Shown here: positions 1 through 64,000 of the stretch, piece after piece
How the letters are laid out: the number at the start of each line of letters is the position of its first letter
Numbering within the stretch: position 1 is the first letter of the stretch
Source: Prochlorococcus sp. scB243_495L20
Lineage (GTDB): Bacteria; Cyanobacteriota; Cyanobacteriia; PCC-6307; Cyanobiaceae
Reading direction: 5' to 3'
DNA length: 64,000 nt
Assembly (NCBI GenBank): GCA_000634215.1
Contig: JFLX01000001.1
Location: 1 to 64,000, forward strand
The notes under the pieces: generated by a model
Told to the model about the DNA's origin: nothing
Database searches by the model: none
The model's input: only the letters and a program-made list of their open reading frames with translations
Made by a program: the position numbers and the translations under genes

Positions 1-2
1 CT

Positions 3-134
3 TTTGTAAAACAAGGGGATTTAATATCTGTTAAAAATAGTTTATTAGGAAAAACTACAGGCGTTATTAAAGAAGTTACAGCTCCATTCATTGGTATTTA
101 TTCAACCAAAGAAATCATTGAAAGTTTTGATTAA
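3..134 (+). CDS. Polysaccharide export protein (SLBB/Wza-like), C-terminal end only
   Basis: Only the last 43 codons lie in the window, ending at TAA 132-134. The translated tail contains GKTTGVIKEVTAP and GIYSTK, and is nearly the same as the C-terminus of the SLBB export protein encoded at 47908-49158. Inference from that match: an outer-membrane or periplasmic capsule/exopolysaccharide export factor. The gene is cut by the window edge, so its domains cannot be described. It runs towards the tRNA-Ser gene on the opposite strand. Being a second family member next to a tRNA gene makes it a candidate for the same kind of acquired cargo as the copy at tRNA-Cys. Confidence 0.75.
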   Translation, partial: FVKQGDLISVKNSLLGKTTGVIKEVTAPFIGIYSTKEIIESFD

Positions 135-139
135 CCATT

Positions 140-164
140 AAAAAAGATCCCTTGTGAAGGAATC
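140..164 (-). terminator. Intrinsic terminator downstream of tRNA-Ser/small ORF
   Basis: On the minus strand the sequence folds into an 8-bp stem with one mismatch (GATTCCTT / AAGGGATC) around a CAC loop, followed directly by T6. This is the expected end for a leftward transcript covering tRNA-Ser and the small ORF at 233-373. On the plus strand there is no T-run after the stem, so it would not serve the SLBB gene well. Confidence 0.55.
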
Positions 165-232
165 TAATTCTCTAAAAATTTTGTACATCATCACAGTCAA
201 TTATATATATACCCTGCTAAGACTGATATTTC

Positions 233-373
233 CTACCCTCTGAATAATATTTTTCTACCCTTTTTCCTGCCCCTAAAAAATGAAATTCCGTGATACTCTG
301 TGAATGTCTCTGATTTTCCTTTTTCTGCAAAAGTATTAGTATCACTAGCTTCAGGAACATTATGAACTTCCAT
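233..373 (-). CDS. Possible small protein (46 aa) directly downstream of tRNA-Ser
   Basis: An ATG at 373 opens a 46-codon frame ending at 233, 16 bases after the end of tRNA-Ser on the same strand. The frame has coding-like composition, being hydrophilic and rich in Glu, Lys, Ser and Thr, with a basic C-terminus (RGRKKGRK). A terminator sits about 70 bases beyond its stop. GGAAGAG lies immediately before the ATG but is very close to it for a ribosome binding site. The same frame stays open backwards into the tRNA; that extension is a tRNA artefact. I recognise no family. It may be a real short gene or only the 3' trailer of the tRNA transcript. Confidence 0.35.
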   Translation of the reverse strand: MEVHNVPEASDTNTFAEKGKSETFTEYHGISFFRGRKKGRKILFRG

Positions 374-388
374 ACTCTTCCAAAAGAG

Positions 389-477
389 CGGAGAGGGAGG
401 GATTCGAACCCTCGACAAAAGTTACCTCCTGTAACTCCTTAGCAGGGAGCCGCTTTCAACCACTCAGCCACCTCTCC
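389..477 (-). tRNA. tRNA-Ser(GCU)
   Basis: Class II tRNA of 89 nt on the minus strand. The acceptor stem GGAGAGG pairs perfectly with CCTCTCC and the discriminator base is G. The D-loop has the TGGCTGAGTGG pattern, the anticodon loop CTGCTAA gives GCU, a long variable arm follows, and the T-arm GAGGGTTCGAATCCCTC is intact. CCA is not encoded. It reads leftward, away from alr. Confidence 0.95.
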
Positions 478-538
478 AGTTCTTATACATTATCAATTTT
501 TTTGCAAACATTCAAAATTTTTTATTTAATCGAAATGT

Positions 539-1738
539 CTAATCAACTTGAACTCTCGGTAATCTATTTTTAAAAGAACAGAGAATTTCCCACGCTATAG
601 TATTAGATTTTCTTGCCCATTCAAGAGGTGAAATTGTTTTATCTCCATCAGATCCTAGTAATACCATGGTACTCCCAACTTTAATTTCATCTGAACCTGT
701 AATATCCACCATCATTTGATCCATAGTTATGGATCCAACTTGGGGATAAAGTTTATCATTATGAATAACGTTTATCTTTCCTGAAAGATTTCTTGGTACT
801 CCATCTGCGTATCCAATACTTAATACAGCTAAATTAGTTTTTCTATGACTTACAAATTTACCTCCATAACTTACACCAACTCCTGGATCAATAGTTCTAA
901 TAAAAGCTACTTTAGCCTTCAAAAATAAAGCTGGTTTAAGTGATAAATTTTTATCTATTTTGTCTAAAGGACTGTATCCATACATAGAAAGCCCAACACG
1001 TACCATGTGAAAATGAAAATCTTTGTTAATAAGCATTCCTGCAGAATTAGCCAAATGAATCTTAATTTCATTATTTCGATCAAAATTAATTTGCTTTAAT
1101 ATTTCATTAAACTTCAGTCTTTGTAGTTGTGTAATACTTTTAGGATCTAATGCGTTAGCTTCATCTGCAGAAGATAAATGACTATATATTCCTTCTATTA
1201 AAATGTTCTCAAAAGATTTAATTTTTTCAAATTGCTGAACAAATTTACTGTATTCAAATCCTAATCTTGACATTCCCGTATCAACTTTAAGGTGTAAAAG
1301 AAATTTCAATCCAAATTGCTTACCTATGTTATTGCAAATTAAACATTCTCTTATACTACTGATAGTTGGCATAAGATCATTTTTAAAACATATAAAAAGA
1401 TCCCTTTTCGTATAAAGATTTCCGAGGATAAGTATTGGTTTTTTAATTCCAGAAGAACGAAGCTTAATGCCTTCATTTAATGTGGCAACACCTAATTGAG
1501 ATGCTCCACCTTTGATAGCATACTCTGATACTAATTTCGCATCATGTCCATATCCATCAGCTTTAACGACTGCCATAAATTGACAATTTTTACTTAATTT
1601 TGACCTTAACTTTCTAACGTTTGTTTCTATTGCTTTACCTTTAACCTCAATCCATGCTCTTTGTTTTAGATCTATATCTTTTTCAAACTTTGGAAATTTG
1701 TCAAAATTAAATACCTGATTTGTTTGCCTATTTTGCAT
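539..1738 (-). CDS. alr: Alanine racemase
   Basis: PLP-dependent enzyme interconverting L- and D-alanine for peptidoglycan precursors in the cytoplasm. The N-terminal TIM barrel carries the PLP lysine in AVVKADGYGHDA (Lys59). The C-terminal beta domain carries the catalytic tyrosine in GVGVSYGGKF (Tyr291). MVRVGLSMYG is the usual PLP-phosphate-side motif. At 399 aa it is about 20-30 residues longer than typical, because of an N-terminal extension before the first barrel strand, so the true start may be internal. It is divergent from the HNH gene, with 68 bp between the preferred starts. Confidence 0.95.
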   Translation of the reverse strand: MQNRQTNQVFNFDKFPKFEKDIDLKQRAWIEVKGKAIETNVRKLRSKLSKNCQFMAVVKADGYGHDAKLVSEYAIKGGASQLGVATLNEGIKLRSSGIKKPILILGNLYTKRDLFICFKNDLMPTISSIRECLICNNIGKQFGLKFLLHLKVDTGMSRLGFEYSKFVQQFEKIKSFENILIEGIYSHLSSADEANALDPKSITQLQRLKFNEILKQINFDRNNEIKIHLANSAGMLINKDFHFHMVRVGLSMYGYSPLDKIDKNLSLKPALFLKAKVAFIRTIDPGVGVSYGGKFVSHRKTNLAVLSIGYADGVPRNLSGKINVIHNDKLYPQVGSITMDQMMVDITGSDEIKVGSTMVLLGSDGDKTISPLEWARKSNTIAWEILCSFKNRLPRVQVD

Positions 1739-1806
1739 TAACTTTGCACAAATATATGCGCTTATTGAAATATACAGTTAGCATGACATGTAAATTGTAT
1801 TTTGGC

Positions 1807-2313
1807 ATGGGCCAGACTCTAGTTTTAAATGCATCTTATGAACCTTTAAACATCACTTCCTGGCGAAGAGCTGTAATTTTGATGATTAAAGGTAAAGCAG
1901 AAAGCTTAGAGGAAGACAAAACATATTCAATTCATAGCGGGAAAAAGTTGCCGACAGTTATAAGACTTCGTTACTACGTCAAAGTTCCTTTTAGAGAGGT
2001 TTCTTTAACAAGAAAAAATATTCTTCTCAGAGATAATAATTCCTGCCAATACTGTAACTATAGGGGTAGTGACCTATCAATAGATCATGTTTTACCGAGA
2101 AGCAGAGGTGGAACCGATAACTGGGAAAATGTTACTACTGCATGTCTCAGATGTAATGTACAAAAAGGTAATCGAACCCCCGAAGAGGCGAATATGCCCT
2201 TAAAACGTCGGCCTTATCGTCCATTAAGTAATCTAAATTTTGAAGCTACAAGACAAATTGACTCTGGCAAGCATAAAGAATGGAGTAAATACGTAATAGG
2301 GGTTGCAATTTAA
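1807..2313 (+). CDS. HNH endonuclease
   Basis: 168-aa HNH/McrA-type nuclease. Zinc-binding pairs CQYC (80-83) and CLRC (113-116) bracket the SIDHVLPRSRGG core with the catalytic Asp-His at 93-94. I chose the ATG at 1807, because cyanobacterial members begin near MGQTLVLNASYEPLN. An upstream ATG at 1720 would overlap alr and add 29 unlikely residues. The family is widespread as a single stand-alone gene in cyanobacteria. Its substrate is not known to me, and there is no methylase partner nearby to suggest restriction. Confidence 0.85.
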   Translation: MGQTLVLNASYEPLNITSWRRAVILMIKGKAESLEEDKTYSIHSGKKLPTVIRLRYYVKVPFREVSLTRKNILLRDNNSCQYCNYRGSDLSIDHVLPRSRGGTDNWENVTTACLRCNVQKGNRTPEEANMPLKRRPYRPLSNLNFEATRQIDSGKHKEWSKYVIGVAI

Positions 2314-2323
2314 TAAAAAAATC

Positions 2324-3418
2324 TTAATTTACTTCTTTATTAAAATCTTCCATCATTCTTTTTTGTTCTTGCGCTATGCATGCATTAATCACTTCTTCTA
2401 ATTGACCAGCAAGAATTGGCTCAAGAGAAAAATTGGAACCTAATCTATGATCAGTTGTCCTGTTATCTTTAAAATTATAAGTTCTGATTTTTTCACTTCT
2501 ATCGCCTGTTCCAACCTGGGAAAGCCTTTGTGATCTCTCTTTCGCATTGGCTTCTTTTAATTGAATTTCATACAATTTAGCTCTTAAAATTTCCATTGCT
2601 CGTTCGCGATTTTGCAACTGTGATCTCTCTTGAGTACAAAAAACTCTTATACCTGTAGGCTTGTGGAGAAGATCAATAGCTGTCTCTACCTTATTAACAT
2701 TTTGTCCCCCTGCACCTCCTGATCTTGCTGTTCCAACCTCTAAATCTGTTGGATCAATTTTAACCTCAACAGGATCAGCCTCAGGCATAACGGCAACTGT
2801 AGCAGTAGAGGTGTGAACTCTACCTTGAGATTCAGTAGCTGGAACTCTTTGGACTCTATGTACACCAGCCTCAAATTTAAGTTGACTATAAACAGAATCT
2901 CCCTTAACGGAGATAACTAGCTCCTTAAATCCACCCATATCTGACTCTGAAGCACTAACAGGTTTTACAGACCATCCAATTTTTTGTCCATATCTTTCAT
3001 ACATTCTTGCTAAATCACCCGCCCAAATACAAGCCTCGTTGCCTCCAGCACCGGCTCTGATTTCTAACATTACACTTCTTTCATCTCTTGGATCTTTTGG
3101 CAATAAGGCGATTGTGGTTTTTTGAATCAGTTCACTCTTAGATTCCTCTAGAATTATTAACTCCTCATTTATCAAAGATTCCATTTCTTTATCATTTCTA
3201 TTCTCTTTTAGTAGATTTTTTGAATCTTCGATTTCTTTATCAGTATCAAGCAACTTATTAAAATCAATCACTAAAGGCTCCAATTTTGACCTTTCTCTTG
3301 CTATGGATTCTAATTTTTTTGGATCATTAGCTATATCAGGATCTGCAAGTTGCACTTCCAAATTTTCAAAACTTTCTGAAGCAGTTTTCAATCTTGCAAT
3401 TAATGTTGAGTATTCCAA
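2324..3418 (-). CDS. prfA: Peptide chain release factor 1
   Basis: Class I release factor recognising UAA and UAG and triggering peptidyl-tRNA hydrolysis. The codon-recognition tripeptide PAT is at 193-195, in [10 protein letters not shown], and the catalytic GGQ is at 237-239, in [10 protein letters not shown]. At 364 aa the length is normal. The presumed start is TTG at 3418; no closer ATG keeps the N-terminal helix domain. Last gene of the leftward ribosomal cluster, 27 bp after rpmE. Confidence 0.96.
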
Positions 3419-3445
3419 TTGAAATTGTGCTTAATTTTGAAAATT

Positions 3446-3706
3446 CTATTTTTTAGAATCTTTTTCTCCTTTTTGATCTTTTGATGTGGCTGAATTAGCT
3501 GAACCCATTCCATATTTTTTCATAAACCTATCAACCCTACCTTCTGTATCAAGAATCTTTTGAGTTCCTGTGAAGAAGGGATGATTTCCACTCCAAACAT
3601 CAACATGTAATTCAGGCTGGGTGGAGCCAGTAGTCATTACAACCTCTCCATTACAAATAACTTTTGCATCTGGATACCATTTTGGATGAATTTCTGATTT
3701 TGGCAT
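3446..3706 (-). CDS. rpmE: 50S ribosomal protein L31
   Basis: 86-aa L31 with the family start KSEIHPKWYPDAKV and the WSGNHPFFTGTQK segment. There are no paired zinc cysteines (only one Cys, in VICNGEV), so this is the zinc-independent form. A lysine-rich C-terminal tail extends past the usual end. It lies 13 bp after rpsI, before prfA. Confidence 0.95.
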   Translation of the reverse strand: MPKSEIHPKWYPDAKVICNGEVVMTTGSTQPELHVDVWSGNHPFFTGTQKILDTEGRVDRFMKKYGMGSANSATSKDQKGEKDSKK

Positions 3707-3719
3707 AATTTAAATTCCT

Positions 3720-4130
3720 TTAACGTTTAGAGAATTGAGGAGCTTTTCTTGCTTTTTTAAGACCATATTTTCTTCTTTCCTTAGCTCTAGGATCTCTACT
3801 CAGATGGCCTTCCGTTTTTAGAGGTTTCCTATTGTCAGGAGATAATTCGCAAAGTGCTCGAGCTGCACCTTGCTTTATAGCATCTGCTTGGCCAGTCAAT
3901 CCACCACCAAAAACGTTTACCAAAACATCATAAGAATTTTCAAGGCCTAATGTTTGCAAAGGTGCTTTTATTGAATTTAAGTGCAGGGGATTAAAGTTTA
4001 AATAATCATCTCCAGAACGACCATTAATTTTTATAAGTCCATTTCCTGGAATCAAGCGCACTCTAGCTACTGAAGTTTTTCTTCTTCCAGTTCCCCAATA
4101 CACAGCTTTGTTTTTTATTTGACTATTCAT
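3720..4130 (-). CDS. rpsI: 30S ribosomal protein S9
   Basis: 136-aa S9. The start [15 protein letters not shown] and the basic C-terminal tail ending [12 protein letters not shown], which contacts P-site tRNA in the known structure, are both intact. It pairs with rplM immediately upstream, with a 9-bp gap, the conserved rplM-rpsI arrangement. Confidence 0.97.
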
Positions 4131-4139
4131 TTTGATAAA

Positions 4140-4571
4140 TTAACTATTTAATAATACAGGATTCTGAGCAGCATGAGGATGATCAGAACCTTTATAAACT
4201 TTTAGTTTTTTAAACTGCTGTCTTCCTAAAGAATTATGAGGCAGCATGCCCTTAACAGCTTGCTCGATGATTCTTTCAGGAATTCTTTCTTGTAAAGACT
4301 CAAATTTTTCAATTTTCATTCCTCCTGGTCTTCCAGAATGTCTTCTGTACAATTTTTGTGATGCTTTTTTACCTGTTACCTCAACTTTCTCGGCATTCAC
4401 TACAATGACAAAATCTCCAGTATCTAGATGAGGTGTAAATGTTGGTTTATTTTTACCTCTCAATACAGTTGCGATTTCTGTAGCAAGTCTACCAAGCGTC
4501 TTATTTTTTGCGTCAACTAAAAACCAATTTCTTTCAATTGTTTCTAAAGATGGGGTAATTGTTTTATTCAT
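4140..4571 (-). CDS. rplM: 50S ribosomal protein L13
   Basis: 143-aa L13. The characteristic [16 protein letters not shown] start and [13 protein letters not shown] segment are visible. It is separated from truA by 114 bp with no evident terminator, so the rplM-rpsI-rpmE-prfA group may have its own promoter or be read through from the main superoperon. Confidence 0.97.
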
Positions 4572-4685
4572 TTACCAAATTTCTGCAAATAAATTTAAAT
4601 TAGTCTTAAATTCTACCTTATTGAAGGAATATTAAACAACAGTTTTGAATGATTTACACAAAAAATTCTCTTAATTAAAACTTAC

Positions 4686-5492
4686 TTAAGAAAAACCCTT
4701 AATTAAAAATAAAGGGAAAAAATCATTGTTATTAATCTTTTTAAAAACATTTTCTTCATAAACAGCATTTACAAAACATAACCCCTTAGCTGGAGCAGAT
4801 TCTTTAACATCATTTTTCTTTTTGTTTACCCATCTATCTGTAAAAATTTCTGGCGATATTTTGTTTTCTCCAACTAAAACTAGTTGACCAATAATTAAGC
4901 GGACCATTCCATATAGAAAACCAGTAGCTTTAATATCAACAAAAATCAAATCTTCAACTCTTTTAATATCTATATTTTTTATTTTTGTAATTGAGGTTGT
5001 TCTATTACTACCACTTTTCTGAAAAGCAAAAAAATCATGTTGTCCTATCATTTTCTTGGATGCATTTAACATTAAAACTTCATCTAATACTTTTTGATAT
5101 CTATGCCATGACCAATTATTGATGAACAAGTTTGGGAATTTACTGTTATTAATGACATATCGATAATGTCTATACATTGCTGAATAGCATGCATGCCAAC
5201 TATCTTTTACCTCAACTGATTCCAAGATCCTAATTGATGAGGGTAAGAGACTATTTAAAACATCAGAATAACTATTTCCTGGAACAACACAATCAACATC
5301 AAAGTGTACTACTTGACCTGATGCATGAACCCCAGCATCAGTCCTACCTGCTGCAAAAGTCTTTACTGTATGATTCGTAATCTTTAAAAGAGCTCTGTCT
5401 AAAATTTCTTGAACAGTAGTTGCATTTTTTTGTTTTTGCCAACCTGAATAATGAGTTCCGTCATATTGGACTAGTAAAGCTACCCTTTTCAA
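4686..5492 (-). CDS. truA: tRNA pseudouridine synthase A
   Basis: Forms pseudouridine at positions 38-40 of the tRNA anticodon arm. The catalytic aspartate is Asp52 in AAGRTDAGVHASGQ, with FLYGMVR in the C-terminal half. 268 aa, normal length. The start is TTG at 5492 (LKRVALLVQYDG), the only start fitting the family N-terminus. It lies 38 bp after rplQ in the ribosomal cluster, a common bacterial arrangement. Confidence 0.95.
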   Translation of the reverse strand: MKRVALLVQYDGTHYSGWQKQKNATTVQEILDRALLKITNHTVKTFAAGRTDAGVHASGQVVHFDVDCVVPGNSYSDVLNSLLPSSIRILESVEVKDSWHACYSAMYRHYRYVINNSKFPNLFINNWSWHRYQKVLDEVLMLNASKKMIGQHDFFAFQKSGSNRTTSITKIKNIDIKRVEDLIFVDIKATGFLYGMVRLIIGQLVLVGENKISPEIFTDRWVNKKKNDVKESAPAKGLCFVNAVYEENVFKKINNNDFFPLFLIKGFS

Positions 5493-5530
5493 AAGTTATT
5501 TTTTAGTAAAAGCACCTTTAATTAACTTAC

Positions 5531-5881
5531 TTAAACAAGCTCGATTATGGCCATCTGAGCGTTATCACCTTTTCTAGATACAGTTCTTACTATGCGTGTA
5601 TAACCACCATCTCTGTCTCCATATCTTTCCTTTGCTTTTTCAAATAATGAATGAACTAATTTTTTATCATAAATGTATCCAATAGCCCTTCTCCTAGAGG
5701 CCAAACTTCCATCTTTAGCGAGTGAAATCATTCTTTCAGTTTCATTTCTTAAAGCTTTAGCACGAGCTTTTGTTGTAGTTACTCTACCTTCCCTAATTAA
5801 TTGAGTAGTTAAACCTCTTAGAAGTGCTTTCCTCTGGTCAGCAGGTTTACTTAATAATGGAATTCTAAGTTGGTGTCTCAT
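5531..5881 (-). CDS. rplQ: 50S ribosomal protein L17
   Basis: 116-aa L17 with the start [19 protein letters not shown] and the [12 protein letters not shown] segment. It is 15 bp downstream of rpoA, its usual partner at the end of the alpha operon. Confidence 0.97.
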
Positions 5882-5896
5882 AATCTTTTAAAATTG

Positions 5897-6835
5897 TTAA
5901 ACAGATGTTCTGCTTTGTGGAATAGAAATGCCGATGCGCTCAAGAGCCTCAATAACCTCATCTGCAGATTTAGAGCCAAAGTTCTTAATCTCAAGAAGAT
6001 CTTCATAACTGAAGCCCATTAAATCTGAAACTGAGTTAACTTGCGCCCTTTTCAAACAATTATATGCTCTAACGGACAAGTTTAGTTCCTCTAGAGGAAT
6101 TTGAGCTTCAGGAGATGGTTCAGGTTCTTCAGGAATTTCCTCAACCATTGTGACAGTAGCAAGGGGTTGAAAAAGTTCTATTAACTGATTTGCAGCTTCA
6201 GCAATAGCATCGTCAGGACTTGTTGAACCATCTGTTACGACTTCCATTTTTAATCTTTCTCGTCCAATCCCGCCTTCTGCTACAGCAGTTTCATCAATCG
6301 TAAAATTAACTCTCTTCACTGGCATAAATACAGCATCTATTTGAAGTAAATCAATAGCAGTTGTCTCTTCGCTCTTACGGTCTACGGGTCTATATCCAAC
6401 ACCTCTTTCAACATGGATTTCCAACTCTAAGGAATGACCCTCCTGAATAGTCGCGATCGGTTTTTCGCCATCAACAATTTCAACTTGAGAGGAGAATTGA
6501 ATGTCATTTGCCTTTACCTGCATTGGACCACTCGCTACTAACCTGCCGATTTCGAGCTCTGGATTAGAACTATTTATTGATAGTTGCTTGCAATTAAGAA
6601 GTATATCTAAAACGTCTTCTCTAACTCCAGGAATAGTGGCATATTCATGATTAATTCCTGCTATTCTTACTGCAGTAACTGCACTCCCTTCAAGTCCTCC
6701 CATAAGGACTCTTCTAAGGGAATTACCCAAAGTTGTAGCTTGTCCCCTCTCCAGAGGGCCAATTAAAAAAGTTCCTGCTTGGGAGCGATCATCTGCTATT
6801 TGATGGTCGATTCTGTCAATCTGGTATTGCAACAC
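5897..6835 (-). CDS. rpoA: RNA polymerase alpha subunit
   Basis: 312-aa alpha subunit. The N-terminal dimerisation domain (about 1-225) contains [19 protein letters not shown]. An acidic Glu/Pro-rich linker ([12 protein letters not shown]) follows, then a C-terminal domain (about 250-305) with two helix-hairpin-helix-like turns, including [11 protein letters not shown]. The start codon is GTG at 6835, and TTG follows it. The 60-bp gap to rpsK holds an unusual C11/A9 tract that could affect expression of this gene. No rpsD lies between rpsK and rpoA. Confidence 0.97.
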
Positions 6836-6857
6836 GGAAAATAAATGAGGTAAAGAG

Positions 6858-6877
6858 TTTTTTTTTGGGGGGGGGGG
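6858..6877. repeat. T9G11 homopolymer tract between rpsK and rpoA
   Basis: On the plus strand nine T at 6858-6866 run straight into eleven G at 6867-6877. In the leftward transcript this reads C11 then A9, starting about 20 nt after the rpsK stop codon and ending 22 nt before the rpoA start. Such a G/C run is striking in this AT-rich sequence and prone to length change. Confidence 0.9.
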
Positions 6878-6895
6878 TGTGAGAATGGTTAGGAC

Positions 6896-7288
6896 TTAAA
6901 CGCGTCTCCGTTTAGGTCTTCTACATCCATTATGAGGTAATGGTGTCACGTCTCTTATTAGAGTTATTTCTAATCCTGCCACTTGTAAAGCTCTTATGGC
7001 CGTTTCCCTACCTGCGCCAGGACCTCTAACTAGTACTTCTATTTGTCTCATGCCTTGATCAAGTGCTCTTCTTGCTGCAGATTCAGCAGCTGTTTGCGCA
7101 GCAAATGGCGTACCTTTTCGAGCACCTTTAAATCCACTTGCGCCTGCAGAAGACCAAGAAATTACATGGCCAGAGGTATCTGTAATTGAGACGATAGTAT
7201 TATTAAATGTGCTTTGGATATGTACCACACCATTGGGTACATTACGTTTAGATTTCTTTGAACCTGTTTTTTTTACTGTAGCTGCCAT
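6896..7288 (-). CDS. rpsK: 30S ribosomal protein S11
   Basis: 130-aa S11. The central [20 protein letters not shown] and the C-terminal [16 protein letters not shown] match the family. It follows rpsM by 44 bp. Confidence 0.97.
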
Positions 7289-7332
7289 GATGTTTTAATT
7301 TAATACTTAAATTTGTAAATAGATTTAGTTAT

Positions 7333-7698
7333 TTATTTTTTTCTTCCAGCAACTGTTTTTCTAGAACCTCGTCTTGTTCTTGCATTGGTTCTAGTTCTTT
7401 GGCCTCTTACTGGAAGACTCATTCTATGTCTTCTCCCTCTTACACACCCTATATCTTGTAGACGTTTTAAAGCCATTCCCTCTTTTCTTCTCAAATCACC
7501 TTCTAAAGTGAATTCTTCAGTAGCACCTCTAAGCTTTTGAACATCAGAATCTGAAAGGTCTTTGACACGAGTATCAGGGTTTACACCCGTATTAGCAAGA
7601 ATTAGCTTTGATCTCGTTAAACCAATTCCATAGACGTATGTAAGTGCAATTTCAACTCGCTTTTCGCGAGGTATGTCAATTCCTGCAATCCTAGCCAC
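7333..7698 (-). CDS. rpsM: 30S ribosomal protein S13
   Basis: 121-aa S13 with the start [16 protein letters not shown] and the C-terminal [14 protein letters not shown] tail. The start codon is GTG at 7698. It lies 41 bp after rpmJ, in standard alpha-operon order. Confidence 0.97.
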
Positions 7699-7739
7699 GT
7701 GTTTTTAATAAGTAAAAGTTTGAATTTAAGGGTTGAAAT

Positions 7740-7856
7740 TTAACCCTGACGCTGTTTATTGCGAGGTCTTTTCTTGTTAATAACATAGATTTTACCTCTT
7801 CTCCTCACGATCTGATCGTCAGGACTAATTTTTTTGACTGAAGATCTGACCTTCAT
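7740..7856 (-). CDS. rpmJ: 50S ribosomal protein L36
   Basis: Short 38-aa gene between adk and rpsM: ATG at 7854-7856, stop at 7740-7742. The protein starts [20 protein letters not shown] and ends RPRNKQRQG, the L36 pattern. The canonical zinc cysteines are replaced (no CxxC), so this is the zinc-free form. infA and map, which often sit between adk and rpmJ in other bacteria, are absent here. Confidence 0.95.
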
Positions 7857-7900
7857 AGGTTTTAACAAATAAAACGTTAATTCTATATTCTACATCATCA

Positions 7901-8449
7901 TCAAGCCATTTTTTGTTTGATATCAGAGGAAATGGTTTTTAAATCTCTATCAGCATCAATATATTCTAGCAATGAGAGATCCTCAAAATATTTAATTAAT
8001 GGTTCTGTAGTTTTTTTATAAATGTCAAATCTTGTTCTAATTGTCTGTTCCGTATCATCTTTTCTCCCTCTTAAAAGCAAACGCTTAATAAGTACTTCTT
8101 CGGGAATATCTAAATAAAAAACTAATTCCAAAGGTTGATTTATTTCATTCAAGACTTCATTCAATGAATTTGCTTGCGATAAATTTCTTGGGTAACCATC
8201 TAGAATCCAACCTTTATTATCCTTGACTAAATTTTGTCTTACTATCTTTAATACTAGTTCATCACTAACAAGTTCCCCTCGATTCATAATATCCTTTACC
8301 CGAATTCCAAGAGTAGTATTCATTTCGATTTCTTTCCTTAATAATTCACCCGTAGAAAGGTGTAAGTAAGAATTAGTTTGACTTAGCAATTCCGCTTGAG
8401 TCCCTTTCCCTGCTCCAGGAGCTCCTAAAAATAATAAATGTTTCTTCAT
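7901..8449 (-). CDS. adk: Adenylate kinase
   Basis: Interconverts ATP + AMP and 2 ADP. The P-loop GAPGAGKGT is at 9-17, the AMP-site segment is HLSTGELLR, and DGYPRN is the Asp/Arg motif. At 182 aa it is the short-LID form, without the zinc-binding LID insert of about 30 residues found in 214-aa enzymes. Its ATG overlaps the secY stop by one base (TAATG), suggesting translational coupling. Confidence 0.96.
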
Positions 8450-9768
8450 TAATTGTTAATTAGTCCCTCATACCTTTGTGAAATTACGTAAGTTTGAATT
8501 TGCTTAGCAGTATCTATAGCAACACCTACAAGAATAAGTAATGAAGTTGCTCCTAAACCTTGAAAGGTCTGAACATTTGTAGCTCTCTCTACTGCGGCCG
8601 GAATTATAGCAACTGAACCCAGAAATAATCCTCCCAATAAAGTTAATCTATTTTGTATACCTGATAGGTAATTTGCTGTATTAGATCCTGGTCTAACTCC
8701 TGGTATCGCAACTCCTCCTTTCTTTAAATTTGAAGCTACATCAACTGGATTGATTGTAAGAGATGCATAAAAATAGGAGAACCCCAAAATCAAGGAGAAG
8801 AATGTAAGAGCATATGGCCATGGATTAGAAGATCCGGGATTTAAACTACTGGCTAACTTAATTAAGACTGGATTGCCCGTAACATTAGCAATAGTGATAG
8901 GTAAAAAGATTAAAGCAGATGCAAATATGATAGGCATGACTCCTCCTGCATTTAATTTCAAAGGCAAATAACTTTGCCTTGTAGGAAGTAGCGTTGAATT
9001 TCCTATCTGCCTTTTTGCACTAACAATAGGAATGCGTCTTGCGCCCTCTTGGACAAAAATTATCCCAACAATTGTTAGTAAAAATACTCCAAGTAAAACT
9101 GCTATACCTAAAACATCTCCTCTATCACCAGTTTGGGCTTTTTCAATGGTTGAACTTAGAGCTTTAGGTAAAGTCGAAACAATATTCAAAAAAATTACCA
9201 GTGAAGCTCCTTGACCTATCCCTTTTTCCGTAATAATTTCACTAAACCACATTACTAACATCGAGCCAGTAACTAAGGCAATGGAGGTTTGTAAGACAAA
9301 TGTAGTTTCACTTATCCCCTGAATAGCATATTGTCTAAGAATTAAGGAAAAAATTATACTTTGCAAAAAACCCCATCCCAATGAAACATATCTTGTTATT
9401 TGAGCAATTTTTCTTCTTCCCGCTTCTCCTTCATTTTTTTGTAAATCTTCAAGCACAGGCAATGAAGCTGTAAGAAGCTGAATAATAATTGATGCGTTGA
9501 TAAAAGGAAGTATACCTAATGCAAATAATCCTAAGGTTGAAATTCCTCCTCCAGTGAAAATATCTAAAAAACCTATTAATTGCCCCCCTTGATCTATAAA
9601 ACTTTTAAAAGCAACCCTATCAATACCTGGCATGGGGATATATATACCAAGTCTTACTAAAAGAAGAAGACCTAACGTAGTTAAAACTCTACTTCTTAGC
9701 TCTTTATTTAAAAATAATTGGGAAAGTATTTCAGAAGCGCTAGGATTTCTATTTTTGTTGACAAACAT
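8449..9768 (-). CDS. secY: Preprotein translocase subunit SecY
   Basis: 439-aa channel subunit of the Sec translocon, expected in plasma and thylakoid membranes. Around ten hydrophobic helices are visible. The family motif YIPMPGID lies in the first periplasmic loop, and [19 protein letters not shown] around helix 7. It sits in the usual place between rplO and adk, 29 bp from rplO. Confidence 0.97.
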
Positions 9769-9797
9769 TTTGAAGCTTACCTAAATTTTTAGTAAAT

Positions 9798-10256
9798 TTA
9801 TTTATTATTTATAAGCTCGCAGGATCCACCTGCGTCCTCAATTTTTTGTTTTGCAACTTTTGTAAATGCATGAGCTTGGACTTTTAGTTTTACATTAATT
9901 TTTCCATTACCAAGGATTTTTAAAGGGAATTTTGGTTTGAAGATTAAACCCTTCTTAACTAGTGAGTCAAGGTTAACTATGTCGTTATCTTTGAAATCGT
10001 TTAATTTTTCTAAATTAATTATGGAAAAGTTCTTCTGATTAATTATTTCAAAGTGCTTTAATTTTGGAACTCTTCTGTATAGAGGCATTTGGCCACCTTC
10101 AAAACCTGGACGTGTAGGTCTTCCAGAACGTGACTTTTGTCCTCTCATTCCAAAACCACATGATGCACCCTGACCAGCTGCAATTCCTCTACCTTTTCTT
10201 AGTTTTTTCTTTCTCGAGCCAGAGTTTGATTTAAGTGTATTTAATGTTGAAGTCAT
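9798..10256 (-). CDS. rplO: 50S ribosomal protein L15
   Basis: 152-aa L15 with the Gly/Arg/Lys-rich N-terminal stretch ([18 protein letters not shown]) and [20 protein letters not shown] chose the ATG at 10256, four bases after the rpsE stop. An in-frame start at 10280 would lie inside rpsE. No rpmD (L30) is found between rpsE and rplO, as in other cyanobacteria. Confidence 0.95.
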
Positions 10257-10260
10257 AATT

Positions 10261-10881
10261 TTAAGAGTAGAGCTGTTCAAGTGAAATACCTCTTTCCCTT
10301 GAGGCAGATTTGTGTGTTCTTAATTGAGAAAGAGCAACCATGGCCGCTCTTGCATTATTCAAAGGTGTTTTACTACCCAATCTTTTTGCTAAGACATTTT
10401 TTATGCCGGCTAATTCTAAAACTGTTCTTATTGAACCACCAGCAATTACGCCTGTACCAGGGGCAGCTGGTCTAATTAGTACATTAGCAGCACCATCTCG
10501 ACCTTTAGATAAAGTCGGTATTGAATTATTTGGAGTTAAAGGAACCCTAACAAGATTCTTTTTACCATCTGAAACTCCCTTTCTCACAGCACCAATAACA
10601 TCCCCTGCTTTACCAACTCCAACTCCAACTTGACCTTTCTCATTACCTACAACAACAATTGCTCTAAAACTCATTTTTTTTCCACCCTTAACAGTCTTAG
10701 AAACACGTCGAATTTGAACAACTCTTTCTTGCCAATCAGAATCTCTCTCAAGATTTTTTGAATCACCTCTTTTATTTCTCTTTCGATCAGTACGATTATT
10801 CTTTTTTTGTTCTACGGGCATAGCTCCAGGAACGTTCTCGTTCTTGGATTGAATTTCTTGTTTTGTTGGAGTGTCAGTCAT
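10261..10881 (-). CDS. rpsE: 30S ribosomal protein S5
   Basis: 206-aa S5. The core contains [19 protein letters not shown] and [16 protein letters not shown]. It is about 40 residues longer than E. coli S5, because of a charged, low-complexity N-terminal extension before [11 protein letters not shown]. It lies 16 bp after rplR. Confidence 0.97.
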
Positions 10882-10897
10882 AGTAAAAAATTAAGAG

Positions 10898-11266
10898 TTA
10901 GAATTCTAGGCCAGCTTCACGAGCAGCGTCTGCAAGTGCTTTTACTCTGCCGTGATATAAATTACCTCCACGGTCAAAAATTACTTGCTTAATACCTTTT
11001 TTTATCGCTCTCTTTGCTAATAATTTTCCAACAATGGAAGAAGAATTACAATCAGCAGATAATTTCTCAGATTTTTCTCTCAGTTCCTTATCGACAGTTG
11101 AAGCTGAGCAAATAGTTGTTTGAGCACTATCATCTATAACCTGGGCATAAATATGGTTATTAGAGCGAAAAACAGATAATCTTGGACGCGTTGCATCTCC
11201 AATTAAGAATCTCCTTAATCGTCTATGTCTTTTTTGGGTTTGTAATTTCCTGGAAAGTTTGGTCAT
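10898..11266 (-). CDS. rplR: 50S ribosomal protein L18
   Basis: 122-aa L18 with [18 protein letters not shown] and a C-terminal [20 protein letters not shown]. This 5S-rRNA-binding protein lies 14 bp after rplF, in standard order. Confidence 0.97.
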
Positions 11267-11280
11267 TTTTTTAGTTGGAA

Positions 11281-11820
11281 TTATTTTTTGCCAGATTTAC
11301 CAGCTTTTCTGAGAATTCTCTCATCATGGTATTTAATTCCTTTTCCTTTATATGGTTCTGGAGGTCTAATTGATCTGATTTTTGCTGCTTCATTGCCAAC
11401 AATTTCCTTATCAATTCCAGATACGGTAACGTTTGTATTACTCTCAACTTTGTATGTTATACCATCAGGGGGGATCATTTCTACAGGATGACTATATCCC
11501 GCACTAACAACTAGATTTTTACCTTTTACTTGTGCTCTTGATCCAACGCCAACAATTTCTAGTTTCTTTGAAAAACCTTGAGTAACCCCTTCAACCATAT
11601 TTGCGATTAAGGCTCTACATAAACCATGTCTCTGCCTTGAATATATTTTGGTTGTAGTAGGACTTACGACAACAGTATTATCTTTCTTATCAAAACTAAC
11701 TCCCTCAGGCATGAGACGTTTTAACTCACCCTTTGGGCCTTTCACTGTAACTGTTAATCCATCAAAATCAACTGTAACTTTCTCTGGAATAAGTACTGGT
11801 GTTTTTCCAATTCTTGACAT
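11281..11820 (-). CDS. rplF: 50S ribosomal protein L6
   Basis: 179-aa L6 of two similar domains, with [15 protein letters not shown] at the start and the signature [12 protein letters not shown] near the C-terminus. It lies 12 bp after rpsH. Confidence 0.97.
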
Positions 11821-11832
11821 GATTAATTCTCC

Positions 11833-12234
11833 TTAATAAACATAGCAGAGGACTTCGCCGCCAATGCCTTGCTTTCTAGCATCCCGATCACTCATAACAC
11901 CTTTAGAAGTTGAAATTATAGCAACTCCAAGACCTCCAAGAACTTTTGGTAAACCTCTAGTATTTTTATATATTCTCAAACCAGGTTTACTAACTCTTTG
12001 CATAGATCGGATAGTAGGAAATTTGTTCTTACCACTATATTTGAGTCCGAGTATTATTTGTGATTTATAACCTTCACCTTCCTCATTAATATCAGAAATG
12101 AATCCCTCTTTTTGAAGCACTTTGGCGATACTTAAGGACATTTTTGAACCGGGGATTGTTGTGGTTGTATGCTTTTTTTGACTCGCATTTCTTATTCGAG
12201 TAAGCATATCTGAAATAGGATCGTGATTTGACAT
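11833..12234 (-). CDS. rpsH: 30S ribosomal protein S8
   Basis: 133-aa S8 with [15 protein letters not shown] at the start and [15 protein letters not shown] near the end. It directly follows rplE with a 9-bp gap; rpsN (S14), which usually separates them, is absent here. Confidence 0.97.
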
Positions 12235-12243
12235 AGTTTTAAT

Positions 12244-12783
12244 TTAATTCTTACTAAAAGGCATTCCTAACTCCTGCAAAAGAGCTTTACCTTCTTGATC
12301 TGATTTGGCACTGGTGACAATAGTTATATCCATACCTCTTATTGAATCTATTTTATCAAAAGAGATTTCAGGAAAAATCAATTGCTCTTTCACTCCAACG
12401 GTATAATTTCCTCTCCCATCGAAACTTTTTGGATTAACTCCTCTGAAGTCTCTTATTCTTGGTAAAGCTAGATTTATAAATCTCTCCAAAAAGGAATACA
12501 TCCTGTCGCCTCTCAAAGTAACAGTACAACCAATCGGCATGCCCTCACGAATTTTAAAACCCGCGATAGCTTTTTTAGCCCTAGTTACAAGGGCCTTTTG
12601 TCCTGTAATTGTTGCCATTTCGTTTAAAGAGGCTTCTAGAGCTTTCGAATTTGAAGCTGCCTCACCAAGACCTCTGTTAACGTTGACTTTAACAACTTTA
12701 GGTACTTGATGAATATTTTTAAGACCAAGGTCCTTTAAAAGTTTTGGTCTTATTGATTCTTTGTAGCGATTTTTTAGAGTCAT
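12244..12783 (-). CDS. rplE: 50S ribosomal protein L5
   Basis: 179-aa L5 with [14 protein letters not shown] and the [19 protein letters not shown] segment that contacts 5S rRNA in the family. The 73-bp gap to rplX is the widest inside the S10-spc part of the operon and holds an inverted repeat at 12795-12816. Confidence 0.97.
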
Positions 12784-12794
12784 AATTTTTTGTG

Positions 12795-12816
12795 AATTCT
12801 GGTCTTTGTCAGAATT
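12795..12816. repeat. Inverted repeat in the rplX-rplE gap
   Basis: A perfect 7-bp stem (AATTCTG / CAGAATT) closes an 8-nt loop, 12 bases upstream of the rplE start in the leftward transcript. No U-run follows on either strand, so it is not a simple terminator. A processing or translational control site for rplE is possible. Confidence 0.5.
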
Positions 12817-12856
12817 GATAAATTAGAAAAAGTTGAATCTGGTTTCTGATGAAAAA

Positions 12857-13213
12857 TTAATCAATTACTTCACCAGTTTTCTTCAACCTTCTTTTCTTAA
12901 CCCCCTCTTTATCAATAAAGTATTCAATCTTACTTGTAAGATTTTTATCCTTTGAAAAGAACATTACATTTGATGCATGTAAAGATGCCTCTTCTGTAAG
13001 TATTCTTCCAGTTTCCCCTTCCTGAGTTGGTTTTACATGTTTGGTCCTAAGGTTAATTCCCTTTACAACTACTCTATTTTCAAGAGGGATAGTTTTTAAA
13101 ACTTCTCCAGTTTTCCCTTTGTCCTTACCATTAATTACTTTTACCAAATCTCCAGTTTTTATTCTCATTTTTATTCTTTGGAAATTTTTCTTTTGCTTTA
13201 ATGAATCCAACAT
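12857..13213 (-). CDS. rplX: 50S ribosomal protein L24
   Basis: 118-aa L24 with the KOW motif [20 protein letters not shown]. The start at 13213 is supported by a strong GGAGGTGA five bases upstream; the alternative ATG at 13168, nearer the usual family start, has no such site. The extra 15 N-terminal residues are basic. It abuts rplN without a gap. Confidence 0.95.
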
Positions 13214-13579
13214 TTAAATCACCTCCGGAGCAAGAGAAACAATCTTTGTATAATTTTTATCCCGCAGTTCTCTAGCTACAGGACCAAAGACTCTAGTACC
13301 TTTTGGATTCTTATCTTCATTAATCAATACTGCCGCATTGTCATCAAATCTGATTGAATTACCAGTATTTCTTCTTAATGTTGCTTTAGTTCTGACGATG
13401 ACAGCTTTAACAACTTCAGATTTCTTAACTCCCATGTTAGGAAGAGCATCTTTTACAGTTGCTACGATTACATCCCCGACATGTGCATACCTTCTATTAG
13501 AACCTAAAACCCTAATACATTGGAGTCTTTTTGCTCCGCTATTATCGGCAACCGTTAAATAAGTTTCTTGTTGAATCAT
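13214..13579 (-). CDS. rplN: 50S ribosomal protein L14
   Basis: 121-aa L14 with [20 protein letters not shown] and [14 protein letters not shown]. Its start overlaps the rpsQ stop by four bases (ATGA), indicating coupling. Confidence 0.98.
13219..13226 (-). promoter_or_regulatory. Shine-Dalgarno sequence for rplX
   Basis: GGAGGTGA on the minus strand, five bases before the ATG at 13213 and inside the last codons of rplN. It is an almost full anti-16S match and decides the longer rplX start. Confidence 0.75.
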
Positions 13580-13842
13580 TTTTTAACCTCCTTAGCCTGA
13601 CTTGTTTTATTGAGAATCTCTTCTATGGCCCATCTTTTATGAGCACTAAGCGGTCTAGTTTCTCTAATTTTAACTCGATCACCTAAAACGCATGTATTTT
13701 CTGGATCATGCGCCTTATATCGAGTAGTTCTACTTACAATTTTTTTATAAGTGGGATGTGGATATCTGTTAATAACAGCAACAACAACTGTTTTATCCAT
13801 TTTGTCGCTGACAACAGTACCAATTCTTTCTTTAAGTGCCAT
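13576..13842 (-). CDS. rpsQ: 30S ribosomal protein S17
   Basis: 88-aa S17 with [19 protein letters not shown] and [18 protein letters not shown]. Standard position between rpmC and rplN. Confidence 0.97.
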
Positions 13843-13851
13843 AACTAATAA

Positions 13852-14070
13852 TTAATCAGAAGTTGTTTTAGAAACAGATTGACTCTTACTGAGAGTGAGT
13901 AATTGCGCAACTTGTTTCTTGATAATTTTAAATTTATGAGTTTCATTGAGCTGTCTTGTAGCTTGCTTGAATCTCAAGTCAAAAAGATCTTTTCGTAATT
14001 GGTCAATCTTTTCAGTAATTTGTTCAGAATTTAATTTTTTAAATTCCTTAAGTGACTCTGAGTTTTTCAT
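13852..14070 (-). CDS. rpmC: 50S ribosomal protein L29
   Basis: 72-aa L29, a two-helix protein with the family pattern [17 protein letters not shown]. Its start overlaps the rplP stop by four bases. Confidence 0.95.
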
Positions 14071-14549
14071 TGTTTAACCTCCTCTTGAGATTTTTTAATA
14101 TTTTTTGCATTTTCTTGGGAGGAATTTTCTAGATTTTTATCAATTGAGATAAATTTAGTTTTTACAGGAAGTTTGTATTGAGCCAGACGCATAGCTTCCT
14201 TTGCAATTTCCTCAGTGATATCCTCACCACCCATTTCAAAAAGTATTCTTCCAGGTTTTACAACTGCGACCCAAAACTCTGGATTACCTTTACCAGAACC
14301 CATTCTGGTTTCGGCAGGTCTCATAGTTACGGGTTTATCAGGAAATATTCTTATCCAGATTTGACCACCACGTTTGATATATCTAGTCATAGCTCTTCTG
14401 CTTGCTTCAATCTGACGTGCAGTTACCCAGCCACAGTCTTGAGCTTGGAGAGCAAATTGACCGAATGCAATAGTATTACCTTTTGAGGCTACACCCCTCA
14501 TTCTGCCTCTATGTTGTTTACGGAATTTAGTACGTTTTGGACTAAGCAT
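14067..14549 (-). CDS. rplP: 50S ribosomal protein L16
   Basis: 160-aa L16 with [19 protein letters not shown] and [20 protein letters not shown]. It is about 20 residues longer than usual, because of a hydrophilic Asn/Lys/Glu-rich C-terminal tail. It lies 11 bp after rpsC. Confidence 0.97.
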
Positions 14550-14560
14550 TTTTATACCTC

Positions 14561-15292
14561 CTATGTATTCTCATTTGAACGATCCTCAAATTGCTGAGGT
14601 CTTCTACTAGCTTTCCTCTTAGGGCTCGCACCCACAGGGATAGTTTGTTCTTCTTTAGGGAGAACTTCACCTTTGAAAACCCAAACTTTAATGCCTAGAA
14701 CACCGTAAGTTGTATTAGCTTCACGTATTGCGTAGTCAATTTCAGCTCTCAAAGTATGTAAAGGTACTCTACCTTCTCTAGTCCATTCAGTTCTAGCTAT
14801 TTCAGCACCATTCAACCTTCCCCCTACTTGAATTTTAAGACCTAGCACTCCAGCCCTTTGAGCCCTTTGTAAGGCCATCCTAATAGTTCTTCTAAAGGCG
14901 ACTCTTTTTTCTAGTTGTTGAGCAATATATTCAGCTAGTAAAAAAGCATCAGCGTCTACGCGTTCAACTTCAACAACGTTTATTCTAACTTGCCTTGTTC
15001 TATCACCTATTGTTTTTTGAATGCCAGATCTTAATTCTTCAATACCACTTCCTTGTCTTCCAACTATAACTCCTGGTCTTGCTGTTTTTAATTCAAGTTC
15101 CAGTTGGTCAGCTTTTCTTGCTATTAAGACATCGCTAATTCCTGCTGCTCCATATTTTTTTTGTATGAAGGTACGAATTTTAAAATCTTCTTGGAGAAGA
15201 ATTGGGTATGTTTTAGAAGTAGCAAACCACTTAGAGCGATGCTCTTGTGTAATTCCTAATCTTAGTCCAGAAGGATGTATTTTATGTCCCAT
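14561..15292 (-). CDS. rpsC: 30S ribosomal protein S3
   Basis: 243-aa S3. It starts [20 protein letters not shown], the KH domain contains [16 protein letters not shown], and the C-terminal domain contains [20 protein letters not shown]. Its ATG overlaps the rplV stop by one base. Confidence 0.98.
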
Positions 15293-15678
15293 TAGTTTTG
15301 TACCTCTGCATTAGTTTGAGTAGGAGCAGACTCAACAGAAATACTGATGTGGCAAGTCTGTTTTTTAATTGAAAAAGCTCGACCTTGAGCTCTGGGTCTA
15401 TACCTTTTCATTACTGGACCACTATTAGCCCATGCAGAGGAAATAACTAGGGTAGATGGATCCATTCCAAGGTTATGTTCTGCATTAGCAACAGCAGATC
15501 TTAGCACTTTAGTAATGGGGTCTGTAGACCTGTAAGGCATAAATTCCAACATAATCAATGCATCTCTATAAGATCTACCCCTTATCTGATCCAAAACTCT
15601 TCTCACTTTAGAGGCTGATCCGCGCACATAATTCCCATGAGCAATTGCTGTTTTTGTTGTTTCAGGTGTTTTTGTCAT
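15292..15678 (-). CDS. rplV: 50S ribosomal protein L22
   Basis: 128-aa L22 with [19 protein letters not shown] and the tunnel-lining hairpin around [17 protein letters not shown]. It overlaps the rpsS stop by four bases. Confidence 0.97.
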
Positions 15679-15953
15679 GATTTTGCTCCTTTCTTATCTC
15701 TTATATGACCTCGGTAAGTGCGTGTAGGAGCAAATTCACCGAGTTTATGACCAATCATTTGTTCAGTAATAAATACTGGAATGTGAGTCTTGCCATTATG
15801 TACAGCGATTGTATGACCGATCATTAAAGGTAAAATCGTAGAGGATCTTGACCAAGTTTTGATAACAGACTTGTCATTATCGGTATTTTGTTTTTCTACC
15901 TTCTTGAGCAGGCTATCTGCTATAAAAGGTCCTTTTTTTAGTGAACGTCCCAT
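15675..15953 (-). CDS. rpsS: 30S ribosomal protein S19
   Basis: 92-aa S19, [20 protein letters not shown] to [12 protein letters not shown]. The start at 15953 follows the family. An upstream in-frame ATG at 16046 would lie inside rplB and add 31 residues unrelated to S19. Confidence 0.97.
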
Positions 15954-15990
15954 GATTATGTAATAGAAATTGAAATAATAAATGAAGTAA

Positions 15991-16854
15991 TCAAGAGTCT
16001 CTTCCTCCTCTACTCCTCTTAGAAACGCGACGGCGTCTTCGAACAACTAATTTATTACTTGGTTTGTTCTTTTTACGCGTCTTTAGTCCAAGAGCTGGCT
16101 TACCCCATGGAGTAACTGGGCCTGCTCTACCAATTGGTGCTTTTCCCTCTCCTCCTCCATGTGGATGATCACATGGGTTCATTACACTACCTCTTACTTG
16201 AGGCCTTCTTCCAAGCCATCTTCTTCTTCCTGCTTTACCTAAGCTAGTATTTCTTATTTCAGAATTACCTACTTCACCAAGAGTTGCGTAGCATTCTTTT
16301 CTTATAAGTCTTACCTCAGTAGATGGGAGTTTTAAAGCAACATAATCTCCCTCTTTTGCCATAACTTGAGCACTAGCTCCTGCGGATCTAACCATTTGAG
16401 CACCCCTACCTGCGTATAACTCAACACAATGGACACTAGATCCTAATGGCATAACTGAAAGCGGCATTGCATTTCCATCTTCAATTGGAACACTTTCTCC
16501 AGAAATGACATTTTGTCCGACTTTTACTCCTGCTGGAGCGATAATATATCTTTTCTCTCCATCTTCGTAAAATAAAAGTGCCAACCTTGCATTTCTATGA
16601 GGGTCATAGTGTATAGCTGCAACTTTAGCGTTGATATTTCTTTTATCTCTTCTAAAGTCGACCAACCTATATTGCCTTTTATGACCACCTCCACGATGAC
16701 GACAAGTGATAACTCCACGATTATTCCTGCCTTTAACTCTATGTTTTGAAACTATCAGTGATCTTTCAGGTTTTGCACTTGTGATTTCACTAAAGTCAGT
16801 AACTACTCTCTGCCTAGTGCCAGGTGTATAAGGTTTAAATTTACGTATTGCCAT
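15991..16854 (-). CDS. rplB: 50S ribosomal protein L2
   Basis: 287-aa L2, an essential part of the peptidyl-transferase region. It starts [18 protein letters not shown], and the C-terminal [20 protein letters not shown] contains the conserved catalytic-region histidine. It lies 12 bp after rplW. Confidence 0.98.
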
Positions 16855-16866
16855 GATTAAAACTCC

Positions 16867-17169
16867 TTAAGATTCTGGAAATAGTTGAATTTTGTCTCCT
16901 TCAGCAAGACGTACAATTGCCTTCTTGACCTGAGAACGTTTACCGGAAAATTTCCCGACTCTTCTTGTTCTCCTAGGAGGATTCATAGTGTTAACTCCTA
17001 TGACTTTAACACTGAACAAGGCTTCAATAGCTGCCTTTATTTGTGGTTTAGCCGCTCTATGATCTACTTCGAAAGTATATTGGTTAAGATCTAGGGCATT
17101 TGTAGCTTTTTCAGTAATAACTGGCTTTCGTATTACATCGGCTAAACGAGAATCGAATAATTTACTCAT
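16867..17169 (-). CDS. rplW: 50S ribosomal protein L23
   Basis: 100-aa L23 with [20 protein letters not shown] and the basic loop [16 protein letters not shown] tunnel-exit protein that docks trigger factor and SRP in known ribosomes. Its ATG overlaps the rplD stop by four bases. Confidence 0.96.
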
Positions 17170-17798
17170 GATGCATAAACCTCCTGAATTTTATCTATCG
17201 CTGATTGACCTATTACCAATTTATTGGCATTGAGAATATCAAATACATTTAATTGATCGGCGGCAATTAATTTTACTTTCTCAATATTATTAATGGATTT
17301 TTTTATAATATCGGAAGGGCTATCAAGAATAACCAAAACTTTTTCAGTTTTTAGTATACCTAATCGAGCAAGGCCATTGATGATATCACTCGTTTTAGGC
17401 TGCTTTAAATTAGATCCAAAATCTTCAACAGCCTTCATATCAGATACTCTGGACATAAGAGCTGTTCTAAGAGCTAATCTACGTTCCTTACGATTCATAT
17501 CTAGATTGTAAGAACGTGGCTTCGGTCCAAAAATAATTCCGCCACCAGGTCTTAAGGGTGTCCTTATTGATCCTTGACGAGCTCTACCTGTACCTTTTTG
17601 TTTGTATGGCTTTCTACCGCCCCCGCGCACTTCAGATCTTGTCAAAGTTGATGCTGTCCCTTGTCTTTTATTTGCTAGTTGTCTAAGGACTGCTCTATGG
17701 ATTAAGTCTGCCGAAGAAGTTTCTTTAGCAACTGCTAAATCAAGAGTAACTTTGCCTGATTTTTTACCATCCCACTTTAAAGTTTCAAGTGTTGTCAT
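17166..17798 (-). CDS. rplD: 50S ribosomal protein L4
   Basis: 210-aa L4 with the extended loop [20 protein letters not shown] and [17 protein letters not shown]. It overlaps rplC by four bases. In E. coli L4 autoregulates the S10 operon; whether that happens here is unknown. Confidence 0.97.
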
Positions 17799-18448
17799 GA
17801 TTTTTCACCTCCTTTTTTGCCTACAACATTATTTGGCTTAATATTGACAATTGAGCCGGGCTTTCCTGGAACAGAACCCTTTACTACAAGCAAATTCTTC
17901 TGATCATCAATTTTTAGAACTAACAATCCTTTGGTAGTTATCTGTTTTCCTCCATATCTTCCTGCCATTCTTTTCCCTGGATAAATTCTACCCGGCGTTG
18001 TTCCTGCTCCTGTAGATCCTGGTGCTCTATGATTTTTTGAACCATGACTCATAGGTCCTCTGCTAAAACCATGTCTTTTCTGGTAACCTGCAAAACCTCT
18101 ACCCATAGATTTGCCACTGATATCAACTTTTTGACCAACCTCAAAGTTTTTTACAGTTATTTGTTTTCCGATTTCATAAGATGAAGTTTCTTCAACCCTA
18201 TATTCTTTCAAATGCTTTAAAAGTTCTTCACCTGATTTCAATAAGTGTCCCTTTTCAGGTTTGCTTAAATGCTTCTCTTTGGACAAGCCATAACCTATCT
18301 GAACGGCGGTGTAACCATCCAAAGCAGTTGTTTTCAATTGAGTGACGCGGCACGGACCAGCCTCTATGAGAGTAACTGGTACCGAATTACCTTTATCATC
18401 GAAAAGTTGGGACATGCCCAATTTCTTTCCTAAAATTCCGATAGACAT
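17795..18448 (-). CDS. rplC: 50S ribosomal protein L3
   Basis: 217-aa L3 starting [20 protein letters not shown], with the central [20 protein letters not shown] loop. First gene of the leftward ribosomal superoperon; rpsJ (S10), which precedes it in many bacteria, is not upstream. The promoter must lie in the 279-bp gap to ndhN. Confidence 0.97.
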
Positions 18449-18571
18449 AAGACTAAATTAGGCTAGCTCGTAATAATTTTTCAATTATCTAAACCCTTCA
18501 GTTATTAAGGTGAAGTTAATAAAAAAACAATCATTAAGGTTGAGACTTATCTGAAATAATAGATAGTTTCT

Positions 18572-18598
18572 CTCGGGATAAACCCACCTGAGTTTTTT
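18572..18598 (+). terminator. Terminator-like hairpin upstream of ndhN
   Basis: CTCGGG and CCTGAG pair (six pairs, one G-T) around a 9-nt loop, followed by T6 on the plus strand. No plus-strand gene ends before it, so it would end a short leader or small RNA starting within the preceding roughly 120 bases. It could also attenuate transcription into ndhN. Confidence 0.45.
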
Positions 18599-18631
18599 AA
18601 CGAAACGCTAAAAAATGTGAAATTTTCAGAG

Positions 18632-18650
18632 GCTCGGCTAGCTTGCGAGC
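18632..18650. repeat. Hairpin in the rplC-ndhN gap
   Basis: GCTCG pairs with CGAGC around a 9-nt loop, extendable by a G-T and an A-T pair to seven. It lies about 75 bases before the ndhN start and about 185 bases before rplC on the other strand. No U-run follows. It is a candidate leader structure or binding site. Confidence 0.4.
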
Positions 18651-18727
18651 TTAAAAATACACTGAGTTACAATTGTACATCATCAAGTACCATAAAATAA
18701 AATAAAATAGAAATAAAGGAAATTTTT

Positions 18728-19204
18728 ATGCCATTACTTCTCTCAGGGAAAAAGTTTCATAACGATTTAAAAACTAACAAATGTCTCGCAATATTTGCTC
18801 CTCTTGAAGGTGGTTATGAAACTCGTCTTTTGAGGAGAATGAGGGTCAAAGGCTTTAAAACTTTTATAACTTCAGCAAGAGGGCTTGGAGATCCAGAAGT
18901 TTTCTTGCTCAAATTGCATGGCGTTAGACCACCTCACCTTGGTCATCAAAGTGTAGGAAGAAACGGAGCGCTTGGGGAAGTTCAACAAGTAATCCCACAA
19001 GCTTCTGAGTTATTTAATGAAAATGATAAAAATAAATTACTTTGGTTATTAGAAGGTCAAGTATTATGTCAGTCTGAATTAGAGAGCTTAATAGAGATTT
19101 GCACTAACGATAATAAACTAACAATAGTTGTTGAAATGGGGGGTTCAAGAAAACTTGAATGGAAACCATTAAGTAATTATATTTTGGATGAATTTGAAAG
19201 TTAA
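18728..19204 (+). CDS. ndhN: NAD(P)H-quinone oxidoreductase subunit N
   Basis: 158-aa NdhN, a peripheral subunit specific to the cyanobacterial/chloroplast NDH-1 complex used in respiration and cyclic electron flow at the thylakoid. Recognised from [19 protein letters not shown] and [15 protein letters not shown]. There is no membrane segment, as expected. It is followed after 5 bp by ldpA on the same strand, the arrangement seen in many cyanobacteria. Confidence 0.93.
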
Positions 19205-19209
19205 ATTGT

Positions 19210-20217
19210 TTGATTAAAACCAAGAATACAAAAGATAAATGGATTAAGTTAATTTGTGGTGCCAGTAATGAAGATATTGTTGCCATAGAAGATTTATGTG
19301 CAATTTATACTGCTGCTGGTGTCGACTATATAGACGTTGCAGCAGAAGAATCTATTGTTTTTGCAGCAAAAAAAGGAATCGATTGGGCAAAAAAAGTCTT
19401 TAAAAACTCCCCTGGATTAATGATAAGTATTAGTGATGGTAATGATATCCACTTTCGAAAAGCAAAATTTGATCCTTTAAAATGTCCCCCTAGTTGTCCA
19501 AGACCATGCGAAAAAGTATGCCCCACCTTCGCAATTGATAATTTCGGAATTAAAGAGAGTAAATGTTATGGATGCGGAAGATGTTTAAATAGTTGTCCTC
19601 TAAATCTAATTAGTGAATATGAATATAATTTGTCAAAAAATGATCTAGCATCAACTCTTCAAAAAATAAGACCTAATGCAGTAGAAATTCATACAGAAAT
19701 CAATCGCCTAGATTCTTTTACAAAAGTTGTAAGTATCCTTAAAAGTTCTGGAACGAAATTAGACAAGATATCTATTAGTTGTGGATTAAATCAATCTTTC
19801 AAAAAAGCCCAAGAGCCCGAAGATCTTTTGAAAGCTCTTTGGGAAAGATATGAAATTCTGAATAAGCTAGATATTCCCCTTATTTGGCAACTAGATGGAA
19901 GGCCAATGTCTGGAGATCTTTCTCCTACAACAAGTAGAGATGCTGTTAAGTTGTTTGAAAAAATCGGTTCAGATCTTCCACCAGGATTAATTCAATTAGC
20001 AGGAGGAACAAATGAAAAAACTCATGAATTGTTGAATTCAAACAATCTCCCAGATGGAATAGCATTTGGGAGTGCTGCACGAAAAATCATGCAGCCTCTT
20101 ATTGAATTGGCTCACAAAAATAACAAAAAACTCTATGAGTATCCTGAAATAATGGGTTTGGCGATCAAAAAAGCTCAGAAATTTCTAGAGCCATGGAAAT
20201 CGCGCTCATTCAAATAA
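19210..20217 (+). CDS. ldpA: LdpA-like iron-sulfur protein (light-dependent period)
   Basis: 335 aa. Two four-cysteine clusters at Cys92, 96, 100, 104 and Cys119, 122, 125, 129 are typical of two [4Fe-4S] centres. They lie between a barrel-like N-terminal half and a C-terminal half containing QLAGGTNEKTHELL. In Synechococcus elongatus LdpA senses redox and adjusts circadian period; the role in this organism is inference. The start is TTG at 19210, five bases after ndhN, so the two are probably cotranscribed. Confidence 0.85.
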   Translation: MIKTKNTKDKWIKLICGASNEDIVAIEDLCAIYTAAGVDYIDVAAEESIVFAAKKGIDWAKKVFKNSPGLMISISDGNDIHFRKAKFDPLKCPPSCPRPCEKVCPTFAIDNFGIKESKCYGCGRCLNSCPLNLISEYEYNLSKNDLASTLQKIRPNAVEIHTEINRLDSFTKVVSILKSSGTKLDKISISCGLNQSFKKAQEPEDLLKALWERYEILNKLDIPLIWQLDGRPMSGDLSPTTSRDAVKLFEKIGSDLPPGLIQLAGGTNEKTHELLNSNNLPDGIAFGSAARKIMQPLIELAHKNNKKLYEYPEIMGLAIKKAQKFLEPWKSRSFK

Positions 20218-20311
20218 TATTTTTATTTTTCAAAACTAGCGCCATGTTTATGAAAAATTTGTATTTTTTGGATAGAAAAAAATCTTTTCATGTATTAAAA
20301 TGATAATTCAA

Positions 20312-20383
20312 TGGGCCGTCGCCAAGTGGTAAGGCATCGGGTTTTGGTCTCGACATTCCTAGGTTCGAATCCTAGCGGCCCAG
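20312..20383 (+). tRNA. tRNA-Gln(UUG)
   Basis: 72 nt. The acceptor TGGGCCG pairs with CGGCCCA, with discriminator G. The anticodon loop is TTTTGGT (anticodon TTG) and the T-arm CCTAGGTTCGAATCCTAGC is intact. CCA is not encoded. Confidence 0.96.
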
Positions 20384-20396
20384 TTCTAATATTCAA

Positions 20397-21176
20397 TTGG
20401 TGTCTTCTCAAAAAATTTTTCTATTTGATTTTGATGGAGTAATAGTTGATGGAATGCAAGAATATTGGCATAGTTCCTTGCTGGCCTGTGAAAGATATTT
20501 AAATTCACCTAACATCACTATTGATCAAAAACTTTATCAAGAAGTACCAAATTCTTTCAAAGAAATTAGGCCTTGGGTTAAATATGGTTGGGAAATGATT
20601 CTAATTGTTCACGAAATTATAAAGACAGAAAATCCATTAAAAAGTGATAATAAAGATGATTTCATTAATAATTATCATCAAAATTGCCAGAGGATATTAA
20701 ACGAAAATTCCTGGATGGCAGAAGATATACAAAAAATGTTAGATAAGTCTCGCAAGTACCAAATTGATAAAGATTTTAAATCGTGGGTAAATTTACATAA
20801 ACCTTTTTTTGAAATTATAAATTTTATGGAAGAATTAAGCAAAAGAGGAATAAAAACTGGAGTTATAACAACTAAAGGTAAAATATTTGCAGAAAAAATA
20901 CTTAAACAATTAAATATTTTTCCAGAATTTATTTATGGTTATGAATCAGGAACAAAAATCAAAATAGCTGAAAAACTTACACAGACTTATGAAATTTTAG
21001 GCTTTATAGAAGATAGAAAAAAAACTCTAATCGATATTAAACAAAATTCAGAAACTTCTCACATTCCATGCTTCCTAGCTGATTGGGGGTATTTGAAAGA
21101 ATCAGATAAAAATAAGTTAAGTAATGAAATCAAATTATTAAAATTAGGAATCCTTGGAGAATTAGTTGCAATCTAA
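20397..21176 (+). CDS. HAD-superfamily hydrolase
   Basis: About 259 aa. HAD motif I DFDGVIVDG (nucleophile Asp11, general acid Asp13) is at the N-terminus. Motif II is the Thr in VITTKG (about 158), followed by a motif III lysine (about 187) and the motif IV acidic pair GFIEDRKK (about 205). The insertion between motifs I and II is an alpha-helical C1 cap, as in phosphoglycolate phosphatase relatives. The start is TTG at 20397 or GTG at 20400. It begins 13 bp after tRNA-Gln. The substrate is unknown. Confidence 0.8.
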   Translation: MVSSQKIFLFDFDGVIVDGMQEYWHSSLLACERYLNSPNITIDQKLYQEVPNSFKEIRPWVKYGWEMILIVHEIIKTENPLKSDNKDDFINNYHQNCQRILNENSWMAEDIQKMLDKSRKYQIDKDFKSWVNLHKPFFEIINFMEELSKRGIKTGVITTKGKIFAEKILKQLNIFPEFIYGYESGTKIKIAEKLTQTYEILGFIEDRKKTLIDIKQNSETSHIPCFLADWGYLKESDKNKLSNEIKLLKLGILGELVAI

Positions 21177-21190
21177 AGATAATCAGCTAG

Positions 21191-21204
21191 AGTACATGCG
21201 TACT
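21191..21204. promoter_or_regulatory. LexA (SOS) box upstream of recA
   Basis: AGTAC-ATGC-GTACT, a perfect 5+4+5 palindrome matching the general form of cyanobacterial LexA boxes. It lies 84 bases before the recA ATG and abuts a TATAGT -10-like hexamer at 21204-21209, where a bound repressor would block polymerase. No lexA gene is in the window. Confidence 0.6.
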
Positions 21205-21288
21205 ATAGTTTGTATTTATGAAGTTTGGTTTAAATAAAAATTTCCAAATTTAGAATAATTACAAGAACTTTAACCGATAAATCAAACA

Positions 21289-22386
21289 ATGAGCCTTGAA
21301 GAAAAGAAAAAAACTGAATCAAAAGAAAAAGACAAGGCATTAAGTCTTGTCTTAGGGCAAATAGAAAGAAATTTTGGACGAGGTTCAATAATGAGACTTG
21401 GTGACGCCTCAAGAATGAAAGTAGAAACAATATCTACTGGAGCGCTCACCTTAGATTTAGCCTTAGGAGGAGGCTATCCAAAAGGAAGAGTAGTGGAAGT
21501 TTACGGACCAGAAAGTTCAGGAAAAACTACATTAACGCTTCACGCGATTGCGGAAGTCCAAAAAAATGGAGGAGTAGCTGCATTTGTAGATGCTGAGCAT
21601 GCACTCGATCCAGTTTATGCAGCCTCTTTAGGTGTTGATGTTGAAAATTTGTTAGTTTCACAGCCAGATACTGGTGAAATGGCTCTAGAAATAGTTGACC
21701 AACTTATAAGATCGAGTGCAGTAGATCTTGTTGTTGTTGACTCGGTCGCAGCACTAACCCCAAGAGCCGAGATAGAAGGAGAGATGGGAGATCACGTAAT
21801 TGGAAGCCAAGCACGGCTAATGAGCCAAGCAATGAGGAAAATAACAGGAAATATTGGCAAATCTGGATGTACGGTAATATTCCTGAATCAATTACGCCTA
21901 AAAATTGGCGTTACATACGGCAATCCAGAAACAACCACAGGAGGTAATGCATTAAAATTTTACGCCTCAGTAAGACTTGATATCAGAAGAATTCAAACTC
22001 TTAAAAGAGGTACTGAGGAGTATGGCATAAGAGCAAAAGTGAAAGTAGCAAAAAACAAAGTTGCACCACCATTTAGAATTGCAGAATTTGATATTCTCTT
22101 TGGGAAAGGTATAAGTACAACAGGATGCTTATTAGATTTAGCAGAAGAGACTAATATCATCATAAGGAGAGGTGCTTGGTATAGTTATGAAGGAGAAAAT
22201 ATTGGACAAGGAAGAGATAATACAATTATTTGGCTTGATCAAAACTTAGAAATCAGGAATAAAGTAGAATCTATGGTTAAAGAGAAATTAACAGAAGGAA
22301 CTGAAGTCAGCTCCAATTCAATGAAAGCATTAAATAGCAATCCTGCTAATACAATCGCTGTTAATGATATAAAAACAGTAGCTTAG
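21289..22386 (+). CDS. recA: Recombinase RecA
   Basis: 365-aa strand-exchange and SOS co-protease protein. Walker [10 protein letters not shown] at 73-81, VVVDSVAAL as Walker B, loop L1/L2 regions ([38 protein letters not shown]). The C-terminal tail is Ser/Asn-rich rather than strongly acidic. A LexA-box palindrome lies upstream. The gene converges on the DUF2839 gene with a 2-bp gap. Confidence 0.98.
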
Positions 22387-22388
22387 AT

Positions 22389-22634
22389 TTATAAAGAATC
22401 AGCTAAAGTCCACCACCCAGCAGCAGGGCCTATAAATCTCACTACAATCCATAAGATTACTAACCCTCCGATTCCAAACCAACTGGCCTTAATACTTAAT
22501 TTAATTAGGTTATCTCTTTGATTAATTGTAAAAGGAAGCCATTCAAATAATCTTGGAGACTCATCAATTTTAGTTTTAGTATTATTTTTTTTTGGAGGTA
22601 AACCAAGTGTTTTACGTCTTTTTGCTTCTCCCAT
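22389..22634 (-). CDS. DUF2839-type small membrane protein
   Basis: 81 aa. The N-terminus MGEAKRRKTLGLPPK is the hallmark of a short cyanobacterial family (DUF2839). One long hydrophobic segment (about 50-68) ends before a Trp-rich tail (GWWTLADSL). The function is unknown. It lies downstream of the DinG-like gene on the same strand, 29 bp away, and converges on recA. Confidence 0.75.
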   Translation of the reverse strand: MGEAKRRKTLGLPPKKNNTKTKIDESPRLFEWLPFTINQRDNLIKLSIKASWFGIGGLVILWIVVRFIGPAAGWWTLADSL

Positions 22635-22663
22635 ATTTATTTAGTTATTTACAAAATCATAAC

Positions 22664-24112
22664 CTAATCAAAAGGTAGCATATAGTTAATTTGTTTTGAG
22701 GGTTTAATGTTTTGCAAAAGTAATCTTCCCCAGTTTCTTTTATTTACTCTTCCATCTAGGATTATTAACTTACCTGAATTTCTTCTTAAAGGAGAAATAG
22801 ATCTTTCAAGTTTAATTCTAGCCTGAGGAAGAAAGAAGTCTCTAAACCAATCTTGAGAAAGCTTCTTTTTATGAGAGACAGTAATTGCATTAATAGGTTC
22901 TGACATATTCGGAATCGGAAGTAAAGGAATGATAATTTGTTCTGGAATTTGAATTAAATAAGAATTTATAATCCACCAGTCAAAACTAGAGCAAAGGATT
23001 TCATTTCTACCTGAGGGAATTGTCTCTAGCAATACTCTCTTCCCGTAAGTAGAGGCTAATTCTGTAGCAAGATTAGTTTTTAAATCAATATCATCAGACA
23101 ACACTAAAGTTAAACCCTTTCTAAAAAGTATTAACTTTTTGCATTTGTCCAAGATTGAATTGGTAAAAAGAGGATTATTAGGAAGCAACTGTTTAGAGGG
23201 TATATATATAGAAATCTTTTTCTCTTCAAAATTACTCTTAAAATTAATAACCAAGTCAATATCTAAATTATGCTTTTTAAAATACATTTGGAAAAAATTA
23301 TCTTTTCTCAATGCTGATAAAAAAACAAATTTATTATTTGAAAAGAATTCCTTAATTTGAAAAAGTTCATCTATTGGCTGTAAATACAAATTCCAATCTA
23401 AATTGGTATCGTTTAACTTTACCCAGCATGCCCAACCTTGAGATAATGCTTTGTTCACGCTTAAAAATTTATCAGAAAAAAAAGAATTCTCATGAAAAAA
23501 GTTTGACAAGAAACTAATTTCTTTTTCATCTAAATTGATATAACTATTTCCTAAGACCTTTCTCAAGAAAAACTTTTTCTTCAACGAATCATATACTTTT
23601 ATAAATTTTTGATTGATTAATTCAAATTCTTTAAAATTTTCTGTCCAATCCTTTTTAAGTAAAGAAATTCTAAAATGATTTTTTAAATCCTGTTTTATAT
23701 CCTCAAGTCCTGAATAAACTATTCGATGATTTCTAAGATTAAGAAAATTGGGATCATTAAGAAAATTTTGGATAGTTATCAAGTGAACACGATGATTTGC
23801 AAAAATAAATTGATCATTTTTCAAAATAAAATTAAAACCTAGATTTTTCAATGAATCAATCTGAGATTGGCTTATAAATTGGATTTTTTCTTTAGATAAA
23901 ATAAAAGTTGAATCCTCTTCCTTTAAAAATAAAGAAATCAAAATTGGAGGTAACCAATCATAGCTCGAGAAAATTTCTGAATTAATTAGATAAGTAGAAT
24001 CATTTTCAATACATTTGGAAACTATCCTCCCAAAAGAATAAATGTGCTCCCAATTAATACTTTGATCTCTCAAAAAATTTTTCAAATATTGATGACTTAA
24101 AATTTCAAGCAT
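22664..24112 (-). CDS. DinG-like protein lacking helicase ATP motifs
   Basis: 482 aa. The C-terminal quarter looks like the end of DinG/XPD-family helicases: FFLPQARIKLERSISPLRR, then KLIILDGRVNKRNWGRLLL, the equivalents of motif VI and the last strand. The N-terminal half shows no Walker A (GxGKT) or DEAH box, only low-complexity Asn/Lys/Phe-rich sequence. This suggests a DinG-derived protein that has lost ATPase function, or one too diverged to read. Positioned between tyrA (divergent) and DUF2839. Confidence 0.55.
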   Translation of the reverse strand: MLEILSHQYLKNFLRDQSINWEHIYSFGRIVSKCIENDSTYLINSEIFSSYDWLPPILISLFLKEEDSTFILSKEKIQFISQSQIDSLKNLGFNFILKNDQFIFANHRVHLITIQNFLNDPNFLNLRNHRIVYSGLEDIKQDLKNHFRISLLKKDWTENFKEFELINQKFIKVYDSLKKKFFLRKVLGNSYINLDEKEISFLSNFFHENSFFSDKFLSVNKALSQGWACWVKLNDTNLDWNLYLQPIDELFQIKEFFSNNKFVFLSALRKDNFFQMYFKKHNLDIDLVINFKSNFEEKKISIYIPSKQLLPNNPLFTNSILDKCKKLILFRKGLTLVLSDDIDLKTNLATELASTYGKRVLLETIPSGRNEILCSSFDWWIINSYLIQIPEQIIIPLLPIPNMSEPINAITVSHKKKLSQDWFRDFFLPQARIKLERSISPLRRNSGKLIILDGRVNKRNWGRLLLQNIKPSKQINYMLPFD

Positions 24113-24207
24113 TTATAATTAATTTAGTTTCAAAAACATGCAAAATTTATGAACCTAATATACAAAAAATTGGTATCAATAAAAGAGCGTCTTGCATTAA
24201 TTAATTT

Positions 24208-25047
24208 ATGAAAATTGGAATAGTAGGATTAGGATTAATTGGTGGTTCTTTAGGATTAAAACTCCAAAGTCTAAATCATACAATTTATGGAATAGCAAAT
24301 AATGAATTTAATGAAAAAAAAGCTAAGGATAAAAAACTTGCAAATTTTGTTAGCTGTGATCTGAGCTTATTAAAAAAATGTGAGCTAATAATTTTGGCAT
24401 TGCCTATCAAAGATTTGATCAGTCCGTCGCAACAATTAGTAGCATCAATACCTCAAAAAACAATACTAACTGATGTAGGGTCTGTAAAAGAACCAATTGT
24501 AAATACATGGGAGAATTCACATCCTCTATTTATTGGATCTCATCCAATGGCAGGTACAGAAAAAAAAGGAGTTGATTCAGGTTTTGAAGGTCTTTTTAAA
24601 AATGCAAAATGGATTATTACCCCAACACAAAATAGTGATTTAAATTCAGTCAGAACTATTTCCGAGCTCATAAAATCAATGGATTGTGAAATTTGTCAAG
24701 CTTCGCCAAAAGAGCATGATGAAGCAGTATCTCTAATTTCTCATTTGCCTATATTTTTAGCTTCTGCCCTCATAGAAACTGCGCAAACAAAAAATAATCA
24801 ATCTTTATTAGATCTTTCGCAAAAATTAGCTGCTACAGGATTTGCTGACACTTCGAGAGTTGGCGGAGGCAATGAACAACTAGGCCTAGATTTAGCTATT
24901 AATAATCAGATTAATGTTTTAAATTCCATAAAAAATTTTAAAAATAAGCTAAATATACTGGAATCTCTTATTAAAGAAAAAAATTGGGATTTACTTTCTA
25001 CAAAACTTGCTGAAGCAAAAGAAAACAGAAAAAATTTTATAAACTAA
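24208..25047 (+). CDS. tyrA: Prephenate/arogenate dehydrogenase
   Basis: 279 aa. The Rossmann motif GLGLIGGSLG (7-16), the GSHPMAGTEKKGVD substrate loop, and the SLISHLP and ATGFADTSRVGGG helices match the TyrA family making tyrosine. Cyanobacterial members prefer arogenate and NADP; that specificity is inferred. The C-terminal end overlaps the facing crtD-like gene by 11 bp. Confidence 0.9.
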   Translation: MKIGIVGLGLIGGSLGLKLQSLNHTIYGIANNEFNEKKAKDKKLANFVSCDLSLLKKCELIILALPIKDLISPSQQLVASIPQKTILTDVGSVKEPIVNTWENSHPLFIGSHPMAGTEKKGVDSGFEGLFKNAKWIITPTQNSDLNSVRTISELIKSMDCEICQASPKEHDEAVSLISHLPIFLASALIETAQTKNNQSLLDLSQKLAATGFADTSRVGGGNEQLGLDLAINNQINVLNSIKNFKNKLNILESLIKEKNWDLLSTKLAEAKENRKNFIN

Positions 25048-26542
25048 AATTATCTATACCTTTGGAAGCTAAAATTTGCCTTGAAACCATTAATGCAGAC
25101 TGACTAACACCTGCAGTCCCCTCTCCTGGATAAATCGAATCTCCACATAACCATAAACCGTCAAAAGGTGTCCTACTTGATAGTCCAAATAAACCAAAAA
25201 TATCTGGATTTTGACCAAGCCCGCCTACTATTCCATTAGGTCTTTTTGTCCATTTTTCAAAGCCCAATGGAGTTGCTAATTCTCTATGTAGCCATTTTTC
25301 AGGATCAATATCAAATTGACTTTCCAATTCAAGGGATATTTTTTTCATAAAACCATTTTTTTTCTTTAAGTAAGTTTGTTTATCTAAATCAAACCAATCT
25401 TTAGTTTTGGTAAAGATACTGGCAATTAAAGTAACCTCACCTTTTGGCGCTCTTCCATCACCATCATCACTAATTGATACAAATAACGAACAAAATTCTT
25501 TTGAAACAAATTGATAATGATTGGAGAATGTTTTTTTAATATGTTCCTTTTTTAATGCTGAATAAAAAACTACAGCTCCACTTGGATCAGGCAAATTATT
25601 AAGTCGATTTTTATAATTTTTTTTTCTTTCTAAAGGATCTTTCAAATGCTTGAGCAAAGATTGTGGAGGTGCCGTATAGATCACATCTTTTGCTTGATAA
25701 ATAAATGATTTTTTTTTCGAATTAGCAGATAGTTGCCAACACATATTTACGTCGTCAAAAATTATAGAATTAACTTCTTGTCCAAAAATTAAATTAACTC
25801 CAGTTTTAATTAATGAACTTTCTAATGATTCACTTAAAGACTGCATAGATTTTTTAAGATGCCACAGACCATGTGGCTGTTGACACATCTGAAGAACAGT
25901 AGATCCATATAATGCTGCAGTACTATAAACGTCCTCTTGAGAATAAAGTTTTAGTTGAAGATTTAAGAATTTAATCAAGCGCTCATTCTTTGATAATCCA
26001 CATATCCGCAATAGATCAAACATACTAGATTTAAGTAAGATACCTGTGACAAGGTTTGAAGGTACTAGTGCTTTGAGAAGTTGAGAAAAATCCCAAAAAT
26101 TACTTATTGGTAATACAGGATTATTGTTAGCAAATATCCAATTACTTTCATGTATTAGTGTACAAAGCTTCCAAAATCTTTGACTCCCAGGAAACTGCAT
26201 TTCTCGTTCAGCAATCCATTTACTTTTTTCATACCAAATAGGTATAGGATTACCACCATCATTTAAGTCAACAATGCAAGCAGGGTCTAATATTGTGGCT
26301 TCTGGGGATGGAATATCTAAAAAATCAAAAATTCTAGAATGTATTCCTCCCTTCTCTAAACCAGCAACCTGAGTTGCGCCAACATCGAAAGTATAATTCT
26401 TTCTTTTAAAAGTACCGGCACATCCTCCGGCTTGAGTATGAGATTCGATTAAAGTCACTGATAAGCCTTGTTTTGATAAAATCGCTGCAGAAGTTAGTCC
26501 TGCTATACCGGCGCCTACAACAATAACTTCAGACTCTCTCAT
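25037..26542 (-). CDS. Carotenoid desaturase/isomerase family protein, CrtD-like
   Basis: 501-aa FAD-dependent amine-oxidase-fold enzyme. The dinucleotide motif VVGAGIAGLTSAAILSKQG is at the N-terminus. The C-terminus contains LWLCGDSIYPGEGTAGVSQS, the FAD-closing motif of phytoene desaturase relatives. Overall it resembles the cyanobacterial CrtD group (C-3',4' desaturase) more than CrtP or CrtQ. Myxol glycosides are not expected in this lineage, so the real substrate may be different; CrtH-type isomerase is the alternative. Its start is only 4 bp from that of the divergent kinase gene. Confidence 0.7.
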   Translation of the reverse strand: MRESEVIVVGAGIAGLTSAAILSKQGLSVTLIESHTQAGGCAGTFKRKNYTFDVGATQVAGLEKGGIHSRIFDFLDIPSPEATILDPACIVDLNDGGNPIPIWYEKSKWIAEREMQFPGSQRFWKLCTLIHESNWIFANNNPVLPISNFWDFSQLLKALVPSNLVTGILLKSSMFDLLRICGLSKNERLIKFLNLQLKLYSQEDVYSTAALYGSTVLQMCQQPHGLWHLKKSMQSLSESLESSLIKTGVNLIFGQEVNSIIFDDVNMCWQLSANSKKKSFIYQAKDVIYTAPPQSLLKHLKDPLERKKNYKNRLNNLPDPSGAVVFYSALKKEHIKKTFSNHYQFVSKEFCSLFVSISDDGDGRAPKGEVTLIASIFTKTKDWFDLDKQTYLKKKNGFMKKISLELESQFDIDPEKWLHRELATPLGFEKWTKRPNGIVGGLGQNPDIFGLFGLSSRTPFDGLWLCGDSIYPGEGTAGVSQSALMVSRQILASKGIDNFSL

Positions 26543-26546
26543 TAAA

Positions 26547-27422
26547 ATGCAAAAATTATCTCTTATTGAAATTAACGAAATTTGTGAAGAATTAGGTGAA
26601 ACCTATCCAAAAAGTATTGAAGAAGTACATGGTGGTGATATTCATAGTGCCTGGCGAATAGAATTCTCAAACAAAAAGTTATTCCTTAAAAGAAACATTA
26701 GAAACAAAAAATTTCTTAAATTTGAAAAATATTGTCTCCAAAATTTAAGGAAGTATATTAATCAAGAAAACTTAGTTATTCCTGATGTTATTGCATATAA
26801 AAATATAAAAAATGTAGAGATTCTTTTAATTGAATGGATAGATATGCATAACTTTGACCAAAAAAAGCTTGGAAAAGGTTTAGGTGAATTGCATTTAAAA
26901 TCAGCTGAGTCTAATCCTAAAATGTTTGGGTTTCCAGTTGAGGGTTTTATCGGAACAACAGATCAGAAGAAAGGCTTTGAAGATAATTGGATAGATTGTT
27001 TTTTAAAATTAAGGATAATACCTCAACTATTAATTCTTAAATCAACTTTAGATAAAGAAATTATAAATAAAGTTAAAGAAAAAATTAAATCAGAATTACT
27101 GAACCACAAACCAATAAATGTTCTAGTTCATGGTGATTTGTGGTCAGGAAATGCAGGAATGGACAAAAGTGGAAAGGGGGTTATTTTTGACCCGGCATCT
27201 TGGTGGGCAGATAATGAAGTAGATATAGCTATGACAAAATTATTTGGAGGTTTCGGAAAAGAATTTTATGAAGAATATCATAGAGTTTTTCCTGTAAAAA
27301 ACGGATTTGAAAAAAGAATTATTATTTATAATTTTTATCACATCTTGAACCACGCCAATATGTTTGGGGGTGGATACTTAAAACAAGTTAATGATTACGT
27401 AAAAGCAATAATCAATATGTAA
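26547..27422 (+). CDS. Fructosamine kinase family protein
   Basis: 291 aa of the aminoglycoside-phosphotransferase fold. The catalytic loop LVHGDLWSGN lies near residue 195, the magnesium-binding FDPASWWADNEVDIAM near 215, and EVHGGDIHSAW forms the N-lobe glycine loop. Relatives phosphorylate fructosamines or ribulosamines as protein deglycation repair; the substrate here is inferred. The ATG is 4 bp from the divergent crtD-like start, so each promoter must lie inside the other gene or the transcripts must be nearly leaderless. Confidence 0.85.
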   Translation: MQKLSLIEINEICEELGETYPKSIEEVHGGDIHSAWRIEFSNKKLFLKRNIRNKKFLKFEKYCLQNLRKYINQENLVIPDVIAYKNIKNVEILLIEWIDMHNFDQKKLGKGLGELHLKSAESNPKMFGFPVEGFIGTTDQKKGFEDNWIDCFLKLRIIPQLLILKSTLDKEIINKVKEKIKSELLNHKPINVLVHGDLWSGNAGMDKSGKGVIFDPASWWADNEVDIAMTKLFGGFGKEFYEEYHRVFPVKNGFEKRIIIYNFYHILNHANMFGGGYLKQVNDYVKAIINM

Positions 27423-27428
27423 ATTTAA

Positions 27429-27794
27429 CTAACCTAGATATGTCTTCTTAAGATTTTGAACCTTATCTAAAACTGCTTCACGATTTTCACTAGTACGAAG
27501 ATTTTGCCAGCTCCATTGACCGACAACAATAACGCCTAGTAGTTCTAGTAAACCAGGGAGAATTGGGAAGAAGTTTATCGTGTCAATGACAACTTTAATT
27601 ATTATCTGAGCTATTACGACAACAGCAATTATGCCTGCCGCCTTGCCGTACTTACCCATTTGAGTCCAATCTACATTACCAAGAGTTTCGTTAACTTTTC
27701 CCATAACATCAGAGTACTTCTCTGAAAAACTTTTGGTTTCTGAGCTTGTATCGGAGCCGGAGTCTTGGTTTGACTCTGGAGTGTTATCACTCAT
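27429..27794 (-). CDS. CAAD-domain/CURT1-like thylakoid membrane protein
   Basis: 121 aa: a Ser/Asp-rich acidic N-terminus (1-30), an amphipathic helix, then two close hydrophobic helices (about 50-70 and 73-97) and a short charged tail. This is the CAAD layout, found fused to some cyanobacterial aminoacyl-tRNA synthetases and in CURT1 thylakoid-curvature proteins. A thylakoid location is inferred. It converges on the kinase gene with a 6-bp gap. Confidence 0.75.
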   Translation of the reverse strand: MSDNTPESNQDSGSDTSSETKSFSEKYSDVMGKVNETLGNVDWTQMGKYGKAAGIIAVVVIAQIIIKVVIDTINFFPILPGLLELLGVIVVGQWSWQNLRTSENREAVLDKVQNLKKTYLG

Positions 27795-28087
27795 GAATTC
27801 AGTAAACTTAATATATGAACCAGACAGTATCGGAAAAAACGTCTGTTGACTACCTTTTTGTTGTGCAAAATTCCGAACCGAAACATTTTGTATTCTTAAA
27901 AGGCTTTGGTATATAGGGTTTCTGAAGATATTTAAACTTAAAATTGATTTATAAAAACTTCACATTATCGTCTAGTTCTAACAAAAACATTAATAAATCA
28001 CATTAATAAGAAAAATTTAAAAGGCTAAAATTTTTATTTTAATTATTATGTTTTCATAGTTCAGCTCGCAAAAATTAAGGTATCGAA
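27795..28087. other. 293-bp divergent intergenic region
   Basis: Lies between the CAAD gene (leftward) and the moeB-like gene (rightward). It contains a weak 5-bp inverted repeat (CAGAC / GTCTG, about 27822-27844) in the CAAD leader and otherwise AT-rich sequence. I see no ORF, tRNA or terminator in it. Confidence 0.5.
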
Positions 28088-29233
28088 ATGTCCAAAGATA
28101 TCAAATTCAATTTCTTAAACTCAGATGAAGAAGAAAGATATCAAAAACATTTCACCCTCAGGGAGATAGGTTATGAGGGTCAACTAAATCTTAAAAACAG
28201 CTCAGTATTATGCATTGGTGCAGGTGGGCTTGGATCTTCCGTTTTGCTTTATTTAGCTGCAGCAGGAATTGGGAGAATTGGAATTGTAGATAACGATCAA
28301 GTTGAAAAGTCTAATCTCCAGAGACAGATAATTCATGAAACAAATACTATTGGTAATCTTAAAATTGATTCTGCCAGGGAAAGAATTAAAAAATTCAATC
28401 CAAATTGTGAAATATTAACCTTTTCAAAGAGAATAAATCCTAAAAATGCTCTTGAATTAATAAAGGATTTTGATGTTATTTGTGATTGCTCGGATAACTT
28501 TGGCACAAGATATTTAATAAATGATTCATGCCTGATATTAAAGAAACCCTTAGTCTTTGGAAGTGTACAAGGCTTTGAAGGGCAAGTAAGTGTTTTTAAT
28601 TTATACAAAAATAGTCCTAACTTAAGAGACTTACTTCCAGAATCACCTTCAAAAAATGTTGTCCCTAGTTGTTCAGAATACGGGGTTATAGGTGTTTCAA
28701 CAGGTTTAATAGGAATTCTTCAGGTTAATGAAATTATCAAAATAATTTTGAAAAAAGGTGAAATTTTAGATGGTAAGATTTTAATTTTTGATCTATTGAA
28801 CATGAATATGAAAAAATTACATCTAAAAAGTGATCAGTTAAATAAACAAATAAAAAATCTGTCTCAGTTTGAGGACTTTTATAAAAGTGATGAATATTGT
28901 GAGAAAAACGATGAAATCAAGAGTATTAATGCTAATGAATTTAATAGTTTATATAACGCAAAACCCAACAAAATTCTTTTAATTGATGTTAGAGAAAATG
29001 AAGAATTTTCGACATCTGCAATAGAGGGATCCATCTCAATTCCCTTAAGTCATTTGAACCAAGAATCAGACTTAAAATTTATTCAAAAAGAAAGTTTAAA
29101 TAAAGAAGTTTTCACTATATGTAAATCGGGGAAACGTTCTGAAAAAGCTTCAAGAATCTTATCAAAATTCAAAATTCAGTCTAGATCTATTGAAGGCGGC
29201 ATTGAAAAAGTAAAAAAAATATTGTGCAATTAA
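28088..29233 (+). CDS. moeB: MoeB/ThiF-type adenylyltransferase with rhodanese domain
   Basis: 381 aa. An N-terminal E1-like domain has GAGGLGSS (44-51), the ATP-contacting arginine loop SNLQRQIIH, and catalytic Cys195 in VPSCSEYGV. A C-terminal rhodanese domain (about 275-381) has active-site Cys345 in CKSGKRS. The paired zinc cysteines of E. coli MoeB are absent, as in MoeZ-type proteins. It activates the C-terminal glycine of a ubiquitin-like sulfur carrier (MoaD, ThiS or similar). Which carrier applies here is not shown; no other molybdopterin gene is nearby. Confidence 0.85.
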   Translation: MSKDIKFNFLNSDEEERYQKHFTLREIGYEGQLNLKNSSVLCIGAGGLGSSVLLYLAAAGIGRIGIVDNDQVEKSNLQRQIIHETNTIGNLKIDSARERIKKFNPNCEILTFSKRINPKNALELIKDFDVICDCSDNFGTRYLINDSCLILKKPLVFGSVQGFEGQVSVFNLYKNSPNLRDLLPESPSKNVVPSCSEYGVIGVSTGLIGILQVNEIIKIILKKGEILDGKILIFDLLNMNMKKLHLKSDQLNKQIKNLSQFEDFYKSDEYCEKNDEIKSINANEFNSLYNAKPNKILLIDVRENEEFSTSAIEGSISIPLSHLNQESDLKFIQKESLNKEVFTICKSGKRSEKASRILSKFKIQSRSIEGGIEKVKKILCN

Positions 29234-29246
29234 TTTTTAAGAATAG

Positions 29247-30407
29247 TTAGTAATCTACGCCTCTTTTCAAATCAACTCCCACATTTGCATAATGCTTATG
29301 ACAGACCATTTCAGAGTAAACATCAGCTAGTTCAAAGTATGAAGGTTCATTTTTACACCTCCCAGTAATTACAACTTCTGTATCTGCTGGTTTTTTTAAG
29401 AGCGTTTGATGTATTGATTCCACAGGTAACAACTCTAAATCAACAGTTGGATTCAATTCATCTAGGATTATTGTTTTATATAAGCCAGACAAAATAGCAG
29501 CTTTAGCAATTTCCCATGCTCTTTCAGCCTCAACATAATCAATTGGTTGTTGCTGACCTCTCCATACGATGGCATCTCTGCCTGAACGCAAATGATCAAC
29601 TAAATGAGGGTAACTCTCTCTCAAAGCTTCTATGGCTGCATCTTCTGTATATCCATTTCCACCTTTTAACCACTGTAATATTAAAACTCTATGACTTTTG
29701 TCTTGAGATATTCCTTTACCGATAGCTTGAAGAGCCTTACCGAGTGCACTCGTGGATTTACCCTTTCCTTCACCTGTATAAATCTCAATTCCACCACTAG
29801 AACTACTTTGTCTGGTTAGTTCTGATAAGTCTCCTATCAAACGTGGTCTCATTTCTGAATGGAGTTGAGATATTCTTACTAAAGAGGAGGGGGCTGCCCT
29901 TCCAGTAATAATTATTTCTAATCCATCTGGACGATTTTGAAGAGAATCAATTACTTCATTGATATCAAGCATTCCTAAATCAAGAACTGGATTCAACTCA
30001 TCGAGTACAACTACAGAATAAAGGGAACTAGCAATTGCTCCTTTAGCAATATTCCAACCTCTCTCGGCCTCACCAACATCAAACTTTGTCACTTGGTCAG
30101 CAGTAAAGAATTCAGATCTTCCTGTCCTTACATGGTCAATTAAATGTGGAAAGCCTCTTTGTAAAGCCTCTATAGCTGAATCCTCGTCATATGGCCTTTC
30201 AGGGCCTTTTAAAAATCTTAGAAGTAAAACCCTTGACTGTCTTTTTTCGCATATTCCTAATCCTATTGTCCTGAGAACTACGCCTAATGCAGCCTGACTT
30301 TTTCCCTTACCCTCTCCATCATAAATATGTAATTGACCTTTTAATCTCTCTCGACTGTCACTTGCTGTGACAATTCCAATTCCTTTATTTCTGCTCGTAT
30401 TCGTCAA
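29247..30407 (-). CDS. Tandem-duplicated CobO-like P-loop protein
   Basis: 386 aa made of two homologous halves. Each begins with a Walker A loop (GEGKGKS at 31-37 and 212-218) and repeats GRxxxF/V..., VVLDELNPVLDLG / IILDELNPTVDLE and the ITGR strand. The single-domain relative CobO is the corrinoid adenosyltransferase of cobalamin synthesis. The doubled form is known in cyanobacteria, and both P-loops look intact. The start is TTG at 30407. Role in B12 adenosylation is inferred. It converges on moeB. Confidence 0.75.
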   Translation of the reverse strand: MTNTSRNKGIGIVTASDSRERLKGQLHIYDGEGKGKSQAALGVVLRTIGLGICEKRQSRVLLLRFLKGPERPYDEDSAIEALQRGFPHLIDHVRTGRSEFFTADQVTKFDVGEAERGWNIAKGAIASSLYSVVVLDELNPVLDLGMLDINEVIDSLQNRPDGLEIIITGRAAPSSLVRISQLHSEMRPRLIGDLSELTRQSSSSGGIEIYTGEGKGKSTSALGKALQAIGKGISQDKSHRVLILQWLKGGNGYTEDAAIEALRESYPHLVDHLRSGRDAIVWRGQQQPIDYVEAERAWEIAKAAILSGLYKTIILDELNPTVDLELLPVESIHQTLLKKPADTEVVITGRCKNEPSYFELADVYSEMVCHKHYANVGVDLKRGVDY

Positions 30408-30515
30408 TTGAACAAAATTAGTAAATTTAATCTAAGATATAGATAAGAATATTATTAAATATTTAATAATAAATTCAACCTATTCATAGGTAATTTAAAT
30501 TTTAAAGTAAATAGC

Positions 30516-31340
30516 ATGTTCCATCAACTAGAAATTCTCTCTGATGAACAAAGTAAAAAGCTTTATACAATTAGAAGATACATTAAGAACCTTGATAGTG
30601 TTTGTATTGCTTATTCGGGAGGAGTTGACAGTACATTAGTTACGTCATTAGCATTCGAGCAATTAGGTAGCAAAGCAATTGCAATAACTGGAATTTCTCC
30701 TGCGTTATCCAATACTCTTCGTGAAGAAGCAAGAAGGCAAGCAAAATGGATTGGAGTAAGGCATTTAGAAATTAAAACGTCAGAATTAGAACAATCAAGT
30801 TACAGTAAAAATCCTAAGGATAGGTGCTTTGCATGCAAAAAAGAGCTTCACAAACATACAACCTACCTCTCTAAAAAACTTAACTACGAGTTAGTTTTAG
30901 ATGGAGTCAATCTGGATGATCTTAGAGATTACAGACCAGGTATACAAGCCTCAAAACAAGCAGGAGTTGTCTCTCCCCTTGCAAAATTTAAATTCTCAAA
31001 ACAAGACATTAGGGATATATCAAGAGCATTAGGGTTTCCTTGGTGGGATAAACCTGCTCAACCTTGTTTATCATCAAGATTTCCTTATGGCCATGAAATA
31101 ACTAGTGAAAGACTAAAAATGGTTGAGAAAGCAGAAGAATATCTTAAAGAATGTGGATTATCGGAGGTTAGAGTTAGATGCCAAGGCTCAACTGCAAGGA
31201 TAGAAATTCCCAAAGATGAATTAAAGCATTTTTTTAACGAATATAATTTTAGTGAGTTAGTTCAATATTTTTCTAATTTAGGATTTAATTGCACAAGTTT
31301 AGATCTTGAGGGACTAGTAAGCGGAAAATTAAATAGGTAA
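30516..31340 (+). CDS. larE: LarE-family sulfur transferase (PP-loop)
   Basis: 274 aa. PP-loop SGGVDST (34-40) in an N-terminal ATP pyrophosphatase domain. Cys184 in PAQPCLSSRFPYG matches the sacrificial or catalytic cysteine of LarE. There is also a CxxC (Cys104, Cys107), so three cysteines are available, the arrangement of LarE forms thought to carry a [4Fe-4S] cluster rather than sacrificing a cysteine. LarE helps build the nickel-pincer cofactor. No larB, larC or larA is nearby, so the acceptor is unknown. Converges on speH with a 6-bp gap. Confidence 0.8.
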   Translation: MFHQLEILSDEQSKKLYTIRRYIKNLDSVCIAYSGGVDSTLVTSLAFEQLGSKAIAITGISPALSNTLREEARRQAKWIGVRHLEIKTSELEQSSYSKNPKDRCFACKKELHKHTTYLSKKLNYELVLDGVNLDDLRDYRPGIQASKQAGVVSPLAKFKFSKQDIRDISRALGFPWWDKPAQPCLSSRFPYGHEITSERLKMVEKAEEYLKECGLSEVRVRCQGSTARIEIPKDELKHFFNEYNFSELVQYFSNLGFNCTSLDLEGLVSGKLNR

Positions 31341-31346
31341 ATATTG

Positions 31347-31781
31347 TCAAACAACCGTTCTGATCTGTTTAGAGACTGCTGAAGGTGGGTTTCGCTCAAT
31401 AACACGCAAAGAATGTTCTTTAGCCATCATAGATTCAATTAAATATTGACTAGCAAGTTCAGGCATCATATTTTGACCACATGTAAAAACATCTACTGCC
31501 GAATAATTAGATTCAGGCCAAGTATGTATTGAAATATGAGATTCTGCAAGTAATGCAATTGCCGTAACCCCCTGAGGCTCAAATTTATTACTAATCAAAT
31601 TCAAAACGGTTGCATTTGCCAATTTAGCAGCTCTATTTAAAATACAGCGCACAAAGGATTCGTCATTTAATTTTTCACGATCGCATCTATAAAGTTCTAA
31701 CAAAAGGTGTTTACTTTGATGACTTAATTTTTGCTCATCACTTAACGAACTTAAAATTTGACTTTTTTTGTAAATTTCCAT
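31347..31781 (-). CDS. speH: S-adenosylmethionine decarboxylase proenzyme
   Basis: 144-aa class 1B enzyme of polyamine synthesis. The precursor self-cleaves before Ser81 in LLAESHISIHTWPE, the serine becoming the pyruvoyl group; His86 and Cys101 (VDVFTCG) are the other expected active-site residues. The N-terminal 20 residues are longer than in typical short forms. Confidence 0.92.
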   Translation of the reverse strand: MEIYKKSQILSSLSDEQKLSHQSKHLLLELYRCDREKLNDESFVRCILNRAAKLANATVLNLISNKFEPQGVTAIALLAESHISIHTWPESNYSAVDVFTCGQNMMPELASQYLIESMMAKEHSLRVIERNPPSAVSKQIRTVV

Positions 31782-31833
31782 TTAAGAACTATATATGAAA
31801 TTAAGATTAGCTAAAAATCATGCCTTTTTTAAA

Positions 31834-32925
31834 TTATAAGTAAATCATTTGTGACGAGCCTAAGAAAGACTGATTAAATTGATCTAAATGTGTCGCACTT
31901 ATAAAACATTGACTATCTTTACCAACAGAATTTAATAACAAATTTTGCCTAGTTAAATCTAATTCCGCCAAAACATCATCCAATATAAGTATTGGAGGAA
32001 CACTTAATGTTTTATTTAATAAATCGAGTTCAGCCATCTTTAAAGCCAAGATAAAAGTCCTTTGCTGTCCTGAAGAACCATATTTTCTAACTGAAACATT
32101 ATTGATTAGAAACTCAACATCATCACGATGAGGTCCAAAACTACATTTACCAGTCAATGCTTCTAGTGAACGCTGATTTAAGAGTTGTTCTGATATTTTT
32201 TTACTAATTACTTCTTCTTCTTCTTCTTCTGGACTTATATTTTGTATCCCCGAAAGATAATTTATGTCTATTTGCTCTTGAGATTTACTTAAATGATTAT
32301 GCCAATATTCAACATATGGTTTGATTTTTAATAAAGCTCTTCTTCTACGCCTAAAAATTCTTGTACTTATTATTGACATTTGTATATCAAAGCTTTCAAC
32401 AATATCTGTGGATTGGGTTTTTAAGAAACTTTCCGAACGCCAAAAATGACTTCTTTGTTTTAAAAGCCTGTTAAATCTACTTATCAGGTCTAAATATACT
32501 GGTTCAAGCTGAGATACGACTTTATCAATCCATGTTCTTCGATAACTGGGTTCACTTCTAACAATATCAATATCATTAGAACAGAAACAAACACTTCGGA
32601 TATAATTCTTTATTTCACTCTGTTTTTTCAAGATTGATTCATTGACATAAATTCTTTTAGGGCCTTTTCGGAATAAATTTAACTTTAAATCGTCTTTAAA
32701 ATTTATCTGACCTATAACTACGGCCATATCACTGTCGTTCTCTATTAAATCTTTATCGCTTAGTGCTCTATTAGATTTTAATTGACTTAAAAATTCAACC
32801 GATTCAAGTAAATTTGACTTACCAATACCATTACAACCAAGAACAATTGCTCTTTGCTCTTTTAGATCAATTTCAAAACTTTTATGGTTCCGAAAATTTT
32901 TAATTTTTAATTTATTTAAAAAAAT
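31834..32925 (-). CDS. recF: DNA replication and repair protein RecF (non-ATG or frameshifted start)
   Basis: SMC-like ATPase loading RecA at gaps through RecOR. Walker A GCNGIGKSN lies near residue 32, the signature SSGQQRTFILALK and Walker B PPILILDDVLAELD are in the C-terminal part. The first in-frame ATG (32727) would remove Walker A. Reading upstream, the frame stays open and the family N-terminus LNKLKIKNFRNHKSF is present. The codon at the Met position is ATT (32925). An ATG at 32938 is in another frame and would join by deleting one base of an A8 run. About 363 aa, normal length. A six-Glu run sits in the middle. Confidence 0.88.
   Translation of the reverse strand: MFLNKLKIKNFRNHKSFEIDLKEQRAIVLGCNGIGKSNLLESVEFLSQLKSNRALSDKDLIENDSDMAVVIGQINFKDDLKLNLFRKGPKRIYVNESILKKQSEIKNYIRSVCFCSNDIDIVRSEPSYRRTWIDKVVSQLEPVYLDLISRFNRLLKQRSHFWRSESFLKTQSTDIVESFDIQMSIISTRIFRRRRRALLKIKPYVEYWHNHLSKSQEQIDINYLSGIQNISPEEEEEEVISKKISEQLLNQRSLEALTGKCSFGPHRDDVEFLINNVSVRKYGSSGQQRTFILALKMAELDLLNKTLSVPPILILDDVLAELDLTRQNLLLNSVGKDSQCFISATHLDQFNQSFLGSSQMIYL
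32211..32230. repeat. (CTT)6 microsatellite inside recF
   Basis: CTT repeated six times plus CT, encoding the poly-Glu stretch SPEEEEEEV in the RecF coiled/lid region. In frame, so length changes would add or remove Glu without breaking the gene. Confidence 0.8.
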
Positions 32926-33002
32926 TTTTTTTGTGCATTCATTAACTAAATTAGCTAAGTTAAAAATATTTAGATTTTCTTTAAAGAAATTGAAAAATTA
33001 AA

Positions 33003-33076
33003 GGGCATGTAGCTCAGTTGGATAGAGCATCAGATTCCGGTTCTGAGAGTCGGGGGTTCGAATCCCTCCATGCTCG
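33003..33076 (+). tRNA. tRNA-Arg(CCG)
   Basis: 74 nt. The acceptor GGGCATG pairs with CATGCTC (one G-T), with discriminator G. The D-arm is AGCTCAGTTGGATAGAGC, the anticodon loop ATTCCGGTT gives CCG, and the T-arm is GGGGGTTCGAATCCCTC. It sits between recF and the GNAT-like gene. Confidence 0.96.
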
Positions 33077-33087
33077 TTAAATGATTT

Positions 33088-33534
33088 TTAAAGTTTATAT
33101 CCCATTACTCTGATTCCATTTGGATCTAGTATGAATCCATTTTCTTTTAAACTTATAAAAGAAGATGGTGGAGCCTGTACAGAAATACTGCATCCAGGCA
33201 TTTCTCTATTGATTTTCTCAAGAGTTAATTGAAGCAATATTGAATAATAGAGTTGCTGATTATTCCCTGGCGATGCACTTAAATTCCACAAATTAGCATT
33301 CAATCCCCTGTCGGACGTAACCCTTACAAAGCCATATAATTTATTTTTTAATTCACCCTGTATTGTGAAAAAGAAATTACTTTTCTGAATAGCTTCAGAA
33401 AGAGGCTTTATGGAAAATGTCTCACAACCACAATTCGCTAAAAGTTTATTAACTTCTTTAGCTAATGGTATTTGAGAAGAGTTAACAAAATAACCTTCTG
33501 GAAGAACCAGTTTTTTTTTAGAAAAATATTGCAA
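33088..33534 (-). CDS. Conserved hypothetical, possibly GNAT-fold protein
   Basis: 148 aa. A beta-rich central part (FFFTIQGELKNKLYGFVRVT) and a final ENGFILDPNGIRVMGYKL resemble the ends of N-acetyltransferase domains, but the acetyl-CoA loop (Q/RxxGxG/A) is not clear. The start is TTG at 33534, because the preceding codon is a stop. It lies 3 bp after ppc and is probably cotranscribed with it. The function is not known. Confidence 0.6.
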   Translation of the reverse strand: MQYFSKKKLVLPEGYFVNSSQIPLAKEVNKLLANCGCETFSIKPLSEAIQKSNFFFTIQGELKNKLYGFVRVTSDRGLNANLWNLSASPGNNQQLYYSILLQLTLEKINREMPGCSISVQAPPSSFISLKENGFILDPNGIRVMGYKL

Positions 33535-33537
33535 TTA

Positions 33538-36507
33538 TCAACCTGTATTTCTCATGCCAGCTGCTATCCCATTAATAGTTAAAAGTGCTCCCCTCAATAG
33601 TTCACTTCTGCTATAAGCTCTTCTAGATTCATCTTTATCGATAATGAATTCGCTTATTGGAGGTTGTCTCGTCTGGTCTCTTAATCTTCTTAGAAGTGAA
33701 ACCTGTAAAAACCCTAATGGAATAATTGTCTTATTTCTCAAGCTTACTGATGATTTCAAGTCTCTATCAGATTCTAGTAGCTTGTTTTTGCCAGTAATTT
33801 CAAGTATTAAAGATTTTGTAAGATTATATTCTTTAGAAATTACTTCAAAAATATCATCAAAAGAATCTTTATTTTCTTTACTGCCAAGAGTATCAACATA
33901 ATATCTAGCAACTTCGAGATCTACCTTCGACAATGTCATTTCCACCTTAGATATAAGCATCCTAAAAAATGGCCATCTTTGATGCAGAACTCTTAAAAGT
34001 TCAATTTGTTGTGGATCTGAATTTAATTCAGATGACAATGCAGTGCCTACTCCAAACCAACTTGGCAAAAGAAATCTACTTTGTGTCCAACCAAATACCC
34101 ATGGAATAGCTCTTAAACTTGACAAATCTTTTGCACCTTTTTTTCTTCTAGCAGGCCTACTAGATATCTGTAATTTACTTATTTCTTCTATTGGAGTGAC
34201 CTCTTGAAAGAAATTTAACAAATCAGGATTCTCATGGACTAATTTTCTGTAATGTGACCTTGATGTTTCTGCCAGCCTAGACATTAATTGATTCCATTCT
34301 GGAGTAGCGTCAAGTCTATTATTTACCAAACTATTTTGAATTACCGCTGTAGTTACAGTCTCAAGATTGTACAAAGCCAGTTCGGGAAGACTATATTTAG
34401 AAGCTAAAACTTCACCTTGTTCTGTTATTTTTATTCGTCCTTTTAAAGTGCCGCTTGGTTGAGCCAATATTGCCTGATAGGCTGGTCCTCCTCCTCTTCC
34501 TACAGAACCACCTCTTCCATGAAAAAGTCTCAGCAATATGTTATTTCTACTTGAGAGATTTTGAAGAGCTATTTGGGCTCTATGAATTTCCCAATTACTA
34601 GAAACAAATCCTGAATCTTTATTACTATCAGAATATCCAAGCATTAATTCTTGCAGAGGTTTAAAAGATTCTCCTACTTTTGGCAATAATGATCTATAGA
34701 AATCTAATTTGAACAACTTTTCCATTACTTCTGGTGCTCTTTTAAGATCTTCCACAGTTTCAAAAAGAGGAACAACTAATAATTTTGACTTTTGTGAATT
34801 TTGATCAAGAAGTCCCATTTCTTTTGCCAGTAAGAGAACTTCAAGCAAATCAGATGCACTATGACTCATTGAAATTACATAAGAATGACAAATGCGACTT
34901 CCAAATTCTTGTTGTAGTCTCTTAACCATTTTAAAAACTGAAAAGGTTTCTTCTGTAGTTTTTGTCCAGTTAACGTCAGATGGAATTAAGGGCCTTTTTG
35001 TATTTAATTCGTCTATAAGCCATTTAATTTTCTCTTCCTCAGACATTTGTTCATATTGAACAGATAAATCAAGATAATTTGAAAGCTCTTGTATAGCGTC
35101 ACTATGCCTTGTACTCTCTTGACGAATATCTAAACTTGCTAAAGAAAATCCAAAAATATGAACCTGAGTAAGTAAGGTGTTTACAGACTCACAAGTTAAA
35201 TCTGTACTAATTAGGCTATTTTTAATTAGTTCTAGATCATAAGTAAATTCATTTACTGACTTGTAATGTAAGTTTTCAACTTTATCTAGATTTTTGTTAT
35301 CAATTTCTCCCTCCAAGTCAAATTTCCAGCCACTATCAGCTAATAAATTATTTCTTTCTTGTGTTAGCCTTAATTTCTCTAAAATATAACTTAATTTTAA
35401 TCTGTAGGGTTCTGATCTATACCTTGTAGCTCTTGCTTCATATATTTCAGGGAATTTAACCCTGTCAGTTTCGAGTGACTCTAATAAGGAAGAACTTACT
35501 TGACTCCATTGCATTGACACACTTAATTGATCTCTAAGATTAGACGTCGCAATAATATATCTTTCCAACATTAACTGCCTTTGGTAGCAAGCAGTTCTCC
35601 ATGTTATCTCCGGAGTTACTGATGGATTACCATCCCTATCAGAACCTACCCAAGAACCAAAGTTACAAAAAGATTCTGAGGGCAACTGAACATCTGGATA
35701 ATTTTCGGTAAGTGCTTCAGCTATCCTGCCCCTCAATTGAGGCATCGCATTAAATAAAACTTGCTGAAAATAATGCAAGGCATAATCAACTTCATCTAAA
35801 ACTGAAGGTTTAAATTGATGCAATTCATCTGTTCTCCACCAAAGTCTTACTTCCTCTTTTAGTTGGGTTTTTAGAGAAATTTTTTCTTCTTTTGTTAGAA
35901 ATTGCTCAATCTGTATTTTTTTTAACAAATTTGCTACTCTTGTTTGCTTATGTCTAATCGTATGTCTTACTATCTCCGTCGGATGTGCAGTAAAAACTAA
36001 ACGAATATCCATTTCCTGTAATAACTCCTCTAATTTTCCTGGTGGTACATTTAATTTTCTCAACCTGTAAAATAATTCTCTAAAAGTTACTGGAGCATTT
36101 TGCCTAGCCAATGCTGGGGCAAAAGGATCAAGATTGTCGGGCGATTTTTGAACATCCTTATTAGTAAAGCTTTGAATATATCTATCCTCCTCAACTCTTT
36201 GTTCCAAAATATTCACGAGTTGAAAATATAATGAAAAAGCCCTTGCTGCAGCTATGGATTCTGCTAAATCCATAGAATTTACAATATCAACTATTTCATT
36301 TTTAAAAGTTTTTGAACTATCACCATCAATTTGTTTTGAATAACTTAATTCTTTAAGCTGTATCAATCTCTCTGCTTGATCATCTGGGCATTCTTCTCTA
36401 AGCACAGATTCCCAGAGATCTTCAATTAAAAGACGATTTTTATCAAGTGGGTCATTGTTACTTATCAGATCCATGTTATTATTTTTTATCTGTCGAAAAG
36501 ATTCCAT
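33538..36507 (-). CDS. ppc: Phosphoenolpyruvate carboxylase
   Basis: 989 aa. Carboxylates PEP to oxaloacetate, replenishing C4 acids for the incomplete TCA cycle. The catalytic histidine is in [13 protein letters not shown], the arginine/glycine loop is [14 protein letters not shown], and the C-terminus ends [10 protein letters not shown] as in the family. The start at 36507 gives the usual cyanobacterial length; an alternative Met lies 11 residues in. Confidence 0.97.
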
Positions 36508-36569
36508 ATAATCATTATGTCACAAGTGAAAATGTTCAGATCAAATGTTTATTTAAATAATCAAACATT

Positions 36570-37679
36570 CTAGGCCTCAGATCTAATCATATCTTCGATA
36601 GAAATTTTCATTATCTGCTCAATAGAAAGACCTTTTTCGTATTGATTTATCCATTTCATAGATTGATTGCCTTCTTCAAGCACTTTATAGATAGGATCTA
36701 GAAGGTGTTTCATACCAAAGTTTTCTGCTGTAGATGATAAATCTGATAATAAGTTTTGAATCCATTCTCTACAAATAACTCTTTTGCCATCTTGCCAGTG
36801 AATCAACTCTGAATCCAGACTATCTTTAGCAGCGTTAGTTTCATTTTGATCACATATTTCTGATAATTTATCAATAGAAAAAAAACTGGCATTCAAAGGA
36901 TCTAAGGTTTTTATATTTTCAAAAAGATGTAAAATCCTTAGTTCTATCATGGCCGTTATCCCTAACAGCAAGTTAATATCATAAACAAAATCACAAATTC
37001 TTAATTCCAAACGATCAAGGATTAGAGGTCTTTGGGGTCCATTTGGTCGGATTGAAGACCAAAAATGCCTAATATTTTGCATATTTTTATTAGCTATATT
37101 GTCCTCGATCCAATCGATATAGGAATTATGATTTACAAAAAATGGTACCTTTCTTGGTGTTTTAGGAAACTGTATCCATCTCTGAGAGTGATTCCCCGTA
37201 ATTCTATTATTTAAAAAAGGTGAACTAGCACTTATAGATAGATATAAAGCAGCTTCTGATCTTGTTAGTCTGATAGCCGCAAAAAGCTTATCTAAGTCAT
37301 TTATTCCTAGGTTTATATGAACGCTGGAAGTTGCAATGGAGGTTCCATAATTATCTTGTATAAATTGATGATAAGCATTGTCAATGTCAGATCTTTGAAA
37401 TTGAATATCGTGTTTAAAACAAAGAGTGGATGAAGGAATGATAGTTAACTCTTTTTTATTTAACCATTGTCTTAACTTTTTTCTAGGAACTAGTAATTTC
37501 TCATATAAAAAATTGTAGTTTTTTTCGGGTGTTGTTATGTATTCAACGTTTCTGTTATCTGGCTCTTTTACAAAATCAGGAAATTTTTTCTCAATTTCAT
37601 CCGAAACACCAATATGAGAATTCAAAGAACCTGTGAAAAGTTCCACCTCAAAACCCTTATAAAGATTATTTTGACTCAT
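36570..37679 (-). CDS. gshA: Glutamate-cysteine ligase (cyanobacterial type)
   Basis: 369 aa. First step of glutathione synthesis. It matches the cyanobacterial GshA group through KGFEVELFTG at the start, ATSSVHINLGINDLD, and RPNGPQRPLILDRLELRICD, part of the ATP-grasp-like glutamine synthetase fold. It directly follows trpE (no gap) on the same strand and precedes ppc. Confidence 0.88.
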   Translation of the reverse strand: MSQNNLYKGFEVELFTGSLNSHIGVSDEIEKKFPDFVKEPDNRNVEYITTPEKNYNFLYEKLLVPRKKLRQWLNKKELTIIPSSTLCFKHDIQFQRSDIDNAYHQFIQDNYGTSIATSSVHINLGINDLDKLFAAIRLTRSEAALYLSISASSPFLNNRITGNHSQRWIQFPKTPRKVPFFVNHNSYIDWIEDNIANKNMQNIRHFWSSIRPNGPQRPLILDRLELRICDFVYDINLLLGITAMIELRILHLFENIKTLDPLNASFFSIDKLSEICDQNETNAAKDSLDSELIHWQDGKRVICREWIQNLLSDLSSTAENFGMKHLLDPIYKVLEEGNQSMKWINQYEKGLSIEQIMKISIEDMIRSEA

Positions 37680-39200
37680 TTATTTATCCAAACAAGCTAA
37701 TGCTTTTAGTATCCCCTTTGCTTTATTTATTGTCTCTTTATATTCATTTTCAGGAAAAGAATCAGCAACTATTCCAGCTCCTGCTTGCACTGAAACATCA
37801 TATTTACCATCTCTTGAGGGTTTAACTATCATAGTTCTTATCGTAATTGCTGTATTTAATGCACCATTAATATCGATGGATCCGTAAACACCAGCATAAG
37901 GTCCTCTAGCATCTTTTTCAAAGTGCTTAATTAATTGCATAGCTCTTATTTTAGGCGCACCAGTCACTGTCCCAGCTGGAAAAGATGCTTTTAGCAAATC
38001 CCATACATCAGCGTTGTTTTTTAAGATTCCTTCAACTTCACTAACTATATGCATAACATGTGAATATTTCTCAATAACCATTAAATCCTTGACATTCACA
38101 GTACCAATTTCACAAACTCTTCCAAGATCATTTCTCCCAAGATCAATGAGCATTACATGCTCAGCTATCTCTTTTGGATCTTTTAATAAATCCTTTTCTA
38201 ATTCCAAGTCTTGTTGATTATCAATACCCCTAGGTCTTGTGCCAGCTATTGGTCTTAAGCTTGCAACAATCTGATTATTTTTATTTTTTTCGGCTTTAAC
38301 CATTACTTCAGGACTTGAACCAATTAAGTACCATGAGCCAAAATCAAAAAATGACATGTATGGAGATGGATTAACCATCCTCAAACTTCTATATAAATTA
38401 AAGGGATCATTATTGACTTGAGTTTGAAATCTTTGACTAATTACAATTTGGAAGATATCCCCCTTTTTGATATATTCTTTTGCAGAGAGAACTGCATCCT
38501 CAAAATCTTTTTTCTTCCAATTACTTTCTAGATCTAAATTCAGATTCTCATTTTCATTCCAATTTAAAAACTCATTTTCTTTTAGAGGAACTCTCATTAA
38601 ATTTCTAGTTTTCTGAATTTTAGAAATTGAGTTTAGATACAATTCATCCATAGAAGATTCTTTTGAAGAAGTTGTATCTACATAAACCACAGCAGTAATA
38701 CATCTTTTTATTTGATCAAAAACGACAAGTTGATCAAAAAACATCCATGAACCATATGGGATATTGTTGTCTGATATTGCATTTATTGGAACGCTTGGTT
38801 CTATTCGATTTATTAATTCATAACCCCAAGAGCCATATAACTGTCCAATGGATGGTAAGTCATCAAGCGTGGTTGACTTATATTCCTGTGTCCAACTTCT
38901 TAAGATGTCAAAAGGATCACCTTTATGTGTTTCAGTTTTGCCATTATTCCAAGTTTTAATTATTTCTTCTCCATAACAAACGGCTTCCCAAAGAGGTTTA
39001 GTAGCAACAATACTCCACCTACCCAAACTTTCCCCACCTTCAACAGATTCAAGAAAAACACCATGGGAATCTTTTGAGGATAATTTCAACCAAGTCGACA
39101 ATGGAGTCTCTAAATCTGCTGGCCAAGTTTGGATGATAGGTATAAAATTTTTACCTTCTTTGAAAGCCTTTAATAAATTATCTTTCTGTGAGCTGATCAT
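37680..39200 (-). CDS. trpE: Anthranilate synthase component I
   Basis: 506 aa. Converts chorismate to anthranilate. The N-terminal VFLESVEGGESLGRWS resembles the LLES tryptophan feedback site. The chorismate-binding domain carries SPEVMVK, RPIAGTRPRG, LGRNDLGRV and GTVTGAPKIRAM. TrpE rather than PabB is inferred from the feedback motif. A TATAAT hexamer lies 20 bases before the ATG. Confidence 0.92.
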   Translation of the reverse strand: MISSQKDNLLKAFKEGKNFIPIIQTWPADLETPLSTWLKLSSKDSHGVFLESVEGGESLGRWSIVATKPLWEAVCYGEEIIKTWNNGKTETHKGDPFDILRSWTQEYKSTTLDDLPSIGQLYGSWGYELINRIEPSVPINAISDNNIPYGSWMFFDQLVVFDQIKRCITAVVYVDTTSSKESSMDELYLNSISKIQKTRNLMRVPLKENEFLNWNENENLNLDLESNWKKKDFEDAVLSAKEYIKKGDIFQIVISQRFQTQVNNDPFNLYRSLRMVNPSPYMSFFDFGSWYLIGSSPEVMVKAEKNKNNQIVASLRPIAGTRPRGIDNQQDLELEKDLLKDPKEIAEHVMLIDLGRNDLGRVCEIGTVNVKDLMVIEKYSHVMHIVSEVEGILKNNADVWDLLKASFPAGTVTGAPKIRAMQLIKHFEKDARGPYAGVYGSIDINGALNTAITIRTMIVKPSRDGKYDVSVQAGAGIVADSFPENEYKETINKAKGILKALACLDK

Positions 39201-39219
39201 ATTAGTAATGTCAACCCAA

Positions 39220-39225
39220 ATTATA
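39220..39225 (-). promoter_or_regulatory. -10 element candidate for trpE
   Basis: TATAAT on the minus strand, 20 bases before the trpE ATG, in the 59-bp gap after psaD. No clear -35. It would give a leader of about a dozen bases. Confidence 0.4.
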
Positions 39226-39259
39226 ATTATTTTCTTCTTTTATATCAACTTTAAGGAAG

Positions 39260-39682
39260 TTAATCAAAAGTATTCTTAGTTGTGAATTTTAAACCAGCTG
39301 GATTAGGATTCTCACCTATTCTTCTTGGATTATGTCCTACTTTCTCTCTGCCTTCATTTACTTTTTCAGAGAAAACACCATCTTTTGGGTGTAAAAATTC
39401 AATATCACCACCTGGGAAAATTCGGTAGATTTTAAAATCTTCAATTCTTGGTTTGAAGGCTCTTAATTGTGTTCCTAATGCGAGACATTGTTCTTTTCTT
39501 GCAAAGTACATCAAATTATCACCTTCATGCATTATAGCCGCTCCACCTGTGGGCAATTCAAATGCTTGTTCCTTAGAACTTTTCCATACAATTGCATATT
39601 TTTCTTCGGTTTCTGCTGAGTTTAATAAACCCCCGGTACTTCCTATATGCTTTGGAAATTGACCAACTAAAGTTTCAGTCAT
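39260..39682 (-). CDS. psaD: Photosystem I subunit II
   Basis: 140 aa. Stromal/cytoplasmic PSI subunit that docks ferredoxin. [19 protein letters not shown], the [20 protein letters not shown] core and the lysine-rich [15 protein letters not shown] tail match PsaD. Located upstream of trpE on the same strand, 59 bp apart. Confidence 0.97.
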
Positions 39683-39733
39683 CCTTGATTTTAAGTTATT
39701 TCTTATAAGAAATTAGCATTCATATTTTGCAAA

Positions 39734-39739
39734 ATTATA
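39734..39739 (-). promoter_or_regulatory. -10 element candidate for psaD
   Basis: TATAAT on the minus strand, 51 bases before the psaD ATG, leaving a leader of about 45 nt. There is no good -35. TTACA-type half-sites nearby do not have the spacing of the HLR1 box, so RpaB control is not shown. Confidence 0.45.
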
Positions 39740-39793
39740 AATTTACAAGAAATTTTCTACATTAATTAATATATGGAAAACTTGTTTCTCATT

Positions 39794-41158
39794 TTATTTT
39801 GAATCTGAAATCGGAAAAAATACTGTTAAACCTGTATCACGCCTTTGTGTGACATGCCCGCCTAAGCTAGCCAATAACTTTTGAGTAGCATTTTGACTAA
39901 GTTGTAAACTACCTGTTTGAGGGTTCCAATTTAAAACAGGACCAATATCAGAACCGTTATCTTTTTTTAGAATTTCTTCCTGATTAGATTCTATTTTTTG
40001 TACCTTTAATTGAAGTTTAAGTTTTTGACCAGCTGGTCTTAATTCTAAAATTAATGTACTACCTTCTTTTAATCCTCTAGTATTTTTATTAATTAATCCA
40101 CTTAACATTAATTCCAATTTTTCAGAATCACTCAAAATTTGCGGAAGTTGATGGGGAATATCAATCTTTAAAGAAATCCCTCGTCGTTTTAATTGTTTAT
40201 TCCATAAAGGAGCAAGCTTTTTAAAAATTTCAACTAAATTAATTTTTGCCAAGTTATTTAATGAAGGAACTTCATTACTCACTAATTCTGCTGCATTGAA
40301 GATTAAACCAAATCTATCAATTTGTTCATTACATTCATTATCTATCTGAATTAAACGATTTTTCATTGATTCATCCATCTTATATTTTTTTAAAGTAGAA
40401 CTTATAAGTGTTCTTATTGTTGCCAAAGGCGTTCTTACTTCATGAGATATTGCACGTAATAATTTTGCTTCAGTTATTTGTACATTTTTTTCATCGTTTT
40501 TTACAGAATTCTTTATATTATGGTTTGGAGCATTATTTGCTAACTTTGCCGATAATATTGGCCAAAATGATTTTTCAAATTGATTATTAATATTGAGGTT
40601 ACCTAAATTATTAATTGCATTACGAAATTTTACTCCTTCCTCATATTTTTCTTGCTTTAATTTTTCATGCATTAATTCAATTGCAAGTTTAAGGCTTTCT
40701 TCATCACACTTCATTAATAGAATTTTCCTATCCTTCTCTCCGACAATTGATAATATGCATTGAAAATTTGGGGTGATTATCATCAAAAAAGGTTCATAAC
40801 CATCTTCTTGACTAAGATTCAAGACTTTATAATTACATACTAAATCGAATTCTTTTTTTATCTTGTCTGCATTATGGACTGGCAAAAAACCTGCATTCTC
40901 ATTCTGAAAATATGGAAACCCCTCAGGAGACCAAAGCCATCCATAAAATTGATTTAAAAATTTTTTATCATTAAAAGCAGGCAAAGGTGAGGCAACCCAA
41001 ATTCCACCATTTTTATAATTCTGAGATAGAAAATCTTTTTGAATAATTTCTAAAGAAGCCCACCACATTCTTCTGGATGAATCATCATCCACATGTATAG
41101 GTTGAACTCCTTTAATCAAAAGGTCTTGAATTTTTTTTATAGTTATTTGTGATTTCAT
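39794..41158 (-). CDS. Sensor histidine kinase with eroded ATP-binding domain
   Basis: 454 aa. No membrane segments. An N-terminal domain of about 200 residues (GAF-like by size and position) precedes a clear HisKA H-box, AISHEVRTPLATIRT. The HATPase region keeps an N-box-like LINKNTRG and a G2-like TGSLQLSQNATQKLLASLGG. It shows no DxGxG (G1) motif. It may be a weak or inactive kinase, or a partner of another. The start ATG at 41158 overlaps the rodA stop (TGATG); a TTG lies just before it. The stimulus is unknown. Confidence 0.75.
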   Translation of the reverse strand: MKSQITIKKIQDLLIKGVQPIHVDDDSSRRMWWASLEIIQKDFLSQNYKNGGIWVASPLPAFNDKKFLNQFYGWLWSPEGFPYFQNENAGFLPVHNADKIKKEFDLVCNYKVLNLSQEDGYEPFLMIITPNFQCILSIVGEKDRKILLMKCDEESLKLAIELMHEKLKQEKYEEGVKFRNAINNLGNLNINNQFEKSFWPILSAKLANNAPNHNIKNSVKNDEKNVQITEAKLLRAISHEVRTPLATIRTLISSTLKKYKMDESMKNRLIQIDNECNEQIDRFGLIFNAAELVSNEVPSLNNLAKINLVEIFKKLAPLWNKQLKRRGISLKIDIPHQLPQILSDSEKLELMLSGLINKNTRGLKEGSTLILELRPAGQKLKLQLKVQKIESNQEEILKKDNGSDIGPVLNWNPQTGSLQLSQNATQKLLASLGGHVTQRRDTGLTVFFPISDSK

Positions 41159-42423
41159 CAATTTCTTAATGATCTAGAACGTTTCAATATAGATAAAACA
41201 AATCCAATAGATACAAAATTAGTCACCAATGACGTTCGACCATAGCTCATAAAAGGAAGGGGAATCCCAGTCACTGGTCCTAATCCAATAGTCATAAATA
41301 AGTTAATAATTATTTGAAATAAAAAAGTTGAGGCTATTCCAATAACAATTAGAGATTCAAAATTAGTCCTAGCAATTGTTGCAGTATTAATAAGTTTTTT
41401 AATCAAAAAAAAGAACAAAAATAAAACTACCATGCACCCCACAAATCCCAATTCTTCGCCTAAAGCACTGAATATAAAATCAGTATGTTGTTCCGGTATA
41501 AATTGCAAATTAGTCAACTTACCTTGTAGCAAACCATTCCCAAATAATCCTCCAGAACCAATTGCAATTTGACTCTGTATCAAATGATATCCGCCACCTA
41601 ATGGATCTCTATTTGGATCTAAAAATAAAACTAATCTATCTTTTTGATATTCTTTTAAGCCATATTGCCATAAAATTGGTGTGAATTTTGCCACTAGTAA
41701 ATGTAACGAAATAGCGAGTGCAGAAAAAATAATTTTCTTTTTCGAAGATCTATAAGCAAGATATCCTATAACTGGAATCCAGAAAATAAGAAGAGTTGGT
41801 AAGGTTAGATTTAATGCAGCAGTGATAATACAAAACACTAATATCAAAATCCACTCTATGGGCATTTGCGACCAATAAAGCATCACACCTGTCAAAACAA
41901 GTAAAACTAAAGATGTACCTAAGTCTGGTTGAAAGAAAATCAATAACCAAGGAATAACTACTACTAATAAAGGCAAAACTAAATCTCTTATTGTTAAAAT
42001 TATTTTTTTGTCGAGTACTAAAGCAAGAGTTAATACAGTACTAAGTTTCGCTACTTCTGAAGGCTGAAAAGAAAAGCTGCCAAAGTTTAGCCATCTTTGA
42101 GCTCCAGAAACTGAAATCCCAAAAAAATAAATTAGTAATAAAGATATTAAAGTACACAAATAAAACGGAACCAAATACATTTTAAGTCTCTCTAAAGGTA
42201 TATAAGAAATAAAAAATGCTAAAAAATAACCTAAAAAACCAGTTAGGATATGACCTAAATAGTTCGATTCTAAAAAATCCCCCTGAATACTTTTTATTAA
42301 TAAACCCGAAATCATAACTAAAAACAGGGGAATTATAAGTAGTGGAGAAAATAAATAACCTCTATTAAAGTCTTTTTTTTGTAAAAATCCTCTACTATTT
42401 ATTAAAGAAATTCTCCTAAACAT
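41158..42423 (-). CDS. rodA: Rod-shape-determining glycosyltransferase RodA/FtsW family
   Basis: 421 aa, about ten membrane segments. SEDS-family peptidoglycan polymerase working with a class B PBP in the elongation complex. The signature GAQRWLNFGSFSFQPSEVAKL, the GxGLLQGKLTNLQFIPEQHTD loop and the terminal PLPFMSYGRTSLVTNF are all present. The start ATG at 42423 overlaps the mrp stop by one base. Probably cotranscribed with mrp and the histidine kinase. Confidence 0.93.
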   Translation of the reverse strand: MFRRISLINSRGFLQKKDFNRGYLFSPLLIIPLFLVMISGLLIKSIQGDFLESNYLGHILTGFLGYFLAFFISYIPLERLKMYLVPFYLCTLISLLLIYFFGISVSGAQRWLNFGSFSFQPSEVAKLSTVLTLALVLDKKIILTIRDLVLPLLVVVIPWLLIFFQPDLGTSLVLLVLTGVMLYWSQMPIEWILILVFCIITAALNLTLPTLLIFWIPVIGYLAYRSSKKKIIFSALAISLHLLVAKFTPILWQYGLKEYQKDRLVLFLDPNRDPLGGGYHLIQSQIAIGSGGLFGNGLLQGKLTNLQFIPEQHTDFIFSALGEELGFVGCMVVLFLFFFLIKKLINTATIARTNFESLIVIGIASTFLFQIIINLFMTIGLGPVTGIPLPFMSYGRTSLVTNFVSIGFVLSILKRSRSLRN

Positions 42424-43496
42424 CAATTATCTTTTAAAAATTTATTCTTAATTAACTTAGCTAAATTACCAAATACAACAGAACTTTCTTTATTGGGCTG
42501 GCTTATTGAGATTGGTACGCCTTTATTACTATCATCAACGAGAGGTATTTCAATAGGTATTTGGGCTAATAATGGTAAATTATTCTCTTTGGCTAATGTT
42601 TGTCCACCCCCTTTACCAAAAATTTCATATTTTTTACCTGGCATATCAGGCGGAATAAATACTGACATATTTTCTACAATTCCAAGTAAAGGTACTCCAA
42701 GTTGTTTAAACATTCCTAATCCTCTTCTTGCATCTTGCAAAGATACTTGTTGAGGAGTTGTGACAACTATAGCTCCAGAAATAGGCACAGATTGAGAAAG
42801 GGATATTTGAGCATCTCCTGTTCCAGGAGGCAAGTCAATAACTAAAAAATCAAGATTATTCCATTCAACTTGGTATAAAAATTGTCGGATAATACTATTA
42901 AGCATTGGTCCTCTCCATATAACTGGCTGACCTTCTTCTATGAGGAAACCCATCGATACCAATGAAATTCCATATTTATTTATTGGTATTAACCTTTGAT
43001 CAGTACCACTGCCTTCTGTAACCTTTGGATTCTGTTCTGCAACTCCCATCATTGAGGGAGTATTAGGTCCATATATATCAGCATCCAGCAAACCAGTTTT
43101 AGAGCCTAATTTAGCTAAAGAACAAGCGAGATTAACTGCAATGGTACTTTTCCCAACTCCACCTTTACCACTGCTAACAGCTATGATGTGTTGAATCCCT
43201 TCAATCTTCTGCAGCTCAGGCGCATTACTTTGATTTTGAGACTCTGTTTTAGAAGGATTATTATCTATCTCTATTTGAACATCATCAATATCTTCGCAAT
43301 CAAGTAGTACTTTTCTAACCTCTTGTACAATTCTATCTCTCTGAGAATTTGCAAAAGATGGCAATGATAATGTTACGATTACTCTCGGTATAGTTACTCT
43401 TACGTTTTTAATCCAAGCTAATTCAATTACATTCTTCTTTGATCCAGCATCTAGAACTTTTTGTAAAGCAAAATTCGCATCTTCTATTGTGGTCAT
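42423..43496 (-). CDS. mrp: Mrp/ApbC-type iron-sulfur carrier ATPase
   Basis: 357 aa. An N-terminal MIP18/DUF59 domain (about 1-80) precedes a ParA/MinD-type deviant Walker A, SGKGGVGKST (109-118), and DLPPGTGDAQISLSQ. The C-terminal CxxC used for cluster binding in many homologues is absent at the VENMSVFIPPDMPGKKYEIF position, as is usual for cyanobacterial members. It is predicted to carry or assemble [Fe-S] clusters; the details are inferred. Confidence 0.9.
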   Translation of the reverse strand: MTTIEDANFALQKVLDAGSKKNVIELAWIKNVRVTIPRVIVTLSLPSFANSQRDRIVQEVRKVLLDCEDIDDVQIEIDNNPSKTESQNQSNAPELQKIEGIQHIIAVSSGKGGVGKSTIAVNLACSLAKLGSKTGLLDADIYGPNTPSMMGVAEQNPKVTEGSGTDQRLIPINKYGISLVSMGFLIEEGQPVIWRGPMLNSIIRQFLYQVEWNNLDFLVIDLPPGTGDAQISLSQSVPISGAIVVTTPQQVSLQDARRGLGMFKQLGVPLLGIVENMSVFIPPDMPGKKYEIFGKGGGQTLAKENNLPLLAQIPIEIPLVDDSNKGVPISISQPNKESSVVFGNLAKLIKNKFLKDN

Positions 43497-43654
43497 TAAA
43501 TTTTTAAATATTTTGACAAGGTAGTCGACTGTTTAAAAGATTAAGAACTATGTCGAACTATCAAATAATAGGTAATAAGGACCCCCTAAGAGAAATTATA
43601 AAGGGAAACTTATAATTAACCAAAAAAATTTTTTCTTCAAGATTTACTAAATAC

Positions 43655-44683
43655 ATGTTGAAAGAACCTCCAAAAAACTCGAGAGAAAAAACAAAAAATC
43701 TCTTATTAACTCTACAAGACCAAATTTGTTCAGGACTTGAAAATGTAGATGGTAAAGGTAAATTTACAGAAGAATCCTGGCTAAGAGACGAAGGTGGTGG
43801 TGGAAGATCAAGAGTATTGAAAAATGGTTCTGTTTTTGAGCAAGCAGGAGTAAATTTTTCAGAAGTACAGGGAAAAGAATTACCTCAATCTATAATTTCT
43901 CAAAGACCCGAAGCAAAAGGTCATGAATGGTTTGCTACGGGAACTTCTATGGTGTTGCATCCTAAGAATCCCTTTATACCCACAGTTCACCTGAATTATC
44001 GATATTTTGAAGCTGGTCCTGTTTGGTGGTTTGGGGGAGGCGCAGACTTAACCCCTTTTTATCCTTATCTTTCTGATGTAAGGAATTTTCATAACGAGCA
44101 TAAAAAAGCTTGTGAGAAACTTGATAAAGATTTGCATAAAGTTTTCAAACCATGGTGTGATGAATATTTCTTCTTGAAACATAGAAACGAGTCTAGAGGC
44201 ATAGGAGGTATCTTTTATGATTATCAAGATGGTTCAGGCAATATTTATAGAGGAAATAATAATAATGGAGAGGCATCAAAAGCTTCACAAAATATTGGCA
44301 GATTAAATTTAGATTGGGATAACTTATTTTCTTTAGCGGAAAACTGTGGGCAAGCATTCCTCCCTTCATATTTGCCCATTATTGAAAAAAGAGCTTCTCA
44401 AACATACTCATCGAAGGAAAGAGAATTCCAGCTATATCGAAGAGGTAGATATGTCGAATTCAATTTAGTTTGGGATAGAGGGACGATTTTTGGACTGCAA
44501 ACAAATGGCAGAACTGAATCTATATTAATGTCCTTGCCGCCTTTAGCTAGATGGGAATATGGATATAAAGCTAAAAAGGATTCTCGAGAGGAATTTCTCA
44601 CGTCAATTTTTACAAAACCCCAAGATTGGTTAAATGATAAAAAGTTAGAGAAATTCTGTATGGAGAATAATATTTTTGAATAA
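43655..44683 (+). CDS. hemF: Coproporphyrinogen III oxidase, aerobic
   Basis: 342 aa. Oxygen-dependent decarboxylation to protoporphyrinogen IX for heme and chlorophyll. Recognised from [30 protein letters not shown], and the long [20 protein letters not shown] segment. Full length. Divergent from mrp with a 158-bp gap. Confidence 0.97.
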
Positions 44684-44709
44684 AAACTTTAGAATAAATT
44701 TAAAGTATC

Positions 44710-45267
44710 TCAGATAGGTGTTTTAAATAGAGAACCGTCACTTTTCAATTGAAGTTTTTCTCCAAGTTCATTTTCTAAAGAGATTAATTCATCCCTATGA
44801 GCTCTTAGTCTCATGAAAGTTGAATCATTGTCATTTTCGTTAATCAACCTTAATTCAAATTTCTCCTCTCTTGCTGATTTTTTAAAATAAACAATTCCAG
44901 ACAAAGGACCGCCAATTAATCCCAAAAAAATTGGCCACCAACCTAATTCAGGATATATTTGAATAATTACTAAACCTAAAGCACAAGAACCAAAACCACC
45001 AAGTAAACCTAAAAAGATTGCTAAAAATTTACTAGAAACAACTTGACCTTTGAATATTAAAATTCTCTGTTCAAAATCTCCTCCTGTTTGCTTCCATCCC
45101 CTCAAATTAAGCCATTCACATAAACCATTTAAAACTTTTACTGGCTGCTGAGAAGACGAAATCTCAACTAAGGTTGTTCTATCTTTACTAGAAGCCCTAA
45201 GAAAAAAAAATAATCCTACGGCCAAAAGAATTGTCAGCAATAATGTTGAATTTAAGGAATAGGACAT
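44710..45267 (-). CDS. Cofactor assembly of complex C subunit B (CCB1)-like protein
   Basis: 185 aa. An N-terminal membrane segment (LLLTILLAVGLFFFLRAS), a soluble part with LNLRGW, then two more hydrophobic segments (about 80-102 and 108-126) and a charged C-terminus. The layout resembles the cyanobacterial/plastid CCB1 family that attaches heme ci to cytochrome b6. The identification is by pattern memory and is moderate. It converges on hemF, a heme-pathway neighbour. Confidence 0.6.
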   Translation of the reverse strand: MSYSLNSTLLLTILLAVGLFFFLRASSKDRTTLVEISSSQQPVKVLNGLCEWLNLRGWKQTGGDFEQRILIFKGQVVSSKFLAIFLGLLGGFGSCALGLVIIQIYPELGWWPIFLGLIGGPLSGIVYFKKSAREEKFELRLINENDNDSTFMRLRAHRDELISLENELGEKLQLKSDGSLFKTPI

Positions 45268-45429
45268 TAAAACAATTTTTTTTAGTATTTTGAGAATAAA
45301 AATTAAAGTTACATCATATTATAATTTTTTAGATTAATCTGTAAGATATCCCCATTAGATAAAAAATTCTTAATTAAATAAAATTTAAAATTATACTCTT
45401 AATCTAAATCTATTTAATACTTATTAAAA

Positions 45430-46065
45430 ATGAATATTGAAAATAAAAATATAGATCTTCTTTATAATGATTTAACAGCAGATTTATACAATCTTTATAA
45501 AAAATCATCCTACCTAGCTATTGACACTGAAGCAATGGGTTTAATTCATGGAAGAGATAGGCTCTGTTTAGTACAAATATGCAATGAATTTAAAAGAACA
45601 TCATGTATAAAAATCGAACTTAATACATCTTCTTCACCTAATTTAAAAGCACTTCTTGAAGATGACAAAATTACTAAAATATTTCACTATGCGAGATTTG
45701 ATGTAGCAGCTCTAAAATGCAATCTTGGAATTAATACAAAAAATATTTTTTGTACAAAAATTGCTAGTAAGTTGGCAAGAACTTATACAAATAAACACGG
45801 TTTAAAGGATTTAATTAATGAATTATTAGGTGTAGAACTGGACAAAAGCTCGCAAAGTAGTGATTGGGGCAGAAACGAAGATTTAACAAAAGATCAATTA
45901 GATTATGCAGCAAATGATGTTAGATTTTTGATTGAAGCTATGCATAAATTAAAAGTTATCTTAGAAAGAGAGAATAGGTATGAATTAGCTCGAAAATGTT
46001 TCGAAACAGTTTCTGTATATGCTGATTTAGACATACTAAAGTTCTCAAATTTATTTGAGCATTAA
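45430..46065 (+). CDS. Ribonuclease D-like 3'-5' exonuclease
   Basis: 211 aa, only the DEDDy exonuclease domain. LAIDTEAMGL supplies the first Asp/Glu (32, 34), HYARFDVAAL the next Asp, and LDYAANDVRFL the Tyr/Asp pair. No HRDC domains, so it is shorter than E. coli RNase D (375 aa), as in other cyanobacteria. Expected role: trimming tRNA or other RNA 3' ends. Confidence 0.88.
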   Translation: MNIENKNIDLLYNDLTADLYNLYKKSSYLAIDTEAMGLIHGRDRLCLVQICNEFKRTSCIKIELNTSSSPNLKALLEDDKITKIFHYARFDVAALKCNLGINTKNIFCTKIASKLARTYTNKHGLKDLINELLGVELDKSSQSSDWGRNEDLTKDQLDYAANDVRFLIEAMHKLKVILERENRYELARKCFETVSVYADLDILKFSNLFEH

Positions 46066-46068
46066 GAA

Positions 46069-46335
46069 TCAATCTTCAGTTAAAAAATTATCTTCACCAT
46101 CAAGAGTTTCCATAAGCTTATCAAGTATCCTTGAAGAACTTAATTTATCTTTATCATTTTTTTCACAAATTTTTAAGACATTTTGCGCAACAAGTATTTT
46201 TTCTTGAATAGTTTTTGACCCTTCTTTTGCAATTTGAATTTCTACTTTCTTCTTAGCAGAAGATAAGCTTATACTCATAAGTTTTGCAATCTCTGCACAA
46301 ATTTTTAGATATTGTCGATCATTTATTGGATACAT
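46069..46335 (-). CDS. Hypothetical protein (88 aa)
   Basis: A helical, charged protein with no membrane segment; MYPINDRQYLKICAEIAKLM at the start and an acidic C-terminus (METLDGEDNF). It converges on the RNase D-like gene with a 3-bp gap. I recognise no domain, but the full-length frame and neighbour spacing suggest a real gene. Confidence 0.65.
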   Translation of the reverse strand: MYPINDRQYLKICAEIAKLMSISLSSAKKKVEIQIAKEGSKTIQEKILVAQNVLKICEKNDKDKLSSSRILDKLMETLDGEDNFLTED

Positions 46336-46371
46336 ACAAGGAATTAATAATTAATAAGCTAGTGCCATTTA

Positions 46372-47601
46372 CTAAGATAACAAATGAAGGTTTATAGCAT
46401 CTACGATTTTCTTACTTGCTCCGGATTCCCCCATTCTTTTTTTTCCAATTTTTGTTTGTTCTAACCTATCCACTTTTCCTTTCAAAAGTAAACTTAAATG
46501 TTGTAAAAGAATTTTTTTGTTCTTACAAACTAAAACACTACCTCCTAATAACCTTGATTGTCTTTTTGCAAATGATTTTGTAAATTGTGGTCCAGATCCT
46601 GGTAGAGAAAGAGATGGAATTCCCAGGCCAGCAATTTGCTCTGTAGCAGTTCCTGCATTAGACAAGCCAACTTCTGCCATATTGGCCCAAGAATTAAATT
46701 TACCTTTTCCAATCAATACATATTGATCTTTCTTTTTCCAAACTGAATCTTCATCAATTAGAAATTTAACTTTACTCTGTTTTATAAAACCATGTTTATT
46801 TAAATAACTTTGAATTTGAATCACATGCGCATTAATGCTCAAAGGCAAAAGTATTACCAAATCCTTTGATAAATCAAAATCTTCCAAACAATTAAGAAAA
46901 TTATCAAGATTTTTAAGAGCTTCAGGATATCTACTTCCAACTAATAAAATAATCCTTTTAAAAGAAATAATATTTGATATCATCTCGTTTGTTGCATTAA
47001 CAAAATCCATCATTGGATTACCCAAGTATTTTGCATCAATATTTTTTTTATTCAAATTATTAGCTGTAATTTTATCTCTCATAATTAAATTTTTACATCT
47101 TGGAGATTTCATTAAAAACATTTCCCATGGATCCCATTCAGAACCTTTCAACCTATGATAAAAATCGCTTAAATCCCAACCTGGCCCACTACTCCAAGTA
47201 TGGTCACTTTTGGGAGTTCCAATGAAACTAAATTCGCATTCTGAACTCCAAGCGTAAAGTAATGGCAAGAAATCGCCTACTGCGATAATTTTATATTTAT
47301 TTTTTGACTTTTGTTTCACTAGTAGAAAATTTCTCAAATTATCGATTAAAAATCCTGCAAACAAATCAAGCACAAATCCCTTAAGACTTTGATTGCTAAA
47401 ACCTCCACTAGGCAGCTCTTTTAAATATCCTATTTTACGAAAATTCTTTGATTTTATGGAATTAAATACATCTCCATTTCCTACTAACGGTAAAACTTCA
47501 ATATTCATATTTTTTATTCTTTTTAGTAATCTTTTTATTATTTCCGATGCGATTACATCTTCTCCATGTCCATTACATATAATTAATAGGGAATGAGACA
47601 C
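46372..47601 (-). CDS. LpxB-related glycosyltransferase-like protein
   Basis: About 409 aa. LLIICNGHGEDVIASEII at the start, GDFLPLLYAWSS mid-protein and GLSNAGTATEQIAGLGIPSL near the end match the lipid-A-disaccharide-synthase-related family of cyanobacteria, a GT-B-fold group of unknown substrate. I chose GTG at 47601. Further upstream the frame only stays open because it runs antisense through tRNA-Cys, giving APRFELGIKDLQSSALPLG, a known tRNA artefact. Confidence 0.75.
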   Translation of the reverse strand: MSHSLLIICNGHGEDVIASEIIKRLLKRIKNMNIEVLPLVGNGDVFNSIKSKNFRKIGYLKELPSGGFSNQSLKGFVLDLFAGFLIDNLRNFLLVKQKSKNKYKIIAVGDFLPLLYAWSSECEFSFIGTPKSDHTWSSGPGWDLSDFYHRLKGSEWDPWEMFLMKSPRCKNLIMRDKITANNLNKKNIDAKYLGNPMMDFVNATNEMISNIISFKRIILLVGSRYPEALKNLDNFLNCLEDFDLSKDLVILLPLSINAHVIQIQSYLNKHGFIKQSKVKFLIDEDSVWKKKDQYVLIGKGKFNSWANMAEVGLSNAGTATEQIAGLGIPSLSLPGSGPQFTKSFAKRQSRLLGGSVLVCKNKKILLQHLSLLLKGKVDRLEQTKIGKKRMGESGASKKIVDAINLHLLS

Positions 47602-47643
47602 CTTACTGTTAAGATCATAAAAAGACTCAATCGAATCTTTTTC

Positions 47644-47714
47644 GGCGGCATGGCCAAGTGGTAAGGCAGAGGATTGCAAATCCTTTATCCCCAGTTCGAA
47701 TCTGGGTGCCGCCT
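47644..47714 (+). tRNA. tRNA-Cys(GCA)
   Basis: 71 nt. The acceptor GGCGGCA pairs with TGCCGCC, with discriminator T. The anticodon loop TTGCAAA gives GCA, and the T-arm is CCCCAGTTCGAATCTGGG. Its last 21 bases plus two flanking bases are duplicated at 49476-49498. Confidence 0.97.
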
Positions 47715-47716
47715 TA
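47694..47716 (+). repeat. Direct repeat copy 1 (tRNA-Cys 3' end, att-like)
   Basis: 23 bp from the T-loop to just past the tRNA end, identical to 49476-49498. With one mismatch the identity runs on through the following TTAATTTTTT, about 34 bp in all. Such a repeat is what site-specific integration into a tRNA 3' end leaves. Confidence 0.85.
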
Positions 47717-47907
47717 ATTAATTTTTTTGCGATTTTTGCTATAAACCCCTCCAAAAACTTGAGTTTTGTATATTTTTTATACATTTTTATCACTCATTCT
47801 TTGGACAGCAATTGGAAAGCAAGTTTCTTAGATTGTAATAAACTAATACTAGTATCCTGTTTGTTTCTAATAAATCAAAATAATCAGATTTAAAATATAA
47901 TTTTTAA

Positions 47908-49158
47908 TTAGTCTATAAATCCTTCTATCAAATTTTTTGTTGAATAAATTCCAACAAATGGAGCTGTTACCTCTTTTATTACCCCAGTAGTTTTTCCAAG
48001 TATACTATCTTTTACTGTTATTAAATCATCTTCCTTTAAAAAGGGATTTCTTTTTGAGCCTCTTTTTGCATTTGCTGAATATGAAATTTTTTTCTTTGTT
48101 ACTTTTCCATCCTTCTCATACCTTATTAAAACAATCTTTCCAGAAAGAGGTTTTATAGGTCCAGATAAATCAATTGCATCGGATAATGTGGCTTCAAGAG
48201 GGAGTTTTACTACTCCAGGAGTTTCAACTCTACCAAAAAGATTTACTGAGATAAATTTTGGAGAAATACCAGATAAAATTGATTTTGCGATTTGATTTGG
48301 ATTAGATTTACTTAGTTTTGGAAAAAATAAACTATCTCCATCAAATATACGTATATCGTTAGTAGCATCTAATTCATTTAAATAAGCATTAAAATCAATA
48401 ATTGCTCTTTTTTTGCCTCCACCTTTTCCAAGAGGGACATCTCTTGTAATTTCAATTCTAGATAAATCAGTCTCAGAAGTTATACCACCAGCTTTTCTAA
48501 TTACATCAGAAATGGTAGTTATATTTTCACTTGATCTTTTGACTTCTAAACCTTGTGAAGATTGATTATTTAATTGCATATTTTGACCTATATTTGATTG
48601 CTCATTGTAATTTTCTTCCAATGAATCCAGCTCATAATTATCAATTTTTTTTGAAGTTATACTTGGATCTAATTGATAAGCGGAAAATTTATAAAAACCA
48701 GGATTTCTTAACTCACCTCTTGCTAACACTCTAATATCTTTAAACACTACAATCCTTACTTTTATTTCTGGATCAATTAGAAATTCAGCGTATCTTTTTT
48801 CCAATAAAGTTTTTAATTCAGACTTTGTTAATCCCCTTACAAACGTTTCGTCTAAACTTGGTAATAATAATTCTCCTTCTTGATTAACTGAAAAAACTCC
48901 ACTAAGTTCATCAGCAGGGAAAAATTCCAGAGCAATTGAGTCTCCAGAATCAATAATATAATCCTCTAATTCATTTTTCGATTCTAAATATTCAATTTCT
49001 ATTTGATTATTTTTTTTATTAGGAAAATTAGAATCTGCTTTAGATATATCAAATATGAATAAAAATAAAAAAACATTAAATATTAAAAACGGTTTAAATT
49101 TCCTTTTTAAAGAGAAAAATCCTATACATGTATTTTTAGAGAATTTTTGTAAAATCAA
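47908..49158 (-). CDS. Polysaccharide export protein (Poly_export/SLBB, Wza-like)
   Basis: 416 aa. A hydrophobic signal segment (about 22-40) ends at SKADS, a plausible cleavage site with no lipobox Cys. A Poly_export-like domain follows (IIDSGDSIALEFF), then SLBB-type domains (RGELRNPGFYKF, NLFGRVETPGVVKLPLEAT). The C-terminus GKTTGVIKEVTAPFVGIYST is shared with the gene cut at the window start. The start codon is TTG at 49158; no ATG precedes the signal segment. Expected in outer-membrane capsule or exopolysaccharide export. It stands alone between tRNA-Cys and its partial copy. Confidence 0.85.
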   Translation of the reverse strand: MILQKFSKNTCIGFFSLKRKFKPFLIFNVFLFLFIFDISKADSNFPNKKNNQIEIEYLESKNELEDYIIDSGDSIALEFFPADELSGVFSVNQEGELLLPSLDETFVRGLTKSELKTLLEKRYAEFLIDPEIKVRIVVFKDIRVLARGELRNPGFYKFSAYQLDPSITSKKIDNYELDSLEENYNEQSNIGQNMQLNNQSSQGLEVKRSSENITTISDVIRKAGGITSETDLSRIEITRDVPLGKGGGKKRAIIDFNAYLNELDATNDIRIFDGDSLFFPKLSKSNPNQIAKSILSGISPKFISVNLFGRVETPGVVKLPLEATLSDAIDLSGPIKPLSGKIVLIRYEKDGKVTKKKISYSANAKRGSKRNPFLKEDDLITVKDSILGKTTGVIKEVTAPFVGIYSTKNLIEGFID

Positions 49159-49699
49159 CTTTTTTAAAAAACTCTATTCAAGACTAAATCATATTACTAT
49201 TTTTCCTGATAAATAGAAATAGTTTTATCTTTTTATCTTTTTACTTGTCTTAATTTGAGACTGGAAACTTTTTGAACTTTTAAAAGTTAGTTAGGACTAA
49301 ATTTACACTCATTATTGATTATGTATTTTCTATTTAATCGCTTGCTTTATATAGGGCAATTTTGTATTCAAGAAATATCAAATTAATTTATTAATTATAA
49401 AATTTATGGAAAGCAAGTTAAAGTTAAAACTATTTAATAGCTAGTAAAAGCTTACTTCTTTAAAGAATTTCCTCTGTTCGAATCTGGGTGCCGCCTTATT
49501 TAATTTTTTACACATTTAATTAAGAAGTTTTCGAAAAACTTTAATTTCAAATAAAGGGTATAAGTTAAAATTACTTATTAATCTATAGAAAAATAATCAA
49601 TTATAAATTATTGAAAAACAATACCTTAATCCCACTAAAAAAAATTTAATAGATTTATTAATTATTTACATCAAATAATTTATAGAAATTGAAATTGTT
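49159..49699. other. 541-bp gene-poor region
   Basis: Very AT-rich, with only very short ORFs (the longest I checked has 21 codons, at 49321-49386). It contains the partial tRNA-Cys copy at 49476-49498. Its left part would hold the promoter of the SLBB gene. I see no RNA gene. Confidence 0.6.
49476..49498 (+). repeat. Direct repeat copy 2 (partial tRNA-Cys, att-like)
   Basis: A 23-bp exact copy of 47694-47716 on the same strand, 1,782 bp away. Sequence to its left does not continue the tRNA (no anticodon arm), so it is a remnant and not a gene. Confidence 0.85.
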
Positions 49700-49870
49700 T
49701 TAATAATCATTATCTGCCACACACATTCCAAAACATCTAATGCCATTTGAGGCAGTCCTTTTGCAATGATTACATAAAATGGGATCTTTCTCAGAATTAA
49801 GGTTGATTTTTGAATTATTTTGGACTTTGCAACTTTTTAATTCTTGTGTCGAATCAAATAGAGTCATTCT
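49700..49870 (-). CDS. Small cysteine-rich protein (56 aa)
   Basis: Start ATG 49870, overlapping the last 17 bases of the preceding gene. The C-terminal half has CNHC and CFGMC, four cysteines in a CxxC...CxxxC pattern that suggests a zinc-binding knuckle. An upstream in-frame ATG at 49912 lies deeper inside the neighbour and is less likely. The function is unknown. Translational coupling with the 214-aa protein upstream is likely. Confidence 0.6.
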   Translation of the reverse strand, partial: RMTLFDSTQELKSCKVQNNSKINLNSEKDPILCNHCKRTASNGIRCFGMCVADNDY

Positions 49871-50498
49871 TGGAATCATCACTTGAATCGATACTAACAA
49901 CAAGGGAAGCATTTGTGTTAGAAGATGGTATATCCATAATTTTCACAGTTTCTTTAGGCTCATCTATAACTTGATTTTTTTCTGTACTCTCATCAACTGC
50001 ACAAGCTTCAAGAGCTTCTCGAAGTAGTGAATCAAAAGTTGCTCCAGGCAATCTATGTCTAGCAACCTCAAGAAAAGTTCTCGGTAACGATTCGGATGCA
50101 GCATCTCGTAAAGCAGGATTATTCTTTCTATGTTCTTGTTCTTCTTCTATTGATTTAATAAACCTCAGTGTGACATCTCTTTTTGTAGAGGCTTTTATCA
50201 AAGTATCATTTTCAGGATTACTAACATTAGGTTCATTTTCAAGATCACTAAGTCGTTTTTCCAAACTATTTAGAACTTCATTAGCTTCTTTACTAATATG
50301 CGCTAATTGACCATCAGACAAATTTGGTAAATCAGCGACAAAAACTTTACCATGATCCCTTAGTGTCAAGAAAGTTGGTCTTGGGCCTTGAGCCTGTCTA
50401 CCAATTGATTCAGAATTATTCCCTAATGGTCTTTTTGGAGGTGTAGGTCCAGCTGAACTACGTCTACGTGTAATTCTTTGATTATTTGCAAAGGGCAT
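49854..50498 (-). CDS. Conserved hypothetical protein (214 aa)
   Basis: A basic, Pro-rich N-terminus (RITRRRSSAGPTPPKRPLG), a predicted helical middle with LSDGQLAHISKEANEVLNSL and LRFIKSIEEEQEHRKNN, and an Asp/Ser-rich acidic tail. No membrane segment or known domain. The composition suggests a nucleic-acid- or membrane-surface-binding soluble protein, but no function can be given. Confidence 0.65.
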   Translation of the reverse strand: MPFANNQRITRRRSSAGPTPPKRPLGNNSESIGRQAQGPRPTFLTLRDHGKVFVADLPNLSDGQLAHISKEANEVLNSLEKRLSDLENEPNVSNPENDTLIKASTKRDVTLRFIKSIEEEQEHRKNNPALRDAASESLPRTFLEVARHRLPGATFDSLLREALEACAVDESTEKNQVIDEPKETVKIMDIPSSNTNASLVVSIDSSDDSKNDSI

Positions 50499-50623
50499 TG
50501 AATAAAAGGTTAAATCTTAATGCTTAAACTTCCGATATTATTCGGCGGTGATTTTATTATATTACATCTAACTTTTTCATTTGGGTATAAAAAATAATTT
50601 TTTAAAACTCATCTAAAAAAAAT

Positions 50624-51667
50624 TTATGTTAGGATTTCTGGCAAAAATTTACTAATTGTTGAATTATTTTTTCGCACTATCTTTCCAATTTCCCAACTAT
50701 CTATATCATAATCTTTACAGATACTTAATATCGCGTCCTTAGATTTTTTATCAATAATTAAACAAAATCCAACTCCAAGATTGAAAGTATTCCAAAAATC
50801 TTTTTCAGGAATAGATCCTTGTTCTTTAAGGAATTTAAATAAAATAGGTATATCCCAAGAACTGGTATTGATATAAGGAATAAAATCAGAAGGAATACAT
50901 CTTGGTAAATTTTCTGGAATTCCTCCTCCAGTTATATGAGACATTGCTTTAATTTCTATATTTTCAGATAATATTTGGTTAATCACATTATTGTAAATTT
51001 TTGTAGGTTTCAATAACTCATCATAAAAACTTAAGTGAGAAACTTTTTCAAATTCCTTTTCTATTTGATTATTGTTTTGAATAATTTTTCTTACTAAACT
51101 AAAACCATTACTATGAACTCCATTACTTTTTAAAGCAATTATCAAGTCATTTTCAGAGACTTTTTTACCATTAATAAGCTTATCCTCATCGACTATTCCA
51201 ACACAAAATCCTGCAAGATCATACTTATTTTTTGAATAAAATCCTGGCATTTCAGCAGTTTCTCCGCCGAGTAATGAACAGTTATTTTCTCTGCAGCCAT
51301 GTGAAATTCCTTGAACAACCCTCAATAATTGTTTCTTATCAAGCTTACCAGTAGCAATATAATCCAGAAAAAATAACGGTTTTGCACCACTAGTAATGAT
51401 ATCGTTCATGCACATAGCAACTAAATCAATACCAACCTCAAAGTGAAAGTTTTTACTTTGGGCTAATTCTAATTTTGTTCCAACACCATCAGTTCCTGAA
51501 ACAAGAACTGGTTTTTTAAAACTATCGATAGGAATTCTAAACAAGCCTCCGAACCCGCCAATACCCTCAATCACATTAGATGTATGAGTTTCTTCAACTG
51601 CCTGTTTAATTTCGGAAACAAATTCTCGTCCAGCTTCTATGTCAACACCTGATGTTTTGTAATCCAT
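50624..51667 (-). CDS. purM: Phosphoribosylformylglycinamidine cyclo-ligase
   Basis: 347 aa. Forms AIR in purine synthesis. GTDGVGTKLELA, CMNDIITSGAKPLFFLDY, GGETAEMPGFY and MSHITGGGIPENLPR are the family's ATP/FGAM site motifs. Full length. Divergent from panC/cmk, with 98 bp between starts. Confidence 0.97.
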   Translation of the reverse strand: MDYKTSGVDIEAGREFVSEIKQAVEETHTSNVIEGIGGFGGLFRIPIDSFKKPVLVSGTDGVGTKLELAQSKNFHFEVGIDLVAMCMNDIITSGAKPLFFLDYIATGKLDKKQLLRVVQGISHGCRENNCSLLGGETAEMPGFYSKNKYDLAGFCVGIVDEDKLINGKKVSENDLIIALKSNGVHSNGFSLVRKIIQNNNQIEKEFEKVSHLSFYDELLKPTKIYNNVINQILSENIEIKAMSHITGGGIPENLPRCIPSDFIPYINTSSWDIPILFKFLKEQGSIPEKDFWNTFNLGVGFCLIIDKKSKDAILSICKDYDIDSWEIGKIVRKNNSTISKFLPEILT

Positions 51668-51765
51668 GAAATAATAATGATAGACTTTCCCTATATAGAT
51701 ATTCCTCCTAAGATTGCTTTTGTCCAGTAATTATTTATCAAATAGATTTATTTTTTAAAAAGAAA

Positions 51766-53298
51766 GTGAAGAAAGTAATAATAAGGAAAACTGAAGAAAT
51801 AGAAAATTGGAAGAGAAATATAAATAGTGAAATTAACTTTATTCCAACAATGGGTAATCTTCATAATGGACATATAAAATTGATATCAACAGCAAAAAAT
51901 GACAATTCTAATGTTAATTTAGTAAGTATTTTTATTAATCCACTTCAATTCGATAACAAGTTAGACTTAGAGAATTACCCTAAAACAATTGATAATGATA
52001 TAAAAATCTCCTTTTCAAATGGCGCAGATGCCATCTTCATCCCAAGTAATGAAGATATATATCCACCAAATAATAAAGATATTAAATTCCTAGAAGCTCC
52101 AATAGAATTATCTTCTGCATTATGTGGATTAAATCGAATTGGACATTTTGATGGCGTATGTACAGTAGTTTATAGATTACTTAATCTCATCAAGCCTAAA
52201 AATCTTTACTTAGGGGAAAAAGATTGGCAACAACTTTTAATTTTAAAAAATCTTGTCCTAAAAGAGAAATTAAATGTTGCTATTAAATCTATTCCTACAC
52301 AAAGAGATTTTGATGGAATTCCTTTAAGTTCGCGTAATGTGCATTTATCAAAAAACGAAAGGAAATTGATTAGTTTTTTTTCAAGTGAGTTAGTAGAAGC
52401 AAAAAAAATTTTTCAACAAGAAAAAAAGATCAATTTAAACAAAATAATAAAAAAGCTATCTGCAAAAAAAATTTCAATTGAATATTTAGAACATTTACAC
52501 CCTCATACACTCCAAAAAGCAAAACTTGAGGATAATATTTCGTTACTTGCTGGTGCGATAAGATGTGGAAAGACAAGATTAATTGATCACGTTTTTCTAA
52601 TGAAAAGAAGTCCGATCATTGCAATTGATGGTCCTGCAGGATCAGGTAAAAGTACAGTAACTAAGTTAATAGCGAAGAAACTTAAACTTTTATATTTAGA
52701 TACTGGGGCAATGTATAGGGCATTGAGTTGGCTTATGATAAAAGAAAATATTGATTATAAAAAAGAAAAAAATTTACAGAATATTTTTAAAGATGTTTCT
52801 ATTGTTTTCAAGTCGAATGTAAATTCACATCAGGATGTTTATGTTAATAACTACTGCGTTACTGATGAAATTAGGTCGCAAAAGATAAGTTCCATAGTTT
52901 CTAAAATTTCCTCAATAAAAGAAGTAAGAAAATTCTTAGTAGAAGAACAAAGAAAAATTGGAGCATCAGGCGGACTTGTAGCTGAGGGAAGAGATATAGG
53001 AACTACTGTTTTTCCACATGCAGAACTTAAAATATTTTTAACTGCTAGCATCGATGAAAGAGCAAAAAGAAGAAAATCTGATAAAAATAGTAAAGACTCA
53101 CAAGAAATAGACCTTAATACATTAAAAGAACTTATAAAGAAAAGAGATTTTGCAGATTCCAATAGGGAAATTTCACCTCTTATAAAAGCGAATGACGCAA
53201 TAGAAATTATTACGGATGGATATTCAATTGATGAGGTAGTGGATAAAATTATTGATCTTTATAATGATAAGATTCCTAAAGAAACTGCGATCAATTAA
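51766..53298 (+). CDS. panC/cmk: Bifunctional pantoate-beta-alanine ligase/cytidylate kinase
   Basis: 510 aa. The N-terminal PanC half (1-275) has FIPTMGNLHNGH (HxGH-type ATP motif) and GEKDWQQL. The C-terminal CMP kinase half (about 281-510) has P-loop DGPAGSGKST and EGRDIGTTVFP. This fusion is typical of cyanobacteria. It makes pantothenate and phosphorylates CMP/dCMP. The start is GTG at 51766. Confidence 0.95.
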   Translation: MKKVIIRKTEEIENWKRNINSEINFIPTMGNLHNGHIKLISTAKNDNSNVNLVSIFINPLQFDNKLDLENYPKTIDNDIKISFSNGADAIFIPSNEDIYPPNNKDIKFLEAPIELSSALCGLNRIGHFDGVCTVVYRLLNLIKPKNLYLGEKDWQQLLILKNLVLKEKLNVAIKSIPTQRDFDGIPLSSRNVHLSKNERKLISFFSSELVEAKKIFQQEKKINLNKIIKKLSAKKISIEYLEHLHPHTLQKAKLEDNISLLAGAIRCGKTRLIDHVFLMKRSPIIAIDGPAGSGKSTVTKLIAKKLKLLYLDTGAMYRALSWLMIKENIDYKKEKNLQNIFKDVSIVFKSNVNSHQDVYVNNYCVTDEIRSQKISSIVSKISSIKEVRKFLVEEQRKIGASGGLVAEGRDIGTTVFPHAELKIFLTASIDERAKRRKSDKNSKDSQEIDLNTLKELIKKRDFADSNREISPLIKANDAIEIITDGYSIDEVVDKIIDLYNDKIPKETAIN

Positions 53299-53300
53299 AT

Positions 53301-53774
53301 TCAAGAAATACTTTCCAAAAAACCTTTTACAGAATCTTCTAAAATATCAAGGACATAATCGAATCCCTCATCACCTCCAAAATATGGGTCAGGAACTTCT
53401 TGCTCATTAAAAACTGATCTAAAATCTTGTATTTTTTTAATTGATGCAAAATCATTTGAAGATGTTCTATTTTTAAGATCTTGAATATTTCTAAAATTTG
53501 AGTCGTCCATCGCAAGAATATAATTAAATTCTTCAAAATCTTTGCTAGTAATTTGACGAGCCCTACTTAAAATATTTATATCTCTTCTATCTGCCGCAAT
53601 TCTCATCCTAGAGTCAGCTTTTTTTCCAATATGCCAACTCCCAGTTCCAGCAGAATCTACAATAAAGCCATCGGTTAATCCTTTACTTTCAAGTAGACTT
53701 ATAAAGATAGCTTCTGCTGCAGGAGACCTACAAATATTTCCCAAACATACAAAAAGAACAGAAATTTTTTTCAT
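53301..53774 (-). CDS. Low-molecular-weight protein tyrosine phosphatase
   Basis: 157 aa. The catalytic loop FVCLGNICRSP (Cys10, Arg16) is at the N-terminus and the general-acid Asp lies in VPDPYFGG. Family members dephosphorylate tyrosine kinases of capsule export or arsenate-type substrates; the target here is unknown. Converges on panC/cmk with a 2-bp gap. Confidence 0.92.
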   Translation of the reverse strand: MKKISVLFVCLGNICRSPAAEAIFISLLESKGLTDGFIVDSAGTGSWHIGKKADSRMRIAADRRDINILSRARQITSKDFEEFNYILAMDDSNFRNIQDLKNRTSSNDFASIKKIQDFRSVFNEQEVPDPYFGGDEGFDYVLDILEDSVKGFLESIS

Positions 53775-53806
53775 ATGATTTCAAATTTCTATAAATTATA
53801 AGACTT

Positions 53807-54568
53807 TTAAGTAGTAAATAAAACTTCTTTAATTAAAGATTCAGTAAATTCTTTACCAAACAAACTCGACAACATTGGCCTTGCTGGATCGTTATCTCTT
53901 CTATATTTCAAATAATTATTTTGACCATTTATTAATTCTTTTTGCAATCTTATATTGGCTTCTTTACTTTCGAAAAGAATTTCCAAATACAAATCAAAGT
54001 ATTCCTTAAATGACGTATAAAGCTGATTAGCAATTAATAAATCACTTCTTTCTCCCTTTGGTAATTTTGACCAGATTACCCCCGGAGAAAAAAATCTAGC
54101 TACATCTTCAGACATTTTTTCAGCTAATGGGAGTGATGAATGACAATGATTTTTGAGTTTTATTAGTTTTTCTAATAACTCATTATTGAACTGATTTTGT
54201 ATTTTTAATGAAGGCTGAAAATCTAATACTAATAGATGACTATTAGGGAGAGAAACAAAATCTACTCCAAAAAAAGGGACATTATAAATAGTATTAGGTA
54301 TTATTAAAAAATTTAAAACGGAATAATTTGGACTATTTATACACACTGCTCTTGCGAATTGAATTCTTTTTTTATGAGTTACACCCCAAGTAGAGAGATT
54401 CACATTTTTTTTTGATTTTTTTGAACCATAAGTCGAATCTTTATAAGAATATTCCGAGGGTATTTTTTTTTCTAAACAGTTATATTTTCTTAAATTATTA
54501 GTTAAATATTTTAGAAAATTATGCCATCTCCAATCTGGCATATAAAAAATAGTATCTTGTATTAACAT
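53807..54568 (-). CDS. pebB: Phycoerythrobilin:ferredoxin oxidoreductase
   Basis: 253 aa of the ferredoxin-dependent bilin reductase family. [20 protein letters not shown] carries the substrate-pocket aspartate, and the C-terminus [16 protein letters not shown] is family-typical. It reduces 15,16-dihydrobiliverdin to phycoerythrobilin. Third gene of the ho1-pebA-pebB operon; its ATG abuts the pebA stop. Confidence 0.9.
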
Positions 54569-55279
54569 TCAATGAATAATCTCATTATTTAATGTAAAAA
54601 GAAATTTGTTGATAAATTTTTTTGTCCATTCTTCTCCAAAAAAAGATTTAAACAATTTATCTGCAGGATCTTTTTCAAAACTATACTTATCATATTTGAT
54701 TTGATTAATCTTTATTTCTTCTGCATTTAAAAATTGATTTGCAGGATTCGATTTATAAATGTTCAAATAGTTATTTACAAATGAATGGAATATATTATTT
54801 AAATCTCTATCAAGATTTAATTTACTTCCTCGACATATAATCACCCATGGGGAAAAATACTTTTTTGAATCATATATATTCTTCATTTTATTATTATCAA
54901 ATTCAGAATAATTTTTCTTGATACTACTTAAACTTGAACAATATTTTTCAAGATACTTGTCTTCTTGAATTAAAGGTTGATAATCAAGTATTGCTAATAA
55001 CTTTTGAGAGGTTCCAAACCATAAAATATCGGCTCCTAAAATAGGTATTTCACTATCAAAATTTGGATATGCGACTGTATTAAATACTTGCAGTTTTTTG
55101 CCACCATCTAATCTTGTTATTCGCCACTTTCTATATTCGGGAGATGAAAAAAGCCAATTTTTAATAATATATTTTGAGTCTTCATTGTGATGTTCTTTGA
55201 ATTCGCTAGATATTTGTACTTCATGACCATTTAATTCATCAATATTGGTTTTAAGGAAATCAACTAATGAATCAAACAT
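54569..55279 (-). CDS. pebA: 15,16-dihydrobiliverdin:ferredoxin oxidoreductase
   Basis: 236 aa, bilin reductase family. [12 protein letters not shown] and ILDYQPL are the pocket segments, and the C-terminus has [20 protein letters not shown]. It reduces biliverdin at the 15,16 double bond, passing the product to PebB. It lies 6 bp after ho1. The PebA assignment rests on operon order and similarity to PebA rather than PcyA. Confidence 0.9.
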
Positions 55280-55285
55280 AAATTA

Positions 55286-55996
55286 CTAGGTCTCTGTGCT
55301 TCCTTTCCTTACTTTTTTTGTTATGTAATTAAATACAATCTTGCCTAAAACAGCAATCAAGTTTCCCTCAAGCTCCTTAAACATCTTCATATTGTAAGTA
55401 AAAGCTTGATTTGCTTCATCAATAATTTGATCAGCAGTCTTTTGATTTATTGGAAGTTGATTCAAAGTAAGGGAATATTCTTCTTTGAATTTCTTTTCAT
55501 CAGCAATTAATTCAAACTCATAAAAATTCAAACCATCATTTCCCTTCAAATTTAGTGCTTTTTTAGCGATCCTTTTCAAAATTTGCCCCCCAGATAAATC
55601 TCCTATATATCGAGTGTAGTGGTGACCAACCAATAGCTCTGGTGAATTTTTTGCGACATCTCGGATTCTTTCAACATATTCTTTTGCTGAGTGAGAAATA
55701 TTAATTTGATTCTTCCAGTTTTCACCAAAATAAAATTTTAGATCATTTACAAGAGTTTCTTTCCTGAATAATGATTTAAAACCTATAGGTTTTATTACAG
55801 GATGTTCCTCATTGACCAGTCTTTCAATTTCTTCTTCCATAGCTTCATAAACAAAATATAAATCACTAATTAATTTTCTATAAGATTTTTTTTCAACAAC
55901 TCCTTTTAAAAAACAAGCCACAAAGCCAGTGTTTTCTGCCATAGTGTGGGATTTTTTTGTCCCTTCTCTTAATTGTCCCGCAAGAGCGACTGCCAT
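55286..55996 (-). CDS. ho1: Heme oxygenase
   Basis: 236 aa. It opens heme to biliverdin IX-alpha, feeding PebA/PebB. The proximal heme ligand is His17 in EGTKKSHTMAENTGF, and the distal helix is ARYIGDLSGGQILK-like (HHYTRYIGDLSGGQIL). First gene of the leftward bilin operon. Confidence 0.95.
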   Translation of the reverse strand: MAVALAGQLREGTKKSHTMAENTGFVACFLKGVVEKKSYRKLISDLYFVYEAMEEEIERLVNEEHPVIKPIGFKSLFRKETLVNDLKFYFGENWKNQINISHSAKEYVERIRDVAKNSPELLVGHHYTRYIGDLSGGQILKRIAKKALNLKGNDGLNFYEFELIADEKKFKEEYSLTLNQLPINQKTADQIIDEANQAFTYNMKMFKELEGNLIAVLGKIVFNYITKKVRKGSTET

Positions 55997-56053
55997 ATAT
56001 TTTGAATTATTTTTGTAAGTGTATTTAATCTACAAGAAAAATACATAAAACAG

Positions 56054-56485
56054 CTAATTTTTGTTACCAGCGGATGTTGTAGAGAATAGCTTGTAAAGTT
56101 CTTTACAAACCAAAAAAAGGTTATCTTTTTGTTCCTTTTGCGGTAGATGAGTGCCAGTCATTTCCCAATCACCGATGGTAGCCACTCTCCATCTCTCGGA
56201 TGGAACAATCATACCTCGCATTATTATTCCCAACAATTTCGGGACTCTTTCATTATTATCATTTTCAATTCTTAATTGTAAGAGTATTGCTCTACATTCA
56301 ATAAGAGGGCTCCAACCAGGGAAATGAAACGCAAAATCAATAGTATCTTGCATGGATTCATTATTTAAATTATCCCAAGGACTAAAGTTTACGCTTGCAT
56401 CTGGAAAATATTTCCGAAACAAAGCCGCAGTAGAAGCAATTTTATTAGCTATTTCAACATTACTTACATTTGAACTCGCATTCAT
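56054..56485 (-). CDS. Conserved hypothetical protein
   Basis: About 143 aa from ATG 56485; a longer frame from TTG at 56581 (175 aa) is possible. LFRKYFPDASVNFSPWDNL and FAFHFPGWSPLIECRAILLQ are notable aromatic-rich stretches. There is no membrane segment, and no family is recognised. It sits between ho1 and the divergent icd, 57 bp from the ho1 start. Confidence 0.6.
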   Translation of the reverse strand: MNASSNVSNVEIANKIASTAALFRKYFPDASVNFSPWDNLNNESMQDTIDFAFHFPGWSPLIECRAILLQLRIENDNNERVPKLLGIIMRGMIVPSERWRVATIGDWEMTGTHLPQKEQKDNLFLVCKELYKLFSTTSAGNKN

Positions 56486-56696
56486 AAGTAGCTGAGTGTT
56501 CTTATGAAAAATGACATAATTTGCTTTAACTTGCTTATTAACTACTTTTTCTTTTAATAAAGATGTTGAAATGCTGATCAATAAAGTATTCTCTATTCAC
56601 ATTTGGACAATAAATTTCTAGGTTTTAAAGAAAATAACTCATCTCAAATTACAATACTAGCAACTTCAATGAGTTATCTTTTATTAATTCAATGCT

Positions 56697-58121
56697 ATGC
56701 CAAAATTTGAAAAATTAACTTTACCTAACGAAGGCGAGATAATAACTTTTAAGCAAGGTAAACCTAATGTTCCTAATAATCCAATTGTTCCATTTATCAG
56801 AGGTGATGGTACTGGAGTTGATATTTGGCCTGCTACTCAAATCGTTCTTGATTCGGCGATTAAAAAAAGTTATGGAGATGAAAGAAAAATAAATTGGTTT
56901 AAAGTTTATGCAGGCGATGAAGCTTGTGAACTTTATGGAACATATAACTATCTCCCGCAAGATACTATTGAAGCAATCAAACACTTTGGTGTAGCCATCA
57001 AAGGTCCTTTAACGACTCCCATCGGTGGAGGTATTAGATCTCTTAATGTTGCATTAAGGCAAATATTTGATTTATATAGCTGTGTTAGACCATGCAAATA
57101 TTATTCAGGAACTCCAAGCCCTCACAAAAATCCCCAAAATTTAGACGTTATTGTTTATAGAGAAAATACTGAGGATATCTACATGGGAATTGAATGGGAA
57201 GCGGAGGATAATAATTGTCTTGAATTAATTAACCACCTAAATAATAATGTCATACCAAAAAGTAAAAATTTAAAAAATAGATCCATACCTAACGGATCAG
57301 GTATTGGAATAAAACCAGTGAGTAAATCTGGTAGTCAAAGGCATATTAGAAAAGCTATTGAACATGCTAAAAAATTATCAGGAGATAAAAGGCATGTGAC
57401 TCTTGTACATAAAGGGAACATAATGAAATATACAGAAGGTGCATTTAGAGATTGGGGATATGAATTAGCAGTAAATGAATTTAGAGAAGATTGCATTACA
57501 GAAAGAGAAAGCTGGATTTTAGATAATATTCAGAAAAATCCAGAAATTACAATTGAAAATAATGCTCGAAAAATTGAACCAGGTTTTGACAAACTTACAA
57601 ATAACAAAAAAGCATTCATTTGCGAAGAAATTAAAGAAGTTATTGCATCAATATCAAACTCTCACGGAGATGGAAAATGGAGAGAACTAATACTTGTTGA
57701 CGATCGGATAGCTGATAGTATATTCCAACAAATCCAAACTAGACCTCAAGAATATTCAATTCTTGCAACGTTAAACCTCAATGGAGACTATGTTTCTGAT
57801 GCAGCTGCCGCAATTGTTGGAGGCCTTGGTATGGCTCCCGGTGCAAATATTGGAGATAATGCGGCAATTTTTGAAGCTACGCACGGTACCGCTCCAAAAC
57901 ATGCAGGCTTAAACAAGATTAATCCAGGCTCAGTAATTCTTAGTGGTGTAATGATGCTTGAATATTTTGGTTGGGATGAGGCAGCTAACTTAATTACTAG
58001 CGGTTTAAGTAAGGCGATAGAGCAAAAAAAAGTCACCTATGACTTAGCACGCTTAATGGAACCAAAAGTAGAAGCCCTATCCTGCAGCAGTTTTGCTGAA
58101 GAGATTATCTCAAATTTCTAA
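56697..58121 (+). CDS. icd: Isocitrate dehydrogenase (NADP)
   Basis: 474 aa. It makes 2-oxoglutarate, the carbon acceptor for ammonium. GGGIRSLNVALRQ contains the serine site of the substrate pocket, RENTEDIYMGIEWE the second motif, and NLNGDYVSDAAAAIVGGLG and HGTAPKHAG the metal and cofactor regions. It is longer than E. coli Icd because of an insert before the C-terminal domain, typical of cyanobacteria. No NtcA box (GTAN8TAC) is evident upstream. The 3' end overlaps the facing gene by 17 bp. Confidence 0.96.
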   Translation: MPKFEKLTLPNEGEIITFKQGKPNVPNNPIVPFIRGDGTGVDIWPATQIVLDSAIKKSYGDERKINWFKVYAGDEACELYGTYNYLPQDTIEAIKHFGVAIKGPLTTPIGGGIRSLNVALRQIFDLYSCVRPCKYYSGTPSPHKNPQNLDVIVYRENTEDIYMGIEWEAEDNNCLELINHLNNNVIPKSKNLKNRSIPNGSGIGIKPVSKSGSQRHIRKAIEHAKKLSGDKRHVTLVHKGNIMKYTEGAFRDWGYELAVNEFREDCITERESWILDNIQKNPEITIENNARKIEPGFDKLTNNKKAFICEEIKEVIASISNSHGDGKWRELILVDDRIADSIFQQIQTRPQEYSILATLNLNGDYVSDAAAAIVGGLGMAPGANIGDNAAIFEATHGTAPKHAGLNKINPGSVILSGVMMLEYFGWDEAANLITSGLSKAIEQKKVTYDLARLMEPKVEALSCSSFAEEIISNF

Positions 58122-59472
58122 TTTTAAAATTATTTTTATTTTCAAAAACTTTCCAAATATTAACCAGTGAATCTTTAGTACCAATGTTTCCAGGATGAGT
58201 AACAATAGGAAGTTTTTCGCCATTTTTTAGGTTGTAAGTCACCACTGAAATGCCTGTTAAAATCTGTCCTTCAAGATAAACATAATCTGCATTAAGTCCA
58301 TTACTAAGAATCAAATTTGTTGTTATTCCTCCTTTTGAAATCAAATATCCTATTTCATACTTCAAATCTGCGACTAATTCAGCAATAAAACAAGCAAGTA
58401 AATTATAAAAATTAAATAGTTCAGAAGAATCTAAGGACATAAATTTTCTTGAAGTAAATAATACAGGAGTTTTTCCTTTCTCAAAAGAAAATCTAATTTC
58501 TTTCAAAAATTTATTTTTAAACAAATTCCTTCGTTTCTGATGATTATCTGATGAAATAATTTTAAAGAATTCAAAAACATCTAATTCAACTGGATTGCAA
58601 TTACTTATCTCTAATAAATTATTCAATTGTATTGTTGAAAGTTCTACATAAGATCCAACAATTATCAGTCCTGGAAGAAAAATCCTTTCTTGATTTCTTA
58701 TTCTTAAATTAGAGAAAAATATTTCACTCTGAGAAGCACTTTTTTTCTCAGAAATTGAACTTATAAAACTTGCTGCAGTTCGAAAAAGGAATTTTTTTTG
58801 TTTAATTAATTTTTTAATTATCAAAGAAAATTTTTTTAGTTGAGAATAATTTTCTACATCTACAACTACATGTTTATTATTCTTCAAGTTCTTTAGTTTT
58901 TTAAAAACAATATTATTTTCTTCATCATTTAGCATTTCGATATCTAACAATAAAAGATTTTGAATATCTTCAAAAGTTATTTGAGATTTACTCTGCTGAA
59001 ATAAAAGATTCTTGACATTACTTGTCTCATATCCAAAAATTTTATCTTTCGCAAAAATTGTTTGACTAATAGGAGTTTTATCAACAAAATGAGATCCATT
59101 AATTGTTAATCTTTTACCCTCTATGAAAGCTGGAATATGAAAAGTAGCATCAAAAGGTCCTAAGCAACTATTTATAACAACTGGCTCTAGATAGTTATGT
59201 CCTCGAAGAGTAGAGTCTCCTCTACTTATAAATATAATATCTTCTTCATAGGATTGAGAAGAAATTACAGTGTTTAGATTTTTGCAAATTTCCTCTATTG
59301 TCAATTTCGCATCATTTTCCGATAGTGACCTTGTATTAGCCAAAATAAAAAATAAATTAGATTTAGATTCAAACCCTTTGACTAAAGTTGAGCAATCCCA
59401 CTTAAGCAGTAATAAGCAATCGTGAACAGTTTGAGAGCCTGTGGGATCATCATCTATAACGACAAATTTCAT
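58105..59472 (-). CDS. Four-carbon acid sugar kinase family protein (DUF1537)
   Basis: 455 aa. The N-terminal VIDDDPTGSQTVHDC, FISRGDSTLRGH and FIEGKRLTINGSHFVD segments are those of the OtnK/DenK-type acid-sugar kinase N domain. The C-terminal KGGITTNLIL and VTHPGNIGTKDSL form the nucleotide-binding part. Relatives phosphorylate threonate, erythronate or denatonate-like acids. The substrate here is unknown, and the expected dehydrogenase or decarboxylase partners are not adjacent. Its 3' end overlaps icd by 17 bp. Confidence 0.85.
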   Translation of the reverse strand: MKFVVIDDDPTGSQTVHDCLLLLKWDCSTLVKGFESKSNLFFILANTRSLSENDAKLTIEEICKNLNTVISSQSYEEDIIFISRGDSTLRGHNYLEPVVINSCLGPFDATFHIPAFIEGKRLTINGSHFVDKTPISQTIFAKDKIFGYETSNVKNLLFQQSKSQITFEDIQNLLLLDIEMLNDEENNIVFKKLKNLKNNKHVVVDVENYSQLKKFSLIIKKLIKQKKFLFRTAASFISSISEKKSASQSEIFFSNLRIRNQERIFLPGLIIVGSYVELSTIQLNNLLEISNCNPVELDVFEFFKIISSDNHQKRRNLFKNKFLKEIRFSFEKGKTPVLFTSRKFMSLDSSELFNFYNLLACFIAELVADLKYEIGYLISKGGITTNLILSNGLNADYVYLEGQILTGISVVTYNLKNGEKLPIVTHPGNIGTKDSLVNIWKVFENKNNFKIRNLR

Positions 59473-59485
59473 AAGTATTGCAAAA

Positions 59486-60340
59486 TTACTTAAGAGATTT
59501 TATTTGTATTGATGTATTTAATATTTTACTATCATTTGAAGGAATCATAATGTTTCTAAATCCATCAACAAAAGAATTTCGGGGACTGGTCCAAGGTTCG
59601 AGACATATCATTCTTCTTGGAGGATCACTCCAAATAACGCCTAAATCAAAAGGATATGGATGATTTAAAGTTACCTCTCGTTTAAAAATTTTATCTCGAA
59701 AAGAGCTTCTACCTGAAGTATACATAAGTAGGTCAACTCCTAAATTAATTTTGCTTAATTCATTCAAAGTAGTACTTATAGTATTTCTTTCTTGATCCTG
59801 ACAATTAAGTGGATTATCAACAAACTCTAAATTTTTGAAATCTGAAACATTAAAATAAGGATGCAAACCAAAATTTATAGGCATTGCAAAGTCTGTTTTG
59901 TTATGGATTGTAATTTCAAATTCTAAAGAGTTAATTTTTAAGGTAACTTCTATTTTTAGTTCGAAATCGAAAGGATAATATTTTTTGGTTTTTTTAGATG
60001 CCTTTAACAATAAGCATAAAATTTTTTCATTTTCATTGAAGGAGTATTGCCATTGCAAATCCCTAGCGAAACCATGTTGTGGTAATTGCAAATAACCATT
60101 TCCAAATACTGAACTGGAGGTATTGAGATTACCACAAATTGGAAACAAGATTGGAATGCCTCCTCTGATACTTTTTGTCTTGTCCATAAATCTTGTTTCA
60201 TCGAAATAAAGTATTTCATTACCATCCGAAACCCAATTTGTAATAACGCCTCCTCTTTCAGGACAAAATTTAATGTAATTATTTTTATCCAATTGAAAGA
60301 CAAAAATTCCTTGGTCCTTGTTAGATAATTTAAGTTCCAC
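59486..60340 (-). CDS. Aldose 1-epimerase/hexose-6-phosphate mutarotase-like protein
   Basis: 284 aa, galactose-mutarotase fold. RGGIPILFPICG (Arg/sugar-binding loop), LPQHGFARDLQW (catalytic His) and NFGLHPYFNVSD (second His) are visible, and GVIWSDPPRRMICLEPW is near the end. It interconverts anomers of a hexose or hexose phosphate, exact substrate unknown. The start is GTG at 60340. It lies 9 bp after the alpha/beta hydrolase gene. Confidence 0.85.
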   Translation of the reverse strand: MELKLSNKDQGIFVFQLDKNNYIKFCPERGGVITNWVSDGNEILYFDETRFMDKTKSIRGGIPILFPICGNLNTSSSVFGNGYLQLPQHGFARDLQWQYSFNENEKILCLLLKASKKTKKYYPFDFELKIEVTLKINSLEFEITIHNKTDFAMPINFGLHPYFNVSDFKNLEFVDNPLNCQDQERNTISTTLNELSKINLGVDLLMYTSGRSSFRDKIFKREVTLNHPYPFDLGVIWSDPPRRMICLEPWTSPRNSFVDGFRNIMIPSNDSKILNTSIQIKSLK

Positions 60341-60349
60341 GATTATTAC

Positions 60350-61249
60350 TTAAAGAGAATCAACCCAATCCAAAATGTGGTGATTAACTAATTCGGGTAC
60401 CTCATCATGAGGACAATGTCCTGCATCAAGAATAATTTCTTTTGTATTCTTTGGTGTAAATTTTTTATATAGATTTCTTTTTTTTGGAGTGTTCATCCAT
60501 GGATCTTTCTCTCCCCAAAGAAGTAATAATGGTGCATTTAGTTTTGCGAATAGCTTATCCAATGGCAATCCCTGAGGACCTGATGGGTTAAATACACTTC
60601 TAAAAACGTTAAAAGCTCCGAAATCTAGGGAAGGCTTCCTTATTGACTCAACTAAAAAATCATCAACATTTTTTTTATCAACATAAACTTGATTCAAAGT
60701 TTTTTTAATATTTTTTGGATTTCTCATATTCTCAAAAATCAAACGTTGAAGAACAATATTTTTCAAAAATATGCCAGCAACTGTTTCAATTGAAGTTTGT
60801 AAGATATTCTTTTTGATAGTTTTTTCTTGACTAAAATATCCAGCTGCATTAAGTAAGATCACTCCTGCATTTAGCTCATTTAATTCTGCACCAGCAGCTA
60901 ACGCGGCATAACCACCTAATGAATTTCCAACAACAATTGTAGGTTTTTTTATTTTCTCTTTTACATAAGCGACGACCTGATCTTTCCATAAAGATCCTGA
61001 GTATTCGACGTCTTGAGGCTTAGGACTTTTTCCAAAACCAAGTAAATCAATAGCATGAACTTCGTATTTTGTACTCAAAACAGGGATATTAAATCTCCAA
61101 TGATCCGTAGAAGCACCGAAACCATGAATTAATAAAATTGCACATTCTTTCGAATTTTGCTCGGGCTTAGCGGAAACTGTATGAATTGGGTAATTTAAAA
61201 AATTCCAGTTATAAATTTCATCACTATCTATCAAAGCTGACTTTTCCAT
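60350..61249 (-). CDS. Alpha/beta hydrolase
   Basis: 299 aa. ILLIHGFGASTDHWRFN supplies the oxyanion hole, IVVGNSLGGYAALA the nucleophile serine, LLLWGEKDPWM the acid Asp, and DAGHCPHDEVPEL the His. Similar cyanobacterial proteins relate to chlorophyll dephytylases and lipases; the substrate here is unknown. Confidence 0.85.
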   Translation of the reverse strand: MEKSALIDSDEIYNWNFLNYPIHTVSAKPEQNSKECAILLIHGFGASTDHWRFNIPVLSTKYEVHAIDLLGFGKSPKPQDVEYSGSLWKDQVVAYVKEKIKKPTIVVGNSLGGYAALAAGAELNELNAGVILLNAAGYFSQEKTIKKNILQTSIETVAGIFLKNIVLQRLIFENMRNPKNIKKTLNQVYVDKKNVDDFLVESIRKPSLDFGAFNVFRSVFNPSGPQGLPLDKLFAKLNAPLLLLWGEKDPWMNTPKKRNLYKKFTPKNTKEIILDAGHCPHDEVPELVNHHILDWVDSL

Positions 61250-61292
61250 TCATTGAAGGTTTAATTTTGATTGATTCTAATAAACTTATTTC

Positions 61293-62660
61293 CTAAAGAA
61301 GACCAACAGGATCAGCTGCAACATCATCTGAAATTTTATTACCGTCATTTGGGGGCTTATCTTTTAGAACAATTCTTAAGAGTACAGGTGCAAGAAATGT
61401 AGTTCCTATAACCATTAATAAAATAGCTGCTTCAAGAGAAGGCGTTAATAACTTAGCGCTTGTTCCTAGCCCAAGAAAAATTAAACCAACCTCTCCTCTA
61501 GGCATCATACCCAAGCCTACAACTAACCTATTAGTAGGTTTATCACTTGAAAATACCCATCCGGCAGCAATTTTTCCAATAATCGCGACAACTAATAAAA
61601 ATCCTGCAACTACAAGAGCTGATCTGCTTGTTGGATCAAGTGGATTGATAACAGATAAATCCATTCCAGCTCCAACCAATACAAAGAAAATAGTTGCGAA
61701 TAAGGAAACTAAAGGTAAAACAGATTGTTGTATTGCATGATTATTTTTAGAACTACTAAGAATCAATCCAGCTGCAAAAGCCCCTAAAGCTGCTTCCAAT
61801 CCAATGGCTGTTGCCACGAAACAACACAATACAAGTATCACAAAAGAAGCTACAACTACGGCTCCAGGAGCCTTCAATCTATCTAATAACCAATCAAAAC
61901 CTGGAGCAGCTGTTCTACTTAATGCAATAGCAGCAATAACAAACACTACAGCTGCTGCAACTAATTTAACAATAGGTGCAATTTCTAAAGTACCTCCGGC
62001 GGCAAGGGCTACTACAACTGCCAGAATAACAATTCCCAAAATATCATCTAACACCGCTGCACCTATAACAATCTGTCCTTCTCTAGTTTTCAAATATCCC
62101 AATTCACCGAAAACACTTGCAGTAATCCCTATACTTGTGGCTGTCATAGAAGCTCCAGCAAAAACTGCTGGAATTAGATCTACTTGGAAAATAAACATTA
62201 ATCCAAGAGTTCCAAATGCAAACGGTAAAATTACGCCAGCCATAGCAACAGTAAAAGCCTGAGCACCGACAGCTACCAATTCCTCTAACTCACTCTCTAA
62301 GCCTGTTAAAAATAAAAGTGCATACAAACCAAGTGTTGCTACTGCTTGGAGCGAGGGAAAGCTTTCGAAATAAACATCAGGTACTGCTTCTGGGGGGATT
62401 GACGCTAATGAACTAATAACATTTACAAGTCCCTCATTTAGTTCAGTTCCAGCTGAGGGCGGTATCAATAAATGGAATCCTGATGCTCCTATTACAACCC
62501 CTGCAAGAAGCTCACCTACAATAGTTGGCAAACTTAGTCTTACTAATACTTCTGCTAATGCTCTTGCTGCTAAAAAGATCAATAAAAATCTAATAACTCC
62601 GATCAACGTTTCAGCAACTTCTAAATCATGTGCACTTAATTCAGCAAGTAAAGAGTACAT
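61293..62660 (-). CDS. Na+/H+ antiporter, CPA2 family (NhaS3-like)
   Basis: 455 aa with about 12 membrane segments. PTIVGELLAGVVIGASGFHLL and GAAVLDDILGIVILA (ion-binding aspartate pair) are typical of the NapA/NhaS3 branch. Synechocystis NhaS3 is thylakoid-located and essential; the same role is inferred. The C-terminal tail is short, without a TrkA-N domain. Divergent from glgP. Confidence 0.88.
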   Translation of the reverse strand: MYSLLAELSAHDLEVAETLIGVIRFLLIFLAARALAEVLVRLSLPTIVGELLAGVVIGASGFHLLIPPSAGTELNEGLVNVISSLASIPPEAVPDVYFESFPSLQAVATLGLYALLFLTGLESELEELVAVGAQAFTVAMAGVILPFAFGTLGLMFIFQVDLIPAVFAGASMTATSIGITASVFGELGYLKTREGQIVIGAAVLDDILGIVILAVVVALAAGGTLEIAPIVKLVAAAVVFVIAAIALSRTAAPGFDWLLDRLKAPGAVVVASFVILVLCCFVATAIGLEAALGAFAAGLILSSSKNNHAIQQSVLPLVSLFATIFFVLVGAGMDLSVINPLDPTSRSALVVAGFLLVVAIIGKIAAGWVFSSDKPTNRLVVGLGMMPRGEVGLIFLGLGTSAKLLTPSLEAAILLMVIGTTFLAPVLLRIVLKDKPPNDGNKISDDVAADPVGLL

Positions 62661-62792
62661 TTAAGTGTAAAAAATAAACTACCTAATTGGAAGATAGTTT
62701 ATTGAGGGCCCACTTTAAGAAATATGTAAGAAAAAAGCAAAAATACTCAACAAGTGTGGATCTGAAGTTACAACAAAGAAATTTTCTTAAAA

Positions 62793-64000
62793 ATGGCTAT
62801 TGTCTGTTATATGGCTAATCCAATGAATTCCAACGAACCCTTTGATCTGCGCTTGCCTACACCAGGCTGTTATTTAGATCCTGAGAAAGCTGGGATGAAT
62901 TCAGATGCTGTTTTTCAAGGAATGACAGCCCATCTTTTCTACACTCTTGGAAAGTTAGCGACCTCAGCAAGTCCTCACGACTTGTATATGGCTTTGAGTT
63001 ACGCAGTTAAAGATAGGCTAATGACAAGATACTTAGCCAGCCAAGAGGTCATAAGAAAAAAACCACAAAAAACTGTAGCTTACTTATCGGCAGAATTTTT
63101 AATAGGTCCTCAATTAAGTAATAACCTCCTCAATCTTGGCATAACTCAAGAAGCGGAAGATGCATTAAAAAGATTTGGTATTGAATCTTTATCAACAATA
63201 CTCGAAGTAGAGGAAGAGCCAGGATTAGGTAATGGTGGTCTTGGTAGACTTGCTGCATGTTACATGGAATCATTAGCATCTCTGCAAGTACCAGCAGTTG
63301 GTTATGGTATTCGCTACGAATTCGGCATTTTCAATCAATTAATCAGAGATGGTTGGCAAGTTGAAGTTACTGACAAATGGCTAAAAGGTGGATGGCCTTG
63401 GGAACTTCCACAACCTGACGAATCATGTTTTGTTGGCTTTGGAGGAAGAACTGAAAGTTATAGAGACGATAAAGGAAACTACAGATCTAGATGGATACCT
63501 TCTGAACATGCAATAGGTGTCCCCCATGATGTTCCAGTCTTAGGTTACAGGGTAAATACATGCGACAGATTAAGATTATGGAGAGCTGACGCAACAGAAA
63601 GTTTTGACTTTTATGCTTTCAATATTGGTGATTACTATGGAGCAGTAGAAGAAAAAGTTGCCTCCGAAACTCTTTCAAAAGTTCTATATCCAAATGATGG
63701 GACTGACGAAGGTAGAAGATTAAGACTTAAACAACAACACTTTTTTGTAAGCTGTTCTCTTCAGGATATGTTGAGAAGCCTTGAGAAAAGATCAATACCA
63801 ATAACAGAATTCCCTAAGCATTGGACAGTCCAATTGAACGATACTCATCCTGCCATAGCAGTTGCAGAATTAATGCGACTTCTTATTGACCAATATCAAA
63901 TAGGTTGGGATAAATCTTGGAACATAACAACCTCTTCAGTTGCTTATACCAACCATACATTACTACCAGAAGCTTTAGAAAAATGGGATTTAGGTTTATT
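62793..64000 (+). CDS. glgP: Glycogen phosphorylase, N-terminal part
   Basis: 402 codons before the window end; the family is normally about 830-840 aa. LSAEFLIGPQLSNNLLNLG, EEEPGLGNGGLGRLAACY, YGIRYEFGIFNQ and TVQLNDTHPAIAVAELMR are typical. It releases glucose-1-phosphate from glycogen at night. ATG starts exist at 62793, 62811 and 62829; the first is given. The PLP lysine lies outside the window. Confidence 0.95.
   Translation, partial: MAIVCYMANPMNSNEPFDLRLPTPGCYLDPEKAGMNSDAVFQGMTAHLFYTLGKLATSASPHDLYMALSYAVKDRLMTRYLASQEVIRKKPQKTVAYLSAEFLIGPQLSNNLLNLGITQEAEDALKRFGIESLSTILEVEEEPGLGNGGLGRLAACYMESLASLQVPAVGYGIRYEFGIFNQLIRDGWQVEVTDKWLKGGWPWELPQPDESCFVGFGGRTESYRDDKGNYRSRWIPSEHAIGVPHDVPVLGYRVNTCDRLRLWRADATESFDFYAFNIGDYYGAVEEKVASETLSKVLYPNDGTDEGRRLRLKQQHFFVSCSLQDMLRSLEKRSIPITEFPKHWTVQLNDTHPAIAVAELMRLLIDQYQIGWDKSWNITTSSVAYTNHTLLPEALEKWDLGL

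Follow-up and report, generated by a model that had tools for sequence, protein, structure and literature searches.

The window, by which we mean the whole 64-kb stretch of DNA analysed here, carries behind its tRNA-Cys gene an insertion that is most likely a non-autonomous islet mobilised in trans. In the reading we favour, at a probability of roughly 0.7, this islet of about 1.8 kb used a recombinase from another element, selected through arm repeats, re-supplied the leader of an antisense gene and brought in an SLBB-type, Wza-like export gene as cargo; the copy in the window is probably immobile. The recombinase would join the islet to the final ~24 bp of the tRNA-Cys gene. Repeats of 11 bp would serve as its arm-type binding sites, with the arm sequence deciding which recombinase moves which cassette. 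The tRNA-side end of the islet would restore the 3' end of the tRNA and the 5' end of the LpxB-like gene together, as evidence at the level of codons suggests. The features of the locus are as follows.

46372-47784, reverse strand: LpxB-like protein (TIGR03492, lipid-A-disaccharide synthase-related), read from the leader start (ORF, profile match)
47644-47714, forward strand: tRNA-Cys (gca), the integration target (ARAGORN)
47694-47716, forward strand: tRNA-side core, the 3' end of tRNA-Cys (repeat comparison)
47717-47784, reverse strand: leader, an open frame from an ATG (47782-47784) through the antisense tRNA-Cys into the LpxB-like gene, MYKKYTKLKFLEGFIAKIAKKLIK-AAPRFELG... (codon pattern across loci)
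47802-47823, forward strand: left arm pair, 11-bp units TGGACAGCAAT TGGAAAGCAAG (tandem search)
47908-49158, reverse strand: cargo, predicted Wza-like polysaccharide export protein (416 aa, TTG start, Poly_export and SLBB domains)
49341-49351, reverse strand: single inverted arm-like unit, 9 of 11 matches (unit search)
49407-49417, forward strand: right arm, a single unit TGGAAAGCAAG, of which locus L033 has two (right-end sequence comparison)
49476-49498, forward strand: displaced core, the original host copy of the tRNA-Cys 3' end (repeat comparison)
49499-49575, reverse strand: host flank as at empty sites, including the displaced host leader with a frameshift (comparison with empty sites)
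49700-51667, reverse strand: anchor neighbours, namely a 70-aa ORF, a 214-aa ORF and a purM-like gene, purM being named by eye (ORF list, conservation)

The two cores are copies of GTTCGAATCTGGGTGCCGCCTTA, a 23-nt direct repeat of the tRNA-Cys 3' end that is exact and in the same orientation, as the earlier note had described; the match stretches to 40 nt at 93% (47688-47727 and 49470-49509). It is the sole exact direct repeat of 20 nt or more within the 64-kb window, and in the whole genome (1.57 Mb, 143 contigs) a 20-mer of the core is confined to these two places, even with up to two mismatches allowed. With the tRNA complete at one end and a second, displaced copy of its 3' end at the other, the arrangement is that of a tRNA-targeted integrative islet. 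The note had also placed one gene between the repeats, Wza-like and with a TTG start, and this is borne out by the 416-aa ORF, whose Poly_export, SLBB and SLBB_2 domains all score above the Pfam cut-offs. It is the sole long ORF between the repeats, and the islet gave no match to the integrase family found at this site in other genomes. Because it has no integrase gene of its own, we class it as a non-autonomous islet only. The proposal of a minimal, integrase-less islet thus stands as to the integrase; the islet is less minimal than supposed, because the end next to the tRNA includes arm repeats as well as a frame that is open into the antisense gene.

Window DNA from 47640 to 49520 matches 167 of 200 genomes of the genus, mostly, among the matches listed, in the tRNA-Cys and its near flank only. 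All five relatives that come from named genomes belong to Prochlorococcus, and we assign the window to that genus accordingly. We compared 80 tRNA-Cys loci, 79 fetched ones and that of the window, a non-random set in which SLBB cases and many longer matches were taken first. Empty sites in relatives, named beforehand as a test of integration, make up 39 of the 80: there the host flank, mostly TTATTTAATTTTTTTACGCA, follows the tRNA directly. The split into 39 empty and 41 non-empty loci rests on the sequence beside the tRNA, with L056 counted as empty. At empty sites the 70-aa ORF starts 277-289 bp past the tRNA start (180 in L077), while in the window it starts 2056 bp past it, an excess close to the repeat spacing of 1782. 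Both flanks are on one contig in 34 of the 41 non-empty loci, where the extra length ranges from -1 to 10371 bp. The displaced copies of the tRNA 3' end are followed either by the empty-site host flank or by another element-type end, the latter in L038, L049, L052 (first copy), L060 and L088, as in stacked elements. An SLBB gene adjoins tRNA-Cys in at least 10 of the 200 genomes (the window's own, G003, G010, G028, G045, G108, G129, G156, G181 and G191), and SLBB-positive loci are scattered over the tree of flanking genes. The islet reading of the earlier note is strengthened by this distribution and by the displaced copies that run into empty-site flank. The tRNA-Cys gene is a platform for many small inserts.

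On the strand opposite the tRNA, all 80 loci are open from a start codon about 140-146 nt past the tRNA start into the antisense tRNA-Cys. In 79 of the 80 the frame goes on to the NGHGED motif of the LpxB-like protein, and in L041 it turns into other sequence. The conventional start of the LpxB-like gene would be a GTG near 47601. By codon position, diversity amounts to 0.30/0.23/0.45 for the element-type set (42 rows, including L056) and to 0.08/0.05/0.17 for the empty set. The third-position excess is matched by one of 300 column shuffles in the former and none of 300 in the latter, and a translation-similarity score (BLOSUM) favours the leader frame in both sets, with 0 of 100 shuffles as good. 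The pN/pS ratio of the leader is 0.45 (41 sequences; pS of 0.61, near saturation) and 0.38 (38 sequences), compared with 0.23 for the body of the LpxB-like gene and 0.77 for the 15-codon linker, both computed with L041 and L083 excluded; controls in shifted frames yielded no ratio, there being too few stop-free rows. Among other genera, 32 of 50 rows could be sorted by eye into two further leader families with a like codon pattern (25 rows, 0.20/0.07/0.33; 7 rows, 0.16/0.15/0.32), and in eight rows the frame stops soon after the tRNA. Conservation of the left end as a recombinase site was abandoned as the sole reading once the coding pattern appeared.

The strongest alternative, which we hold to be possible though clearly the lesser choice, is that the leader is untranslated, the left end being conserved for a role as DNA, either a site or a promoter, with the open frame across the antisense tRNA incidental. 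The antisense tRNA is stop-free and unable to vary, the linker between the tRNA and the usual GTG start has no third-position excess, GC-rich relatives are without the leader, and at empty sites a frame on the sense strand scores nearly as well in BLOSUM (4.15 against 4.22), though it contains 37 stops. Against this stand the third-position excess in two sets, the pN/pS values and the recurrence of one codon pattern in three leader families. The leaders beside the tRNA are also never broken (0 of 80), whereas six of 17 displaced ones are (the window, L034, L035, L036, the second copy in L052 and L120), a contrast with a one-sided Fisher value of 1.3e-5 that ignores kinship and age. In the window, the displaced leader has six T where seven stand in most empty sites, which shifts its frame.

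The simplest reading of a translated leader is that insertion requires an element to carry two things, the 3' end of the tRNA and a functional 5' end for the antisense gene. Judging from these sequences, we infer that the islet re-supplied the end of tRNA-Cys and that its leader would provide the start codon and about the first 24 codons of the LpxB-like gene. One end of the insertion would then be under two constraints at once, from the tRNA that one strand specifies and from the protein encoded by its complement. In 15 of 79 loci, ATG, GTG and TTG are all absent between the tRNA and NGHGED, and an invariant TTG within the antisense tRNA is a possible start of the LpxB-like protein. Five loci combine an element-like leader with an insert of at most 50 bp, one of them of -1 bp; with almost no insert, the leader may be native there, on deep branches.

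An integrase at the tRNA-Cys site is present in one of the 41 non-empty loci, L046 (9.5 kb), in which a 461-aa protein adjoins the displaced core and a 222-aa protein has a Resolvase domain. Searched against Pfam, NCBIfam, PHROGs and PDB sequences, the 461-aa protein gave no match at the thresholds applied, and relatives of it occur in five of the 200 genomes of the genus, that of L046 included. In an alignment of four members of this integrase, one of them partial, R285, K314, R394 and Y432 are invariant. In L184 (48%), the integrase lies beside a copy of the tRNA-Cys 3' end, with the 214-aa neighbour ORF on the far side. Integrases are found near arm pairs and cores of tRNA-Cys or tRNA-Phe in L046, L184 and L188/L210; the relative in L187 has no arm pair near its start, and the one in L185 is ambiguous in this respect. 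A search of the window's own genome for a recombinase of the tRNA-Cys type found none, and a search of viral contigs for the 22-nt core, the SLBB protein and the integrase found no relatives. Elsewhere in the window's genome (L182, G000:C4:76388-76816) there is one phage integrase of the Pfam type, of 389 aa.

The candidate binding sites are tandem pairs of 11-bp units at a set place in the genus, 85-99 nt past the CCGCC of the tRNA. With a pair defined as at least 8 of 10 identical positions and 4 G or C, it is found in 25 of the 41 non-empty loci and in none of the 39 empty ones; the 25 are not independent, because the SLBB loci are kin. The other 16 non-empty loci, including SLBB loci L034 and L037, have no clear pair by this criterion, and the SLBB locus L035 has a left pair of a different type. 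Among the 50 rows from other genera, 20 have a pair by a 9-of-10 criterion (L158 and L181 being one place), some of them at 64-67 nt. The left pair of the window is the only such 9-of-10 tandem within it. When 47 loci, many of them short or cut by contig ends, were searched with their own left pairs, 12 downstream matches were obtained. Eleven of these are 74-80 bp before a copy of the tRNA-Cys 3' end, of which two are decayed (15 and 16 of 24 positions); the exception is L162. This GC-rich relative has a perfect 11-bp tandem (GGTGTAGCGGA twice) 119 nt past the CCGCC of tRNA-Cys, and no second core was found in it. In L039 and L041, the left end has three tandem arm units rather than two (GGACAGCAAGT repeated).

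The arms at the two ends of an element agree with each other, and they vary from one element to the next. In seven elements picked as unlike, one SLBB case among them, left and right arm windows match best, taken overall, within their own element: two of 5040 permutations reach the observed sum, the second being a swap of L060 and L122, which have a common arm type. In eight of nine elements, L046 being the exception, the right end also contains a third unit in inverted orientation (at most 12 of 500 shuffles are as good); the left end does so in five of nine, not including the SLBB elements tested. Matches to the SLBB arm pattern number 13, some of them overlapping, and come from eight of the 200 genomes; 12 are at SLBB-bearing tRNA-Cys loci, and the last is in G156, on a different contig, directly before a copy of the tRNA-Cys 3' end. 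The reversed pattern has no match in the 200 genomes. G028 and G129, each with an SLBB gene at tRNA-Cys, give no match to the pattern. The pair of the integrase-bearing L184, TGGGCGGTAAG twice, is the same as that of the 190-bp L052 element and close to those of the integrase-less L088. A tRNA-Phe element of G053, spread over two contigs, has GGAATGGTAC pairs at both ends and integrase pieces on both contigs; at the tRNA-Phe of the window's genome, neither these pairs nor integrase pieces are present. Elements of 190-197 bp, made up of a core, a leader and one arm pair, occur in L054 and between the two displaced cores of L052. With left and right arms coinciding, they look like deletions between arms that left solo ends.

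The inserts might instead be decayed remnants, autonomous tRNA-Cys elements that lost their integrases by deletion and whose cargo was inherited with no mobilisation in trans. Decay is present in the ends of the window's copy, in some displaced cores and leaders and in the two stops of the L036 SLBB gene, and the short solo elements resemble deletions between arms. Even so, we judge this account unlikely. Although 40 of the 41 non-empty loci are without an integrase, several retain complete, matching arms at the two ends and differ in cargo from one locus to the next, and the SLBB loci do not cluster on the flank tree. On that tree, of three flanking proteins from 71 loci, six SLBB rows need six changes (shuffled mean 5.9), and the five rows nearest to the window are empty sites. 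Ten of its 68 inner branches are well supported, and these alone force at least three changes. We return to an islet mobilised in trans, of which the window's copy may now be immobile: one right arm unit is missing and the displaced leader is frameshifted, making it probable from its sequence that the copy no longer moves. Neither an excised circle nor a transfer was seen.

Spread by homologous recombination through the flanks, from purM to lpxB, in place of site-specific recombination, would suit flanks that are very alike from locus to locus (for example, 90-93% identity for the LpxB-like protein and 93-96% for purM in most SLBB loci), and such exchange can carry any insert. It leaves the duplication of the tRNA 3' end, the set arm spacing and the matching ends unexplained, and we consider it improbable as the sole process, though homologous recombination may act additionally. 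An assembly artefact or a chance repeat, for which the division of the genome into 143 contigs might be cited, deserves almost no credence, since the arrangement recurs in independent genomes and none of 40 order-2 Markov simulations of the window gave an exact direct repeat of 20 nt or more.

Composition was uninformative as a mark of foreign origin. The GC content is 26.0% for the islet, 32.6% for the window, 27.7% for the SLBB gene and 30.2-36.1% for the three neighbour genes. In 3-mer composition, 22 of 101 windows lie further from the mean than the SLBB gene, which is therefore no outlier, so the k-mer comparison of islet and flanks that the earlier note had suggested decides nothing.

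For the tRNA-Cys site as a whole, we regard the chances as even that it serves as a platform on which mostly integrase-less cassettes recruit recombinases in trans by self-matching arm codes, stack and collapse to solo ends, with every insertion repairing the tRNA 3' end and the LpxB-like start and rewriting the N-terminus of the LpxB-like protein. Integron gene cassettes offer an analogy, and no more, for such stacked, mostly one-gene inserts. An attP of the lambda type consists of a core and short repeated arm-type integrase sites at set distances; here, in contrast, the arm sequence varies among elements and cassettes are without int. Tycheposons of Prochlorococcus, reportedly the subject of Hackl et al. 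in Cell in 2023, and the window's islet are cargo-bearing elements at tRNA genes of the same genus. The islet differs from them in having no recombinase gene, and we do not count it as a tycheposon.

As far as the accessible text of PMC10872708 goes, tycheposons span 4-200 kbp, with a tyrosine recombinase, and use one of seven tRNA genes. The same text describes an additive island of Methylophilaceae behind tRNA-Lys, with repeats of the last 20 bp of the tRNA, sizes from 330 bp and variable cargo; unlike the tRNA-Cys elements, it is presented there without arm analysis or an antisense gene. For an element that supplies the 5' end of a gene there is precedent in the dusA-specific islands, in which, according to the available part of PMC4482086, island sequence replaces the 5' end of the target gene. 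The target core here is instead the 3' end of a tRNA, and the replaced 5' end is on the opposite strand.

Closest is the picocyanobacterial integrase family 'cluster158946', reported in the accessible part of PMC10187409 as belonging to a putative mobile element at tRNA-Phe or tRNA-Cys. There the family is set apart from tycheposon integrases, for which reason we dropped 'tycheposon' as a name for L046, and has a small serine recombinase nearby; its mechanism is called not yet known. The elements described here share with it the two tRNAs, variable cargo, a divergent tyrosine recombinase in which the R/K/R/Y pattern is conserved and a small serine recombinase close by. On a comparison of residues with the published description, the tRNA-Cys integrase (P0001 and L184) is likely to belong to this family. 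The islet of the window differs in being without an integrase, and the accessible description mentions no attachment core, arm repeats, integrase-less cassettes or antisense leader. A literature search that covered few subscription papers likewise returned no paper dealing with either arm repeats at the tRNA-Cys site or an antisense leader there. The core, arm spacing and arm variation amount to a testable attachment-site model for the tRNA-Cys/Phe integrases, whose mechanism that part of PMC10187409 calls unknown. Arm variation would be a way to predict which integrase moves which cassette, and the arrangement is a possible route to the gain of single genes without keeping an integrase in a streamlined and very abundant ocean genus.

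Every NCBIfam equivalog scored below its cut-off for the SLBB protein. By eye, the N-terminus of the protein has a signal-like stretch with no cysteine at its end. The SLBB gene tree is poorly resolved (six changes, shuffled mean 7.4; 94 of 500 shuffles as low) and cannot tell whether the tRNA-Cys copies form one lineage or how often the gene moved. At 19 loci away from tRNA-Cys that bear SLBB copies, a tRNA is within the fetched stretch in six and a 9-of-10 tandem of period 11 is present in seven, in none of the SLBB arm type. Inserts other than SLBB have one to a few genes each, among them a GNAT acetyltransferase, a methyltransferase, a TPR protein, a hydrolase-like protein below the Pfam cut-offs and small proteins without a match. 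Among 60 non-overlapping cargo ORFs of at least 80 aa, 42 are oriented like lpxB and purM and 18 are opposite.

In L053 (G144:C4), an insert of ~6.4 kb, from +428 to +6586 past the tRNA-Cys start, has genes in a single direction that by eye appear sugar-related, resembling genes for sugar biosynthesis, glycosyltransferases and methyltransferases; a search of this locus for a displaced core gave none. The SLBB gene of the tRNA-Cys islet in L036 (G181:C114:10559-11752) has two in-frame TAA stops and may be a pseudogene. In L040 (G003:C12:1-4000), the islet protein is 577 aa long, compared with about 416 aa, and its export part is duplicated. The window's genome has a second, longer SLBB-type protein at a contig end (L106, G000:C116:78956-80222), a 572-aa frame with repeated export-like parts, and long forms resembling it occur in G003, G010, G108 and G131. 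In L082, at ~+906 to +1397 past the tRNA-Cys start, the reading frame of the displaced host leader runs uninterrupted into a cargo ORF that has a signal-like stretch, which might make it a new fusion start.
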